From positions 62,001 to 126,000 of the forward strand of contig JBFMDX010000001.1 in NCBI GenBank assembly GCA_040753795.1: a stretch of DNA of 64,000 nt, written 5' to 3'. The DNA comes from Thermodesulfobacteriota bacterium. Its GTDB lineage: Bacteria; Desulfobacterota; Desulfobacteria; Desulfobacterales; Desulfosudaceae. Positions 1 through 64,000 of the stretch are shown here, piece after piece. How positions within the stretch are numbered: position 1 is the first letter of the stretch; each line of letters starts with the position of its first letter. A program made the position numbers and the translations under genes. The notes beneath the pieces are model-generated. The model was not told where the DNA came from and did no database searches. It worked only from the letters and a program-made list of their open reading frames with translations.

Positions 1-617
1 AGGGCAGGACCGATCCCATGTCGTTGCTGACCGGTTCAAGTTCCATTTATTTCAGCTTAAAATGCGCGCTGGCCCTTGCTCATGAGATCGGTGCGGATAT
101 GCCCGGCTGGCGGGCGTCTCTGTCCCGACTCGGTCATGCCATCCAGTTTCAGCCGCACCTGTTTAACGTGGCCAAATCGCGTTTTTCCATGGACTGGTTT
201 TATCCCATTCTGTCCGGAGCGATCACCGGCCCCGACGCGCAAAAGCGGATCGACAGGCACTGGAAGAAATTCGTTGTCGAAGGCCAGGGTGTTAAATGCG
301 TGGCCGATGAACCCTGGGTCACCATCGCCGAATCCTGCGAACTGGTCATGGCGCTGGCCGCCATGGGCAATGAAAATGACGCCCAGGCCGTTTTTTCCTG
401 GATTCAGGATAAGTGCTTTGATGACGGTTCCTTCTGGTGCGGTTTTACCTATCCGAATATGGTTGTCTGGCCGGAAGAAAAAATTTCCTGGACCAACGCG
501 GCGGTACTTCTGGCCGCGGATGCCCTGTACCACCTGACTCCGGCCGGCCGCCTTTTTAATCACAACTTCTGGAAAACGGAATACCCCTTTCTTTTTGACG
601 CAACCATCAAGGAGTAA
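1..617 (+). CDS. C-terminal part of a helical-barrel (prenyltransferase-like) protein, truncated by window edge
   Basis: The reading frame is already open at base 3 and runs without a stop to TAA at 615-617. The first ATG at 18 has no ribosome binding site, so I treat this as the last ~205 residues of a longer protein. The visible part is rich in helices with Trp/Gly turns (ADEPWVTIAESCELVMAL, FDDGSFWCGFTYPN), the look of alpha/alpha-barrel proteins annotated as prenyltransferase or squalene-cyclase-like. No catalytic residues can be assigned. It lies 14 bases ahead of an acyltransferase on the same strand, suggesting one transcription unit for cell-surface or envelope glycan or lipid modification. 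The exact function is not recognised. Confidence 0.55.
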   Translation, partial: GRTDPMSLLTGSSSIYFSLKCALALAHEIGADMPGWRASLSRLGHAIQFQPHLFNVAKSRFSMDWFYPILSGAITGPDAQKRIDRHWKKFVVEGQGVKCVADEPWVTIAESCELVMALAAMGNENDAQAVFSWIQDKCFDDGSFWCGFTYPNMVVWPEEKISWTNAAVLLAADALYHLTPAGRLFNHNFWKTEYPFLFDATIKE

Positions 618-631
618 AGCCAAGGCTTCTC

Positions 632-1354
632 TTGAGAAACGATTTCCGTCCATATTTTTTGAAAAAACTTCATTTGCGGCTGCAGCACCTGTATGTGAAT
701 CATTTTCTGCGCCCGCAGTTTGAATCCCTCGGTCCGCAATTCAATTTCATGCAACCCTGGCATGTGGAGCTGTTCGGTCCCGGCATTCATCTCGGCAACC
801 ATGCCACGGTCATCGCCACTTCCGACAATAAAGTCCGGTTTTCGGTATGGTCGGAAAGCGAGGACACCAAAGGCATATTCGTTGGCGATGCCTGTCTTAT
901 CTGCCCGGGAGTGAGGATCAGCGCCGCCAGGAAAATAACCATCGGAGACGGGACCATGCTGGCCAGCGGCGTATATCTGAGCGACGCGGACTGGCATGAT
1001 CTCTACAACCGGGTCAGCATGGGTGTTGCCGCTCCCATTACCCTGGGGAAGAATGTCTGGGTCTGTGACAACGCCATGATATGCAAAGGCGTGACGATCG
1101 GCGATAACAGCGTCATCGGCGCCCGGGCCGTTGTCATTGATGACGTTCCGGAGAATGTGATTGTTGCCGGCAATCCGGCCAGGATCGTCAAGCAGCTGGA
1201 TCTGGAAAAAGAGTTGGTCACCCGCACGGAGTGGTTCCGGAGAGAATATCGGCAGATATATTACGGGTTTGATGCTCTAGACCGCCATGTCCTTAAGGAC
1301 AATACGATTCTCGGCTATTTGCGGCACCGGCTTTTCCCCGGAAAAGGGGTTTAG
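632..1354 (+). CDS. Hexapeptide-repeat acyltransferase (left-handed beta-helix family)
   Basis: A 240-residue protein using a TTG start, chosen because it keeps the full N-terminal helix and follows the previous gene by 14 bases; an AAGG lies 5 bases upstream. Residues ~75-190 carry hexapeptide repeats of the LbH fold, such as ITIGDGTMLASGVYLSD, ITLGKNVWVCDNAMICKGV and TIGDNSVIGARAVVIDDV, ending in the NPARIVK closing motif of sugar or maltose O-acetyltransferases. The family transfers acetyl or acyl groups from CoA to sugars or polysaccharides in the cytoplasm. The acceptor cannot be named. The C-terminal ~50 residues, with an aromatic stretch and LRHRLFPG, are an extension beyond the usual family core. 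Confidence 0.75.
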   Translation: MRNDFRPYFLKKLHLRLQHLYVNHFLRPQFESLGPQFNFMQPWHVELFGPGIHLGNHATVIATSDNKVRFSVWSESEDTKGIFVGDACLICPGVRISAARKITIGDGTMLASGVYLSDADWHDLYNRVSMGVAAPITLGKNVWVCDNAMICKGVTIGDNSVIGARAVVIDDVPENVIVAGNPARIVKQLDLEKELVTRTEWFRREYRQIYYGFDALDRHVLKDNTILGYLRHRLFPGKGV

Positions 1355-1384
1355 GCATCAAATAAAGGCTGAGGCTGAAAATAG

Positions 1385-1423
1385 AAAAGGCGCCGGCGGA
1401 CTTTTGTCTCCGGCGCCTTTTTT
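1385..1423. terminator. Bidirectional rho-independent terminator
   Basis: An A-rich run, the stem AAGGCGCCGG / CCGGCGCCTT around a ~13-base loop, then a T run. It sits between the convergent acyltransferase and dsrP genes and has A and T runs on both sides, so it can end transcription in either direction. Confidence 0.9.
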
Positions 1424-1437
1424 GTCTGGCAGAACCG

Positions 1438-2595
1438 CTATGCGGAAACTTCTTCCTTCACGCTGATGGCGATCTTATACAGAACCGTCAGGATCAGAAA
1501 ACCCGCACCATAGACGCCGAGGGAAATAATGATTTCCGGAATGGTTGGGATGTAATCGACGACATGATGCAGCGGCGTGGGAATAAACCCGCCGGAGATC
1601 ATGCCCAGGCCCTTGTCGATCCAGATGCCGACAAACAGAATGATGCAGGAAAAGCAGAGCACGGTTTCATTCTGCCGTAAAGACGGGACAATCAGCAGCG
1701 CAATGGCCAGCAGCATCAAAAACAGAGAAGTCCACATCCAGGGCACCAGGGCGTTGTGGCCGTGGAGACCGAGGAAGAGGTACTGCAGGGAATGCACGTG
1801 GCCGGGAATCTGGCTGTAGAGGGCCACAAATACCTCGCAGGCGAAGAAGAAGACGTTGGCGATAAGCGCGTAGGTTACGATCCGGGCAATTCCCTGGATG
1901 GCTTCCTTGCCGGCGTCAAAAGAGGTAAACCGCCGCAGAATCAGCGCCATAATGATAATCAGGGCGGGGCCGGCGGCAAAGGCCGAGGCCAGGAAGCGGG
2001 GGGCCAGCACCGCGGTCAGCCAGAAATGGCGTCCCGGCAGGCCGCAGTACAGGTAGGCTGTGACCGTATGAATGCCGAAGGCCCAGGGCACGGAGAGGTA
2101 AATCAGCGGTTTGATCCATTTGGGGGGCGCCACGGCGTTTCTTTCCGCTTCCAGAACCGCCCAGCCGACAACGACGTTCAGGAAAAGATAGCCGTTTAAG
2201 ACAATCATATCCCAGAACAGCATGGAGTAGGGCGTCGGGTGCAGGATGACGTTCATGGCCCGCATGGGCTGACCAAGATCGACGATAATAAACATCAGGC
2301 ACATGGACACCGCCGAAATGGCCAGGAACTCACCCAGGATAGTAATTTTGCTGAACACCTTGTAGTGGTGGAGATAATACGGCAGGACCAGCATCACCCC
2401 TCCGGCCGCGACGCCGACTAGGAAGGTGAACTGGGCGATATAAAATCCCCAGGTCACATCCCGGCTCATGCCGGTGATGCCCAGGCCGAGTTCAAACTGT
2501 TGCAGATAAACAAGAAATCCGGCGCCGGCAAGACCTCCCAGGACGATCAGCAGCGACCAGTACCTTTTGCTTCCCTTTAATGCGGTTTCAAGCAT
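1438..2595 (-). CDS. dsrP: DsrP, NrfD/PsrC-type membrane subunit of the DsrMKJOP complex
   Basis: 385-residue polytopic membrane protein with about ten hydrophobic segments, of the NrfD/PsrC/HmcC family. It is the quinone-interacting integral subunit of the Dsr transmembrane complex, which passes electrons between the menaquinone pool and sulfite reduction via DsrC. Start chosen at ATG 2595, 5 bases after GAGG; a GTG six bases earlier lies closer to that site. It is last in the operon, 21 bases after dsrO, and is followed by the bidirectional terminator. The order dsrM-K-J-O-P is that of sulfate reducers. Function follows from family and context. Confidence 0.95.
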   Translation of the reverse strand: MLETALKGSKRYWSLLIVLGGLAGAGFLVYLQQFELGLGITGMSRDVTWGFYIAQFTFLVGVAAGGVMLVLPYYLHHYKVFSKITILGEFLAISAVSMCLMFIIVDLGQPMRAMNVILHPTPYSMLFWDMIVLNGYLFLNVVVGWAVLEAERNAVAPPKWIKPLIYLSVPWAFGIHTVTAYLYCGLPGRHFWLTAVLAPRFLASAFAAGPALIIIMALILRRFTSFDAGKEAIQGIARIVTYALIANVFFFACEVFVALYSQIPGHVHSLQYLFLGLHGHNALVPWMWTSLFLMLLAIALLIVPSLRQNETVLCFSCIILFVGIWIDKGLGMISGGFIPTPLHHVVDYIPTIPEIIISLGVYGAGFLILTVLYKIAISVKEEVSA

Positions 2596-2616
2596 GACCA
2601 CCTCATCTTATGAAGA

Positions 2617-3504
2617 CTATAAAATGTAATAAACTGACGGTTCGGTGCCGAGGCTCGGCTGTCGCCGGACGGCATAATTTTCTTTCAGCGCCTTTCTGAC
2701 CTCCGATTCCGGATCATTCAGATCGCCGAAAAGGATGGTGCCGTTGGACGCTTCCACGCAGGCCGGCATCTGGCCCTTGCTCAATCGTTCCGCGCAGAAG
2801 TTGCATTTTTCCACCACACCCTTCATCCGGGTGGGGAAGGCGGTGTTGATTTCCTTCAATCCTTGCCGGGGATCACGGAAATTGAAACTTCTGGATCCGT
2901 AAGGGCAGGCCGCCATGCAGAAGCGGCATCCGATGCAGCGGTGAAAGTCCATGAGCACAATACCGTCTTCCCGCTGGAACGTGGCCTTGGTCGGGCAGGC
3001 CTGGACGCAGGAGGGATTGGCGCAGTGGTTGCACAGGGTCAGAAAGGGGAGATGCTCCAAGTGTTCGGTCAGATACGGATTCAACTGATCGGGGAATAAA
3101 TTGTGAAATTCTTCTTCCCAGATCCACTTGATCTCATGCCGTTTCTTGTCGGAAGAGATCTTGGGAATCTTCTCGTTCACTTTTTCGCAGGACTGTTTCA
3201 GAGACTCCGTTTCCGCCATCCGGCACGGCAGTTGCGGCATCATGAGGTCGTCTTCAAACGTGGGAACGTTATGAATCCGGTGACAGGCTTCGATGATCGG
3301 TTCCAGGTCGGCCGACGTGGTCAGTTTCCTGGTGTCGATCACCATGCCCCAGTGCTTGGCGGTCAGTGCCTCTGGATTTCTAACCACTTTCCCCCCCTTT
3401 GACGGACTGGCGGATGACGCCAGGGAAGTCACGGCGGGCGCGGCGGTAAGGCCGGCGGCTGCGATGCCGGCTATCTTGAGGAATGTTCTCCGGCTGTTAT
3501 CCAT
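2617..3504 (-). CDS. dsrO: DsrO, Tat-exported ferredoxin-like iron-sulfur subunit
   Basis: 295 residues. The N terminus has a twin-arginine signal (RRTFLK followed by a hydrophobic Ala/Gly-rich stretch), so the protein is exported folded to the periplasm. Cys clusters of the four-cluster HmcB/PsrB family follow: CNHCANPSCVQACP near residue 160, CIGCRFCMAACPYG near 190 and CNFCAERLSKGQMPAC near 235. It is the periplasmic electron-transfer partner of DsrJ and DsrP. Its ATG shares one base with the dsrJ stop codon (TGATG), implying translational coupling. Confidence 0.95.
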   Translation of the reverse strand: MDNSRRTFLKIAGIAAAGLTAAPAVTSLASSASPSKGGKVVRNPEALTAKHWGMVIDTRKLTTSADLEPIIEACHRIHNVPTFEDDLMMPQLPCRMAETESLKQSCEKVNEKIPKISSDKKRHEIKWIWEEEFHNLFPDQLNPYLTEHLEHLPFLTLCNHCANPSCVQACPTKATFQREDGIVLMDFHRCIGCRFCMAACPYGSRSFNFRDPRQGLKEINTAFPTRMKGVVEKCNFCAERLSKGQMPACVEASNGTILFGDLNDPESEVRKALKENYAVRRQPSLGTEPSVYYIL

Positions 3505-3896
3505 CAGTTTGCCTCCTTTGGAATGTTGTGACAGTCAAAGCAATAGGGCCTTACGGATGTATAGTTGTGACAACTGTCACAGAACTCGGCCTTGTTGGAA
3601 TGACAGTCAAGGCAGGTGTTGGTGAGGCTCATGTCAAAGGATTTACCCTCCGTGTTGACATAAGTCCGGCGTTCCTGGCGCACGACCTCTTCCCGCCACT
3701 GGTCCAGGAGCTGCATATGTTCTTTTTTCATGAAGTCTTTGGACTCCACGCAGTTCTTGGCTGCCTCGGCTTTAGCGGTCAGTTTCGGTTCCGGTGCTTT
3801 GGCTTTGGTCCCGGTGACCAGGTTCCACCACCAGGGGGTCAGCGCGATTATGAAAAACACGACCAGCCCGGCAATAATCAGCCCTTTATTCTTCAT
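3504..3896 (-). CDS. dsrJ: DsrJ, periplasmic triheme cytochrome c
   Basis: 130 residues with one N-terminal membrane anchor (KNKGLIIAGLVVFFIIAL) and three CxxCH haem c motifs (CLDCH, CDSCH, CFDCH) in the C-terminal third, the usual number for DsrJ. I chose the ATG at 3896, 7 bases after GAGGAGG; a longer frame begins at 3926 but would start inside dsrK before that site. With the chosen start the gene overlaps dsrK by 11 bases. DsrJ is the haem c subunit of the DsrMKJOP complex, whose physiological redox partner is not settled. Confidence 0.95.
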   Translation of the reverse strand: MKNKGLIIAGLVVFFIIALTPWWWNLVTGTKAKAPEPKLTAKAEAAKNCVESKDFMKKEHMQLLDQWREEVVRQERRTYVNTEGKSFDMSLTNTCLDCHSNKAEFCDSCHNYTSVRPYCFDCHNIPKEAN

Positions 3897-5538
3897 CTGC
3901 ATCCTCCTCGGCTCCCAGCGGTTCACCGCGCAGGTTCATTTCTCTTGGACCTTCTTCTTCCGGGAAAACCAGAGCGTTGGCGACCAGCTCATGCAGGCCG
4001 GCTACGCCCACTCCCGGAACCCAGTAATCCATCAGCGCGGGCAACACCGCCCGGTCAATGGCGCAGATGCAGCCCAGCGTATTGACGCCGTATTTTTCAT
4101 GGACGTACTTGACGGCGTTGGCCCTGGGCAATCCACCGGACATCCGCAGCTCCATGTCTTCTCCGGCGTTGAGGCCGGCGCCGCTGCCGCAGCAGAAGGT
4201 CTGTTCACGGATGGTGTTCGGCGGCATCTCGTAAAAGTGGTTGCACACGTTCTTAATGACATACCGGGGCTCATCCAGCAGCCCCATGCCCCGGGAGGGG
4301 TTGCAGGAGTCATGGTAGGTCAGCCGGATTTTGTCGTTTCGAGAAGGATCCAGTTTCAGTTTACCGTGCTTGATGAGATCGGCGGTAAATTCGGCGATGT
4401 GAACCATCTTTGTGGATTTCGCGTTTTCAAAACGGGTGCCGGTGATGGGAGAAACCGGCTCCTGGAGGAAGTCGGCCGGTCCGTTCATGGTATCCATGTA
4501 TTGATGGATAACCCGCCACATATGGCCGCATTCCCCGCCCAGAATCCATTTGACGCCCAACCGCCTGGCTTCGGCGTACATTTTGGCGTTGAGCCGCTTC
4601 ATGGTTTCATGGGAGGTGAAAAACCCGAAGTTGCCCCCCTCGGAAGCGTAGGTACTCCAGGTCACATCCAGGCCGTATACCTTCTTCAGGTAATCGAACA
4701 GCATCATATATCCCATGCAGGTATAGGTGCCCGGGTCGGCGAAGACGTCGCCTGACGGCGTAATAAAAAGGATGTCGGCGCCTTTTTTGTTCAGCTGCGG
4801 CGGGTCGATGGTGACCCCGGTGAACTCTTCGATGTCGCTGACGAAGAAGTCGAGCATGTCCTTGTAGGCATGAGGCTGGATGCCCAGATGGTTGCCGGTG
4901 CGGTAGCAGTTGGCCGCCGGCGTGGCGATCCAGTCGATGTTCAGGCCGATGAGGTTGAGCAGTTCCCGGCCCATGATGGTGATTTCGGCGGTATCAATGC
5001 CATAGGGGCAGAAAACCGAACAGCGGCGGCACTCGGTGCACTGGAAGAAGTAATACCACCACTCCTTGAGAACATCCATGGTCAGTTCCCGGGCGCCGGA
5101 AATATGCTTGCCGAACAGGCTACTCATGATTCGCCCGGCAGCGGTGAAATCTTTACGATAAACCGACCGCAGCAGTTCGGCCCTCAATACCGGCATGTTT
5201 TTGGGATCGCCGGTGCCCAGAAAGAAATGACACTTGTCGGCGCAGGCCCCGCAGCGGACACAGATATCCATGAAGACCTTGAATGTCCGGAACCGTTCCA
5301 GCCGCTCCTTGAATCCTTCGTGCAGAATCTCCTGCCAGTTTTCCGGCAGCTTCCAGTCGTCTTCCAGCGGATTCCAGGCTCTGGCATTGGGCAGACCGAC
5401 ATATTCCACGCTTTTCGGGTTTGAGGCGTAACAGTACATGCCCTCCCGGATGACAACCGGCGTGTCCATCCAGCCGGTCCGAGGCGGCCTGTGATCTGTT
5501 CTTGCCAGCAACTCGGCGGGTTTTATCTTGCTTGCCAT
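3886..5538 (-). CDS. dsrK: DsrK, cytoplasmic HdrD-like iron-sulfur subunit
   Basis: 550 residues. Two ferredoxin-type motifs (CVRCGACADKCHFF near residue 92 and CTECRRCSVFCPYG near 172) precede a heterodisulfide-reductase-like CCG domain, whose second half holds HDSCNPSRGMG and FCCGSGAGLN. This is the family signature for a noncubane [4Fe-4S] site. DsrK is thought to reduce the DsrC trisulfide on the cytoplasmic side using electrons from DsrM. The C terminus is acidic. It begins 3 bases after dsrM ends and overlaps dsrJ. Confidence 0.97.
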   Translation of the reverse strand: MASKIKPAELLARTDHRPPRTGWMDTPVVIREGMYCYASNPKSVEYVGLPNARAWNPLEDDWKLPENWQEILHEGFKERLERFRTFKVFMDICVRCGACADKCHFFLGTGDPKNMPVLRAELLRSVYRKDFTAAGRIMSSLFGKHISGARELTMDVLKEWWYYFFQCTECRRCSVFCPYGIDTAEITIMGRELLNLIGLNIDWIATPAANCYRTGNHLGIQPHAYKDMLDFFVSDIEEFTGVTIDPPQLNKKGADILFITPSGDVFADPGTYTCMGYMMLFDYLKKVYGLDVTWSTYASEGGNFGFFTSHETMKRLNAKMYAEARRLGVKWILGGECGHMWRVIHQYMDTMNGPADFLQEPVSPITGTRFENAKSTKMVHIAEFTADLIKHGKLKLDPSRNDKIRLTYHDSCNPSRGMGLLDEPRYVIKNVCNHFYEMPPNTIREQTFCCGSGAGLNAGEDMELRMSGGLPRANAVKYVHEKYGVNTLGCICAIDRAVLPALMDYWVPGVGVAGLHELVANALVFPEEEGPREMNLRGEPLGAEEDADEE

Positions 5539-5541
5539 TGA

Positions 5542-6567
5542 TTACTCCTTTTCCAGTGGTAAACCAGCTTCTCTCATTTTTTCTCTGAACTCTTCCTCGT
5601 ATTCTTCATACGTATGCGTATGGACGGTGTAATTCCAGGGGTTCACATGCCTTTTGGCCCGGGTGGTATTGGCCAGGTTGCGCGTGGGTGACAGGAAAAT
5701 CCCTCCGGCATGCATCAGTTTGCTGTAGGGGAAGTAAGCCACCAGCGCGCTGACCAGCAGCAGATGAACATAAAACAGGGTGCCGACGTTTTCCGGGACG
5801 GCGGGATTGAACGTCAGCAACCCCATGGCGAAGGCCTTGATGGCCAGAATGTCCACCTTGGCGAAGTAGCGCATCAGAATTCCGGTGGCGGCGATGCCGA
5901 TAATCAGAAAAAGCGGGAAATAGTCGGACGCCAGTGAGATGTATTTGATCTGGGGCAGGAAGATCCTTCTGCCCAGCAGCACCAGCAGTGCGCCCAGCAG
6001 CACCAGGCCGGACATGTAAACGCCGGGCAGGCCGACGGCAAAGTAAGGGGAGAAGAACTCCAGGCGGAAAAAGGAATCGGCGTTTTCGAGAAGCCGAATC
6101 ACCAGCGGGACCGGCTCGAAGAAAAACCGCATATGCCGGAGAAGGACCACGGCAAAGGCATAATGAAACGCCAGGGCCGTTGCCCAGAGAACGATTTCCC
6201 AGCGATAGGAGAGCCGGTAGTTTTCCTTGAATTTGGCTTTGGTGTTTCGAAACAGGGAGCGGAACGTCAGCACCTCAAACAGCATGCGGATGACCACCCC
6301 GATGGTTGTGCTGGGGTTGTCAATTTTGTCCTGCTGAATCCAGGGCAGGCTTTTCTGCTGGCCGCAGGTCGTGGGGATGCGAAAGGGAACGGCGGAATTG
6401 GCCCAATTCAGCACCTTGCGGGTTACTCCGACAATGAACAGGACGACGGCCGCGTAAGGGATGATGATGCCGAAAAATCCTTTCAATCCCAGTGTGTCGA
6501 CCCCTATCCAGGTCAGCACAATGAGGACCACAACCGTTGCCAACGAGAACAGATAGTTTACATTCAT
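5542..6567 (-). CDS. dsrM: DsrM, NarI-like cytochrome b membrane subunit
   Basis: 341-residue membrane protein with six or so hydrophobic segments; the NarI-like cytochrome b domain lies around residues 125-290 and includes several histidines (such as HYAF and HMRF) suited to b-haem ligation. The start is ATG at 6567, 8 bases after GAGAGG; the frame extends three codons further but without a ribosome site. DsrM exchanges electrons with menaquinol and passes them to DsrK. First of the five dsr genes, 73 bases downstream of an RsbRD-like gene on the same strand. Confidence 0.95.
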   Translation of the reverse strand: MNVNYLFSLATVVVLIVLTWIGVDTLGLKGFFGIIIPYAAVVLFIVGVTRKVLNWANSAVPFRIPTTCGQQKSLPWIQQDKIDNPSTTIGVVIRMLFEVLTFRSLFRNTKAKFKENYRLSYRWEIVLWATALAFHYAFAVVLLRHMRFFFEPVPLVIRLLENADSFFRLEFFSPYFAVGLPGVYMSGLVLLGALLVLLGRRIFLPQIKYISLASDYFPLFLIIGIAATGILMRYFAKVDILAIKAFAMGLLTFNPAVPENVGTLFYVHLLLVSALVAYFPYSKLMHAGGIFLSPTRNLANTTRAKRHVNPWNYTVHTHTYEEYEEEFREKMREAGLPLEKE

Positions 6568-6640
6568 CAACAGCACCTCTCTATAAAAAATTCATCCATC
6601 ATGGCCGCTGAAACCGGCTGATTCTCGAACGACCAGTTAA

Positions 6641-7159
6641 TCAGTTGGTTTGCTCCGGGTCCGACACCAACCCCGCTTTTTCAAATGCTTTGAATACTCT
6701 GTTCCTGGCCTCATAGGCCCGAAGCTCAAAAATTTTTTCCCGGCACTCCATGTATTTGTCGAAACCGAGCAGAACCAGTTCATCAATTTTTTTATCCAGT
6801 TGCCGATATGGACCGGAATTATCGTTGTCGCCCTGGCCGCCCGTCACGTCCCGGATAATCTGTTTCAGTGAAAAAATAAAAGAGACCGCTTCGGAAGGCG
6901 CAAAGGACTGAACGGCTCGGACCCGGATGGCGGCATCCAGGCACTCCGACAACTCGTTCTGAGACGCCTGCGAAGCCAGGCCATCAATGACTTTTGTCAG
7001 GCTTTCGGAAAGACTACCGGCCACGGGGTTGGCAAACCGGTCTTTCTCCCTTAAAAAAAAGGAAGCGGTTTCCGCCGGGTAAGTTTTGAGGGCAACCTCG
7101 ATCCATTGCCTGGTAATGGACTCTTTATGGCCGGCTATTAAGGATTCAACGGTTGGCAT
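6641..7159 (-). CDS. RsbRD N-terminal-domain sensor-like protein, leader gene of the dsr operon
   Basis: 172 residues, all-helical, resembling the non-haem globin-like N-terminal domain of RsbR/RsbRD stressosome proteins (opening MPTVESLIAGHKESI, central YRQLDKKIDELVLLGFDKY). The C-terminal STAS domain of true RsbR proteins is absent. It lies directly upstream of dsrM on the same strand and shares its promoter, so it is likely cotranscribed with dsrMKJOP. Such genes do occur beside dsrMKJOP in sulfate reducers (recalled, not checked). A role in sensing or regulating sulfite reduction is inference only. Confidence 0.75.
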   Translation of the reverse strand: MPTVESLIAGHKESITRQWIEVALKTYPAETASFFLREKDRFANPVAGSLSESLTKVIDGLASQASQNELSECLDAAIRVRAVQSFAPSEAVSFIFSLKQIIRDVTGGQGDNDNSGPYRQLDKKIDELVLLGFDKYMECREKIFELRAYEARNRVFKAFEKAGLVSDPEQTN

Positions 7160-7286
7160 GACTGTTTTCCCAAATACTCAACTGGCCTGTCCCCTTCCCG
7201 AAAATAAATCGTCAGAAGCATGCCGACGACCGCTTGCCTGCACATGGTACCGGACACGCGATACCGCTACGATGTTAAAAAAAGTT

Positions 7287-7315
7287 TATATAATCAAGCA
7301 ATTTTTTTCTGTCAA
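7287..7315 (-). promoter_or_regulatory. Candidate sigma-70 promoter for the dsr operon
   Basis: On the minus strand, TTGACA (7315-7310) and TATATA (7292-7287) are separated by 17 bases, about 130 bases ahead of the RsbRD-like gene that leads the dsr operon. The -35 box is perfect and the -10 box matches at four positions. Confidence 0.6.
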
Positions 7316-7408
7316 GGAAAAAGGGACGTTGCCGTCGATATCATTAATAGAGGCCGTTACGGCTCATTCGGGCAGGATATTCATCTGCCGCCACGCAAAA
7401 TTATTGCC

Positions 7409-7437
7409 TTGACATCAAGCGGCTGAAGGTGGTATCC
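7409..7437 (+). promoter_or_regulatory. Candidate promoter for tRNA-Pro
   Basis: A perfect TTGACA at 7409-7414 with a weak GTATCC at 7432-7437, 17 bases apart, placing the start of transcription about 20 bases before the tRNA. Confidence 0.4.
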
Positions 7438-7461
7438 GTTTCACCGTTTCATGTTTTTCCG

Positions 7462-7539
<78 letters not shown>

Positions 7540-7582
7540 AAAAAGTCATTAGCCCGCATTCAGATGTTTCCTTAATGTGGCC

Positions 7583-8299
7583 TTAATAAAGATCCTCAGA
7601 AAGCAGTACGGCTTCGGCTACATCCCGCAGGGGCTTGCGTGAATCCATGCTGCGTTTGCGGATCCAGCGGTAGGCCTCGTCGATCTCCATGCCGCGTTTG
7701 CGCATGAGTACTTCCTTGGCCCGTTCCACCATTTTCCGGGTTTCCAGTTCTTCGCGGATGATTTTAGCGTCCAGGGCCAGCTGGGTATTGTGGATTGCCA
7801 CCGCCGCCTGGTGGGCCACGGCGGTGATCAGATTGACTTCCGTTTCGGAAAAGTCGTGGGGCACGGCGGTAAAACAGTTCAGCACCCCGATGACCTCGTT
7901 GTTTTTGATCTGCATGGGAATGCCCACCATGGAAACCAGGCCCAGCTTTTCCGCCATGGCCTTTTCCTTGAACCGGTCGTCCCGCAGAACATGGCGGACA
8001 ATGATCGGCACTTTGTTGGTGGCCACGTAACCGACGATCCCCTCATCCAGGTTCAAGGTGCGGTCCTTGACGTATGCCGGATCGATGGCCTGGGTGGCTT
8101 TCAGCCGGATTTTTTTTCCATTGCCTTCTTCCTCAATCATCCACAGGGAGCAGATTTCCACGCCCGTGACCTTGGCCGTGACCATGACAATCAGCTTGAG
8201 GATGTCTTCCAGATATTGTTCGGAGGCCACCGCCCGGCTGATATCCGCCAGCGCCTTGAAGTATTTCTCCGCCTCCGGGTGGTCGGTGGTGTGCGGCAT
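7583..8299 (-). CDS. GAF-ANTAR transcription antiterminator
   Basis: 238 residues from ATG 8299, which follows an AGGA by about 8 bases; a GTG at 8359 gives 20 more residues but has no ribosome site. Residues ~15-165 form a GAF sensor domain. The C-terminal ~55 residues are an ANTAR RNA-binding domain (VERAKEVLMRKRGMEIDEAY, then a second helix pair). ANTAR proteins bind paired hairpins in leader RNA and prevent termination in response to a signal. No target leader or partner kinase is visible nearby, so the regulon is unknown. It could respond to a small ligand held by the GAF domain. Confidence 0.85.
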   Translation of the reverse strand: MPHTTDHPEAEKYFKALADISRAVASEQYLEDILKLIVMVTAKVTGVEICSLWMIEEEGNGKKIRLKATQAIDPAYVKDRTLNLDEGIVGYVATNKVPIIVRHVLRDDRFKEKAMAEKLGLVSMVGIPMQIKNNEVIGVLNCFTAVPHDFSETEVNLITAVAHQAAVAIHNTQLALDAKIIREELETRKMVERAKEVLMRKRGMEIDEAYRWIRKRSMDSRKPLRDVAEAVLLSEDLY

Positions 8300-8430
8300 T
8301 TCACGATTCCTGATGGCCGTTTCCGGTTGGTTGCATGAATGTTTGTATTCCGGTTCCACGGAACAACTGTCTTTTATAATAAAAGATTCCGCCTGTCAAC
8401 CGCGTTCGGTCGCCGGCGGTGAATAACCGC

Positions 8431-8460
8431 TTGTTTTTCTGATGCTTATGATGCTATAAA
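8431..8460 (+). promoter_or_regulatory. Candidate promoter for the LD-carboxypeptidase/serine hydrolase pair
   Basis: TTGTTT (8431-8436) and TATAAA (8455-8460) with an 18-base spacer, about 90 bases before the start at 8551. On the opposite strand, TTGACA at 8399-8394 could serve the GAF-ANTAR gene. Confidence 0.4.
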
Positions 8461-8550
8461 ACAAAGGAAAAACGGGCGGGTGAAGAACAGATGGTCTTCC
8501 CGTCCATTATTCAATTTTCAGCATGCAATACCATACAACTTAAGGAAGCG

Positions 8551-9492
8551 ATGAACCCGGACCGGCCCTCACAAAGGACTATTCTCCCTCCGGCGCTGCA
8601 GCCCGGAGACGCCATCGGTATTGCCGCCCCGGCCAGTGCCTTTGATGCCAACCTGTTTCAACGGGGGATCATGGCGCTCGAATCGCTGGGGTTCCGGGCA
8701 ATCATCCCGGAGAACCTTTCGTTGCAGAGAGGGTATCTGGCCGGGACGGATGCGCACCGGGCCGCCATCATAAACCGGCTTTTTTCCGATAGAGACGTGA
8801 AAGCAATCATGTGCGCCAGGGGCGGGTTCGGGTCCCTGAAAATTCTGTCCATGCTCGATTATGACCTGATCAGGACCAGGCCGAAAATTTTCGCCGGGTT
8901 CAGCGATATAACCGTACTCCTGTCAGTTTTTTTTGAAAAAACAGGGCTGGTGACCCTTCATGCTCCGGTCATCACGACGCTGGCGGATGCCGGGGAGGCA
9001 ACACGGACGGCGCTGGCATCGGCATTCATGTCACCGGCGCCCACGACACTGGCGGCGGTGGAAGGGATTTCGCTGGTGCCGGGACGGGCCACGGGAATCG
9101 TTCGCGGCGGCAATCTTGCGTCCCTCTGCCAGCTGACCGGCACTCCCTATCAACCGGATTTGAAAGGGAGCCTGCTGCTGCTGGAAGACACGGCTGAAGC
9201 GCCTTACCGGATTGACCGGATGCTGACCCAGATGCGTCTGGCCGGGTGTCTGGACGGCGTGGCCGGGGTAATCCTGGGGCGGTTTGACCAGTGCGGGGAG
9301 ATGCGGGAGATTTACGATATCGTCAGAGCCTGTTTTACCGAATCGATTCCGATTCTGGCCGGGCTGCCGGTGGGGCATGAAGGAGATAACCTGCCGTTGC
9401 CCCTGGGATTGAGCGCCACCCTGGACGCCGACCGGGGGACGCTGGCATACGACTCGCCGGCGCTGTCAACAGCGGTCCGGAAAGTGCCATGA
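8551..9492 (+). CDS. ldcA: LD-carboxypeptidase (peptidase family S66)
   Basis: 313 residues from ATG 8551, preceded by AAGGAAG; an upstream in-frame ATG at 8491 lacks a ribosome site. Family S66 enzymes cleave the L-Lys/DAP-D-Ala bond of murein tetrapeptides during cell-wall recycling. Visible motifs are CARGGFGSLKIL, the nucleophile elbow GFSDIT (Ser near residue 118), LLLEDTAEAPYRIDRM with the catalytic Glu, and PVGHEGDN with the catalytic His. No signal peptide is seen, so it acts in the cytoplasm. It overlaps the next gene by four bases (ATGA). Confidence 0.9.
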   Translation: MNPDRPSQRTILPPALQPGDAIGIAAPASAFDANLFQRGIMALESLGFRAIIPENLSLQRGYLAGTDAHRAAIINRLFSDRDVKAIMCARGGFGSLKILSMLDYDLIRTRPKIFAGFSDITVLLSVFFEKTGLVTLHAPVITTLADAGEATRTALASAFMSPAPTTLAAVEGISLVPGRATGIVRGGNLASLCQLTGTPYQPDLKGSLLLLEDTAEAPYRIDRMLTQMRLAGCLDGVAGVILGRFDQCGEMREIYDIVRACFTESIPILAGLPVGHEGDNLPLPLGLSATLDADRGTLAYDSPALSTAVRKVP

Positions 9493-10601
9493 AAGAAGCC
9501 CGGCGCCTGATGGAGGAGGGGGTCGCCCGGGGGGTCTTCCCGGGGGGCGTGCTGCATGTCCGGCGGAACCGCCGGGATCTTTTTCATGAGGCTTATGGGC
9601 AGGCCGATCTTTTTTCACGCCAGCCCATGACCCGGGACACGGTTTTTGATCTGGCATCGCTGACCAAGCCTCTGGCCACGGCCCCGGCCGTTTTGAAGCT
9701 GGCTGATGAAGGCCGTCTGCGCCTGGACGATGCCGTCGGCGATATCCTGCCGGAATTCCGGGGTACGGATAAACACGCCATTACGCCGGTGCAACTGCTT
9801 CTGCATACTTCCGGGCTTCCCGCCCACCGCGAATACTTTTTGACGCTGGCCCGCCTTCCCCGTCAGGAAAGGGATCAGGCCCTGCTCCGGCTGCTGGCCG
9901 GAGAACCTCTGGAATACGCCCCCGGCCGCCATCAGGTATACAGTGACCTGGGTTACATGGTGCTCAAATATGTGGTGGAAAAGGTGTCCGGTAAACGGCT
10001 GGATGTTTTCGTTCATGAATTCCTCTACGCGCCTCTGCGCATCCACGATCTTTTTTTTATCGATATCCACCGGGAGGATCCGGCCGCGCTGGAGGTAATG
10101 CGGACGGAAAGAGCTTTTGCCGCGACCGAAGACTGCCCCCGACGGGGCTGCCTCGTCAAAGGGATGGTTCATGATGATAACGCCTATGAGGCCGGGGGGG
10201 TCGCCGGCCAGGCGGGATTGTTTGGCACCACCACAGCGGTGGCCCGGTTTCTGGACGCGCTGCTGGATATCCATGGCGGTGAAACGCCGGTGGGGATTTT
10301 GTCAAGAGAAACGACGGCGCTGATGCTGGCGCCCAAGCCGGGATCCGGACGAACCTATGGGTTTGACACCCCGGATCGTGAGAATTCCAGTGCCGGCCGA
10401 CTGTTTTCTGATACAACCGTGGGGCATCTGGGCTTTACCGGCGTGTCCGTGTGGCTGGACATTGCCCGCGCCGTAACCGTTCTGCTGTTTACCAACCGGG
10501 TTCATCCCCGCCGGGATCATAACGAATTGAAAGCGTTTCGCCCGATTCTCCATGACGCCGTTATGTCGGAATTGACCGGTCAAAATCCGGCGGTTTTTTA
10601 A
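9489..10601 (+). CDS. Serine hydrolase of the beta-lactamase/class C penicillin-binding fold
   Basis: 370 residues. The SxxK motif is Ser57-Leu-Thr-Lys60, the second motif Tyr151-Ser-Asp153 (usual Tyr-x-Asn), and HTSG at residues 106-109 is typical of the EstB/class C PBP group. There is no signal peptide. Coupling by ATGA to the LD-carboxypeptidase suggests a role in murein peptide processing, but many members are esterases or amidases. The C-terminal LGFTGVSVWLDIA region resembles the third active-site motif. Confidence 0.8.
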   Translation: MKEARRLMEEGVARGVFPGGVLHVRRNRRDLFHEAYGQADLFSRQPMTRDTVFDLASLTKPLATAPAVLKLADEGRLRLDDAVGDILPEFRGTDKHAITPVQLLLHTSGLPAHREYFLTLARLPRQERDQALLRLLAGEPLEYAPGRHQVYSDLGYMVLKYVVEKVSGKRLDVFVHEFLYAPLRIHDLFFIDIHREDPAALEVMRTERAFAATEDCPRRGCLVKGMVHDDNAYEAGGVAGQAGLFGTTTAVARFLDALLDIHGGETPVGILSRETTALMLAPKPGSGRTYGFDTPDRENSSAGRLFSDTTVGHLGFTGVSVWLDIARAVTVLLFTNRVHPRRDHNELKAFRPILHDAVMSELTGQNPAVF

Positions 10602-10766
10602 AAATAAGATATTTTCCCTTGTGCCGGGGACGGTTTATTGATAGAAATAAAAGATATTTTTCAATCAGGGATGTTTTTAACAATTTGTTTTTTTATGAAG
10701 AATTGACCGGGGCGCGGTGGTGAGACAGCGGTTCCGGCTCGTCGCCTCCGGTATGATCAATTATGA

Positions 10767-11819
<1,053 letters not shown>

Positions 11820-11920
11820 ACGGAAAATCTTCCGAATTATTCAGGGGCGAAACCGGCGTGTTTTAGCGTTTTTCCGGCGGCGTTCAGCCGGCATGTCATT
11901 GTGGTTTACCATCATACAAT

Positions 11921-12760
11921 ATGTTTTCACGAAAATTTTTGATTGTAGCCGCCGTTATTCTTATCTTGCTCGCCCATGTGGTGTTTCTCTTCTTTACCAG
12001 CCGGCGCAGCACTTATCCTATCGGCGGCGGAACTCTCGGCATTTTTATCGTAGCCCCGATTCAGGATATCTTGACCAGTTCGGCCCGTTTTATAAGACAG
12101 ACCTGGCACAACTATTTTGATTTGGTTTCGACCGCGGAAACCAGCCAAAAATTAAAAGTGGAGGTGCAACGGTTGGTTGCTGAAAACAACCGCTGCAGGG
12201 AAATTGAGCTCTCCAACGAGCGGCTTCGCGCTCTGTTGGATTTTCACAAGGAGTTCGATATCCAGGTGACGGCCGCCGAAGTCGTGGGCCGGGACCCCTC
12301 CGGATGGTTTAAGACGGTTATTGTCGATAAAGGATCCGCGGACGGGGTGAGAAAACGGATGCCGGTGGTAGTCGCGGCCGGTATCGTCGGTCAGATCGTT
12401 GATGTGTCCCGTTATTACTCCAAGGTTCTGCTGGTGATCGACAGGAACAGCGCGGTGGACGGTTTATGCCAGCGGTCAAGGGCCCGGGGGATTGTCAAGG
12501 GCTCTGATGTGGACAATCAGTGCGATTTTATTTACGTGTTAAGAACCAGCGATGTCATCGCCGGAGACATGGTGATATCTTCCGGGCTGGACGGGATCTA
12601 TCCCAAAGGCTTGCCCCTGGGACGGGTTTCGGGTGTAATGAAAAAAAAGTGCGGTATGTTCCAGAACGTTGAGATTGAGCCATTTGTCGATTTTGATCGT
12701 CTGGAGGAGGTTCTGGTAGTGTTGAATCAGCCGCAGCTTGACTTCACGGATATCCAATGA
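11921..12760 (+). CDS. mreC: Rod-shape determining protein MreC
   Basis: 279 residues: an N-terminal membrane helix (residues ~7-28), a coiled-coil stretch around residues 75-105, and the periplasmic beta-barrel domain with the EVVGRDPSGWFKTVIVDKGS and MPVVVAAGIVGQI motifs of the family. It links MreB and MreD to the wall enzymes PBP2 and RodA. No clear ribosome site precedes the ATG. It overlaps mreD by four bases (ATGA). Confidence 0.95.
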   Translation: MFSRKFLIVAAVILILLAHVVFLFFTSRRSTYPIGGGTLGIFIVAPIQDILTSSARFIRQTWHNYFDLVSTAETSQKLKVEVQRLVAENNRCREIELSNERLRALLDFHKEFDIQVTAAEVVGRDPSGWFKTVIVDKGSADGVRKRMPVVVAAGIVGQIVDVSRYYSKVLLVIDRNSAVDGLCQRSRARGIVKGSDVDNQCDFIYVLRTSDVIAGDMVISSGLDGIYPKGLPLGRVSGVMKKKCGMFQNVEIEPFVDFDRLEEVLVVLNQPQLDFTDIQ

Positions 12761-13305
12761 TTTATCTCTTTTATGTTTTCACCGCTTTGGCGCTGATCCT
12801 TCTGGAAACACTGGTGCTGGCGGTTTATCTGCCGTCCGGTTTGACCTATGACTTATTGATCCCTCTGGTGGTTTATCTGTCGTTTTTTCATCCCAACGGC
12901 AGGACGATTTTATTGATTCTGTTCCTGGGATTGATCGTGGACGGATTAACCGGCGGGGCGATGGGCGTTTATGCGCTGACCTATTTTTGGATTTTTGCGG
13001 GCGCGCAACTGGTGGTCCATTATTTGCAGAAAGACAATCTGGCCTTGATGGCCAGCGTAATTCTCGCGGGGATTCTTCTGGAATATGCTTTTTTACTGAC
13101 CGTTGCGGGTTTGTCCGGAAACGCGTTGCCGGTGGAGAAGCACCTGGCCGGTATTCTCATTGGCCGAATGATTGTGGCGGGCACAACGGGACCAGTTATG
13201 GTGTGCGCCTTCAAATGGTTATATGGCGGCAAGAAGACCATTCCGGATATAGCAGAAGTTGATTTGTCCGGCACGCCGGAACGCAAGCCGCAGGGCAGCA
13301 ACTGA
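12757..13305 (+). CDS. mreD: Rod-shape determining membrane protein MreD
   Basis: 182 residues with about five membrane segments. Weak family conservation, but position between mreC and mrdA, coupling to mreC by ATGA, and the topology support the call. The C-terminal ~25 residues are polar and probably cytoplasmic. Confidence 0.88.
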   Translation: MIYLFYVFTALALILLETLVLAVYLPSGLTYDLLIPLVVYLSFFHPNGRTILLILFLGLIVDGLTGGAMGVYALTYFWIFAGAQLVVHYLQKDNLALMASVILAGILLEYAFLLTVAGLSGNALPVEKHLAGILIGRMIVAGTTGPVMVCAFKWLYGGKKTIPDIAEVDLSGTPERKPQGSN

Positions 13306-13332
13306 TCCGGTGATGCTGTTCCCCTGAGCGTC

Positions 13333-13467
13333 ATGGATGGAGCCGGGGCGGATCATTCAAGTATTGAGACGCCCTTTTTCTTGTTGGGACTGGTTTTGCG
13401 CATTTTTCATCGTCATGAAATTGCAAACGACGGCCGGTTAAGCGGCAGGCGGGATGTGGCGACGTGA
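13333..13467 (+). CDS. Possible 44-residue leader peptide overlapping mrdA start
   Basis: An ATG frame of 45 codons fills most of the mreD-mrdA gap and ends in TGA overlapping the GTG start of mrdA (GTGA). It has no clear ribosome site, and its middle is hydrophobic (TPFFLLGLVLRIF). It could be a coupling peptide or chance; nothing known resembles it. Confidence 0.2.
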   Translation: MDGAGADHSSIETPFFLLGLVLRIFHRHEIANDGRLSGRRDVAT

Positions 13468-15323
13468 AAAATTTTTTCCGGACAGTGGACCTTGATGTCT
13501 ATAGAAAACGCCTCATCCTTCTCCTGCTGATGATAACGGCTGCCTTTGCCGTCCTTTTCTCCCGACTGTTTTTTTTGCAAATTATTGAAGGAAGCGACTA
13601 TCTGCGGCTGTCGGCCAATAATTGTATCCGCCTTCAGGATATCGACCCCCTGCGGGGACTGATTTTTGACCGGAACGGGAAATGCATGGTGGACAATCGG
13701 CCCTCCTTTGATTTGACCATTATTCCCCGGGACGCCGGTAAAATCGACGACACCTTGGCGACGCTGGCGGAGATTACCGGTTTTACCTTTCAGGATCTGA
13801 AGAGCAGTTATTCGAAAAACAAAAAAGGGGGATATCAACCGATTCTGTTGTCCGCTGACGTCAGTCGGGACGTCCTGGCGGCGGTGATGGCCAATAAATT
13901 TGATATGCCGGGAGTGATCATTCATCTCAAACCCTTGCGGCATTATCTTTATGACCGATTTGCCGCTCACCTGATCGGATATCTGGGTGAAATCAGCAAA
14001 AAAGAACTGGAAGAGAGGGAGTTCACCGGTTACGAGGCCGGTTGTTTCGTGGGAAAATGCGGTGTGGAGAGGGCCTTTGACCGCCATCTGCGAGGACGAA
14101 AAGGCGGTTCCCAAGTGGAGGTTAACGCCAACGGGCAGGTCAAACGGATTTTAAAAACGGTTCCCGCCGAAGCCGGAAACAGCATTTATCTGACGATTGA
14201 TTTTGAATTACAGAAGAAGGCCGAGGCCCTGCTGGAAGGATTGTGCGGAGCGGTCGTGGCCCTGGATCCGCTTACCGGGGAAGTCCTGGCGCTATGCAGC
14301 AGCCCTGCCTTTGATCAGAACAGCTTTATCAGCGGTCTGTCTGGAAAAGCGTGGCGGGAGCTGGTATCGGATCCCCGGAAGCCATTAAGCAACAAGGCGA
14401 TTCAGGCGGAATACCCGCCGGGATCGACATACAAAATTGTAACGGCGTTGGCCGGTTTGCAGGAACGGTTGATATCGCCGGCGGAAACCTTTTTCTGCCC
14501 CGGATACTATCAGTATGGAGACCGTCTTTTCCGTTGCTGGAAAGAGCATGGGCACGGCCAGGTCGGTATGGTAAACGCCCTGGCGCAATCCTGTGACGTC
14601 TATTTTTACCAGCTGGGCCAGAGAGCCGGAGTGGAACGGCTGGCTTGGTATGCCAAGGGGTGCGGCCTGGGCCGTCCGACCGGCATCGATCTGTTCGGGG
14701 AAAAAGCCGGTCTGATACCGTCGGAGAAATGGAAAAGGAGCCGTTTGAAACAGCCTTGGTACAGCGGTGAAACTCTTTCTGTTGCTATCGGTCAGGGCTA
14801 CAATCTGGTAACGCCGATTCAGATGGCGGTGCTGGCGGCGGCCGTTGCCAACGGGGGAATGATAAAAAAACCCCTGATCATGAAAAAGATTGAAACCATG
14901 GATGGTATCGTTGTCGAGAACGGACGGACAACGGATGAGGGAAGACTTCCGGTTGACCCGGCTGCGCTGGCGGTTGTCCGGGAGGGCCTTTGGAAAGTGG
15001 TCAATGAACCGGGCGGAACGGCCTATTATCGTGTTCACGATGAAGCACTGGATATCAGCGGGAAAACCGGGACGGCACAAGTCGTAGCCAGCCCCAAGGA
15101 AAAAGATGGTCGTTTGTCGGGTCTGGTTGACGCCATTAAACCACATGCCTGGTTCATCGCCTACGCCCCCTCTGTAAATCCGAAGATCGCCATGGCGGTC
15201 GTGGTGGAACGGGGAGGTCACGGATCCAGCGTGGCGGCGCCGATTGCCAGAGAAATGATCAGTATGTACCTGAATGGAAGTCCGGATCCGGAACACTGCC
15301 CTCAACCGTTGGCGTCAGAATAG
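13464..15323 (+). CDS. mrdA: Penicillin-binding protein 2, elongasome transpeptidase
   Basis: 619 residues with GTG start. One N-terminal membrane helix (residues ~16-37), a PBP dimerisation domain, then the transpeptidase domain. Active-site motifs are STYK (within YPPGSTYKIV, near residue 327), SCD (AQSCDVYFY, near 375) and KTGTAQ (near 535). It crosslinks lateral murein with RodA and MreC. The weak ribosome site and the overlapping small frame upstream leave some doubt about the start. Confidence 0.95.
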   Translation: MKNFFRTVDLDVYRKRLILLLLMITAAFAVLFSRLFFLQIIEGSDYLRLSANNCIRLQDIDPLRGLIFDRNGKCMVDNRPSFDLTIIPRDAGKIDDTLATLAEITGFTFQDLKSSYSKNKKGGYQPILLSADVSRDVLAAVMANKFDMPGVIIHLKPLRHYLYDRFAAHLIGYLGEISKKELEEREFTGYEAGCFVGKCGVERAFDRHLRGRKGGSQVEVNANGQVKRILKTVPAEAGNSIYLTIDFELQKKAEALLEGLCGAVVALDPLTGEVLALCSSPAFDQNSFISGLSGKAWRELVSDPRKPLSNKAIQAEYPPGSTYKIVTALAGLQERLISPAETFFCPGYYQYGDRLFRCWKEHGHGQVGMVNALAQSCDVYFYQLGQRAGVERLAWYAKGCGLGRPTGIDLFGEKAGLIPSEKWKRSRLKQPWYSGETLSVAIGQGYNLVTPIQMAVLAAAVANGGMIKKPLIMKKIETMDGIVVENGRTTDEGRLPVDPAALAVVREGLWKVVNEPGGTAYYRVHDEALDISGKTGTAQVVASPKEKDGRLSGLVDAIKPHAWFIAYAPSVNPKIAMAVVVERGGHGSSVAAPIAREMISMYLNGSPDPEHCPQPLASE

Positions 15324-15349
15324 GGGACACGCCGGAAAGGAAGGAGATC

Positions 15350-16459
15350 ATGGCCGAAGGAGAAGAGGGGAAAAAACAGGTGGACTGGGGGATCCTGGTG
15401 CCTGTTTTCCTGCTGGGCATTATCGGGATCATGACGATTTTCAGTGCAGCCGCGTCGGAAACCCCTGACCTGCAGAAAAGGCTTTGCCTCAAGCAGGCGA
15501 TGTGGTTTGCCGGCAGCATGATGATGATTCTTTTTTTTCTTTTTTTTAATTATAAGCGACTTTTTTCCTGGGCGGAGGGTATTTATATCGTCAGCATTGT
15601 TCTGTTGATCGCCGTGCTTTTGCTCGGACGTGAGGCCGGTGGGGCCCGGCGCTGGCTGCCCCTGGGCCCAATTTCCGTCCAGCCTTCGGAGATGATGAAG
15701 ATGGCGCTGGTCATCATCATTGCCAAGTACTATTCCCAGAAATCGATTACGGGGGGCCTGACGTTAAGGCATCTGATCGTTCCCATGGTGCTGACAGCCG
15801 TTCCGTTCGGCCTGATTCTGGTCCAGCCGGATCTCGGGACCGCCATGCTGCTGGTGTTGATTACCGCATTCATGACCGGTTTTGTCAAGGTGAGACGGCG
15901 GACGGTTCTGGTATTCGGGGGAGCGCTGATAGCCGCAGCTCCCCTGATCTGGATGTTTCTGTTAAAATCGTATCAGAAACTCCGGGTGCTGACCTTCCTG
16001 AACCCTGATCGTGATCCCCTGGGCGCCGGATACCATATTATTCAGTCAAAGATCGCTATCGGTTCCGGCATGCTGTTCGGCAAGGGATACATGAAAGGGA
16101 CCCAGAACGCGCTGGCTTTCCTTCCGGAGCAGCATACGGATTTCATTTTTTCGGTGCTGGCGGAAGAATGGGGGTTGGTCGGTGCCGGCGCAGTGCTTCT
16201 GCTTTATCTTTTTGTAATTGTCTGGGGAATCGGTATTGCGTATAAGTGTAAGGATCCGTTCGGTATTATTTTGTCCGTGGGCGCCATCGGAGTAATTTTC
16301 TGGCAGGTTGTCATCAATGTCGGTATGGTAATGGGGTTGATGCCGGTGGTCGGCGTCCCCCTTCCGCTGATCAGCTACGGCGGTTCGTCGGTGCTGACGT
16401 TTATGATGGCCATAGGGGTGCTGATGAATATCAGCATGAAGAGAACCTGGATTGAATAG
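15350..16459 (+). CDS. rodA: RodA, SEDS-family peptidoglycan glycosyltransferase
   Basis: 369 residues, about ten membrane helices. SEDS landmarks are seen: ARRWLPLGPISVQPSEMMK near residue 100, VQPDLGTAMLL near 165, and GVPLPLISYGGSS near 340. It polymerises glycan strands with PBP2. AAGGAAGGAG precedes the ATG, 27 bases after mrdA. Confidence 0.97.
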   Translation: MAEGEEGKKQVDWGILVPVFLLGIIGIMTIFSAAASETPDLQKRLCLKQAMWFAGSMMMILFFLFFNYKRLFSWAEGIYIVSIVLLIAVLLLGREAGGARRWLPLGPISVQPSEMMKMALVIIIAKYYSQKSITGGLTLRHLIVPMVLTAVPFGLILVQPDLGTAMLLVLITAFMTGFVKVRRRTVLVFGGALIAAAPLIWMFLLKSYQKLRVLTFLNPDRDPLGAGYHIIQSKIAIGSGMLFGKGYMKGTQNALAFLPEQHTDFIFSVLAEEWGLVGAGAVLLLYLFVIVWGIGIAYKCKDPFGIILSVGAIGVIFWQVVINVGMVMGLMPVVGVPLPLISYGGSSVLTFMMAIGVLMNISMKRTWIE

Positions 16460-16509
16460 TGATACCTCGTCGGGTAAGATCTGAAACCACATCAGAGAGG
16501 GGAGGCATA

Positions 16510-16941
16510 ATGCGCAAGACAAAGGAGACGGCTCCGATAACGACCATTCTGGGAGTGGAAACCGCCGTTGAAGGCTCCATAGCCTTTACCGGTACGGTTC
16601 GGCTGGACGGCAGGGTTTCCGGAAAAATCGAAAGTCAGACGGGAACGGTTATTATCGGAGAAAAAGCCGTGATTGAAGCGGATATTTCCGTGGGCGTGGC
16701 TATTATCATGGGACGGGTCAAAGGGGTCATCGATGCCGCCAACCGGATCGAGATTTATCCTCCGGCGCAGGTGGATGGAGATATCCAGTCGCCGGTCATT
16801 TCCATTGATGCCGGGGTCCAGTTTAACGGCAAATGCACCATGAAACCCCGCGGAACAACGTTGGAGAAGAATCTTCCTCCTTTCGGTTCCCGGGAGGCGG
16901 AAGCGGGAGGAAAAGTTAAAAATTTTCCAAAAAACCTTTGA
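16510..16941 (+). CDS. Bactofilin
   Basis: 143 residues from ATG 16510, preceded by GAGAGGGGAGG; an earlier in-frame start overlaps rodA. The central ~100 residues form the bactofilin (DUF583) beta-helix with regular Gly/Val repeats (GTVRLDGRVSGKIESQTG, GVAIIMGRVKGVIDAANR). The tails are short and polar, as usual. Bactofilins self-assemble without nucleotide and localise wall enzymes. Its place at the end of the mre-mrd-rod cluster fits a morphogenesis role. Confidence 0.9.
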   Translation: MRKTKETAPITTILGVETAVEGSIAFTGTVRLDGRVSGKIESQTGTVIIGEKAVIEADISVGVAIIMGRVKGVIDAANRIEIYPPAQVDGDIQSPVISIDAGVQFNGKCTMKPRGTTLEKNLPPFGSREAEAGGKVKNFPKNL

Positions 16942-16965
16942 CATTAATTAACGCTATGGTATAAG
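16938..16965 (+). promoter_or_regulatory. Strong sigma-70 promoter of the atp operon
   Basis: TTGACA (16938-16943) and TATAAG (16960-16965) with a 16-base spacer. The -35 box overlaps the stop codon of the bactofilin gene. The region after it to 17048 is AT-rich. Confidence 0.75.
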
Positions 16966-17048
16966 AGCAGTTTGTTTTGCATTTTATATGTGTTTAATTA
17001 AGAATTTTTGTAATAGCGACAGTGGTTTTGATTGCCGGAGGCGTTTTT

Positions 17049-17573
17049 ATGGGATGTGATCGAAAATGGGTGTCGGCAGGAATAACCGTAGGATCCGGGG
17101 TATTCCTTTTAACGGGAGCCGCCCAGGCTTCAGGTGGCGGTATCAGTGTTTTCCCGGACCAGTCGTGTATTCTGCAGATCATTAATTTTCTGGTTTTGAT
17201 CTGGGCGCTTAATATTATTTTGTATCGGCCGATGCGGAGCATAGTGGCCAAGCGTCAGGAGCACATGTCCGGTCTGGACAAAGATATTGAGCAGGCTAAA
17301 AAAGAGTTAAGCGAAAAGGAAAATGCTTACGCGGGTGCCATCAAAGAGGCCAAGACTGACGGCATGAAAGCAAAAAACGCTCTTCTCGAGGAGGGGACCG
17401 CGGAGGAAAATAAAATAATCGAAGAAATTAATCAGAAGGCCCAGCAGGCGCTGGCTGATAACAAAGCCAGAATTGCCCAGGATGTGAAAAAAGCAGCCGC
17501 GGATTTGCAGAAGGAAGTGGAAGCTTTTGCAGCAGATATCGGCCGGAAAATCTTGGGGAGGGAGCTTTCATGA
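17049..17573 (+). CDS. atpF': ATP synthase F0 subunit b'
   Basis: 174 residues from ATG 17049 (8 bases after GGAGG); the frame extends nine codons upstream. A first hydrophobic stretch (VSAGITVGSGVFLLTGAAQA) may be a signal or extra helix, a second (ILQIINFLVLIWALNIILY) is the F0 anchor, then a long charged coiled coil. It forms the peripheral stalk with subunit b. Two different b-type genes in tandem occur in Desulfobacterota, cyanobacteria and alphaproteobacteria. Overlaps the next gene by four bases. Confidence 0.88.
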   Translation: MGCDRKWVSAGITVGSGVFLLTGAAQASGGGISVFPDQSCILQIINFLVLIWALNIILYRPMRSIVAKRQEHMSGLDKDIEQAKKELSEKENAYAGAIKEAKTDGMKAKNALLEEGTAEENKIIEEINQKAQQALADNKARIAQDVKKAAADLQKEVEAFAADIGRKILGRELS

Positions 17574-18181
17574 GGACAACGGGAACATATAACTCATTGT
17601 TTAACCTGTCCAAATCGGCGAAGAAAACGGTTTTGATGGCGGTTACGGTCTGCCTGTTGCTGACGGCGGCAGGCCTTTGTGCCGCCAGTGAGGGGAATGC
17701 TGAAGTCATATGGAAAAAAACAGATTGGTATAAAGTGTTGAATTTCGCCGTTCTGGCGATTGCCCTGATTGTAGCGGTCCGCAAGCCGGTATCCAACGCC
17801 TTGAATGGACGGATTGAAAAGATCAAAGAAGACCTGAAAGTTCTGGAAGCGGAAAAAGAAGCGGCGGAAAAACAGTTGAATGAATATACCAGACGGATTG
17901 CTTCACTGGATCAGGAGGTGGAGGCCATTCTGAAGGATTATCGTCAGCAGGGAGAGGCGGCAAAGGAAAGGATTCTGGCCAGCGCCAGGGAGTCCGCCGA
18001 TAAAATTACCGAACAGGTCAAAAGAAATATCGAAAATGAATTCGAAGTGGCCAGAAAAAAACTGCGGGAGGACATTTTTGATCAGGCGGTTGTCCGGGCG
18101 GAGGTGCTGGTAAAGGGAAAGATAACATCGGCGGATCAGGACCGGTTGGTTGAGGAATATTTAGAGAAGGTGGTGCTATAG
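17570..18181 (+). CDS. atpF: ATP synthase F0 subunit b
   Basis: 203 residues. An N-terminal hydrophobic stretch with a signal-like look (VLMAVTVCLLLTAAGLCAAS), the F0 anchor around residues 55-68 (VLNFAVLAIALIVAVRKP), then a long heptad-rich stalk. Partner of b' in the peripheral stalk that holds F1 against the membrane part. The stop shares one base with the atpH GTG. Confidence 0.92.
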   Translation: MRTTGTYNSLFNLSKSAKKTVLMAVTVCLLLTAAGLCAASEGNAEVIWKKTDWYKVLNFAVLAIALIVAVRKPVSNALNGRIEKIKEDLKVLEAEKEAAEKQLNEYTRRIASLDQEVEAILKDYRQQGEAAKERILASARESADKITEQVKRNIENEFEVARKKLREDIFDQAVVRAEVLVKGKITSADQDRLVEEYLEKVVL

Positions 18182-18732
18182 TGAAGAACTATGCTATTTC
18201 AAGGCGTTATGCTAAAGCGCTAATGCTTATCGGCACCGAGGACAATCAGGCCGAGCGTTACCAGGAAGAACTGGAGGGCTTTGTCGGTGTGCTGGACGGC
18301 GAGAAGACCTTTGAGGATTTGATGGTCAATCCTTTGTTCGCGGCCGAGGACCGCAAACGGGTTTTGGTGGCGGTCATGGACAAGATGGGGCTGTCGCAGA
18401 TTGTCAGATCGTTCCTTGTTCTGCTGTTTGAAAAACGTCGCATTGATCATATCCGCGGAATAACCGATTATTACAAGAAGCTTGTCGACGAGTTTAAGGG
18501 AATCGTTCGCGCGGATGTGGTGTCGGCCACCCTGCTTTCCGACGACGCGGTTGAAAAAATCCGCGTCTCCCTTTCCAGGATGACCGGGAAGAAGATTATC
18601 CTTGATATCAAACAGGATGAGGCTCTTATCGGCGGCGTGGTGACCAAAGTTGGCGATATCGTATTGGATGGAAGCATAAAAACCCAATTAGCAAATATGA
18701 AAGAATCTTTAAGAAAAGGTGAGAGAGTCTAA
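18181..18732 (+). CDS. atpH: ATP synthase F1 subunit delta
   Basis: 183 residues, normal length, GTG start. Typical opening [16 protein letters not shown] and the C-terminal family stretch [19 protein letters not shown]. It connects the b/b' stalk to the alpha subunits. Stop and atpA start share a base (TAATG). Confidence 0.95.
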
Positions 18733-20249
18733 TGGAAATAAGAGCAGAAGAGATCAGTCAGGTTATCAAGGAGCAGATTAAGGGGTTCGACAAAAAGGTC
18801 GAATTGAGCGAGACGGGCGTGGTGCTGTCCGTCGGCGATGGTATCGCCAGAGTCTACGGCTTGACAAATGTGATGGTTCTGGAACTGGTCGAATTTCCAG
18901 GAGGCATCCTCGGTCTGGCGATGAACCTGGAGCAGGACAGCGTCGGTATCGCCGTTATGGGTGACGACAGGCATATCAAGGAAGGCGATATTGTCAAGCG
19001 GACCAAGCGTATCGCGGAGATCCCCGTCGGTGAAGGTGTTCTGGGCCGTGTTATCGACACCACCGGCGCACCGCTGGATGGCAAAGGACCGATTGCCTCG
19101 ACTGAAAGCCGCCGTATTGAAATGGTCGCGCCGGGCGTTATTGCCAGAAAGAGCGTTCATGAGCCGATGATGACCGGTTTGAAAGCGATTGACTCCATGA
19201 CCCCGGTCGGGCGGGGGCAGCGGGAACTCATCATCGGTGACCGTCAGATCGGTAAAACGGCAGTAGCCGTTGACTCCATCATCAGCCAGAAAAATACCGA
19301 TGTTTATTGTATCTATGTCGCCTGCGGTCAGAAAAAATCGACAGTTGCCCAGGTCGCGGCTATCCTGGAAAAACACGGCGCCATGGAATACACCACCATC
19401 GTCGCGGCCAACGCCAGCGATCCGGCCTCTCTGCAGTTTCTGGCGCCTTATGCCGGGTGCGCCATCGGCGAATATTTCAGGGATAAAGGTCAGCACGCCC
19501 TGATTATCTACGATGACCTTTCCAAACAGGCGGCGGCTTATCGTCAGGTTTCCCTGCTCATGAGACGGCCTCCCGGCCGTGAAGCTTACCCCGGCGATAT
19601 TTTTTATAACCACTCCCGTCTGCTGGAGCGCGCCGCCAAGCTGAATGACGAACTCGGCGCCGGTTCCCTGACGGCCCTGCCGATTATTGAAACCCAGGCC
19701 GGCGACGTTTCCGCCTATATCCCGACGAACGTTATTTCCATTACGGATGGCCAGATCTACCTTGAGCCCAGCCTTTTCTTCGCTGGCGTTCGTCCGGCCA
19801 TTAACGTCGGCCTGTCCGTCTCCCGCGTCGGCGGTGCCGCCCAAGCCAAGGCCATGAAACAGGTCGCCGGAAACTTACGGCTGGATCTGGCCCAGTACCG
19901 GGAACTGGAATCGTTTGCCGCTTTCGGCAGTGATGTTGACGAGGCTACACGCAAACAGCTGACTCGTGGCGCCAGGTTGGTGGAAATCTTAAAACAGCCG
20001 CAGTACAAGCCGCTGCCTCTGGAGAAGCAGGTATCGATTATTTATGCTGGTACCAAGGGATATCTCGACAAGTACGACACCGGCGTTCTCGCCAAATATG
20101 AAGAGAGCCTGTATGCCTTTATTGAGAACAAATACCCGCAGCTGTTCAAGGGAATTGCCGAAAAGAAGCAGATCACCGATGATATCGATGCGCTGTTGAA
20201 GCAGGCGCTCACCGCCTTTGACGAGGAGTTTAAGGACACGGTTAAATAG
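18732..20249 (+). CDS. atpA: ATP synthase F1 subunit alpha
   Basis: 505 residues. Walker A is [11 protein letters not shown] near residue 170; the family signature [17 protein letters not shown] lies near 365. Forms the regulatory nucleotide sites of the F1 hexamer. The order b'-b-delta-alpha-gamma-beta-epsilon is standard, though subunits a and c are not here. Confidence 0.98.
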
Positions 20250-20302
20250 CGACCGGGTTTGAGCGGATAATGCAGACCGGTTATTAATAAGGGTAATAAA
20301 GC

Positions 20303-21199
20303 ATGGCGAGTTTAAAAGAGGTCAAGTCGAAAATATCCGGGGTTCAGAAAACCAAAAAGATCACCCGGGCAATGAACATGGTGGCCAGCTCCAAGATGCG
20401 GGGCTCCCAGATGGCCATGGAAGCTTTTCGCCCCTATGCGGAGAAGTTTTCTGAAGTCCTGGGCAGCCTGGCGGAAAAAGCCGGAGATGAGGCCAGTCCC
20501 CTTCTGGTTCCCCGCGACGAGGTAAAAAAAATTCATGTGGTCCTCTGCACCTCCGACCGTGGTCTGTGCGGGGGGTTTAACAACAAGCTGACGGAACAGG
20601 CCAACTCGTTTCTGAAGGAAAAATCCGGTCAGAACATCGAGGTTTCCCTTACCCATTTCGGAAAAAAAGGATTCAAGTGGGCGCAGAAGAATAAACTGAC
20701 CATCTGGTCAAGCTACCTTGATGTGGTGGGCACAAAAATTCCTTTTGACGTTGCCATGAAGGCCGGCCGAAAGCTGATTGACAGTTTTCTGAACGGTGAA
20801 TGTGACGAGATCTATGTGATCTATTCTGAATTTCAAGGTATGTCCCGGCAGGTTCCGACGTTGCAGAAGCTGTTGCCGATCCCACCGCTGGAAACCGGGA
20901 AAACAGGGGGCGACTCCGGAGGTGATGCCGCTTTTCAGGCCGAGCACATCTGTGAGCCTTCAGCCCGTGAATTGATGGCGGAGATGCTTCCGCGTAATAT
21001 TTATATTCAGCTCTACAGAGCCCTGCTGGAAACATCCACCAGTGAACATGCCGCCCGCATGGCGGCCATGGATAATGCCACCAAGGCCTGTAACGATATG
21101 ATCGACGCGCTGACGTTGACTTATAACAAGGCGAGGCAGGCAGCGATTACAGCGGAATTGATGGATATTGTCGGCGGCGCCGAGGCGCTTAGAGGATAA
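20303..21199 (+). CDS. atpG: ATP synthase F1 subunit gamma
   Basis: 298 residues. The conserved opening KEVKSKISGVQKTKKITRAM and the closing helix NKARQAAITAELMDIVGGAEAL mark the central rotor shaft. It lies 53 bases after atpA. Confidence 0.97.
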   Translation: MASLKEVKSKISGVQKTKKITRAMNMVASSKMRGSQMAMEAFRPYAEKFSEVLGSLAEKAGDEASPLLVPRDEVKKIHVVLCTSDRGLCGGFNNKLTEQANSFLKEKSGQNIEVSLTHFGKKGFKWAQKNKLTIWSSYLDVVGTKIPFDVAMKAGRKLIDSFLNGECDEIYVIYSEFQGMSRQVPTLQKLLPIPPLETGKTGGDSGGDAAFQAEHICEPSARELMAEMLPRNIYIQLYRALLETSTSEHAARMAAMDNATKACNDMIDALTLTYNKARQAAITAELMDIVGGAEALRG

Positions 21200-21243
21200 T
21201 TTTTGAATCGGATTTTTTCATAATAGTGTTTGGGAGGTTATAA

Positions 21244-22662
<1,419 letters not shown>

Positions 22663-22692
22663 TTTTTTTTAGCCCGGGGAGTTGATTTGTAA

Positions 22693-23100
22693 ATGGCACA
22701 GAATATTAAGTTGTCGATTGTGACACCTGAAAAAGAGGTGGTCAGCGATGATTGTCAGATCGTCATGGCTCCTGGATCTGTTGGTGAATTCGGCGTGCTT
22801 TCTGGACATACGCCCTTTTTGACTTCCCTGAAAATCGGCGCGATTCGTTATACGGATGGTAGTGGTAAAGAGCACATGGTGTTTGTCAGCGGAGGCTTTG
22901 CTGAAGTGTTGCCGGATAAAGTGACCATTCTGGCCGAATCGGCTGAAAGCAAGGAAGCTATCGATGCCAATCGTGCGGAAGCAGCCAGGGACAGAGCCGA
23001 AAAACGAATTGCCGAGGCGGGTAAGGATTTGGATATGATCCGGGCGCAAGCGGCGTTGGCAAGGGCGATACAGCGTCTTAAAATTGTGTCATCCTTATAG
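22693..23100 (+). CDS. atpC: ATP synthase F1 subunit epsilon
   Basis: 135 residues: N-terminal beta-sandwich (opening IKLSIVTPEKEVVSDD, then PGSVGEFGVLSGHTPFLTSL) and a C-terminal two-helix arm, which in this family can inhibit ATP hydrolysis. Last subunit gene; a terminator follows. Confidence 0.96.
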   Translation: MAQNIKLSIVTPEKEVVSDDCQIVMAPGSVGEFGVLSGHTPFLTSLKIGAIRYTDGSGKEHMVFVSGGFAEVLPDKVTILAESAESKEAIDANRAEAARDRAEKRIAEAGKDLDMIRAQAALARAIQRLKIVSSL

Positions 23101-23140
23101 GCCGGTTTTTTCGCCGGTTGCCGGCTTGTGTTTTAAAATC

Positions 23141-23176
23141 AGGGGCATGCCTTTAGCAAGGGATGCCCCTTTTTTC
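23141..23176 (+). terminator. Rho-independent terminator after the atp operon
   Basis: Stem AGGGGCAT (23141-23148) / ATGCCCCT (23163-23170) with a 14-base loop, followed by a T run. It separates atpC from the GlmU-like gene. Confidence 0.85.
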
Positions 23177-23202
23177 TGGGGAGATGATGGGGGCGGGATT
23201 AT

Positions 23203-23970
23203 ATGAATATGGCAATGAACGGGGGAGAGGGCATCGCGGTCGTGATTCTGGCTGCGGGTATGGGCACCCGGATGAAGTCCGAAAAAGCCAAGGTGCTTCA
23301 TGAAATCGCCGGAAAGAGCATGATCAGTTATGTCTTGGAAACCGCTCTGGGCGTTACCTCCTGCGACCATATCGTGGTGGTTGTCGGTTGTCAGGCAGAT
23401 GCGGTTCGCAGGGAGGCGCTGAAAAGGGCAGCTGTAAAATTTGCCTACCAAAGACAGCAGCTTGGCACCGGACATGCGGTCTTGTGCGCTATGGACAGCC
23501 TCGCGGAAAATGTCCGGGATGTTGTTATCCTGTCAGGGGATATGCCTTTTATCAGTCAGAAAACGGTTAATGCCTTGATTGATAAAAAGAGGAGCGATGA
23601 GTTGGATATGACCCTTCTTGCTGCTAGAGTGGATTGCCCGAAGGGGTATGGCAGACTTCTTTTTGATGGTCAGGACAGGGTCCTGAAGATAGTGGAAGAA
23701 AGTGACGCCAGTGAACCAGAGAAATTGATAAATATAATAAACGCAGGAACTTATTGCGTCGACAAAGTGTTTCTGGAGTGGTCGCTAGCGCAGATCGGAT
23801 CTGACAATAAACAAAAAGAACTGTATTTAACGGATATCGTCGGCATTGCCCGCAGTGCCAACAGACCGGCCGGGGCGGTGGTTGTGCAGGATCAGCATGA
23901 AGTTATCGGAGTAAACAGTCTGGACGATCTTGGCAGGGCTACAAGCTCATTATGCCAAAAAATGCGCTAA
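23203..23970 (+). CDS. One-domain GlmU-like UDP-N-acetylglucosamine pyrophosphorylase
   Basis: 255 residues. The nucleotidyltransferase signature VVILAAGMGTRMKSEKAKVLH is near the N terminus, with QLGTGHAVLCA, VILSGDMPFIS and NAGTYCVD following in GlmU order, and QKELYLTDIV. The left-handed beta-helix acetyltransferase half of bifunctional GlmU (about 200 further residues) is missing: the protein stops cleanly after the GVNSLDDL motif. It should make UDP-GlcNAc from UTP and GlcNAc-1-P; the acetylation step must come from elsewhere. Confidence 0.85.
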   Translation: MNMAMNGGEGIAVVILAAGMGTRMKSEKAKVLHEIAGKSMISYVLETALGVTSCDHIVVVVGCQADAVRREALKRAAVKFAYQRQQLGTGHAVLCAMDSLAENVRDVVILSGDMPFISQKTVNALIDKKRSDELDMTLLAARVDCPKGYGRLLFDGQDRVLKIVEESDASEPEKLINIINAGTYCVDKVFLEWSLAQIGSDNKQKELYLTDIVGIARSANRPAGAVVVQDQHEVIGVNSLDDLGRATSSLCQKMR

Positions 23971-23975
23971 TTTTC

Positions 23976-24004
23976 TTGACATTACATGTCATTGGCAATA
24001 TAAA
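23976..24004 (+). promoter_or_regulatory. Strong promoter of the zapB-zapA-6S RNA unit
   Basis: TTGACA (23976-23981), 17 bases, TATAAA (23999-24004), just after the stop of the GlmU-like gene. Near-consensus sigma-70 promoter. Confidence 0.8.
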
Positions 24005-24037
24005 TAATACATAATCTAGAGAGGTGTTTTGGGAACC

Positions 24038-24280
24038 ATGGGAAATGAGCAGCTTTTTTCACAATTTGAAGAGATCGAGAAAAAAGTAGAAAAATTGTTT
24101 GATAAAATTCAATCGCTTGAATCAATTAATGCACAACTGAAAGAAACGATTTCGGATCTTGAGAAGGGAGCCAGGAAAAAAGCAGAGGAAGAAGAAAAGT
24201 ACAGTGAGGAAAAGGCTTTGATTAGGTCCAAGGTTGATGGGTTAATTCAGAAAATAAATGCGTTTGTATCACAGGTGTAA
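24038..24280 (+). CDS. zapB: Short coiled-coil protein, ZapB-like
   Basis: 80 residues from ATG 24038; a TTG nine bases upstream is closer to the GAGAGG site and is an alternative start. Almost the whole chain is one charged coiled coil (IEKKVEKLFDKIQSLESINA). Its position directly before zapA supports a Z-ring role as a ZapB-type cell-division factor. Short coiled coils are easily confused, so the symbol rests on context. Confidence 0.65.
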   Translation: MGNEQLFSQFEEIEKKVEKLFDKIQSLESINAQLKETISDLEKGARKKAEEEEKYSEEKALIRSKVDGLIQKINAFVSQV

Positions 24281-24316
24281 CAAAGATATTTTTCAGCAGT
24301 ACAACAGGGCTGATTA

Positions 24317-24604
24317 TTGACTGAAGATATAACGATAACGCTGTTGGGAAAAAGGTTAAGGTTCACGGCGGACGAGGGTGTCGCCGATGCCAGGCGGGTT
24401 GCGGAATTACTGACGCAGGAAGTGCATAAAGTAACAGCCAGAGAAAAACAACCGTCCAGCATGGATAATTTCGCCAAGCTGACTCAAGCCGCCCTGAATA
24501 TAGCAAATGATTTTGTCGAACTGCAGCGACGATATACGGAACTGGAAAAAAAATTTACAGACAGATCAAATGCTTTGCTCAAATCAATAAACGCCCGTTT
24601 GTAA
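24317..24604 (+). CDS. zapA: Cell-division protein ZapA
   Basis: 95 residues with a TTG start, seven bases after AGGG. It has the ZapA N-terminal globular fold (ITITLLGKRLRFTADEG) and a C-terminal coiled-coil helix. ZapA crosslinks FtsZ filaments and binds ZapB. The 6S RNA gene follows immediately, as in many proteobacteria. Confidence 0.88.
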   Translation: MTEDITITLLGKRLRFTADEGVADARRVAELLTQEVHKVTAREKQPSSMDNFAKLTQAALNIANDFVELQRRYTELEKKFTDRSNALLKSINARL

Positions 24605-24674
24605 ATAAAGCTGCTGCTGTTATCCGTATAGCCTGTTTCACCTGTAAGGTGATGTAACATAATCAGAGCCTCAT

Positions 24675-24862
24675 GTTTGCCCCCTGCCGTGCAAGTGATT
24701 GACAGATGCTCTTTGTCCCAAATACAACAAGAAGGGAGCCGTCACTGATTTTGGTGTGCATGTTCTGCTGAAGCAGAAAAGCCTAAAAAAATCAAATGGC
24801 GCCCACGTTGTTAAAACCAGGTCAAAGACCTAACAACACGGCACAATGGCAGGGGGCTTTTT
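24675..24862 (+). ncRNA. ssrS: 6S RNA
   Basis: A closing stem of ten perfect pairs joins GCCCCCTGCC (24679-24688) and GGCAGGGGGC (24848-24857), about 180 bases apart, the usual 6S length. Inside, GGGAGCC pairs with GGCGCCC, and the apical part reads GGTGTGCATG, a TTCTGC/GCAGAA hairpin, then AAAGCCTAAAA, which matches the order of conserved elements of proteobacterial 6S RNA. A T run follows. It lies directly after zapA as expected. 6S RNA mimics an open promoter and sequesters the main RNA polymerase holoenzyme in slow growth. Confidence 0.88.
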
Positions 24863-25164
24863 TTTGTGCCGCGTTTCCGACCAGTAGACATCCTTCTTCC
24901 TCGCAGTAATTTCAGGTTACAAAAGAGACCCCATTTTCCCGCTTTCCGGGTGTTGTGCGTTAAGGCAGCCCTGAAAACGGTCGCGGACTTTCGGGTTGAC
25001 AAGACTTCAGGACAGTAGAAAGACAGAATTGAGTTTTTCGTGGGGTCGGTAAATCTATTTGGTCTTTACGTGGCATATGCCGCATAAGATGGGCTTGACA
25101 TGGCAGGGACGTTTTGTGACATACGCCGCTGCAAAATAATAATACTTGGTTGAGGGGATCAACA
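24863..25164. other. Non-coding stretch between 6S RNA and rny
   Basis: About 300 bases. TTGACA at 25095-25100 with a poor -10 (GACATA, 17 bases on) is the only promoter candidate for rny. CATATGCCGC and CATACGCCGC form an imperfect repeat 50 bases apart (from 25074 and 25120). I see no gene here. Confidence 0.5.
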
Positions 25165-26718
25165 ATGGAAATAATATTTGCGATATTGGGGCTGGCGGTC
25201 GGGCTTGTCTTGGCGATATGGGTCCGTAAGAAAAATTATATAAAGCAGATGGATGACGCCAGGGCCGAGTCCGGTCGCATTTTAGAAGACGCCCGGTTGC
25301 GGGCTGAAAATCTCATCAAAGAAGCCAAACTGGAGGCTAAAGACAGGCTTCTGAAGATGAAAAGCGATTTTGACGCTGAAACCATAGAAACCAAAGGAGA
25401 ACTGAAAAAACAGGAACAGCGCCTGATCTCTAAAGAGGAAAATCTGGATCGGAAATATGATCAGATCGAGCACAGAGAGCAGGAGGTTTATAAAAAAGAA
25501 AAATCTCTCCAGAAGCGGGAAGAAAATCTGGAAAAGAAAGAGACGGAATGCAATCGGATGTTTGATGAGCAGAAAAGGCAGCTGGAGGCCATTTCCGGTC
25601 TGACTTCCGATCAGGCCAAAGACATCCTGGTGCAATCCATGGAAGAAGATGCCCGGCATGAAGCCGCCAAACTGATTAAACGGATCACCACCGACGCCGA
25701 AGAGGAAGCCGACAAGAAGGCGAAAAAGATCATTGCCACCGCGATTCAACGTTATGCCGGCGATTTTGTCGCAGAACGGACTGTCTCCGTGGTTGAGTTA
25801 CCCGGAGATGAAATGAAGGGCCGGATTATCGGTCGGGAGGGTAGAAACATCCGGGCGCTGGAAGCCGCTACCGGTATTGATTTGATTATTGATGACACTC
25901 CGGAAGCGGTAATCCTGTCCGGGTTTAATCCGGTCCGGCGAGAGGTGGCGCGGATTTCCATTCAGCGGTTGATAGCCGACGGCCGCATTCATCCCGCCCG
26001 TATCGAGGATGTGGTTAAGAAAGTAAAAGCCGAGGTGGATGTCACCATCAAGGAAGCCGGTGAGCAGGCTGCTTTTGATACCGGCGTGCACGGCATCAAC
26101 CCCGAACTGATAAAAATTCTGGGCAGCCTGAAGTTCAGAACCAGTTTCGTCCAGAATGTGCTGCAGCATTCCGTGGAAGTGAGCTTCCTGTGCGGTATCA
26201 TGGCGACGGAGCTCGGCCTGGATGCCAAGCTTGCCAAGCGTATGGGCCTGCTTCATGACATCGGCAAGGCCATTGACCATGAGGTGGAGGGCCCCCATGC
26301 CCTTATCGGCGCCAATGTGGCTCAAAAGTACGGTGAATCGGCGGAGGTCACCCACGCCATTTCGGCCCATCATGAAGACGTGGCGCCGGAAACTGTTTAT
26401 GACCTTCTCGTCCAGGCCGCGGACGCTCTGTCCGGAGCCCGGCCGGGGGCGAGAAAAGAGCTCTTGGAAAACTATATCAAGCGGCTGGAGGACCTTGAGA
26501 AAATCGCTGCCGGATATAAGGGCGTGGCCAACGCCTTTGCCATTCAGGCCGGCCGGGAGTTGAGGGTAATGGTTGAGGGAGACAATATTTCCGATGAAAA
26601 GGCGGTATTGCTGAGCCGGGATATCGCCCGTGAAATAGAAGCCAAACTCACTTTCCCGGGCCAGATCAAGGTGACGGTGATCAGGGAAACCAGAGCCGTT
26701 GAATATGCCAACAAGTGA
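25165..26718 (+). CDS. rny: Ribonuclease Y
   Basis: 517 residues from ATG 25165, after GAGGGG; a TTG 15 bases upstream is possible. Layout: N-terminal membrane anchor (residues 2-20), a long charged coiled coil to ~residue 200, a KH domain ([19 protein letters not shown]), then an HD domain with metal ligands in [12 protein letters not shown]. Endonuclease that starts mRNA decay at the membrane. Followed closely by tyrS. Confidence 0.96.
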
Positions 26719-26740
26719 GCCGGTTAAGGGGTTTTTGATA

Positions 26741-28087
26741 ATGAATGTCCTTGATGTATTGCAGGAGCGGGGATTCGTGGCGGAAATGACGCATCCCGAG
26801 GAGTTGCGGGACGCCCTGGGAAGCCGGCGCCTCGTCTGCTATATCGGTTTTGATCCCACGGCCTCAAGCCTTCATGTGGGCAGCCTGGTGCCGATCATGG
26901 CACTGGCGCATATGCAGCGAAACGGACATCTGCCCATCGCGCTGATGGGCGGGGGGACCGGTCTGGTCGGTGACCCCAGCGGCAAGACGGAAATGCGCAA
27001 GCTGATCACGGTTGAAGATGTCAATGAAAACGTCAAGGGGATTCGAGGCCAGCTGGAGCGGTTTATCGATTTTGCGGAAGGGCGGGCGAAGCTGGAGAAT
27101 AACGCCGAATGGCTGTTGCCGATTAATTACATCGAATTTTTAAGAGATATCGGCCGGTATTTCAGCGTTAACCGCATGATTAAAGCCGAAAGCTATAAGA
27201 TGCGTCTTGATTCCGAAGACGGGTTGAGCTTTATTGAGTTCAACTACATGTTGCTGCAGGCCTATGATTTTTTGCAGCTTTTTGACAAACACCAATGCGT
27301 TCTGCAGATGGGCGGCAGCGACCAGTGGGGCAACATCGTGGCCGGCATTGATCTGGTCCGGCGAGTGCGCAACGCGCAGGTGTACGGGCTGACTTTCCCG
27401 CTGATAACGACCAGCAGCGGCGCCAAAATGGGAAAGACTGCGGCCGGCGCGGTCTGGCTTGATTCCGACCGGACCTCGCCTTATGAATATTACCAGTACT
27501 GGATTAATACCCATGACGATGACGTCGCCCGGTTTCTGGCTCTGTTTACCTTTCTACCCATGGAGGAGATCAATCGGGTAAAGTCGCTTGCAGGGGCCGA
27601 TTTGAACGCGGCCAAGACCATTTTAGCTTTTGAGGCGACCACCATCGCGCATGGTATGGACAAGGCGATTAAGGCGCATCAGGATACGATTAAAAAATTT
27701 GGCGTCCGGAATATTCCCGAAGATCTATTGCCATCCAGTGCCGTACCGAGGGACACCGTTATTATTGCGTCTCCGGCTGATTTGGCCTTTTCAGGTTCTT
27801 CGGATATTTCTGTTGCCATGGCCGGCGAGCCGCAAACCAAATTGCCTTTATCGACCATTAAAGCCGGCATTTCAGCCGTGGATCTTTTTAACACCACCGG
27901 TCTGGCCCAATCCAAAGGAGCCGCCCGGCGGTTGATTCAGCAGGGCGGTGTTTATATCAATGGTCAGCGTCTGGAATCGGTGGATTATTGCGTGACGGCC
28001 GACGATATCAGGGACGGGGAAATCGTACTCAGAGCCGGTAAAAAGAAATACCACACGATTAGAATCCAGGACGACCTCAAGGCTTGA
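26741..28087 (+). CDS. tyrS: Tyrosyl-tRNA synthetase
   Basis: 448 residues from ATG 26741, which follows AAGGGG; an upstream in-frame start overlaps rny. Class I signature HVGSLVPIMALAHMQ (HIGH-like), KMGKT in place of KMSKS, QMGGSDQWGNI for the tyrosine site, and a C-terminal S4 RNA-binding domain (GAARRLIQQGGVYINGQ). Charges tRNA-Tyr. The C-terminal half has an insertion-like segment around residues 335-370, as in longer bacterial TyrRS. Confidence 0.97.
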   Translation: MNVLDVLQERGFVAEMTHPEELRDALGSRRLVCYIGFDPTASSLHVGSLVPIMALAHMQRNGHLPIALMGGGTGLVGDPSGKTEMRKLITVEDVNENVKGIRGQLERFIDFAEGRAKLENNAEWLLPINYIEFLRDIGRYFSVNRMIKAESYKMRLDSEDGLSFIEFNYMLLQAYDFLQLFDKHQCVLQMGGSDQWGNIVAGIDLVRRVRNAQVYGLTFPLITTSSGAKMGKTAAGAVWLDSDRTSPYEYYQYWINTHDDDVARFLALFTFLPMEEINRVKSLAGADLNAAKTILAFEATTIAHGMDKAIKAHQDTIKKFGVRNIPEDLLPSSAVPRDTVIIASPADLAFSGSSDISVAMAGEPQTKLPLSTIKAGISAVDLFNTTGLAQSKGAARRLIQQGGVYINGQRLESVDYCVTADDIRDGEIVLRAGKKKYHTIRIQDDLKA

Positions 28088-28114
28088 TAGACCGGCATTG
28101 CACCAGGATTGATC

Positions 28115-28143
28115 TTGACAACCGTTGAGATTTTGCGTAAGCG
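28115..28143 (+). promoter_or_regulatory. Possible promoter ahead of the cobalamin riboswitch
   Basis: Perfect TTGACA at 28115-28120; the -10 region 17 bases on (TAAGCG) is weak. It lies ~40 bases ahead of the aptamer, the right place for it. Confidence 0.35.
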
Positions 28144-28157
28144 AAAAATAGTTACAC

Positions 28158-28352
28158 CAAGGTGCCGTGACCGTTGCCCGGAAGGGCCGGTCGATAACGG
28201 GTAAAAGGAAAGATGGTGCAAGTCCATCGCATCCCAGCCGTTGCCGTAAGCGGGGACAAAAACCGCCTGATGCCACTTCTGGTGAGAATTCGCCGGGGGG
28301 AAGGCGCGGTTTAAGAATGATCCGTAAGCCGGAAAGCCTGCCTGGTTGTGTT
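28158..28352 (+). promoter_or_regulatory. Cobalamin (B12) riboswitch
   Basis: Conserved elements appear in order: AAGGTGCC near 28159, AAAGGAAAGATGGTGCAAGTCC in the B12-box region (about 28205-28226), CCGTAAGCGGGGAC, TGATGCCACTT, GGTGAGAA, and the closing CCGTAAGCCGGAAAGCCTGCC near 28322-28342. A following imperfect hairpin (TGGATAAAA with TTTTTATCAGG, 28369-28403) ends at the CAGGAGG ribosome site of the next gene, which suggests translational control. It should lower expression when adenosyl- or methylcobalamin is plentiful. Confidence 0.92.
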
Positions 28353-28410
28353 TAATCGAATTTTTGCTGGATAAAATTCTTCTGAGGTATTTTTTATCAG
28401 GAGGTGTTTT

Positions 28411-29541
28411 ATGCCGGCAGAAATCGACCGCAATTTCGGGGCCCTCATCTCCCGCCTGGCCCGCCATCAGGATCTTACCCGTGAGGAAAGCAGTCAGGCG
28501 TTTTCCGCTGTTTTAAATGACGCTACCACTTCCATGCAGCAGGGCGCCTTTCTGGCCGCCCTGGCCACCAAGGGCGAAACCGGAGAGGAAATGGCCGGCG
28601 CCTGGGAAGCCATCTTCAATCTGGATACGGTCAAAATAAATTTGTTGCCACCCCGGCCGCTGGTGGAGAACAGCGGTACAGGAATGGATGCCTTCAAAAC
28701 GTTTAATATCAGCACCGCGGCCGCGGTTATCGCTGCCGCCGGCGGCCTTTCCATGGCGCGCCACGGCGCCCGCGCCATTACTTCAGCCTGCGGGACGGTG
28801 GATATGGCCGAGGCGGTGGGCGTGGATGTGGAGTGCCCTGTTGAGATGGTGGCGGAAAGCATTGCCCGGGCCGGAATCGGGTTGTTTAACGGCATGAGTC
28901 CGACCATTCATCCCGGATCGCTGGCTAGAATCCTTTCTCAGATTCATTTCGGGTCCATCCTGAACATCGCGGCATCCCTGGCCAATCCGGCCATGCCCGT
29001 AATCGGGGTGAGAGGCGTTTATTCCGAAGCAATGATATTGCCGGTAGTCCGGCTGATGAAATCCATCGGCTATAAGAAAGCGATTGGTCTTTACGGCACG
29101 ATTACCGGCCTTGATGGGGGAATGGACGAAGCCTCTGTCTGCGGGCCCACTCATTGCGCCGAATTGCGCGAATCAGGAGACATAAGAGCGTTTACGCTCT
29201 ATCCTGAAGATTACGGCTTGCGGGCAACGAATCCCCAAGACCTGGCGCCGTCGGGCGGCCTTGCCGCCGAAGCCCGTCGTTTTGTTTCGTTGCTGCAAAA
29301 CCGGGAAAACGGCATCCGGAAAGATGCGGTGTTGCTGAATGCCGCCCTTGTTTTTTATGCTGCCGGAACCGTATCCGGTATTGATGGCGGGCTGCAGAAA
29401 GCGACCCGGCTGCTGGAAAACGGTCAAGCGTTTGCGACGCTGACGGCCTGGGTTGCCGCGCAAAACCGGGAGCCGGAGAAAGGGTTGCGAACACTGGAAC
29501 GACTGGCCGATCCGGGCTGCTTAAGAAAGGAGAGGTCATGA
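28411..29541 (+). CDS. TrpD-family phosphoribosyltransferase under B12 control; substrate unknown
   Basis: 376 residues, closest in pattern to anthranilate phosphoribosyltransferase. The PRPP loop is GTGMD (residues 89-93, usually GTGGD), then TFNIST (97-102), RHGAR (117-121, usually KHGNR), and the metal pair Asp239-Glu240 within DEASVCGPTHCAEL. In the segment that is normally LGxRTIFN in TrpD the Arg that holds the anthranilate carboxylate is replaced by Gly181 (FGSILN). So the PRPP chemistry looks kept but the acceptor is probably not anthranilate. No trp gene is near. With a cobalamin riboswitch in front, a role in cobamide lower-ligand activation is a reasonable guess. Start follows CAGGAGG. 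Confidence 0.8.
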   Translation: MPAEIDRNFGALISRLARHQDLTREESSQAFSAVLNDATTSMQQGAFLAALATKGETGEEMAGAWEAIFNLDTVKINLLPPRPLVENSGTGMDAFKTFNISTAAAVIAAAGGLSMARHGARAITSACGTVDMAEAVGVDVECPVEMVAESIARAGIGLFNGMSPTIHPGSLARILSQIHFGSILNIAASLANPAMPVIGVRGVYSEAMILPVVRLMKSIGYKKAIGLYGTITGLDGGMDEASVCGPTHCAELRESGDIRAFTLYPEDYGLRATNPQDLAPSGGLAAEARRFVSLLQNRENGIRKDAVLLNAALVFYAAGTVSGIDGGLQKATRLLENGQAFATLTAWVAAQNREPEKGLRTLERLADPGCLRKERS

Positions 29542-30509
29542 GACTGATGCTGACCGGCTCCGGGCAGATGGAAGTAATGCGTGACGATAACCATCCGTCT
29601 TCAGGGGTTGGTGAAATTCCGTTGAAGGTGCTGTATTGCGGCGTTTGCAGGACGGACGCTAAAATGTGGGCCCAGGGGCACCGGGATCTGGTTCTGCCCC
29701 GGGTTCCCGGGCATGAAATCGTTGCGATTGATGGCCGAGGACGGCGTTACGTGGTCTGGCCCGGAGACAGTTGCGGCGAATGCGATTTCTGCCGGGGCGA
29801 TCGTGAAAACCTTTGCCGTCGGTTGAAGATAATCGGGTTTCATCGGGACGGAGGATTTGCGGACCGGATAAACGTTCCCGAAGCCGCTCTGATTCCATTC
29901 CCGGAAACACTGGATCCGCTTGTCGCCTGCCTGGCTGAACCGGCCGGGTGCGTGCTGCACGCGCTGGACAAATGCCGGCTTGGCGCCGGTGCCCGCGTTC
30001 TGATTTATGGCGGTGGTACCATGGGGCTTTTGAGCGCGCTGGCAGCGGCAGCCTGCGGCGCCGTGCCGATTGTGATTGAACCGAACGCGGCCAAACGGCG
30101 GGCGGCACAAATACTGCTGGACGAGAGCGCGGCGATGTGTCTGGCGGAAACAGAAGAGACGGAAGTCGATGCGGTGATCAACGCCTGCCCGGACGCGGCG
30201 GCGTTTGCCCGGGGATTGACGCGGCTTTGCTGTGGCGGGTGTTTCTGCTTTTTCAGCGGACTCAATGCGGACAATGCTTTCCCGGCAGATCTGATCAATC
30301 ATATTCACTACCGTGAAATTACCGTTATCGGAAGTTACGGGCTGACGCGTTCGGATATGCGCCGTGCCATTGCCTTTCTGAAGGACCGGCAACCGGTCGC
30401 TGGCGCTTTGATACAGGCTATTGCCGGACCGGAAGAAGCGCCTGGCCTGATGCCGCGGGTGTTGGCGGGCGGCGGATTTAAATATATTCTGAATTTTTGC
30501 GATTTGTGA
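29538..30509 (+). CDS. Zinc-dependent medium-chain dehydrogenase, B12-operon partner
   Basis: 323 residues, MDR superfamily. Catalytic zinc region Cys34-Gly-Val-Cys37 and GHE at 58-60; structural zinc set Cys79, Cys82, Cys85 and Cys93; Rossmann loop YGGGTMGLLSA near residue 156. Shorter than typical alcohol dehydrogenases (~340-350). It overlaps the TrpD-like gene by four bases (ATGA) and so shares the riboswitch. The substrate is unknown; oxidation or reduction of a cobamide ligand precursor or a corrinoid-linked alcohol is conceivable. Confidence 0.82.
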   Translation: MRLMLTGSGQMEVMRDDNHPSSGVGEIPLKVLYCGVCRTDAKMWAQGHRDLVLPRVPGHEIVAIDGRGRRYVVWPGDSCGECDFCRGDRENLCRRLKIIGFHRDGGFADRINVPEAALIPFPETLDPLVACLAEPAGCVLHALDKCRLGAGARVLIYGGGTMGLLSALAAAACGAVPIVIEPNAAKRRAAQILLDESAAMCLAETEETEVDAVINACPDAAAFARGLTRLCCGGCFCFFSGLNADNAFPADLINHIHYREITVIGSYGLTRSDMRRAIAFLKDRQPVAGALIQAIAGPEEAPGLMPRVLAGGGFKYILNFCDL

Positions 30510-30519
30510 AAAAAAGCTC

Positions 30520-30548
30520 TTGACATGCCGGGAGCGAGAGCGTAAAAG
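30520..30548 (+). promoter_or_regulatory. rRNA operon promoter P1 (candidate)
   Basis: TTGACA (30520-30525) and TAAAAG (30543-30548), 17 bases apart. Confidence 0.5.
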
Positions 30549-30550
30549 GG

Positions 30551-30606
30551 TGAAACTTTGACGGTGTTCCGAAGAAAATGAACACCGAAAAAAGATGAAA
30601 CTTTGA
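30551..30606 (+). repeat. Direct repeat and inverted repeat between rRNA promoters
   Basis: TGAAACTTTGA occurs at 30551-30561 and again at 30596-30606. Between them CGGTGTTC (30562-30569) and GAACACCG (30580-30587) form a perfect 8-base inverted repeat. No T run follows, so it is not a terminator for the gene before. The symmetry is that of a protein-binding site. Confidence 0.6.
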
Positions 30607-30616
30607 AAAAAAAGTC

Positions 30617-30645
30617 TTGACAGTATCAATAACGGCCGTTATATT
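30617..30645 (+). promoter_or_regulatory. rRNA operon promoter P2
   Basis: TTGACA (30617-30622), 17 bases, TATATT (30640-30645). Near-consensus; transcription would begin near 30652, just at the 16S processing stem. Confidence 0.85.
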
Positions 30646-30654
30646 ACGTCCGTT

Positions 30655-30686
30655 AAACTTGATCTTTGAAAACTAAATAGTAACAG
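30655..30686 (+). other. 16S precursor processing stem, 5' arm
   Basis: This 32-base segment is nearly perfectly complementary to 32349-32380 downstream of the 16S gene, with a three-base mismatch in the middle. The pair would bring the 16S ends together for RNase III-type cleavage. Confidence 0.85.
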
Positions 30687-30754
30687 CATGCTCGGATTTG
30701 ACCCAATTAATTCCATGTCGCTTCCGGTACCAACTGGTAGCGATTTTTTAATTT

Positions 30755-32324
<1,570 letters not shown>

Positions 32325-32446
32325 AAGAAAATTTAAAAAAATTCGACACTGTTACTATTTAGTTTTGAGGGATCAAGTTTTATTTTTGTTCTTTGTCTTA
32401 TGGAAAGTGAAATGGGGCTGATTCCGAGCTGATGAAGGCACCATTT

Positions 32447-32525
<79 letters not shown>

Positions 32526-32572
32526 TATTGTTACCGTGAGTTCCATTGACCCTGATTTTAGCAATTTGAATT

Positions 32573-32648
32573 GGGGGTGTAGCTCAGCTGGGAGAGCGCC
32601 TGCCTTGCACGCAGGAGGCCATCGGTTCGAACCCGTTCACCTCCACCA
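32573..32648 (+). tRNA. tRNA-Ala (TGC anticodon)
   Basis: 76 bases. Acceptor GGGGGTG pairs with CACCTCC (one G-T pair), then A and CCA. Anticodon arm CTGCC-TTGCACG-CAGG-type stem gives TGC. Second spacer tRNA. Confidence 0.97.
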
Positions 32649-32763
32649 AAGTGTATTCAATACGTTATCTTGTGAATGGTTGACCAGGGATTACGAATAT
32701 ATAAAACATGATTCGTCGTCTCTGATCTGTAATTCACATTACAGAGATGCACTGTTCTTTGAC

Positions 32764-32797
32764 AAATAGAATGTAGACGCATTTTAAGCGTTCATGG
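32764..32797 (+). other. 23S precursor processing stem, 5' arm
   Basis: Pairs with 35867-35900 after the 23S gene (AAATAGAATGTA with TACATTCTATTT-type ends, and CGTTCATGG with CCATGAACG). It would form the long RNase III stem enclosing 23S RNA. Confidence 0.8.
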
Positions 32798-32815
32798 TGT
32801 TTTCTGGCAATACAA

Positions 32816-35849
<3,034 letters not shown>

Positions 35850-35918
35850 ATTTTTTCCAGAGGAACCCATGAACGTTTAATTGTGTTTACATTCTATTTA
35901 TATGTGACATCGCTTTTT

Positions 35919-36032
<114 letters not shown>

Positions 36033-36042
36033 AAAAATTTTC

Positions 36043-36091
36043 AAAAAACCCGGAACCGGATGATCTGATCATTTCGATTCCGGGTTTTTTT
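36043..36091 (+). terminator. Terminator of the rRNA operon
   Basis: AAAAAACCCGGAA (36043-36055) pairs with TTCCGGGTTTTTT (36078 on), then T7. Strong rho-independent terminator right after 5S RNA. Confidence 0.9.
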
Positions 36092-36181
36092 ATGCCCGGA
36101 AATGAAAAATATTTATATTTGGAAAGGGCCATTTTGCAAACCGGAATATTCCGGAATAAACGACAATTTTGGGAGCATGAC

Positions 36182-37420
36182 ATGATGTGGCAATTAAAAA
36201 AGGCGTATTACCGGACTTTTCAATTCGGCATGGGGATGGGCATGAAACTCATGCCTTGGTTTGAGCCGGAAATCATCGAAGGCGCGGGCAGCCTTAAAAA
36301 ACTGCCCGCCGTTATCAAAGAAAAAGGTTTTGCCCGGGTCCTGGTGGTCACCGACCCTGTCCTTATGGGCCTTCACCTGCCTGATTCTCTTTTTGATGCA
36401 TTAAAGGATGCCGGTATCCAGTACTTTCTCTATGATCAGGTTCAGCCAAATCCGACCATCGAGAATATCGAAGCGGCCCTCAAAGTTTACAAGACGAACA
36501 ATTGTCAGGCTATCATCGCCTTTGGCGGCGGCTCGCCCATGGATTGCGCCAAGGCGACGGGCGCACGAGTCGCCCGGCCCAATCGTCCGGTAGCCAAAAT
36601 GAGAGGCCTGTTCAAGGTCAGTCTGCCGGCCCTGAAAATGGGCTCGATCCTGCCACCGGCGCTGTTCGCGGTTCCCACCACGGCGGGCACCGGGTCCGAG
36701 ACCACCATCGCGGCGGTGGTGTCCGACCCCACCACTCATGAAAAATATCCCCTGACCGATCTCGTGCTCCGGCCCAAATACGCGGTGCTGGACCCGATGC
36801 TGACGGTGGGCCTGCCGCCGCACATCACCGCCACCACCGGCATGGACGCCATGACCCACGCCGTCGAGTCGTACATCGGCAAGTTTTATAACAGCAGAGA
36901 CACTCGCCAAAAAGCCCTTCTGGCGGTTGAAATCATTTTCCGGAATATCGAAAAGGCCTACCAGAACGGCCAGGACCTGGAAGCCCGCGGCCAGATGCTG
37001 TGGGCCGCGTATTACGGCGGATATACCTTCACGCGCGGCGGCGTGGGCAACATCCACTGTATTGGTCATAATCTGGGAGGCCTGTACGGCGTACCCCATG
37101 GCCTGGCCATGCCGGTCATCATGCCCTATGTCCTGGAATGGTATGGAGAGGTAGTTCATAAATCACTGGCCGAGCTGGCCGACGTGGCCGGCGTTGCCAA
37201 ACCCGGCATGAGCCGTTCAGAAAAAGCAGGGGCTTTTATTCAGGCCATCAAGGACTTGAACCGGCGGATGAACATTCCCGACAAATTTGACTGCATCCGG
37301 GACGAAGACATCCCCATCATCGCCGAACGCGCCCTGATGGAGTGCAACCCGACCTATCCGGTTCCTAAAATTATGAACCAGGAAGACTGCATGGCCGTTA
37401 TCCGGCGGCTTAAAGCGTAA
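36182..37420 (+). CDS. Iron-containing alcohol dehydrogenase
   Basis: 412 residues from ATG 36182, seven bases after GGGAG; the frame is open further upstream but runs through the terminator and 5S RNA, so that part is not coding. Family motifs: GGGSPMDCAKATGARVA (NAD-binding), TAGTGSE, ATTGMDAMTHAVESYI and HCIGHNLGGLYGVPHG, which hold the metal ligands. Oxidises or forms an alcohol, probably ethanol, butanol or 1,3-propanediol type; NAD-linked. Ends two bases before the next gene. Confidence 0.92.
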   Translation: MMWQLKKAYYRTFQFGMGMGMKLMPWFEPEIIEGAGSLKKLPAVIKEKGFARVLVVTDPVLMGLHLPDSLFDALKDAGIQYFLYDQVQPNPTIENIEAALKVYKTNNCQAIIAFGGGSPMDCAKATGARVARPNRPVAKMRGLFKVSLPALKMGSILPPALFAVPTTAGTGSETTIAAVVSDPTTHEKYPLTDLVLRPKYAVLDPMLTVGLPPHITATTGMDAMTHAVESYIGKFYNSRDTRQKALLAVEIIFRNIEKAYQNGQDLEARGQMLWAAYYGGYTFTRGGVGNIHCIGHNLGGLYGVPHGLAMPVIMPYVLEWYGEVVHKSLAELADVAGVAKPGMSRSEKAGAFIQAIKDLNRRMNIPDKFDCIRDEDIPIIAERALMECNPTYPVPKIMNQEDCMAVIRRLKA

Positions 37421-37422
37421 CC

Positions 37423-38049
37423 GTGGAAACGCATCGATATCAGGCCCTGCTGCTGGTGGGACCGACCGGTTCCGGCAAGACGCCTCTGGGAAGGTTTTTT
37501 GAAAAGAACGGTCTGAATGGCCGGGCCTGCCATCATTTTGATTTCGGGGAAAACCTGCGGCAGGCGGCCGCCTGCGGCCATACGGACATCAGCGAAACCG
37601 ACCGGCGGTTTCTGGAGGGTGTGTTGCATGGCGGCGCATTGCTTGAAAACGATACGTTCTATCTGGCTGAATCCATTCTGTCGGCTTTTATTAAAGACCG
37701 GCAAGTCGGGAATAACGATCTGCTGGTGCTAAACGGTTTGCCTCGTCACCTGGACCAGGCCAGGGATACGGACCGGCTGGTGAACATTCAGGCCTTGGTC
37801 CATCTGGTCTGTACGCCTGAAGGGGTCTGCCGGCGCATTGCCGAAAACACGGGAAAGGACCGTACCGGCCGGATTGACGATACGCCGGAGGAGATAGCAA
37901 GAAAGCTGGACGTCTTTAACCGTCGAACCCTGCCACTGATCGAGTACTATCGGGATCGGGGCGCCCGGATATGGGCCGTAGCGGCAACCGTCGATGCCAC
38001 CCCGGCGGATATGGCTTGTCTGGTGGCATCAGGTTATGCAACAGAATAG
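37423..38049 (+). CDS. Adenylate-kinase-like P-loop nucleotide kinase
   Basis: 208 residues with a GTG start two bases after the alcohol dehydrogenase stop. P-loop GPTGSGKTPLG at the N terminus, NGLPRHLDQARD (compare DGFPR in adenylate kinase) near residue 105, and a lid-like stretch RTGRIDDTPE around 145. It is shorter in the lid and less conserved than adenylate kinase, so it is likely a specialised NMP-kinase-like protein rather than the housekeeping enzyme. Confidence 0.65.
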   Translation: METHRYQALLLVGPTGSGKTPLGRFFEKNGLNGRACHHFDFGENLRQAAACGHTDISETDRRFLEGVLHGGALLENDTFYLAESILSAFIKDRQVGNNDLLVLNGLPRHLDQARDTDRLVNIQALVHLVCTPEGVCRRIAENTGKDRTGRIDDTPEEIARKLDVFNRRTLPLIEYYRDRGARIWAVAATVDATPADMACLVASGYATE

Positions 38050-38064
38050 ATTCCTCCCCGGATT

Positions 38065-38877
38065 CTAATAATATTGTTCTTCCAGCATGACGGCAACCGA
38101 CTCGTCAAAGAGCTCCCTCTTCTGAACCCGGTCAAAGGTGGCCATCAGGTCAGGCACCCGGACCCGTCGTTTCCGTTCCTGCTGATAGTCTTCCACGATC
38201 ATTCCCCGGTGCATCATGATAATGCGGTCGGGCAGATCAACGGCCTGCTGCATGGAATGGGTCACCATCAGAGCGGTGAGCTTTTCCTTCTCGATCATCT
38301 TTTTTGTCAGTTCCGCCACCTTGGCGGCGCTTTTGGGATCCAGGGCGGCCGTGTGTTCATCCAGCAGAAGGAGCCGGGGACGGGTCCAGACAGCCATGAG
38401 CAGCGTCAACGCCTGCCGCTGGCCGCCGGAAAGGGTGCCGATGGGATTGCCCAGCCGGTCTTCAAGCCCCATCTTCAGAATGCGGACCCGCTCGGCCACC
38501 TCCTCACGGAAAGAGCGGGTCACGGCCGGGCGAAGGGACCGGTGTTTGCCCCGTTTCACGGCAATGGCGATGTTCTCCGCGATGGTCATGTCCGGCGCTG
38601 TCCCCGCGAACGGGTCCTGAAAGACCCGGCCGATGAGACAAGCCCGTTTATACTCCGGCCAGGCGGTGATATCGCGGCCATCGAGATGGATACGGCCGCT
38701 GTCCACGAAAAACGTTCCGGCCACGGCGTTGAGCAGCGTGCTTTTGCCTGACCCGTTGGTCCCGATGATCGCGGTAAAACTTCCCTCTTCTATGGTCAAA
38801 CGGACATCCCGCAGGGCCCGGATTTCATTAACGGTATGGGCATGAAAAGTCTTGGCGACCGCGTCAATTTTCAGCAT
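38065..38877 (-). CDS. ABC transporter ATPase (TrpZ-like)
   Basis: 270 residues. Walker A GTNGSGKSTLL near residue 40, signature LSGGQRQALTLL near 149, Walker B RLLLLDEHTAALDP near 170 and a switch His in VTHSMQ. Belongs to the ATPase group paired with TrpX-type binding proteins and branched-chain-type permeases. It overlaps the permease gene by 14 bases and is last in a nine-gene operon. Energises uptake of the ligand bound by the triple binding protein upstream; the ligand is unknown. Confidence 0.9.
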   Translation of the reverse strand: MLKIDAVAKTFHAHTVNEIRALRDVRLTIEEGSFTAIIGTNGSGKSTLLNAVAGTFFVDSGRIHLDGRDITAWPEYKRACLIGRVFQDPFAGTAPDMTIAENIAIAVKRGKHRSLRPAVTRSFREEVAERVRILKMGLEDRLGNPIGTLSGGQRQALTLLMAVWTRPRLLLLDEHTAALDPKSAAKVAELTKKMIEKEKLTALMVTHSMQQAVDLPDRIIMMHRGMIVEDYQQERKRRVRVPDLMATFDRVQKRELFDESVAVMLEEQYY

Positions 38878-39811
38878 GCCGGCGCCCTCCTTTTATCTTG
38901 CGACCCAGGGAGCCGAACCATGCCGGTGCGACCAGCGCGGCGAAGACAAAAACGGCCGTCACCAGTTTCAGGTCGTTGGGGTTCAATCCCCAGCGCAGGG
39001 CGATGGCAATCAGCAGCCGGAACAGGATGGTCCCCAGGATCACGCCGGTGATGGTCAGCCCGAGACCCGCGCGTCCCACCAGGGCTTCGCCGATGATGAT
39101 GCTGGCCAGGCCCCAGACCATCATGCCAATGCCCATCTGGACATCCGCGAAACCCTGATACTGGGCCAGCAGCGAGCCGGCGAAAGCCACCAGGGCATTG
39201 GCTAGGGCCAGGCTGAAAACGATCATGGTCCGGTTGTTGACACCCTGTGCCCGCACCATTTGGGGATTGCTGCCGGCGGCCCGCAGGGCGGTACCGATAT
39301 GGGTCAGCAGGAACATGAACAGCAGCGCGGATATCAGCACGGTAATGGCGCCGCTGGTTGCTAAAATCGCCAGGTCCCCCGGCGGCACCGGCCATCCCAG
39401 GACGTCGATCCGGGAAGCCCCGGAGGTGATTTTCTCAAGCACTCTTTCAATGCCGCTGGAAACGGTAGCCACATCCAGAAGCGGGATATTGCTCCTGCCC
39501 ATGATTCGCAGGTTGATGGAATACAGGGCCGTCATCACCAGGATCCCGGACAGAATCTCCTGGATTCTGAAGCGGGTATAAAGGATGCCGGTGGCTGTCC
39601 CGGCCAGGGCGCCGCCCGTGACGGAAACCAGAATCGCCAGCCAGGGGGAATATCCATGCGCGATCATGAGGGCGGAAACGGACGCGCCCAGGGTGATGGA
39701 ACCGTCAACGGTAATGTCCGTAAACCGGATCATCCGGAAACTGATGAACATGCCCAGGGACAGGAGGGAAAGAATCAGTCCCATGGTAAAGGCGCCGATG
39801 ACCAGGCTCAT
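38864..39811 (-). CDS. ABC transporter permease (BPD_transp_2, TrpY-like)
   Basis: 315 residues from ATG 39811, which overlaps the preceding stop as ATGA; the longer frame starting at 39844 is less likely. About eight membrane helices. Branched-chain/TrpY type (ALANALVAFAGSLLAQYQGF, a family-typical stretch). Forms the membrane channel with the ATPase gene after it and the triple binding protein two genes before. Confidence 0.9.
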   Translation of the reverse strand: MSLVIGAFTMGLILSLLSLGMFISFRMIRFTDITVDGSITLGASVSALMIAHGYSPWLAILVSVTGGALAGTATGILYTRFRIQEILSGILVMTALYSINLRIMGRSNIPLLDVATVSSGIERVLEKITSGASRIDVLGWPVPPGDLAILATSGAITVLISALLFMFLLTHIGTALRAAGSNPQMVRAQGVNNRTMIVFSLALANALVAFAGSLLAQYQGFADVQMGIGMMVWGLASIIIGEALVGRAGLGLTITGVILGTILFRLLIAIALRWGLNPNDLKLVTAVFVFAALVAPAWFGSLGRKIKGGRRHAEN

Positions 39812-41028
39812 GACAAAACCTCCGGATTGTTCAAGGGGCCACACCAGCAGGCGCCCCGTATCAAGGCGCTTTCACCCAGTCCGATGGCGGGACGGTTATC
39901 ATCGGTCAGGTGGATGACGGCCAGGGGGGACGGCCCGTTGAAAAATTTCTCCGTGATCGCCGGCAGATCGATCCTGCCGTTGGGCAGCGGCTGGTATGGA
40001 AAAACCGCGGCATGAATATGGGCGGCCCAATCCGATGAGGCGGACATCTCCGGCGTCAGAGGGCCGACCGCAGCCGTGACAACGCCGACCAGCAGGGCCT
40101 GTTGATGGGCAAAGGACCGCTCTCCGCAGAAGGTCAGCCATTTCCGGATTTCGGGAAAGGAGATGGTTTCAATATCCTCCTGGATATGTCCCGGCGACCG
40201 GATCAGCGCCGCTCCCACCAGCCCCTCGATTTCTCCTGCGATAACGAACCCGGCCGGCCGGCCGCCGGTCTGCTCCAGAACAAGCTTTATCAGGGCCGAG
40301 ACAGTATAAAAGGGCCTTGTGTCCGTGGGGGCGAACCGGATTAAATGACCCATCTCGCCGGTCCAGCTCAAAGCCTGGATACACTGCATGCGGGGCAGAA
40401 ACCGGTTTTCGGCGATCAGATAATCCGGAGGCGCCTGTTCATCCGGCGGCTGATAAACCACGTTTCCGGCCACGACCAGAAATTCGCCGAAAAGATCTTC
40501 GGCTTCCTTATCGGTGGCGGCGGCGCTGCCGATTCCCAGGCAGCAGGCGTTCCGGTCAAAGGTAAGGGTTTTTACCCGGTCTTTGCCGACTTTCCGCCAG
40601 GGCCGCCAGCAGACCGGCTCGGAGACAGCCAGCGCGGCTTTTTCGTTCAGTCGATAACGCTGAATGCCGGCTTGACCGGTCGCTGCCGGTTCTTCGCCTG
40701 CCCCGTCGGCCGGCATATCCTCCGGCATCCCCCGGCCCAGCCACATCTGGAATCCGGAGGTGTTCAGGGTCTGTTCCACAAAAGCGCTAGGATTGACGAT
40801 CCGAAAATCACCTTCTACCGCCTTGAGCTCCCGGAACACCTGCAGCAGGGCGCGGATACCGGCGGAGCTTAAGAAAATCGTGCCCGCGGCATCAAGTATC
40901 AGATGGTGCTGCCCCTGGCGGATCTGAAGCAGAAGCGTGTCCGCGAAATATTCCGCCCAGGAGGCGTCTAACCGTCCTTCCGCCTTTATCAGCAGATATT
41001 TTCCCCGTTGCCGGCAGTCAATTTTCAT
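39808..41028 (-). CDS. STAS-domain protein with an unrecognised C-terminal ~290-residue domain
   Basis: 406 residues. Residues 1-105 form a STAS anti-sigma-antagonist domain; the phosphorylation loop reads FLSSAGIRALL at 52-62. A Pro/Ala/Glu-rich linker (104-120) leads into ~285 residues I cannot assign. They hold Trp and Cys clusters (VCWRPWRKVGK, NACCLGIGSAAATDKEAE, RGACWCGP) and a segment RPAGFVIAGEIEGLVGAAL. Start and stop codons overlap both neighbours as ATGA. It lies between the binding-protein gene and the permease gene of the ABC system, so it probably links partner switching to transport. Confidence 0.72.
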   Translation of the reverse strand: MKIDCRQRGKYLLIKAEGRLDASWAEYFADTLLLQIRQGQHHLILDAAGTIFLSSAGIRALLQVFRELKAVEGDFRIVNPSAFVEQTLNTSGFQMWLGRGMPEDMPADGAGEEPAATGQAGIQRYRLNEKAALAVSEPVCWRPWRKVGKDRVKTLTFDRNACCLGIGSAAATDKEAEDLFGEFLVVAGNVVYQPPDEQAPPDYLIAENRFLPRMQCIQALSWTGEMGHLIRFAPTDTRPFYTVSALIKLVLEQTGGRPAGFVIAGEIEGLVGAALIRSPGHIQEDIETISFPEIRKWLTFCGERSFAHQQALLVGVVTAAVGPLTPEMSASSDWAAHIHAAVFPYQPLPNGRIDLPAITEKFFNGPSPLAVIHLTDDNRPAIGLGESALIRGACWCGPLNNPEVLS

Positions 41029-44000
41029 TTTCCGTCCCGCTCGTTATCAGGCTTGAAAAGGGTAGCCTTTTTCATGAGTTCGTCCGAGATCCGGAGCTTG
41101 TATCGTGCGGCCAGATCCCGATTGACAAGCAGTTTTTCGGACTGGGTATTGGTAAAGGGGATAGTCCCGGGGTTTTCCCCGCGCAGGATCCGGACGGCTT
41201 TTTCCGCCGCCTCCAGCCCGGCGTCATAATAATCCCGGGCCAGGCAGATCACCCCGCCGTCTTTCATCTGGGCGCTGTCAAAAACAAAGACCGGCAGATC
41301 GTTCTCCGCGGCTTTTCTGGCAATCAGCGCGAACCCCGGGCGGGTCAGGTTGTCCACCACCTGGGCCACGACCTGAATGTCCTGGCCGCAGAGCTCGATG
41401 GCCGCCTGGGCCACATCGGCGCTGGACGTGACCGGGACGGTCACCAGTTCCAGGCCCTCTTTTTCCAGCGCTTCTTTGAGCCCGTCCTTGTAAAGCACGC
41501 TGTTGATTTCAGCCGGTGTGAACAGGGTGCCCACCCGGCGGGCATCCGGCAGGGTCTGCCGGATGATCCGGACCATGCCTTCAAAGGGCGAGCGGGTAGT
41601 GATCCCGGTGACATTGGGCAGATGGTCGGTCTCGCTTTTCCCCGCGCCTGCTTTGACGCCGTCTCCCACGCCGGTGAAAACGATGCGGGTCTCTTCGCCG
41701 GCCTGTCGCAGGGCCGCCTGAAGGGTGGGCGTTGAAACCGCCATCAGCAGGTCCACCCGGTCCGATCGGACGGTGGTCATGATGCTCGACAGGGTGGACA
41801 TGTCACCCTGGGCGTTGTAGGATTTCAGCACGTAATCCCTTCCCTCCCGGAGTCCGGCTTTGGCGATTCCGTCAATCAGCCCTTGCCGGCATTGCTCGGC
41901 GAATTCCGTTTCACTGTACAGCACGATCCGCAGTTGAAAGGGTTTGGCCGGCGGTGCAGCCGTTATCTCTCCGGGATCCACCCGGTGATGAACCCGGGTC
42001 GGCGATACCGGCAGCCGGGCCGGCGGCACGCCGGCCAGGACCCTGGCCACCAGTTCTCCGGAAGCCTTGCCCCACTCGAAATAACTGTCGCCGATGGCGC
42101 CGTCCGCCCCTTTTGCCACCAGATCGACATCGGTCACGTATATCGGAATGCCGGCCTCTCCGGCCGCCTTGTCAATGGCGGCAAATCCCGTCGTGACCAG
42201 GTTGTCGGCGGACAGGATGATGGCGCCCGCTCCCCGCTGGATTACCGACCGGGCCGCCATGGGCAGATCGGAAACCGTGGACGCCGTGGCCTCAAGAACG
42301 GTTATGCCCTGGTCCGGCCCCGCCCGGCGGAGCTTTTCCACGGAAATCAGAGAGTTCATCTGGCCGGCGTCGTAGATGATGCCGACCGCCTTCAGGGCCG
42401 GATCATGTTTTGCCGCCATTCTGAGCAGTTCGGCCACCGGCGGGTCATCATAAATGCCGCAGACGTTGGGCGGGCGGCCGGTCTTGAAGACCCCCAGTTT
42501 TTCCGGATCGCTGCACACGGTGAAAATCAGGGGAAAGGCAAAATCTCTTTTGACGGCGGCGATGAACGCCGGCGTGGTCACCGTGACCAGGGCATCAGGC
42601 GGTTCCATGGCGATGCGGTCCAGGATCTGGGAAAGCTGAGACATGTCCCCCTGGGCGCAGTATTCGGTCACCGTAAAATCGGTTTTTTCACGCAATCCCA
42701 TTTCGTATAACGCCGTTTTCACGCCGTTGACGGCATCCAGCAGGGCGGTGTTTTCCACCAGGTTCACCAGGGCGATTTTCGCCGGCGGTTGATCCGGGCC
42801 GCGGAGATTGAGAAAAACATCGGCTTTTGTCAGCAGGTCTTCCGGAGGCGTGACGCCGGCTTTTTCCAAGGCCGCCATATCCAGCGCCAGTTGCCTGCTT
42901 TTTTCCGGAGAGAGGGGCGTGTCCGCGGGTGACGAACTCCCCGGTGCTGTCCGGGCGGTTAGTTCGGCCAAGTCCTGTACGGGGCTGTCCGGATCAGGAT
43001 CAGCCGGTTCTTCTCCGGGCTGGGGCTTCTGGCCGGACAGTAACTGTTCAATCGGGGATGTCATTCGCCACATATCCTTCAGGGAGGCCAGGACTTGCCG
43101 GTTCACGGCCAGTTTTTCCGGAACCATGTTTTCAATGCGGAAGGCGGACGGCTTCTTCCCCTCCAGGACCGCCACGGCAATGTCGGCGGTATACTGCCCC
43201 ACGGTAAAATAATCGGCGCCCAGGCCGAACAGGGCTCCTTTTTCCGTATCCGTGGGATCGTTGGTGAACACCGGTATACCGGCCTGGCCGGCCAGATCGA
43301 TCATCAGCCGGACGGCCGCGATGGCGACGTTGTCTCCGCCGACCCAGACGGCGTTCACGTTTTTGGCGATCACCGAACGCAGGGCTTCGGGCACCTCGGA
43401 GGTATTGCCGGCGTTGGCTTCAACCAGTTCGATCCCCAGCGATTCACAGGTCTGCCGGGCTTTTTTCAGGCAAACTTCCGAACACTGCTCCCCGGGGTTC
43501 CAGACCACCCCCAGCCGTTTGAGCCCGGGGTTCATGTCCCGGGCGATCTCGATGGTGCGCTCGACCGGCTGAAACGTCCCCACTCCGGCCATGTAGGGCG
43601 GGTGCTGGTCCGGTTCCGGGCCGGTGATGCCCACCCCGGCCCCGTAGGGGTCGGTGACCGTTCCGAATACATGGGGTTTCCGGACGGCTGTGTTGGCCTT
43701 GGCGACCACCTGCAGGGCGACGGTGCTGGAGGTGATGAGCAGGCCATAGGGACTGTTGACCATGTCCCGGGCCATGGCGCTGGCCGTGGCGTAATCCCCC
43801 TGGGGATTGTAGAAACGGATGTTTTTCCCGTCCGGCGCCCGGTAGCCTTTTTCATCCAGCCGGCTGACCACGCCGGCAACGTGGGTGTCCAGCACGGCCG
43901 ACGAAGCGATCTGCATCACCGCGATGGACGGAAAGACGCGGGCGATCTCTTTGACATGTCCGGTTCGCTGTTCCCGGTCCGACAGCAGCAGTATAAAAGA

Positions 44001-44054
44001 CGCCGCCAGAATCAGGCTGACGGCCGGCCACAAGTGCCTGAAAATGGTTTTCAT
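41025..44054 (-). CDS. Triple-domain TrpX-like ABC substrate-binding protein
   Basis: 1009 residues, about three times the family length. One N-terminal helix (HLWPAVSLILAASFILLL) anchors or exports it. Three tandem ABC_sub_bind (TrpX-type) domains follow, about residues 40-335, 425-705 and 725-990. Each repeats the same layout: an opening beta-alpha unit, YNPQGDYATASAMARDM / CAQGDMSQLSQILDR / YNAQGDMSTLSSIMTT, a second half with VWVGGDN / IILSADN / AQVVDN, and a closing PEKLAVNR or SEKLLVNRDL-type strand. The second domain opens with a Pro-rich linker (335-425). It overlaps the next gene as ATGA and lies 29 bases after the MFS-fusion gene. Confidence 0.88.
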   Translation of the reverse strand: MKTIFRHLWPAVSLILAASFILLLSDREQRTGHVKEIARVFPSIAVMQIASSAVLDTHVAGVVSRLDEKGYRAPDGKNIRFYNPQGDYATASAMARDMVNSPYGLLITSSTVALQVVAKANTAVRKPHVFGTVTDPYGAGVGITGPEPDQHPPYMAGVGTFQPVERTIEIARDMNPGLKRLGVVWNPGEQCSEVCLKKARQTCESLGIELVEANAGNTSEVPEALRSVIAKNVNAVWVGGDNVAIAAVRLMIDLAGQAGIPVFTNDPTDTEKGALFGLGADYFTVGQYTADIAVAVLEGKKPSAFRIENMVPEKLAVNRQVLASLKDMWRMTSPIEQLLSGQKPQPGEEPADPDPDSPVQDLAELTARTAPGSSSPADTPLSPEKSRQLALDMAALEKAGVTPPEDLLTKADVFLNLRGPDQPPAKIALVNLVENTALLDAVNGVKTALYEMGLREKTDFTVTEYCAQGDMSQLSQILDRIAMEPPDALVTVTTPAFIAAVKRDFAFPLIFTVCSDPEKLGVFKTGRPPNVCGIYDDPPVAELLRMAAKHDPALKAVGIIYDAGQMNSLISVEKLRRAGPDQGITVLEATASTVSDLPMAARSVIQRGAGAIILSADNLVTTGFAAIDKAAGEAGIPIYVTDVDLVAKGADGAIGDSYFEWGKASGELVARVLAGVPPARLPVSPTRVHHRVDPGEITAAPPAKPFQLRIVLYSETEFAEQCRQGLIDGIAKAGLREGRDYVLKSYNAQGDMSTLSSIMTTVRSDRVDLLMAVSTPTLQAALRQAGEETRIVFTGVGDGVKAGAGKSETDHLPNVTGITTRSPFEGMVRIIRQTLPDARRVGTLFTPAEINSVLYKDGLKEALEKEGLELVTVPVTSSADVAQAAIELCGQDIQVVAQVVDNLTRPGFALIARKAAENDLPVFVFDSAQMKDGGVICLARDYYDAGLEAAEKAVRILRGENPGTIPFTNTQSEKLLVNRDLAARYKLRISDELMKKATLFKPDNERDGK

Positions 44055-44083
44055 GTTTTCCGATCCGCCCGCGGGAAGACGAG

Positions 44084-45817
44084 TTAACCGCGTTCTTTCT
44101 TCATCACCAGGGTGAGGATGTTCTGTTTATCCGTCCGCTGATACCCGACCTCATCGGCCATTTTTCGAAGCAGATGAATCCCCAGCCCCCTGGCGTCGAA
44201 ATTGTCCAGAGAATCGCCGAAAGCCGGGGACGGCACCATCAGGGGATTGAACAACTCTCCCTGATCAATGAGGTCCACTTCAAAGGCGTCGGCCTTATTC
44301 CTGAGATTTACCACCACGTAGCCCGGATTCTGATAGGCATAATTGACGCGGTTGATGGCGGACTCTTCCAGATAGGCATAATGGCAGATATTGGTAATCG
44401 CCTCTTCCGCGGCCAGCTGCAGGCGGGAAACCGTCCGGCCTGGAAGCCCGGCTTGTTCCGCCTGGGCCGTGATGAAATTGATGACCGGCCGGATCACATC
44501 CGGTCTGGCCGGGAAAGAGCGGGTCGTTTCTCCGGCAGCCGGGATTTCCGGAACCGGAGGCGGAACCGGCCGCTGCTGCAGTTTCCTGACATGACGCAAA
44601 TCCAGGCGGATCAGCAGCGACACCGTCAGGGCCAGGCAGAATAAAACCATGAAAACGGACATGGTGCCGACATAGTTTCCAGTGGATTCCCTCACCCAGG
44701 CCGCGAACACCGGTCCGGCCAGGCCGGCGGCCGCCCAGGCGGTCAGGATGTACCCATGAATCGCGGCCAGCTGGCGGGTGCCGAAAATATCGCCGATATA
44801 AGCCGGGATACAGGAAAATCCGCCGCCGTAACAGGTCATGGCCAGAAAAAGCAGCCCCTGGAAAAGCCAGGGATCGGATGTCTTGGGCAGCAGGAAGAAA
44901 GCGATAATCTGAATCACAAAAAAAGCGGAATAGGTGTTCGCCCGGCCGATGTAATCCGACAGCGTGGCCCAGACGATGCGGCCGCCGCCGTTGAACAGCC
45001 CGATAAGCCCGACCATGGCCGCGGCCTGTGAGGCCGTCAGTCCGGCTATTTCCTGTCCCATGGGCGAGGCCGCGGAAATGACCGCTATCCCGCAGGTGAC
45101 ATTGATAAACAGCATGATCCAGAGCCAGTAGAAGCGCCGCGTTTTAACGGCTTCACCGGCGCAAAGCTGCCAGCGCTCATCCTTTATTTTTCCTTCCTCC
45201 GGCAGGGGCGCCGCTCCCTGGAAATTTCCCGGGACCCAGCCGGGCCGGGGTGGGGCCAGGTATTGCGAGGACAGAAACATGAGGGTGAAATAAAACAGAC
45301 CCAGCAGGAAAAATGTGTCGGCCAGTCCCGCCGCTACAATCAGTCTCTGGATAATCGGGCCGGCGATCAGTGACGCGAAGCCGAATCCCATGATGGCCAG
45401 GCCGGTCGCCAGTCCGCGCCGGTCCGGGAACCATTTGACCAGCGTCGACACCGGAGCGATATACCCCACCCCCAGGCCGATGCCGCCCAGAACCCCGTAG
45501 CAGATATAGAGGAGATACAGGTTCTCCAGCCGGACCGCCAGCCCGGACGAGGCGATGCCGACGCCGAAAAAGCAGGCGGCCAGAGTGCCGGCTTTCCGGG
45601 GCCCGTATTTTTCGACAAAACGCCCCAGAAAAGCGGCGGAAAGACCGAGAAACAGAATGGCGATGCTGAATGTCAGCTGGACTTCCTTGAAACTCCATCC
45701 GACCTGGGCGACGATGGGCTTGGCAAAAACGCTCCAGGCGTAAACGGATCCGATGGACAGGTGAATGCCCACGGCCGAAGCGGCAATAAGCCACCGGTTT
45801 TTTTCTTTCCCGTTCAT
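44084..45817 (-). CDS. MFS transporter fused to an RsbW-like histidine-kinase-type ATPase domain
   Basis: 577 residues. Residues 1-~415 are an MFS carrier with 12 helices, of the oxalate/formate (OFA) type (opening WLIAASAVGIHLSIGSVYAW, then VGYIAPVSTLVKWFPDRRGLA). A Pro-rich linker (RPVPPPVPEIPAAG) leads to an anti-sigma-factor ATPase domain (~440-575): N box AAEEAITNICHYAY, G1 VDLIDQGELFNP, G2 RGLGIHLLRKMADEVGY. It is one uninterrupted frame. The ATPase domain should bind or phosphorylate a STAS partner, as RsbW does, so carrier and kinase are one protein. Confidence 0.88.
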   Translation of the reverse strand: MNGKEKNRWLIAASAVGIHLSIGSVYAWSVFAKPIVAQVGWSFKEVQLTFSIAILFLGLSAAFLGRFVEKYGPRKAGTLAACFFGVGIASSGLAVRLENLYLLYICYGVLGGIGLGVGYIAPVSTLVKWFPDRRGLATGLAIMGFGFASLIAGPIIQRLIVAAGLADTFFLLGLFYFTLMFLSSQYLAPPRPGWVPGNFQGAAPLPEEGKIKDERWQLCAGEAVKTRRFYWLWIMLFINVTCGIAVISAASPMGQEIAGLTASQAAAMVGLIGLFNGGGRIVWATLSDYIGRANTYSAFFVIQIIAFFLLPKTSDPWLFQGLLFLAMTCYGGGFSCIPAYIGDIFGTRQLAAIHGYILTAWAAAGLAGPVFAAWVRESTGNYVGTMSVFMVLFCLALTVSLLIRLDLRHVRKLQQRPVPPPVPEIPAAGETTRSFPARPDVIRPVINFITAQAEQAGLPGRTVSRLQLAAEEAITNICHYAYLEESAINRVNYAYQNPGYVVVNLRNKADAFEVDLIDQGELFNPLMVPSPAFGDSLDNFDARGLGIHLLRKMADEVGYQRTDKQNILTLVMKKERG

Positions 45818-47799
45818 TTTCCCCCGGAATAACGGATCATCATCATGGTGATATCGTCCGATTGCGGGGCGCCGTCTGAAAAACGATGAACCGCATTCAT
45901 TATTTTTTCGATGGCCTCCCTGATTGAAAGATCCGCGGCGCCGGCCAGTTCTCCGATCAGGCTTTCCTCCGAAAAGAATTCTTCGGCTTTGTTCATTGCC
46001 TCGGTCACGCCGTCGGTGTAAAGGAAGAGGTTGTCCCCCGGTCCAAGGCGGAGGCGTTCACACTGGAATTCAACTTCCGGCATGGCGCCGGCCACCAGGG
46101 ATGCGGCCCGGGGCAGCCATTCCACCCCGCCGTTTCTCTTGATGAGGACCGGCGGGTTGTGGCCGGCGTTGGCGTACCGGATCTCCCCGCTGGTCATGTC
46201 AAGCAGGCCGCAGAAAAGCGTGACAAACATGCAGGCTTCATTATCGGCGGCCAGTTCCCCGTTGACATGGGAGAGGATCTCGTCCGGCGAGACATCCCCT
46301 CTGGCAAAAGACTTGATCAGCGTTTTGGTGATCGCCATGAACAGGGCCGCCGGCACCCCCTTGCCGGAAACATCACCGATGACAAAACAGAGCGTGTTTT
46401 CGTTCAGTTGAAAGAAGTCGTAAAAGTCCCCGCCGACCTCCCTGGCCGGCGCGATCAGGGCATAAAGGTCGAATTCATCGCGGGTGGGAAACGGTGGAAA
46501 GGTCTTGGGCAGGATCGACATCTGGATGTCGTGGGCGATTTTCAGCTCACTCTCCATCCGCTCCCTGGCGGCGGTTGTTTCCGTCAACCGGCGGATGTGA
46601 TCCTTGAGCGAGTCCCGCATGGTCCTGAAATCCCGGGTCAGGACGCCGATCTCGTCCCGGGACCGGGGTTCCGGCAGTCCGGCATCGAAATCCCCGGCCG
46701 CGATTCTGCCTGACGAGTCCGCCAGCGCCCGGATAGGCCGCGTGATGGATCCGGAAATGAAGACCACCACCAGGGCCAGCAGCAGAACACCCGCCAATCC
46801 CATGCTGGCCATAATTCCCGTCAGGTTGCGGATGTCCGAAAGCAGTTCGCCCTCCGGGAAAACCACGCCGATGGTGCCGCCCATCTGCCCCAACGGGGCG
46901 TAGTACATCCAGCCGGGAGCGCCGTCAATGGCGGCGGACGGAATAAACCCGCTCTGTCCGGCGGCCATGCGGCGGCCCATTTCCCGCAGCGACTGATCGT
47001 TCCGTTCCTCGGCGAGGCTGAACACGGATTCGTTCATGACGATGTCCTGCCGGGGATGGGCCAGAAAAACGCCGTTCCTGGACAGCAGAAAGCCGTATCC
47101 TGTTTTCAGCACCCGGATCGAAGAGACGATATCCGTCAGGTGCCCAAGGGATATGTCGGCCGTCACGATTCCGGCAAACCGCCTTTGACTCCCCCGCTTT
47201 TCATAAAAGGGGACAGAGTAGGTGGCCATGAGGATGTTGCCGCCGCCTTCGTCGAAATAGGGCTCGCTCCATTCCTTTCTCCCCAGTTCCCGGGGAATCT
47301 GGTACCAGTCCTGCAGGGTGTAGTCGTAACTCTCCTTCAGGTCGACAAAACCCGCGCCGTCCGGTGTTTTGTAAAAATAAGGCGCGTAAGGGGCCGGGAA
47401 TCGGCTGTCCGTGTAAGGCTCGAAGGCTACGGTGGAGCCGAACACATCCGGGTGGGACAGAACCGATGCCCTGATAAAGGCCAGCAGCCGGTCGTTGTCA
47501 TAGGGAAACATTTCCAGGGAAAGGGCCATGGAATCCGTAACGGCCACTACCGAGGCAATGGTGGTCGACACTTTGTCGGCGGCCGCGGTGACGATATTTC
47601 TGGCCTGCGCCTCCGTCTTGGCGATGATCATTTTCCGGGCATGATAATAATTATAGCCCAGCACCCCGCTGAAAATCAGAATACTGAAGACGGAAAACAG
47701 AACGCTCAACCGGACGGATAACCGGTGATGCCATTTGATGCCGGAGTGAAGTGATCGGGCGTCAGGGGGCGACACGGGGCCCTCCGGTAAATGCGTCAA
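45814..47799 (-). CDS. Cache-HAMP-PP2C phosphatase (RsbU/SpoIIE type)
   Basis: 661 residues with a TTG start 38 bases inside the preceding gene; GAGAAG lies ~10 bases before it. Layout: membrane helix ~27-50, periplasmic dCache sensor ~55-330, second helix ~335-358, HAMP ~360-410, then SpoIIE-type PP2C with VGGDFYDFF, IGDVSGKGVPAALFMA, NAGHNPP, YTDGVTEA and SDDITMMMI, the acidic metal-binding set complete. It dephosphorylates a STAS antagonist when its periplasmic ligand is sensed. Overlaps the MFS-fusion gene as ATGA. Confidence 0.92.
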   Translation of the reverse strand: MTHLPEGPVSPPDARSLHSGIKWHHRLSVRLSVLFSVFSILIFSGVLGYNYYHARKMIIAKTEAQARNIVTAAADKVSTTIASVVAVTDSMALSLEMFPYDNDRLLAFIRASVLSHPDVFGSTVAFEPYTDSRFPAPYAPYFYKTPDGAGFVDLKESYDYTLQDWYQIPRELGRKEWSEPYFDEGGGNILMATYSVPFYEKRGSQRRFAGIVTADISLGHLTDIVSSIRVLKTGYGFLLSRNGVFLAHPRQDIVMNESVFSLAEERNDQSLREMGRRMAAGQSGFIPSAAIDGAPGWMYYAPLGQMGGTIGVVFPEGELLSDIRNLTGIMASMGLAGVLLLALVVVFISGSITRPIRALADSSGRIAAGDFDAGLPEPRSRDEIGVLTRDFRTMRDSLKDHIRRLTETTAARERMESELKIAHDIQMSILPKTFPPFPTRDEFDLYALIAPAREVGGDFYDFFQLNENTLCFVIGDVSGKGVPAALFMAITKTLIKSFARGDVSPDEILSHVNGELAADNEACMFVTLFCGLLDMTSGEIRYANAGHNPPVLIKRNGGVEWLPRAASLVAGAMPEVEFQCERLRLGPGDNLFLYTDGVTEAMNKAEEFFSEESLIGELAGAADLSIREAIEKIMNAVHRFSDGAPQSDDITMMMIRYSGGK

Positions 47800-48772
47800 A
47801 ATCCGGGGCTTCTCTGATCAGCCCGGACTGCAGAAGAAAGGTTGAGACCGACGTAAAATCCGTCCGGTTCAATGGCCTGTGATCTCCGGTTTTCATGGCC
47901 GGCATGATCAGGTCCCGCATTCTCGCCAGCATCCAGCGCTGATGCGTCCGGTTGGCGCTTATTTTCGCCGCTTGCATATATTGCATGACAATGTCCAGGG
48001 CTTCTTCGGGATGGTCGAAGGCATAGGCCCATCCTTCCAGCGACGCCTGGACGCAAGCGGCGGCAAGGGAGGGATTTTTCCTGTAGGCGGCTTCCATCAT
48101 GTAAAGGCCGTCTTCGGGAAAATTCAGACCGTATTCCCACATGGGAAAGACGGTCAGTTCGTCGGGATCGATGCCGGAGTTCAGGATGGTGTGGTATTCG
48201 TTGTACCACATGGCCGAGGCCGCATCCACGCCCCCGCGCAGGAAAAGATTGACGGTATAGGACTGAGGGACTTCTTTCACTTCAAGTCCGAATTTTCTGA
48301 AGAACGCCCGGGGCGGCAGGGCCAGATCACCCCCCCAGACCCCCACCTTGGCGCCCTTCAGATCGGCCGGCTCCCGGATGTCCCTTGACTTTCTGGCCAC
48401 CAGCATCATGGAAGACCGGGGAACCATCTGTCCCACATGCACCAGCCGGAGCCCTTCACCGTATTGCCGGATGGCCGTGGTCAGCCACAGGACGGCGAAA
48501 TCGGCCCGGCCGTCTTTGAGATATTCACAGCCGGAACAGGCGGGACCGCCTTTGAGGATGACCATGTCCAGGCCGTGTTTCCGGTAAAACCCCTTGTCCT
48601 GCGCCACATAGTATCCGGCAAACTGGGCCTGGGGGCTCCACAGGGGCATCAGGGTGCAGGGCGTCAAGCCCTCTTCTTCGCCGCCGTTGGCGCCGCCAAC
48701 CCCAAGCAGCAGGCAACACCCCAGGCACAGCAGGACAATGCGGGCGAATTCGGTTGCGGGCCGGGATTTCAT
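47762..48772 (-). CDS. NMT1/ThiY-type periplasmic binding protein, no cognate permease
   Basis: 336 residues with a signal peptide (hydrophobic stretch LLCLGCCLLLGVGG). The rest is a type-II periplasmic binding fold of the NMT1/SsuA/ThiY kind: TLMPLWSPQAQFAGYYVAQD, VLWLTTAIRQYG, DLKGAKVGVWGG, AAYRKNPSLAAACVQASLEG. Family members bind thiamin precursors, sulfonates or similar. No matching SsuB/C- or ThiX/Z-type transporter gene is in the operon; the permease here belongs to a different class. It sits directly between the RsbW-like kinase and RsbU-like phosphatase genes, which suggests it may present a ligand to the Cache domain. ATG shares a base with the previous stop (TAATG). Confidence 0.85.
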   Translation of the reverse strand: MKSRPATEFARIVLLCLGCCLLLGVGGANGGEEEGLTPCTLMPLWSPQAQFAGYYVAQDKGFYRKHGLDMVILKGGPACSGCEYLKDGRADFAVLWLTTAIRQYGEGLRLVHVGQMVPRSSMMLVARKSRDIREPADLKGAKVGVWGGDLALPPRAFFRKFGLEVKEVPQSYTVNLFLRGGVDAASAMWYNEYHTILNSGIDPDELTVFPMWEYGLNFPEDGLYMMEAAYRKNPSLAAACVQASLEGWAYAFDHPEEALDIVMQYMQAAKISANRTHQRWMLARMRDLIMPAMKTGDHRPLNRTDFTSVSTFLLQSGLIREAPDFDAFTGGPRVAP

Positions 48773-49206
48773 TATGGTTGTGATCCCCCGCCGCTCAGAT
48801 GGACGGTCAGGCGGAGGATGTTCCTGCCGTTTTCCCGGCGCCAGTCGGCATGGTCCGTGAATTTCCGGATAAAATGGATGCCCAGGCCGCCGATCCGCCG
48901 CTGTTCCATGGGAGCGGAAAGGTCCGGCTCCGGAACCGACAGCAGGTCAAATTCCGGCCCGGTATCCGCAATTTCCAGCACAAAGGCGCCGGCAGCGGCC
49001 GCACAGGTCAGGGCCACCTCTCCCTGTCCGTTTTTGAAAGCATAGGAACAGATGTTGACAAAGGCCTCTTCCACGGCCAGGCAGAGGGCGGAACGCTTTG
49101 CCGCGGGGACCCCGGCCGCCGCGGCATGGGTTTCCACGAATGTCATTACCTCCGGAAGGCGTGTCAGGGCGGCCGGAAGGCGGATGGCGGAAGGAGAAGT
49201 CTGCAT
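48772..49206 (-). CDS. RsbW-like anti-sigma-factor kinase
   Basis: 144 residues from ATG 49206 (shares one base with the previous stop; a GTG three bases upstream is equally possible). HATPase fold of the RsbW/SpoIIAB group: N box AVEEAFVNICSYAF, G1 EIADTGPEFDL, G2 GGLGIHFIRKFTDHADW. Expected to phosphorylate STAS antagonists; an anti-sigma activity is family knowledge but there is no sigma factor gene nearby. It resembles the ATPase domain of the MFS fusion in the same operon. Confidence 0.88.
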   Translation of the reverse strand: MQTSPSAIRLPAALTRLPEVMTFVETHAAAAGVPAAKRSALCLAVEEAFVNICSYAFKNGQGEVALTCAAAAGAFVLEIADTGPEFDLLSVPEPDLSAPMEQRRIGGLGIHFIRKFTDHADWRRENGRNILRLTVHLSGGGSQP

Positions 49207-49541
49207 CACCCCGCTGCTTTCACAGCCGCTTCCACGGATTCATGCATGCTGAACACGGACCCGAAACCCGAGATATCAAAGACTTCTTTGACCGTCCCCC
49301 GGACATTGGCCAGCAGCAGGACACCGTTTTTGCTTTTAAGCGCTTTGGCCGTCGCCAATATTACTCTCAGGCCGGCGCTGCTGATATATTCCACCCCGCC
49401 AAGATCCAGGGCCAGGCATAGCCGCCCCTCCCCGATCAGACCGGAAAGTGAGGCTTCAAAAGCCGGCGCGGTCATGGCGTCGATCTTTCCCGAAGGGGAC
49501 ACCACGGTCACTCTGCCTTCCTGTCTTGTCTGCATATCCAC
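49206..49541 (-). CDS. STAS anti-sigma-factor antagonist (RsbV/SpoIIAA type)
   Basis: 111 residues; GAGGAGG precedes both the GTG at 49541 (used) and an ATG two codons later. Single STAS domain with the loop YISSAGLRVIL carrying the candidate phosphoacceptor serines. First gene of the operon; binds the RsbW-like kinase when dephosphorylated by the PP2C phosphatase, by family rule. On the minus strand a TTGACA at 49721-49716 with a poor -10 is the only promoter candidate seen. Confidence 0.9.
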   Translation of the reverse strand: MDMQTRQEGRVTVVSPSGKIDAMTAPAFEASLSGLIGEGRLCLALDLGGVEYISSAGLRVILATAKALKSKNGVLLLANVRGTVKEVFDISGFGSVFSMHESVEAAVKAAG

Positions 49542-49899
49542 TTGTCCTCCTCGTCTGAAATGAGAAACAAACCCTTCGTCCGGGCGCTCTTTTTAGGGAG
49601 GCCTGATGAACTCTGATCGAAGGACCCGGCTGCGCCAAACCATCCGGTTTAACAGCAGATGTCCTGCCACCGGAACCTGAAATCCGACCTTGAAACTACT
49701 CCAGGGCGCCGGTTTTGTCAATGCGGATCCGGCCCGTTCCGGTGTCATCTTTAATCCCGGGCGGGAATTGGACCTGAAGGATATCATTGACTTTTTCTCC
49801 GGAGCATATTAAGGGAAAGCTTTGTTTCAAAAGGTTCAGCAGAATGCATATAAAACCATCAAAGCCTATAATTGCTGTTGTGTAGAAAGGAGTATGTCC
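49542..49899. other. 358-base region between the partner-switch operon and thiolase
   Basis: Holds the minus-strand TTGACA (49721-49716), a 40-codon plus-strand frame from TTG 49690 to TAA 49812, and the thiolase promoter candidate. The small frame (KLLQGAGFVNADPARSGV..., ending in DLKDIIDFFSGAY) has a coding look but no ribosome site, and may be a remnant of a lost gene. I assign nothing else. Confidence 0.4.
49825..49854 (+). promoter_or_regulatory. Candidate thiolase promoter
   Basis: TTTCAA (49825-49830) and TATAAA (49849-49854) with an 18-base spacer, 45 bases before the start codon. Confidence 0.5.
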
Positions 49900-51153
49900 A
49901 TGAAAGATGTCGTTATTGTTTCGGCCTGCCGGACGCCCATCGGAACCTTCGGCGGAACCCTGAAGGATATGCCTGCCGCCCATATTGCCAGCGTCTCCAT
50001 GAAAGAAGCGGTCAAAAGGGCCGGTATTGATCCTGTCATTATTGATGACGTGCGTTTCGGCTGCTGCCTGGATCCGGCGGACTCCATGAACGTCACCCGC
50101 GTCGGCGCGCTGCTGGCCGGCATTCCGGACACGGTCACCGCGGCAACGATCAACCGGGTGTGCATATCCGGCATGGAGGCGGTGGTGAGCGGCATGGCCA
50201 TGATCCAGGCCGGCATGGCCGATGTGATCCTGGCCGGTGGCGTGGAGCACATGTCCGGCGTACCTTATATCTCCCAGGATGCCCGCTGGGGCTGCCGTCT
50301 TCAGGACAAGCCCCTGGTGGATGCCCTGATCCGGGGTCTTCACTGCGGTTCCCACATTATTCCTCATCCGGAAGACGGTCCGGTCAAGGAAGGTGAAATC
50401 ATCGACCTGATGAGGGGGAAACCCTATATCATGGGCCACACGGCCGAACTGGTGGCGGCCTATAAAAACATCAGCCGCGAAGAGATGGACGAGATCGCGG
50501 TCCGCAGCCACAATAACGTGGAGCGGGCCACCAGGGAAGGCGATTTTGTCGAGGAAATCGTGCCGGTGGAAATCCCCCAGAAAAGAGGGAAACCCCCGGT
50601 TATTTTTGACAAGGACGAGCATTTCCGGCCGGGCGCGACCCTGGAGCAGATGGCCAAGCTGCCGCCGGCGTTTATTCCCAAAATCGGCAAGGTCACGGCC
50701 GGCAACGCTTCGGGGTTGAATGACGGCTCCTCGGCCATGGTGCTGATGTCCGCGGAAAAGGCCAAGGAGCTGGGCAAAAAGCCGCTGGCCAGAATCAAAG
50801 CCGTTTCCCGCGGCGCCTGTCACCCGGCGGTGATGGGCTTGAGCCCGGTGCCGGCGGTGAAAAACCTGCTGGCTAAAAATGCCGGCCTGAACATGGACTC
50901 GTTTGAACTGATCGAGCTGAACGAGGCTTTTGCCGCCCAGTATCTGGGCTGTGAAAAGGAAATGGGCCTGAAGCGGGAGATCACCAACGTCAACGGTTCC
51001 GGCATCGGTCTGGGCCATCCGGTCGGTTCCACCGGCTGCCGCGTAATGGTGACGCTGATCCATGCCATGAAAAAACGCGGCAAAACCCTGGGCCTGGCCA
51101 CCCTCTGCGGCGGCGGCGGGGTCTCCATGGCCACGGTTCTGGAAATGATGTAA
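49900..51153 (+). CDS. Acetyl-CoA C-acetyltransferase (thiolase)
   Basis: 417 residues from ATG 49900, seven bases after AAAGGAG; an ATG six bases upstream is too close to that site. Thiolase signatures: VSACRTPIGTFGG at the start, NRVCISGMEAV with the nucleophilic Cys near residue 90, ELNEAFAAQYLG, GSGIGLGHPVGSTGCR and CGGGGVSMAT. Condenses or cleaves acetyl-CoA/acetoacetyl-CoA. It is alone between oppositely oriented units and ends at a strong terminator, so it is probably monocistronic. Confidence 0.93.
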   Translation: MKDVVIVSACRTPIGTFGGTLKDMPAAHIASVSMKEAVKRAGIDPVIIDDVRFGCCLDPADSMNVTRVGALLAGIPDTVTAATINRVCISGMEAVVSGMAMIQAGMADVILAGGVEHMSGVPYISQDARWGCRLQDKPLVDALIRGLHCGSHIIPHPEDGPVKEGEIIDLMRGKPYIMGHTAELVAAYKNISREEMDEIAVRSHNNVERATREGDFVEEIVPVEIPQKRGKPPVIFDKDEHFRPGATLEQMAKLPPAFIPKIGKVTAGNASGLNDGSSAMVLMSAEKAKELGKKPLARIKAVSRGACHPAVMGLSPVPAVKNLLAKNAGLNMDSFELIELNEAFAAQYLGCEKEMGLKREITNVNGSGIGLGHPVGSTGCRVMVTLIHAMKKRGKTLGLATLCGGGGVSMATVLEMM

Positions 51154-51268
51154 TCCCGATACCAGATCAAAGCGCTCTTTTGTGTCGGCTGTCTGTCCGC
51201 CTTGAGATCATCTTTGATTTGGTCCCGGCATAAGCCTCAACGAGGACCGCGTTCTTTATGATAAAGGC

Positions 51269-51306
51269 AAGGCGCTCAAAGACGACTGTTTTTGAGCGCC
51301 TTTTTT
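51269..51306 (+). terminator. Strong terminator after thiolase, abutting the next gene
   Basis: A perfect 12-base stem AAGGCGCTCAAA (51269-51280) / TTTGAGCGCCTT (51291-51302) with a 10-base loop, followed by a T run that ends three bases before the next ATG. Confidence 0.93.
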
Positions 51307-51309
51307 CTC

Positions 51310-51612
51310 ATGGAAAATCAACAAAGCGAAAGCCATTTTCATTTGAGATACCGGATAATGGTGTATCTGTATGATACGTTCCGTCGTCACCCCAATTCAT
51401 CGGTTGATATCAGGGAACTGGAAGAGTCTTGCGGCACCAGCCCGGAAGAGATGAACTGGAACCTGATTTACCTTGAGAAATGCGAATACATCGAACTGGG
51501 AAAGTCCGTTCTCTTTCCTCCTTATGTCGCCACCATGATCACGCTGACGGTAAAAGGCATCGACCTGGTGGAAGATGCGGAGGCGCTGAAAAAGCGGTTC
51601 GGCATTCCTTGA
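51310..51612 (+). CDS. Small winged-helix-like protein of unknown function
   Basis: 100 residues from ATG 51310. The chain reads as helix-helix-strand like a winged helix (RYRIMVYLYDTFRRHP, VDIRELEESCGTSPEEMNWN, LEKCEYIELG), followed by a wing strand and a short helix. I do not recognise the family. No ribosome site precedes this ATG, because the thiolase terminator ends three bases before it; a start at 51358 would cut the first helix. It ends 10 bases before the converging flavoprotein gene. Confidence 0.55.
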   Translation: MENQQSESHFHLRYRIMVYLYDTFRRHPNSSVDIRELEESCGTSPEEMNWNLIYLEKCEYIELGKSVLFPPYVATMITLTVKGIDLVEDAEALKKRFGIP

Positions 51613-51622
51613 CCCCGCGGAC

Positions 51623-53317
51623 TTATCCGTCCAGCCCCAGTGTTCCCCCCGGATTCATGATGTTGTTGGGGTCAAAATGTTTTTTAATGGCCTTTAAGAC
51701 CGCCATCTGTTCCTTGCCCAGGTGCTTTTCCATCCAGGGCCCCATCATTTTCCCCGCGCCGTGGTGATGGCTCAATGATCCGCCGTGCTTTTCGATCTGT
51801 TCGATGACGTTCCGCTGAAACTCCAGAAACTCTTTGGCGGGCATGGATCGCCTTAGAAAGATAAAATAGAGGTTTGTGCCCTGGCGGTAAAAATGCGAGG
51901 AGTGGGTCATGCAGATGGTGTGTGGGTGACTTTTGATGTAAGCGCGGACCCCCTGATGCAGGCGGTGCAGGTTGTCCCAGGTGACCGATGATTCCAGGGT
52001 ATCGATAATCACGCCGTAATCATTCAGGTCTTCCCGCATAAACGGATCGCTGAAGCGGCCGTGCATCCACTTGTTCATGGGGTAGCTGGTCAGGTACATT
52101 CCGTTATAACTAGCGCAAATCTCTTTTATATTTTTCTTCACTTGAAATGCAAATTTTTTATTTCCGTCTGACTGGCCGATGAGCAGGCAGCGTCTTCCCG
52201 GTTTCTGATTGCGGAAAATCATCAGTTTATCCAGGGGTGATCCGGAGATGCCGAACATTTTCATGGCAATGTCCGTTTCTTCGGCATCGGATATGCGCAA
52301 GATGGCGGGCATGCCGAATTCTCCCTGGCAGATATCCCGGGCGGCATTCACGGCGGATTCCCAGTCCGGCATCATGTAGGAGAAAGGTTGGCGATTTTCC
52401 GGAAAATACCTAAAAATTTTCATTGTAACTGCAACAAGTACGCCGAAGCACCCCTCGCTGCCTTTCATGATGTCGTTGACCTTGGGACCGGTAGCGGTGG
52501 CAGGAAACGGCAGGGTGGTGAAAGATCCCGTGGGTGTAACATATTCCTGACTGATAACAAGGTCATAGGCATCACCGTAATAAGAAGAATTCTGGCCGGC
52601 GCCTAGGGTAACCACCCAACCGCCCACGGATGAATATTCAAAGGACTGGGGAAAATGACCGCCGGTGTAGCGGTAGGCGGCCTTGAATCTCTCCGGCGCG
52701 CTGTTTAAAATCTTCTCATACTCCGGTCCCATCATCCCTGCTTCCACGGTTATGGTCTGACGGGTTTCATTAAAATCCAGAACGCGGTTCATGTGGGTGT
52801 TCATGGCCAGAGAAATGCCGCCGCGGATGCATGACAGCCCCAGGGTAACGGAACTGCCGCCCCCATACACGTAAACAGGTATCTTTCTCTGGTTGCAGAG
52901 GGCCACGATTTTTTTCACGTCTTCCCTGTGGCGGGGATGCACCACTACATCGGAAATGTTTTCAATGATCTGTTCGCGCAGCTTCAGAATATCTTCCATG
53001 GCCTTGCCGGAAGAATATTTCAGCCGGTTGAAGGTGTCGGTGGACACGTTTTCCTGGCCGACAATGTCCACCAGGTCTTTCAGGTCATTCGAAGAAATCC
53101 CGGGCGGAATTTCCCGGCCGACCTTTTCCTCACCGGTACTGACTTTCCTGGAAAAATCAGCGTCGGTCATGCCGAGGGCGTCTTTGACTGCCTGATAAAA
53201 TCCATGGCTGGGATGTTTGACCCGTTCAGGGGCGCCCCACTTGAAAATGGATCGGAATGATCCTGCCGGCGGCGGTGTATCCGTCCAGTCCGGCGTGAAA
53301 GATTTATTCTGGCTCAT
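51623..53317 (-). CDS. Alkyl-DHAP synthase-like FAD-linked oxidase (VAO/FAD_binding_4 family)
   Basis: 564 residues. FAD-binding PYxGG-type loop VYVYGGGSSVTLG near residue 160, GHFPQSFEYSSVGGWVVT near 235 and KGSEGCFGVLVAVTMKI near 300 match alkylglycerone-phosphate synthase in order, and a triple-His stretch LSHHHGAGK near 525 is like the catalytic His triad of that enzyme. D-lactate or glycolate dehydrogenase is the alternative. Preceded by AAGGAG, 18 bases after the kinase gene. In this operon the AGPS-like reading fits: the upstream genes can supply DHAP from glycerol. Confidence 0.75.
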   Translation of the reverse strand: MSQNKSFTPDWTDTPPPAGSFRSIFKWGAPERVKHPSHGFYQAVKDALGMTDADFSRKVSTGEEKVGREIPPGISSNDLKDLVDIVGQENVSTDTFNRLKYSSGKAMEDILKLREQIIENISDVVVHPRHREDVKKIVALCNQRKIPVYVYGGGSSVTLGLSCIRGGISLAMNTHMNRVLDFNETRQTITVEAGMMGPEYEKILNSAPERFKAAYRYTGGHFPQSFEYSSVGGWVVTLGAGQNSSYYGDAYDLVISQEYVTPTGSFTTLPFPATATGPKVNDIMKGSEGCFGVLVAVTMKIFRYFPENRQPFSYMMPDWESAVNAARDICQGEFGMPAILRISDAEETDIAMKMFGISGSPLDKLMIFRNQKPGRRCLLIGQSDGNKKFAFQVKKNIKEICASYNGMYLTSYPMNKWMHGRFSDPFMREDLNDYGVIIDTLESSVTWDNLHRLHQGVRAYIKSHPHTICMTHSSHFYRQGTNLYFIFLRRSMPAKEFLEFQRNVIEQIEKHGGSLSHHHGAGKMMGPWMEKHLGKEQMAVLKAIKKHFDPNNIMNPGGTLGLDG

Positions 53318-53335
53318 GTTTATCTCTCCTTGGGA

Positions 53336-54886
53336 TTATTTTTCAGGATATCCGGTAATATCTCGTATCTCCTCATAAAGCGGCGCCAGGGCGTCGTACA
53401 TCCGCTGATACACCCGGTCATACAACGCCTCATAAATCTCAACCGCCTCCGGATTGGGATCAAACTGTTTTTCGTGGGTAACCATGCCGTTGATGGCCTG
53501 GGGAAAGGAGTCGTAAAGTCCTGTCCCCACGGCGGTGACAATGGCCGCTCCCAGGCCCGATGTCTCGTGGGTTTTCCCCCGGACCATGGGCAGGTTGAAG
53601 ATATCGGCCACAATTTTGCAGATTTCGTCGCTCTGGGAGGCGCCGCCGGACACGGCCGCTGACTGGGCCGACATTTTCCCGGCTTTTTCCATTTTTTCCA
53701 GCCCGTCCTTCAGGGCGAAGCCCAGCCCTTCAATGACGGCGCGGTAAATCATTCCTTTGGTATGCACGTCGCCGAAGCCGATCATGGCGCCCTTGGCGGC
53801 CGGGTGTTTGAGACCCGGGCTCCAGTAAGGCTGCACCACCAGGCCCATGGAGCCCGGCCGGGTCTGAGCCAGGTGCTGGTTTAAAACGACTTCGGCGGGG
53901 ATGCCCTGCCGGGCGGCCTCCTGGACTTCCTCGTGGGCGAATTCGTTCTTGAACCAGGAGATCATCCAGAAGCCGCGGAAGATCTCCACTTCGGGATTGT
54001 AGTATCCGGGAATCGGGGCCGGGTAGGGCGGCATGAAGCGGATGGGCTCAAAATATCTGGCGGAAGTGGTCTGGACCGTGGCGGTGGTGCCGAAACTTAA
54101 GCTGACCATGGTCTGGTCGATGACGCCCGCGCCGATGGTTTCGCAGCCCTTGTCCGAGCCGCAGGCGATGACGGGAATCCCGGCCGCGAGCCCGGTGACC
54201 GCGGCCGCGGCATGGGTCACCTTGCCGATCGTTTCTCCGGGCATGACAATGTCCGGCAGCTTTTCCTTTTCCACGGGGAAGAACAGGGAGGAGGGGTCAT
54301 ATTTACCCGCCCACCTGATTTTTTTGTAATTGAAAGGGATATGGCCGATCTGAGATGCCGCGGAATCGGCAAACTCGCCCGTCAGGCGGAAGTTGAGAAA
54401 CCCGGACACCTGCAGATACTTGTGGGTGGCTTCCCATATCTCCGGCTGGTTCTGGCGGATCCAGTTGCATTTGCCCTCGGCCTGAAGCTCGGCAATGGCT
54501 TCTTCCATATTAATAAGGCGTAAAACCGGCTTCAGGACGGCCGGGGGAACAAACGGCGGTTCGGCCTTGCGCTGGTCCAGCCAGATAATGGCCGGACGCA
54601 GGGGCATGCCGTTGCGGTCTACGTTGATCATGCTGGCCCGCTGGGAGGTGACGCCGATTCCGGCAACGGCCAAAAAATGATCCGGCGCGTCATTCTGCAG
54701 ACGCCGGCAGGCCTGGCCGACACTGGTCCAGAACACCTCCGGGTCCTGTTCCGCCCAGCCGGGCTTGACGCTGTAGTAGGGCGCGTATTCGATCTGCGCC
54801 CTTGCCAGCATATCCCCGTTGACGGAAAAGAGCAGCGCCCGCAGGCTCTGGGTTCCGCAGTCGATGGATAGGAGCGTTTTATTCAT
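53336..54886 (-). CDS. FGGY-family carbohydrate kinase (glycerol/xylulose kinase-like)
   Basis: 516 residues. Opening SIDCGTQSLRALLF phosphate loop, catalytic region QRASMINVDRNG, ATP site SGGASQSDEICKIVADI and RGKTHETSGLGAAI. FGGY kinases phosphorylate glycerol, ribulose, xylulose and other polyols. The C-terminal ASQ motif is the second family signature (GGAxQS). With a G3P-dehydrogenase-like neighbour, glycerol is the likeliest substrate. AGGAG precedes the ATG. Confidence 0.9.
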   Translation of the reverse strand: MNKTLLSIDCGTQSLRALLFSVNGDMLARAQIEYAPYYSVKPGWAEQDPEVFWTSVGQACRRLQNDAPDHFLAVAGIGVTSQRASMINVDRNGMPLRPAIIWLDQRKAEPPFVPPAVLKPVLRLINMEEAIAELQAEGKCNWIRQNQPEIWEATHKYLQVSGFLNFRLTGEFADSAASQIGHIPFNYKKIRWAGKYDPSSLFFPVEKEKLPDIVMPGETIGKVTHAAAAVTGLAAGIPVIACGSDKGCETIGAGVIDQTMVSLSFGTTATVQTTSARYFEPIRFMPPYPAPIPGYYNPEVEIFRGFWMISWFKNEFAHEEVQEAARQGIPAEVVLNQHLAQTRPGSMGLVVQPYWSPGLKHPAAKGAMIGFGDVHTKGMIYRAVIEGLGFALKDGLEKMEKAGKMSAQSAAVSGGASQSDEICKIVADIFNLPMVRGKTHETSGLGAAIVTAVGTGLYDSFPQAINGMVTHEKQFDPNPEAVEIYEALYDRVYQRMYDALAPLYEEIRDITGYPEK

Positions 54887-54936
54887 TTTTTAACTCCTGT
54901 CTTTGGGAAATTGCTTGTTCGATTAATTTTATAATG

Positions 54937-54966
54937 GTTTAGTTGTTGAGGCGTTTAGTTGTTGAG
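54937..54966. repeat. Tandem 14-base direct repeat
   Basis: GTTTAGTTGTTGAG at 54937-54950 and 54953-54966, two bases apart, in the 140-base gap between the kinase and the G3P dehydrogenase-like gene. The following CTCAACTCCTCAAC is partly complementary. Confidence 0.7.
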
Positions 54967-55026
54967 AAGGATTCAGAGAATCAAGTAGCCTCACCCCTCA
55001 ACTCCTCAACGGCGCGGAGCGCCATC

Positions 55027-56583
55027 TCAACCCACCGGCGGTCCGTAATATTTTTTCCACGTCTCGAGATAATGGTTTTTCTCGGTCTGCCACCGGGTCT
55101 CATCCCAGCCCAGGGAAGACCGGCACAGGGAACCGATTTTTTCAAGATGCGCGCTGCCGCCGTCCCTCGCCACCAGACCCAGGCGGACACGGCGCAGCAG
55201 CAGGTCGGTCAGGCGCCGGACCTGTTCGCTCCTGGCGGCATGGATCACTTCGCCCCACAAAATATTGGTCTCCGGGATCGTTTCGGCGGTGTTTTTCAGG
55301 CAGTAGTCAAGGATGGGGTCGGCCTGCTGCCCGTAGCGGCCGTAAAGCCGGCGCCGGGTATCCGGGGCAATGGACGCCGGCAGGTCCTGTCGCTGCTTCG
55401 GAGTAGTGAACACCGGTTCCCGGTCCGGAGGCAGGGTTTGTTTGGGAAGATACTCCCCGGCCTCTTTCAGCGCGTCTCTGGCCAGCAGCCGGAAGGTGGT
55501 CAGTTTCCCGCCGGTGACGGTGACCAGGCCGTTGTTTTTCCAGACCACATGCTCCCGTGATTCCTGGGAGGCCGCCTTGTGCCCGGTGCTGAGAACCGGC
55601 CTGACCCCGGCGATGGTGGCGATGGCGTCGGATTTTTTCAAGGGCAGATCCGGCATGATGAATTTGATCCCCTCCATCAGGTAATCGGCCTCCGCCGTGG
55701 AGATGGCCGGATTCAGGTTCATGTCCTGATCATGATCGATGTCGGTGGTGCCCAGGATGGCTACCCCCTCCCAGGGGAACATGAACACCGGCCGCTTGTC
55801 CGCCGGGTGCATGAAGCTGACGACGCTGTCCACCGGGAACAAGTCCTTGGGAAAAATCAGATGGCTGCCGCGCAGGGGGCGCAGGTGAAGCCCGTGCTGG
55901 GGCGACGGCTGAAGGGTTTCGGCCCAGGCGCCGGTGGCGTTGATGACCGCCCTGGTCCGCAATTCGGCTTCCTGGCCCGTCAGCGTGTCTTTTACCGTGA
56001 CGCCGGAGACATTCCCCTGCCGGTCCCGGAGGATCTCCCGGACGCCGGCATAGTTGACGGCGCAGCCGCCGACCGCGATTGTTTCATTGATCAGCCGCAG
56101 GACCAGCCTGGCGTCGTCCACCTGGGCGTCCTTGAAATAAAATCCGCCGGCCAGGTGATGCTGACGCAGAAACGGAATGCGCCGGGTCATTTCTGCGGCG
56201 CTGTAACCGACGTGCTGTTTTTCCAGGGCCATCAGGCTGTAAACCATCAGGCCGATACCCATGATTTTTTTGGAAGGGCTGCGGTCCGTGAACAGGGGCA
56301 TCAGGAAACCCAGGGGATCGATCAGCCCCGGCGCTTCGTTCAGCAGGCGCTGACGTTCCCTGACTGAGGCCCGGGTCAGCAGGGGCTTGCCTTCCTTAAG
56401 GTAACGCAGGCCCCCGTGCACCATTTTGGAAGACCGGCTGGAGGTGCCCCAGGCAAAATCCTGTTTCTCCACCAGCAGGGTCCGCAGCCCCATGCGCACG
56501 GCTTCGCGGAAAATGCCCGCGCCGGTGACGCCGCCGCCGACGACAATCAGATCCCAGTCCTTTTTAATATCGGTAAGATTCAT
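55027..56583 (-). CDS. glpD: FAD-dependent glycerol-3-phosphate dehydrogenase (GlpD-like)
   Basis: 518 residues from ATG 56583, ten bases after GGGAG; the longer frame begins inside the regulator gene. Dinucleotide fold VVGGGVTGAGIFREAVRMG, then KTRR-type loop LVEKQDFAWGTSSRSSKMVHGG, RPLRGSHLIFPKDLF and the C-terminal DAO domain. Oxidises G3P to DHAP, passing electrons to menaquinone. Two bases after the GntR gene stop. Confidence 0.92.
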   Translation of the reverse strand: MNLTDIKKDWDLIVVGGGVTGAGIFREAVRMGLRTLLVEKQDFAWGTSSRSSKMVHGGLRYLKEGKPLLTRASVRERQRLLNEAPGLIDPLGFLMPLFTDRSPSKKIMGIGLMVYSLMALEKQHVGYSAAEMTRRIPFLRQHHLAGGFYFKDAQVDDARLVLRLINETIAVGGCAVNYAGVREILRDRQGNVSGVTVKDTLTGQEAELRTRAVINATGAWAETLQPSPQHGLHLRPLRGSHLIFPKDLFPVDSVVSFMHPADKRPVFMFPWEGVAILGTTDIDHDQDMNLNPAISTAEADYLMEGIKFIMPDLPLKKSDAIATIAGVRPVLSTGHKAASQESREHVVWKNNGLVTVTGGKLTTFRLLARDALKEAGEYLPKQTLPPDREPVFTTPKQRQDLPASIAPDTRRRLYGRYGQQADPILDYCLKNTAETIPETNILWGEVIHAARSEQVRRLTDLLLRRVRLGLVARDGGSAHLEKIGSLCRSSLGWDETRWQTEKNHYLETWKKYYGPPVG

Positions 56584-56585
56584 GG

Positions 56586-57290
56586 CTATTGCTCCCTCGG
56601 ATTTTCTTGAAACGTTTTCCATATTTTCAGGCTTTCCTCCATGGCCTTGCGGACAATGCCTTCGACCGTCGTTTTCCGGCGGATGGCCCGGTCCAGCTTG
56701 CGATAATATCCGGCCGAGGCCGCCCGTCCTTCCGGGAGGGTGAAATAGCGCTCGCCCAACGCTCTGAAAACCGGCGCGAAATCATTCAGAATCAGCGGAC
56801 TGATCATGTTGTCGCTGAACTTGGCCATCAGAGATTGCAGCTCCCAGTCAAAGACGGAGTAATCCGCAGGGGATTGGCCGAGTGTTTCGGCCGTTTCCAG
56901 GTGCTTGAGGAATTGATCCGCATGATTTCGGATCGCCGTGCCGGCGCAGGCCGGCATGAAGACCGCCCGGGCCTGAAGCAGATGCGCGATAAATTCGCCC
57001 GGCAGGTAATCCGTAAAATTGACCAGGGTCTTGAGAATGCCCAGGCCGCCCTCCCGCCAGTAATGATTGACGACGGTTGGCTTACCATGCTGAATGGTGA
57101 TCCAGCGATCGCCGGCCAGGCGCTGCAGAACTTCTCGCAGGGTCTGGCGGGTGACGTTCAATTGCTCGGCCAGCACCCGTTCCGCCGGCAGGGAGGATCC
57201 CGGCGGATAGGTTTCATCCAGAATGGCCGTCACCAGCCGGTGCTCGGCAAACTGGGCGGGACGGAAAATCGTTTTTTCGGTCTGAACCAT
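56586..57290 (-). CDS. GntR-family regulator with FCD domain
   Basis: 234 residues. N-terminal winged helix (PAERVLAEQLNVTRQTLREVL near residue 37-57) and a C-terminal helical FCD ligand-binding domain (residues ~100-230) as in FadR/LldR. It starts the kinase/dehydrogenase operon and probably represses it through the palindrome at 57303-57322. AAGGAG precedes the ATG. Confidence 0.92.
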   Translation of the reverse strand: MVQTEKTIFRPAQFAEHRLVTAILDETYPPGSSLPAERVLAEQLNVTRQTLREVLQRLAGDRWITIQHGKPTVVNHYWREGGLGILKTLVNFTDYLPGEFIAHLLQARAVFMPACAGTAIRNHADQFLKHLETAETLGQSPADYSVFDWELQSLMAKFSDNMISPLILNDFAPVFRALGERYFTLPEGRAASAGYYRKLDRAIRRKTTVEGIVRKAMEESLKIWKTFQENPREQ

Positions 57291-57302
57291 TATTTCTCCT
57301 TA

Positions 57303-57342
57303 CTGGTAGGAGGTCATACCAGATAGCCGGAGCGTTTGTCAA
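57303..57342 (-). promoter_or_regulatory. Operon promoter with GntR-type operator
   Basis: CTGGTA (57303-57308) and TACCAG (57317-57322) form a perfect inverted repeat around eight bases. The minus-strand promoter TTGACA (57342-57337) / TATGAC (57318-57313, 18-base spacer) has its -10 box inside the palindrome, as for a repressor site. Confidence 0.65.
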
Positions 57343-57432
57343 GGGAAAAAAAGCTCGACCCCTTGAATCCTATGCGTTAATTAAATTGGAGCGGACCAAA
57401 CAATGAGAACAATAAAAAAAGGACGGATTTTC

Positions 57433-57882
57433 ATGAAAACCAGTTTCGTTTATCCCATGATGATGCTGGCGGTTATTCTGGCCGGCTGCGCCGGGCGGAC
57501 GCCGTCGCTGGGGGTGACCGGCGGGAGGCTGACACCCTGCCCGGATACGCCCAACTGCGTCAATAGCCAGGCACCGGATGACCGGCACTTTGTCGCGCCC
57601 ATCTCCTATTCCTGCACCCGGGAGGAGGCCCGGCAACGCCTGCTGCAGATAGCGAAAACCACTTCCCGGACGCGACTCCTGGCGGAGGAAGCGGATTATG
57701 TGCGGGTTGAATATACCAGCCTGATTTTCCGGTTTGTCGATGACGTGGAGTTCTATTTTCCGGAGGAGCCGGTTATTCACGTCCGGTCGGCCTCCCGGCT
57801 GGGCTACTCGGACATGGGCGCCAATCGCCGGCGGGTCGAGCGCATCCGGGAACTTTTCTCCGGCACGGACAGCCAAAAATAA
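57433..57882 (+). CDS. DUF1499-family lipoprotein
   Basis: 149 residues from ATG 57433, ten bases after AAGGA; the frame extends ten codons upstream without a ribosome site. Signal peptide with lipobox ILAGC (Cys near residue 18), so it should be an inner or outer membrane lipoprotein. The rest fits DUF1499 (CPDTPNCVNSQAPDDRHFV, the family's Cys-Pro-Asn-Cys start, then FRFVDDVEFYFP). Function unknown. Confidence 0.82.
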   Translation: MKTSFVYPMMMLAVILAGCAGRTPSLGVTGGRLTPCPDTPNCVNSQAPDDRHFVAPISYSCTREEARQRLLQIAKTTSRTRLLAEEADYVRVEYTSLIFRFVDDVEFYFPEEPVIHVRSASRLGYSDMGANRRRVERIRELFSGTDSQK

Positions 57883-57925
57883 ATTCGCGGTTTCTAAAAG
57901 ATGGAGCGCTCAACCAGGATCGGAG

Positions 57926-58663
57926 CTATTTTGGCGCCATCATGTCCGACAGGCACTGGTACTCCATCTGCAGCGAATAATCAAACACCTGGTTGAGCAT
58001 CCATTTGACGTAGAGGTTGACCGCTTTCTTGGTGGAGCGGATGGCCGGCTGGTGGCCCAGGCAGAGCTTGACGGCCATGTCCATCACCGCCCGGTCCAGA
58101 TCCTCATGGGGCACGACCTGATTGAACAGGCCGATGCGCAGGGCCTCCTCGGCGCCGATGACCTCGCCGGTCATCAGCATCTCCTTGGCCTTGTTGACGC
58201 CGACCAGGATGGGCCAGATGACCGCGCCGCCGTCGCCGGCGGCCAGTCCCACCTTGACATGGGTGTCGCCGATTTTCGCCCGGTCCGAGGCGATAACGAT
58301 GTCGGCGAACAGGGCCAGGGTGGCGCCGAGACCGGCAGCCGCGCCGTTGACTCCGGCAATGATGGGTCGGTCGATTTCCATGATGTTGACCAGCAGTTCC
58401 CGGGCTTCGGCAAACACCCGGTCCATGGCCGCCCGGTCCGGTATCGGCTCCTTCAGATCGGCGCCGGCGCAGAAGGCCTTGCCGGCGCCGGTGATGGTCA
58501 CAACCTTGACCCCCTTGTCTTTGCGGATATCGGCGAAGATCTCGGTCAGTTCCGTGTGAAGCGCCGGTGTTACGGCGTTCATGCGGTCGGGCCGGTTCAG
58601 GGTCAGGCGAAGAATTTCGTCTTTGTTCTCTACGATAATATGCTGGTAGCGATTGTAATCCAT
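57926..58663 (-). CDS. Enoyl-CoA hydratase/isomerase (crotonase family)
   Basis: 245 residues. Crotonase motifs: KVVTITGAGKAFCAGADLKE (oxyanion-hole loop near residue 60) and VNGAAAGLGATLALFADIVIAS (near 110). The second acid/base Glu of hydratases is not clear: the position after the second loop reads IGDTHVKVGLAAGDGGAV, so a hydratase, isomerase or other crotonase activity are all possible. Strong AGGAGG before the ATG. Confidence 0.88.
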   Translation of the reverse strand: MDYNRYQHIIVENKDEILRLTLNRPDRMNAVTPALHTELTEIFADIRKDKGVKVVTITGAGKAFCAGADLKEPIPDRAAMDRVFAEARELLVNIMEIDRPIIAGVNGAAAGLGATLALFADIVIASDRAKIGDTHVKVGLAAGDGGAVIWPILVGVNKAKEMLMTGEVIGAEEALRIGLFNQVVPHEDLDRAVMDMAVKLCLGHQPAIRSTKKAVNLYVKWMLNQVFDYSLQMEYQCLSDMMAPK

Positions 58664-58760
58664 GGTTTTCCTCCTGCCGCGGGTTTACGTTTTGAACCTG
58701 ATGTATATCAGTAATGGATGTTATTTTCCACCTGGTTCCTGGCCGGTGCCCGGAAAACCG

Positions 58761-58789
58761 TTGACATGACAGGCCACCCTTGTTATGGA
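58761..58789 (+). promoter_or_regulatory. Possible promoter of the Fe-S protein gene
   Basis: TTGACA (58761-58766), 17 bases, TATGGA (58784-58789), about 85 bases before the start. Confidence 0.35.
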
Positions 58790-58873
58790 TAATACTCATA
58801 AAACAGCTTGTTACCTTAATGGTATCCCATACAGACAGCCGTCAATCCCTCTTTAACGGACAGGAGCCGACCA

Positions 58874-60037
58874 ATGAGCGACAAAGAAGCCGTGGAACAG
58901 AAGTTTAAACAGGCCGCCGGGCTGATCTCCAGCGCGGGCATGATCCCCTTTGCGATTACCGACACGCTGATGGAAATCATCCGGTTCTACCTGGATGAAG
59001 ACGATGCCGATTTCATCAACGCCTCTTTTGACAGGAGCAAGTCGCTTTCCTACGATCAGCTCAAGGCCAAGACCGGGTTTTCGGATGAACGCATCCGGAC
59101 CAAAACCGAATCGCTGGCAAAAAAAGGCATTATCTTCAACCAGCCCAACACCCAGGGCGTCATCGTCTACAAGCTGCTGCCCCTGATTCTGGTGGGGACT
59201 TTTGAATACACTTTCATGACCAGGCTGCCGGAAGGCAAAGAGCGGGAACCCCTGGGGAAAATCGCCCGGCTCTATCACCAATTGCTGACGGAACTGCGCG
59301 ACAACATGCAACGCAGCTATGATAGCCTGCTGCCCATCTTCGAGCACCAGCCGCCGGTCGACCGGACCGTGCCTGTTCGCACCACCGAAGACGGCCGGAC
59401 CATCAATATCGTGGTCGACAAGTCCATCAAGGCCGAGGACACGGTCCTGCCGGCCCAGACGGTCGAGGAGATTATCGCCAAGTTTGACGACATCGCCGTG
59501 GGCTACTGCTTCTGCCGTAACTACAACAAGGTCCTGGGCCATGACTGTGAAATCAAGGCGCCCAACGAAGTCTGTTTTACCTTCGGAAAATCCGCCCGAC
59601 ATACGGTGGCCCAGGGGTTTGCCCGGGCGGTGTCCAAAGCGGAGGCCCTGGCCATCATGAAGCAGGCCGAAGAGGGCGGACTGGTTCACAAGGCCTTTCA
59701 CAACGGCTCCAATATTAATAAGGAAGAAAACAGCATCTGCAACTGCTGCAAGGACTGCTGCGACACCTTCACCCTGTGGCGCAACGGCGCCGTCCCCATG
59801 GTCAACTCCACCAATTATCTTTCCGTCATCGACGCCGACGCCTGCACCGGCTGCGGCATTTGCGTGGAACGGTGCCCGGTCGACGCCATATCGTTAAATA
59901 GCGACAGCGTCGCGGTCCGCGTAGAGCAATACTGCATCGGCTGCGGTATCTGCGCCCGGTTCTGCCCGGCCGACGCTATTTCCCTGAAGGAAGGGGCGCG
60001 GCGTGTTTATGTGCCGCCTCCGCGCCTGCGAGTATAA
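58874..60037 (+). CDS. Cysteine-rich ferredoxin-domain protein with N-terminal winged-helix-like part
   Basis: 387 residues. The N-terminal ~100 residues look helical with a winged-helix pattern (FSDERIRTKTESLAKKGIIF). The middle has CFCRNYNKVLGHDC near residue 215 and the cluster CNCCKDCC near 295. The C terminus carries two [4Fe-4S] ferredoxin motifs (CTGCGICVERCP and CIGCGICARFCP). I do not know the physiological role; electron transfer linked to the enoyl-CoA hydratase or an acyl-CoA pathway is possible. The extra Cys clusters might bind further Fe-S centres or zinc. Confidence 0.75.
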   Translation: MSDKEAVEQKFKQAAGLISSAGMIPFAITDTLMEIIRFYLDEDDADFINASFDRSKSLSYDQLKAKTGFSDERIRTKTESLAKKGIIFNQPNTQGVIVYKLLPLILVGTFEYTFMTRLPEGKEREPLGKIARLYHQLLTELRDNMQRSYDSLLPIFEHQPPVDRTVPVRTTEDGRTINIVVDKSIKAEDTVLPAQTVEEIIAKFDDIAVGYCFCRNYNKVLGHDCEIKAPNEVCFTFGKSARHTVAQGFARAVSKAEALAIMKQAEEGGLVHKAFHNGSNINKEENSICNCCKDCCDTFTLWRNGAVPMVNSTNYLSVIDADACTGCGICVERCPVDAISLNSDSVAVRVEQYCIGCGICARFCPADAISLKEGARRVYVPPPRLRV

Positions 60038-60062
60038 AAACTATTCATGAAAGGAGACGTCC

Positions 60063-60665
60063 ATGAACACTTCAAAATTGATCGGGTTGCTGCTGGTCAC
60101 AGCTATCGCTGTCTTTGCTTTTCCCGCCGCCGCCCTGGCGGATGATGTCGAGACGTATATCAATGAGGGCCTGAAGTATTACAAGGAAGGCAAGTTTTCC
60201 GAGGCGGTTTCCAGTTTGAGCGCCGCCGAACAGCTCATCCAGCAGAAGAAAAGCAGCGGCCTGGAAGGCTTTCTGCCCAAGCCCCTGGCCGGATGGGAGG
60301 CGGAGGACGCTACTTCCCAGGCCGCGCCCGCCGCGTTTCTGGGCGGCGGCATTACGGCCGAACGCAGTTATACGAAAGGCGACAGCTCTGTCCGGGTTCA
60401 GATCATGGCCGATTCACCCATGCTCCAGAGCGCGCTGATGATGATCTCCAATCCCATGTACGCCACGGCCGACGGCGGCAAGCTGGAGCGCATCGGCAAC
60501 CAGAAGGCCGTTATAAAATTTGATGCCGCTGATAAATCGGGTAACCTTCAGCTGGTCGCGGCCAACCGTTTTCTGGTGCAGATCGAAGGCAGCAACATCA
60601 CGGCTCAAGAGCTCAAGGATTATGCCGCTGCCATCGATTATGACAAGCTGGCGACCCTTCCCTGA
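60063..60665 (+). CDS. Exported protein with a TPR-like start
   Basis: 200 residues. Signal peptide IGLLLVTAIAVFAFPAAALA with cleavage before DDVET. Then one TPR-like helix pair (YINEGLKYYKEGKFSEAVSSL) and a mixed domain of ~120 residues (PLAGWEAEDA, RSYTKGDSSVRVQIMADSP) that I cannot name. GAAAGGAGACG precedes the ATG; likely cotranscribed with the Fe-S gene 25 bases before. Confidence 0.72.
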   Translation: MNTSKLIGLLLVTAIAVFAFPAAALADDVETYINEGLKYYKEGKFSEAVSSLSAAEQLIQQKKSSGLEGFLPKPLAGWEAEDATSQAAPAAFLGGGITAERSYTKGDSSVRVQIMADSPMLQSALMMISNPMYATADGGKLERIGNQKAVIKFDAADKSGNLQLVAANRFLVQIEGSNITAQELKDYAAAIDYDKLATLP

Positions 60666-60681
60666 TTCGTAAGACAGGCCA

Positions 60682-61851
60682 ATGACCTTTTTCGGGACGA
60701 CCATCGGCCCCCTTCGGCGCCGGGCGTTTCAAACCGCCGTTCTGCTGGTTCTGCTTCTCCTGGCCGGACTGCCGGACGGGCGCTGCGGCGAGGTCCGGGG
60801 CGAAACGTCATGGCATATCGAGGCCGAGCGCTGGCCGGCGGCCGAGGCGATTTTCCGTTCCGATCCCCGCTGGCTGGGCGGCGACGGGGCCTCCTCTGTG
60901 GACCTGGGTGGAAACCGGGTGCTCTGGCTTTTCGGCGACAGCTTTGTCGCTCCTGCCGGGATCAGCGACAGAAAATCCTCCGCCCTGGTGCGTAACAGCA
61001 TCGCCGTCCAGACCGGTTATGACCCCGCCCTTGCTTCCATGGCCTTTGCCTGGAAAACAGAGCCCGGCGGCCCGGTCGCCTTTTTTCATAAAAAAGGGGA
61101 AACCTGGTACTGGCCGTCCTCGGGAATTATGCTGGGCCGGTCTCTGCTGGTATTTCTGATGGAAATCCGGCCCGCGGAAAACGCCCTGGGCTTTGAGTCC
61201 TGCGGCTGGAAGGCGGCCTGGGTCAGCAATCCCGGAGACCCGCCGGACCGATGGCGGATGACATGGCTGATCAGCCCCCAGTACCGGGAACTGGTGGCGG
61301 GGGTCGGCAGCCCGATCCTGGAAAACGGTTTCCTTCAGACCTTTGCCGCCGACGGCAGCGATCGCACGATTTACCTGGTCCGTTGGCCCGAGGCGGCGGC
61401 CCGGGCCGGTACCCTCACCGCACCGCAATGGTGGACGGGAGCCGTTTCAGGGTGGGCTGGCGGCGAGGATGACACTCGGCCGCCCCGGCCTGTATTTACC
61501 GACGGCCAGATGGAATTTACCGTGGTAAGGAAGCCTCCGGCGGGGGATTTTTTTCGCGTTCAGACCGCCAGCTTTCTGAACCCCTGCCTGGCCGCATCAA
61601 CGGCGCCCTGCCTTTTCGGGCCCTGGACCACGGCCATCTGTTTTTTTTCACCCCCCGAGCAGGGGAATCCGGAACTGCTGATTTACGCCGGGAAGTTTCA
61701 CCCCATGCTGCGCGGGGCGGACATGGTCTTTTCTTACGTGATCAATACCACCAGCGCCGACCGGCTTTTTTCCGACATGACCATTTATTTCCCTGTTATG
61801 CTGAAAGGCCGGATCGTGAAACAAAGCGCACCCGGCGGCTGTAAGCATTGA
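60682..61851 (+). CDS. Exported protein of the DUF4185/beta-propeller-like type
   Basis: 389 residues. Hydrophobic N terminus (TAVLLVLLLLAGLPDG) acts as signal or anchor. The body has propeller-like repeats, with DPRWLGGDGASSVDLGGNRV and LWLFGDSFV near residues 55-85, typical of DUF4185 or glycosidase-like exported proteins. The function is not known. No strong ribosome site. Confidence 0.6.
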   Translation: MTFFGTTIGPLRRRAFQTAVLLVLLLLAGLPDGRCGEVRGETSWHIEAERWPAAEAIFRSDPRWLGGDGASSVDLGGNRVLWLFGDSFVAPAGISDRKSSALVRNSIAVQTGYDPALASMAFAWKTEPGGPVAFFHKKGETWYWPSSGIMLGRSLLVFLMEIRPAENALGFESCGWKAAWVSNPGDPPDRWRMTWLISPQYRELVAGVGSPILENGFLQTFAADGSDRTIYLVRWPEAAARAGTLTAPQWWTGAVSGWAGGEDDTRPPRPVFTDGQMEFTVVRKPPAGDFFRVQTASFLNPCLAASTAPCLFGPWTTAICFFSPPEQGNPELLIYAGKFHPMLRGADMVFSYVINTTSADRLFSDMTIYFPVMLKGRIVKQSAPGGCKH

Positions 61852-61921
61852 TCTGACCGCGGCGACAAGACGCCGGGCACCAATGCCGGGGGAAGATTCA
61901 GGTTTCCTTGCACCAGAGAAC

Positions 61922-61947
61922 GCAGGGGCGACGCGCCGTGCCCCTGC
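61922..61947. repeat. Perfect inverted repeat in the intergenic region
   Basis: GCAGGGGC (61922-61929) and GCCCCTGC (61940-61947) with a ten-base loop; no T run follows. The same gap (61852-62141) holds a perfect TATAAT at 61999-62004 with only a weak -35 (AAGACA, 19 bases before), a possible cyclophilin promoter. Confidence 0.55.
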
Positions 61948-62141
61948 CGGGCAACGCCTTTCTACATGTTACAAAGACATCCCTTTGCTTTAATCCGGTA
62001 TAATGGCTTGCTTTTTCCGGCGGTTTTGGGCAAAAAGGAGCTCATCATTATTAATTACCGGGTACGGGCATATATTTTTGATTGAAACCATTTTATCGCA
62101 GCTTCATAAAACTACAGTATCCATACAGAAAGGAAAAAGAG

Positions 62142-62645
62142 ATGAACATTAAACTGGACACCAGCATGGGTGAGATCGAACTGGAGATTTTCGAGGACAA
62201 GGCCCCCAAGACAGCCGCCAACTTTATCAGTTACGTCAAGTCGGGCCATTACGACGGTACCATTTTTCACCGGGTCATTGACGGGTTCATGATCCAGGGC
62301 GGCGGCATGACCGCGGAAATGAAGGAAAAAGCCACCGGTGCGCCCATTCCCAACGAAGCGGACAACGGGTTGACGAACGACGCTTACACCGTTGCCATGG
62401 CCCGTACTTCGGACCCGAACAGCGCCACGGCCCAGTTTTTTATCAACGTCAAGAAGAACGATTTTTTAAACTATAAATCCAAGACCCCGCAGGGATGGGG
62501 CTACGCGGTTTTCGGCAAGGTCGTCAAAGGCCAGGGCGTGGTCAATAAAATCAAGGGCGTACCCACGGGCAGAAAAGGCATGCACGAGGACGTTCCCCAG
62601 ACACCGGTCGTGATCAACAAGGCCGAAGTCGTGGAAGCCCCGTAA
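62142..62645 (+). CDS. ppiB: Cyclophilin-type peptidyl-prolyl isomerase
   Basis: 167 residues, close to E. coli PpiB. Start ATG 62142 after AAGGAAAAAGAG; the frame extends 20 codons further upstream. Active-site motifs [31 protein letters not shown] and the terminal KIKGVPT. Cytoplasmic, no signal peptide. Catalyses Xaa-Pro isomerisation. Confidence 0.96.
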
Positions 62646-62653
62646 CCCGGTGG

Positions 62654-63556
62654 ATGATGAATCAGGCCGATCTGACGCCGGTCTGCGACCGGCTGTTTAT
62701 CGTCGACACCCCCACCCGGGGCCGATTCCCCATGGCCTGCTCATTCCTCGTTCTTGGCTCCCGGGTGCGGGCCCTGATCGATACCGGATGCGGGCCGGAG
62801 GCCTGCCGGGAAGTGCTGGCGGCTTTCGACGTGGACGTGGTCATCAATTCTCACTGCCATCCCGATCATGTTTCCGGCAATCACCTGTTTGCGGGAAGGG
62901 AGTTGTGGGTTCCCGAACAGCGGGTGGGGGAAGTCGGCGCCGTCAGCCGCCTGTGCCGCCGTCTGGTGGGCCCTGATCCCGGGGTCATGGCCGCCTGGGA
63001 TTTTTTCGCCCGCCAGGGGCTGGGCATGAGGGATTATCACCCGACAAAAACCTTCCGGGATGGTGATATGTTGGACTTCGGTGGTTTAACGCTCCTGGCG
63101 GTTCACACGCCCGGTCACCTTGACGACCACTACTGCTTCCTGGAACCGGATGAGAACGTCCTGCTTTCCTTTGATATCGATCTGACGGGTTTTGGCCCTT
63201 TTTACGGCAATCCGGAATCGGACATCGCCCTTTTCAGAGACTCCCTAGACAGGATCATGGATCTGCGGCCCCGGGTTGTGGCCAGCTCCCACCGGCTGCC
63301 GGTGACCGAACATGTCATGGACGAACTGGCCGCCTTCAGGGAGAAATTTAACAGAAACGCGACGCGGGTGGCTGCGGCGCTGGATGTTCCCCGCACCCTT
63401 GACGAGATCTGTGGTTTGAAGCCCGTGTTCGGAAAATATATTCCCGGCCTGGAAGTGATTTATTCTTTTTTTGAGCGGTGCATGGTGGAAAAGCATCTGG
63501 AAGAGATGATCCGGCAGGGCCGCATGCAATTCCGGGAAGGAAAATATTCGGTATAG
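62654..63556 (+). CDS. Metallo-beta-lactamase-fold hydrolase
   Basis: 300 residues. Metal-binding NSHCHPDHVSGNHLF (HxHxDH) near residue 72, GH in VHTPGHLDDHYCF near 155, and Asp in LLSFDIDLTGFGPF near 180. Broad superfamily of zinc or iron hydrolases including glyoxalase II-like enzymes; substrate unknown. It follows ppiB by eight bases, with the next gene 11 bases after it. Confidence 0.88.
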   Translation: MMNQADLTPVCDRLFIVDTPTRGRFPMACSFLVLGSRVRALIDTGCGPEACREVLAAFDVDVVINSHCHPDHVSGNHLFAGRELWVPEQRVGEVGAVSRLCRRLVGPDPGVMAAWDFFARQGLGMRDYHPTKTFRDGDMLDFGGLTLLAVHTPGHLDDHYCFLEPDENVLLSFDIDLTGFGPFYGNPESDIALFRDSLDRIMDLRPRVVASSHRLPVTEHVMDELAAFREKFNRNATRVAAALDVPRTLDEICGLKPVFGKYIPGLEVIYSFFERCMVEKHLEEMIRQGRMQFREGKYSV

Positions 63557-63567
63557 AAGGAGCGCCC

Positions 63568-64000
63568 ATGCGCGAAGACCGGATCCGCTGGAACAGAAAA
63601 TACGCCGAAAGGGATTGGCCCGCCGAGCCGTCCGAAATCGTGCGACGTTTTCACCGTCTGGCTGAATCGGGCCTGGCCCTGGACATCGGCGCGGGAACCG
63701 GCCGGAACGCGCTGTTTCTGGCCGGCCGGGGGTTTGATGTGGTGGCGGCCGACATCGCCGAAGACGGGCTGCGGCGCGTGGCCGGCGTCCACGAAAACGT
63801 CCACCCCCTGTGCGTCGACCTGGATGTTTACGATATTCCGGAGGGCCGGTTTCAGCTTATCGTCAACATCATGTTTTTAAGCCGCCGCCTTTTCCCCCAT
63901 ATCATTCACGGGCTGGCGCCCGGCGGCCTGTTGATTTTTGAAACTGTCATCGATTTTCCGGGGAGCGGTGGCCGCCGGCACTCACGGGATTTCCGCCTCG
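63568..64000 (+). CDS. Class I SAM-dependent methyltransferase, 3' end beyond window
   Basis: ATG at 63568 after AGAAGGAGCG. The frame is open to the window end (144 codons). Motif I ALDIGAGTGRNALFLAGRG near residue 40 and a following acid (VVAADIAEDGL), with VNIMFLSRRLFP and GLAPGGLLIFETV later, fit a TehB/UbiE-type methyltransferase. The C terminus is missing. Confidence 0.8.
   Translation, partial: MREDRIRWNRKYAERDWPAEPSEIVRRFHRLAESGLALDIGAGTGRNALFLAGRGFDVVAADIAEDGLRRVAGVHENVHPLCVDLDVYDIPEGRFQLIVNIMFLSRRLFPHIIHGLAPGGLLIFETVIDFPGSGGRRHSRDFRL

Follow-up and report, generated by a model that had tools for sequence, protein, structure and literature searches.

What does a relative of the anthranilate phosphoribosyltransferase TrpD do behind a cobalamin riboswitch? 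The question is raised by a locus in a 64,000-nucleotide stretch of DNA from a Thermodesulfobacteriota bacterium (the window), in which a riboswitch is followed by two genes, one for a TrpD-like protein (TrpDL) and one for a zinc-dependent dehydrogenase (ADH). An earlier note on this DNA had expected the phosphoribosyltransferase to act in cobamide lower-ligand or corrinoid metabolism, perhaps as an alternative to CobT or as a new step.

A riboswitch-led gene pair

The cobalamin (B12) riboswitch aptamer (RF00174) lies at 28143..28359 on the + strand; its covariance-model score is 81.7 bits against a gathering threshold of 31.5 (E 1.4e-18), and it was recovered also in the whole-genome RF00174 search (G000:C1:90143-90359). 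The canonical B12 riboswitch that the earlier note had placed before the pair, in a region starting at 28158 within this aptamer, is thus present. Downstream of it, a hairpin is predicted at 28371..28412 (+ strand, from folding and a pairing script), in which the Shine-Dalgarno sequence AGGAGG (28399-28404) pairs with 28378-28383. The leader fold of region 28330-28440 has an energy of -37.6 kcal/mol, with a z of -3.9 versus shuffles. The hairpin is a possible translational expression platform; since the predicted pairing would hide the Shine-Dalgarno sequence between the aptamer and the start codon, the leader suggests translational control of TrpDL-ADH. The sign of this regulation is not certain, because PMC10653944 describes one activating cobT riboswitch in addition to repressing ones.

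TrpDL (28411..29541, + strand) is a TrpD-family phosphoribosyltransferase paralogue of 376 aa, as judged from its ORF, domains, profile, fold and tree. ADH (29538..30509, + strand) is an MDR-family zinc-dependent, probably NAD(H)-linked dehydrogenase of 323 aa. The two ORFs overlap by ATGA and rRNA genes begin at 30755, downstream of ADH, so the pair seems to form a unit of two genes at this locus. We named the ORFs between 24000 and 35000 by eye and found a tyrosyl-tRNA-synthetase-like neighbour and, in line with the earlier note, no trp genes other than TrpDL. CobT does not lie beside the pair in the window. In the domain search, the DBI_PRT domain of CobT (PF02277) was absent from both window proteins, and neither of them is ThiC-like, as a BzaA/B/F enzyme would be.

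ADH is indeed a zinc dehydrogenase, as the earlier note had named it. It contains ADH_N (PF08240) and ADH_zinc_N (PF00107); the catalytic (C37/H59/E60/E134) and structural (C79/C82/C85/C93) zinc ligands are present in nearly all of 94-95 rows, and GxGxxG and E181, the NAD motifs, are kept as well. With these residues in place, ADH should be a working enzyme, probably NAD-linked. A weak similarity (84.2 bits to the L-threonine 3-dehydrogenase profile TIGR00692, below its cut-off of 458.35) led us to consider a threonine-dehydrogenase-type role in the aminopropanol linker. This was rejected, as neither TrpDL nor the CobT fusion described below lends it support.

A TrpD relative with an altered acceptor side

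TrpDL is built of the Glycos_transf_3 and Glycos_trans_3N domains. It scores 229.3 bits against the trpD profile TIGR01245, above the NCBI cut-off of 199.05. A TrpD fold is predicted in its AlphaFold model (mean pLDDT 90.2), and with this model all 50 Foldseek matches listed are anthranilate phosphoribosyltransferases, with a TM of about 0.8.

To compare residues, 29 TrpDL rows were set against 21 TrpD-family rows of the same class, the TrpD of the window's own genome included. TrpDL retains the PRPP and metal motifs that the earlier note had read from the window protein, with GTGxD, NxS, H118, R121 and D239-E240 all in place. The acceptor side is different. Position 181, the Arg of LGxRTIFN, is Gly in 29/29 TrpDL rows (Arg in 16, Thr in three and Lys in two of the TrpD rows), so that the Gly181 noted in the window protein holds for the whole set. 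Position 120, the Asn of KHGNR, is Ala in 26 and Ser in three of the 29 rows, whereas the TrpD rows have Asn in 18 and Ala in three. Position 117 is Arg in TrpDL versus Lys in 21/21 TrpD rows; K96, N160, R173 and F180 are invariant in the 29 TrpDL rows and not so in the TrpD rows. The acceptor-side residues G181, A/S120, R117, K96, N160 and R173 have thus been changed and then conserved. The loss of the KHGNR Asn (A120 in the window protein) had no place in the earlier note.

The KHGNR Asn and the LGxR Arg are residues that we take to form part of the anthranilate site of TrpD, as N138 and R193 of the Mycobacterium tuberculosis enzyme presumably do. PDB titles name the variants N138A and R193L of the latter. 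Because the carboxylate-binding Arg is lost, both anthranilate and nicotinate are disfavoured as substrates of TrpDL; the loss of carboxylate-holding residues points to a neutral compound as its acceptor.

The tree unites the 29 TrpDL rows in a single clade with support of 100/97, separate from 18 TrpDs, with the bootstrap unsettled and long branches flagged; three rows (L197, L198 and L215) form a third group apart from both. The other TrpD-family gene of the own genome, 36% identical to TrpDL, is on a different contig from the window, with trpE/trpG on one side of it and trpB/trpA on the other. By match numbers, a further TrpD-family match (E 1e-30 or better) is present in 56 of the 61 genomes with TrpDL in the class sample; at this threshold none was found in G087, G182, G233, G254 and G275.

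TrpDL therefore resembles TrpD (TIGR01245) in its fold and its PRPP-binding and metal motifs, but it has lost the anthranilate-site Asn and Arg, does not lie among trp genes, stands under a B12 riboswitch and belongs to a separate clade. On residues, clade and gene context we reject it as a true TrpD. That it is a second anthranilate phosphoribosyltransferase which simply happens to be controlled by a B12 riboswitch is hardly credible, for all its profile score and predicted fold: the two residues are gone in all or nearly all rows, most of these genomes have another TrpD-family match, and the own TrpD is found among trp genes. The profile score would misname this gene, and probably its relatives, trpD.

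Distribution of the pair and its link to CobT

Among 291 genomes drawn from the class, 61 contain TrpDL, the own genome included. This count takes rows of at least 315 bits plus G180, in which the TrpDL gene is broken into two pieces that score 217-221 bits; all further rows score below 190 bits. A scan of named genomes (pattern and tblastn) gave 369 relatives. The best 80 of these 369 (L099-L178) belong mostly to Desulfobacterales and Desulfobulbales; they also include Firmicutes records (Desulfosporosinus, Pelotomaculum, Desulfitobacteriaceae and others), one Dehalococcoidia record and one record each titled Bacteroidetes, Salinivirgaceae and Sabulitectum. Many of the best 80 duplicate contigs already present among the class loci, so the locus counts below use only the 60 class loci (L038-L097).

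The pair, which the earlier note had advised looking for in other Desulfobacterota, recurs in many of them, with an ADH homologue adjoining TrpDL in 55/60 class loci. Three of the five loci lacking it run off the contig (L070, L089 and L097); the other two (L073 and L096) have room. RF00174 was found upstream of the operon in 46/57 scanned class loci by a hand tally (24/29 in L009-L037 and 22/28 in the others, with three class loci outside the scan). Three of the 11 negative loci have too little upstream contig (L018, L090 and L092); eight have upstream room and no RF00174 (L021, L024, L034, L035, L073, L087, L094 and L096). A low-threshold Rfam re-search of L021, L024, L034, L035 and L018 did not find a riboswitch. 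Of 13 named distant loci, 10 have RF00174 upstream and three do not (L146, L148 and L158). All eight distant loci of the order ADH-TrpDL have it (L156, L159, L161, L165, L172, L173, L175 and L176); the titles of their records name Firmicutes members or Dehalococcoidia. A structure search with a small protein of the operon gave no match below E 0.001.

The earlier note had asked whether the genome lacks cobT. It does not: cobT is present, with a B12 riboswitch of its own upstream. At an E of 0.001, CobT was matched in 59/61 TrpDL-bearing genomes versus 171/230 of those devoid of TrpDL (p 3e-5). Nineteen of 21 genomes reached by way of named TrpDL loci also have CobT; the L165 and L176 genomes, in which no CobT match was found, are metagenome bins whose completeness is not established. 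The idea that the pair is an alternative to CobT has to be given up, since CobT is present and linked to the pair, often in the same operon or polypeptide.

As to the form of this link, CobT was sought on the same strand from 5 kb before to 6 kb after TrpDL, and was found in 35/60 class loci. In 24 of the 35 it is fused in frame to ADH, giving a protein of about 700 aa in the order TrpDL-ADH~CobT; in the remaining 11 it is a separate gene in the order ADH-TrpDL-CobT. No CobT was found nearby at 25/60 class loci; at seven of these the contig ends within about 1 kb. The nearest relatives of the window (L038-L041) are, like the window itself, of the kind that has no nearby CobT, and CobT does not adjoin TrpDL-ADH at the Firmicutes-type loci either. 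In L101 (Desulfospira joergensenii), the CobT part of the fusion aligns with solved CobTs over almost its full length and has retained the LGEGTGA stretch.

A CobT tree of 85 rows, for which the fused rows were reduced to 24, places the fused CobTs, the neighbouring CobTs of the second gene order (group 2) and the CobTs adjoining a ThiC-like, BzaF-like gene in three different clades. The own CobT belongs to the last of these; an unfused CobT from a TrpDL-negative genome (L220) lies inside the fused clade. Because fused and adjacent CobTs are found in separate clades and in two gene orders, the pair has been joined to CobT at least twice. This repeated independent joining is the strongest evidence that the pair shares a job with CobT. 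The expected place in lower-ligand metabolism is supported by neighbourhood and fusion in the relatives, and TrpDL-ADH has the look of a CobT partner, with a plausible place on the base-supplying side. With CobT/ArsAB it has phosphoribosyl chemistry and probably the same part of metabolism in common; it differs in protein family, and CobT occurs in addition to it.

The same link bears on whether the pair could be a B12-independent back-up that has nothing to do with making cobamides, comparable to metE or nrdD, two genes for which PMC8620254 reports upstream cobalamin riboswitches. It is not evident why a back-up pair should be fused to CobT or lie next to it, and we regard this explanation as very improbable.

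A proposed supply of the base to CobT

BluB, one known source of the base, is an oxygen-dependent enzyme of the nitroreductase family, and some sulfate reducers make 5-methylbenzimidazolyl cobamide. The bza genes are another source, for anaerobic benzimidazole synthesis. PMC8123684 describes operons of bza genes with cobT and, in Desulfitobacterium metallireducens, a CobT that activates purines. Several genomes with TrpDL have two CobTs, one fused to ADH and one beside a ThiC-like gene. In the seven two-CobT genomes inspected, the standalone CobT adjoins this ThiC-like (BzaF-like) gene, the product of which is 43-45% identical to own ThiC at the seven loci. The label BzaF-like derives from the place beside cobT and from a custom profile of seven proteins; by NCBIfam, three BzaF-like proteins score above the ThiC cut-off and below the BzaB cut-off. 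At E 1e-160 the profile matches 76/291 genomes (65 matches at 750 bits or more, one fragment and 10 at 664-691 bits). The own genome has no match at this threshold; its single ThiC-family gene scores as ThiC.

A simple prediction, that TrpDL replaces the BzaF-like gene, failed on presence and absence: among CobT-bearing genomes, the BzaF-like gene is present in 20/59 with TrpDL and in 54/171 without (p 0.75). A partition signal appears only once the copy and location of CobT are counted, the CobT number then following that of the ligand systems. Among 35 genomes in which CobT lies in the TrpDL operon, a BzaF-like gene was found in 1/19 where this is the sole CobT and in 12/16 where there is a further CobT (Fisher p 4e-5, for a comparison framed after the loci had been viewed and ignoring relatedness). 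The sole match among the 19, in G027, is a weaker one of 663.8 bits. BluB above the cut-off was found in 0/39 genomes that have TrpDL and CobT and lack the BzaF-like gene; all 39 have weaker nitroreductase-family matches. Neither TrpDL nor a BzaF-like gene was found in 117 CobT-bearing genomes, so absence of a known base pathway is common.

Compared with the bza-cobT systems (BzaF or BzaAB), TrpDL-ADH likewise neighbours its own CobT in anaerobes of the same order (in 35/60 related loci, though not in the window), and genomes with both sets usually have two CobTs. Different from these systems, its set has no ThiC-like radical SAM enzyme, the place of which is taken by a zinc dehydrogenase together with a transferase of the TrpD family; its CobT is of a different clade and is often fused to the dehydrogenase. 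With BluB, it would have in common the supply of a base to CobT, which for TrpDL-ADH is a proposal.

Taken together, the riboswitch, the gene pair, the CobT neighbourhood and fusion in relatives and the partition with the BzaF-like gene, all of them sequence-based, lead us to think, on balance, that TrpDL-ADH is a B12-regulated module of the late, nucleotide-loop part of cobamide synthesis that works with CobT and supplies its base. In the best reading the module makes, salvages or pre-activates a base that is handed to CobT; base supply, by synthesis or salvage, is the most likely role. TrpDL would transfer the phosphoribosyl group of PRPP onto (or off) a neutral aromatic amine or base that has no carboxylate; with NAD, ADH would oxidise or reduce either this compound or the (phospho)ribosyl moiety on it. 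The product would be a lower-ligand base or its direct precursor, which CobT would then convert to the alpha-ribotide. The pair would thereby serve CobT as BzaF or BluB does in other bacteria. With plentiful corrinoid, the riboswitch would probably hide the ribosome-binding site and turn the pair off.

TrpDL-ADH probably belongs to an undescribed way of supplying the lower ligand. More tentatively, it may be a third route after BluB and Bza, a version that we find possible but would not bet on: TrpDL would join PRPP to a neutral aromatic amine, ADH would oxidise the adduct, and ring closure would follow or the sugar part would leave. CobT, fused to ADH in many relatives, could then activate the base at once.

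Salvage or remodelling is a rather unlikely account of the pair's work when taken by itself: TrpDL, running toward PRPP or acting as a phosphorylase, would free the base from external ribosides or ribotides for CobT. Weak matches of TrpDL to thymidine- and AMP-phosphorylase models fit this, as do, all named by eye, the BtuF/C/D-like genes that follow TrpDL in L146 and the TonB-receptor-like ORFs near TrpDL in some group 2 loci. The own genome has a CbiZ-periplasmic binding protein fusion, a TonB receptor and a second periplasmic binding protein, each behind another B12 riboswitch; these serve corrinoid uptake and, probably, remodelling, and so they leave room for a salvage role of the pair. 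Salvage in this form leaves ADH and the ADH-CobT fusion unexplained.

Another partner role would be on the donor side, with TrpDL as a PRPP-dependent phosphoribosyltransferase of nicotinate (or a similar compound) that remakes the NaMN consumed by CobT from the nicotinate that CobT sets free. Such an enzyme would need PRPP chemistry, the motifs for which are kept, and it would fit the finding that the pair is linked to CobTs of more than one clade. We consider it improbable. Nicotinate has a carboxylate, and the Arg to hold one is gone in every TrpDL row; hits of at least 190 bits to the NaMN-making QRPTase (NadC) occur in 36 of the above 39 genomes, the own genome included, so NaMN is not the obvious gap; and ADH would be left with no job.

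In the open PMC papers searched, we did not find the pair described, nor a TrpD relative or a zinc dehydrogenase linked to CobT. A figure legend in PMC8620254 names trpD, a dehydrogenase and cbiZ among the genes of an Antarctic Chlorobium with B12 riboswitches, not necessarily adjoining one another.

Which organisms are able to use a given cobamide depends on its lower ligand. According to PMC6461909, the form of cobamide was predictable for 58% of producing species. TrpDL-ADH is a candidate for the supply of the base in the 39 CobT-bearing genomes that have neither a BzaF-like gene nor BluB above the cut-off, and it might mark which type of cobamide is present in some Firmicutes and in sulfate reducers of the sea. 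If the third route is true, anaerobes such as sulfate reducers would gain a base whose synthesis bza genes do not explain.

A small protein and uptake-like genes beside TrpDL

A family of small proteins of 64–67 residues is encoded a short way past TrpDL, the TrpD-family phosphoribosyltransferase paralogue, in many operons, including some from Firmicutes. Its consensus is MELLIIKSG..YxR...LDKASVFP...IKKLxLTEE, and the alignment (A3) contains L055:7965-8162 and 39 further rows. By tblastn, matches were found in 84 of the 141 loci L038-L178, which form two overlapping sets; 83 of them had E ≤ 3e-5, the remaining one, L173, having an E of 0.03. Searches of the window and of the genome it comes from found no member of the family. 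The structure was predicted with confidence (pLDDT 96); comparison of the model with the PDB gave nothing below E 0.001, and a Pfam search of four members gave nothing over the cut-off.

At L146 and its twin L073, TrpDL occurs without the zinc dehydrogenase (ADH), and is followed by BtuF-, BtuC- and BtuD-like genes, named by eye from their sequences. Judged from sequence, this gene set looks like a corrinoid-uptake operon.

A third TrpD-family clade

In the tree, three TrpD-family proteins (L197, L198 and L215) form a third, long-branched clade. The His of KHGNR is replaced by Lys in three TrpD-family rows of the TrpDL/TrpD alignment, which are probably these same proteins. The clade represents a further TrpD paralogue.

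Surroundings of the pair and other B12-linked genes

In the window, the ADH gene ends 246 bases before the start of the 16S gene. Two ORFs that by eye resemble rny and tyrS are preceded by a 6S RNA (24678-24859; RF00013, 88.5 bits).

On another contig of the same genome, C3, one B12 riboswitch (C3:8093-8302) is located upstream of a gene whose product combines a CbiZ domain with a periplasmic binding protein in one fused chain (L179:8717-10756). Also on C3, directly downstream of the genome's cobT and on the same strand, lies the gene for a 530-residue radical SAM protein (L180:7262-8854); it is weakly similar to B12-binding radical SAM enzymes, and its role might be ligand modification.
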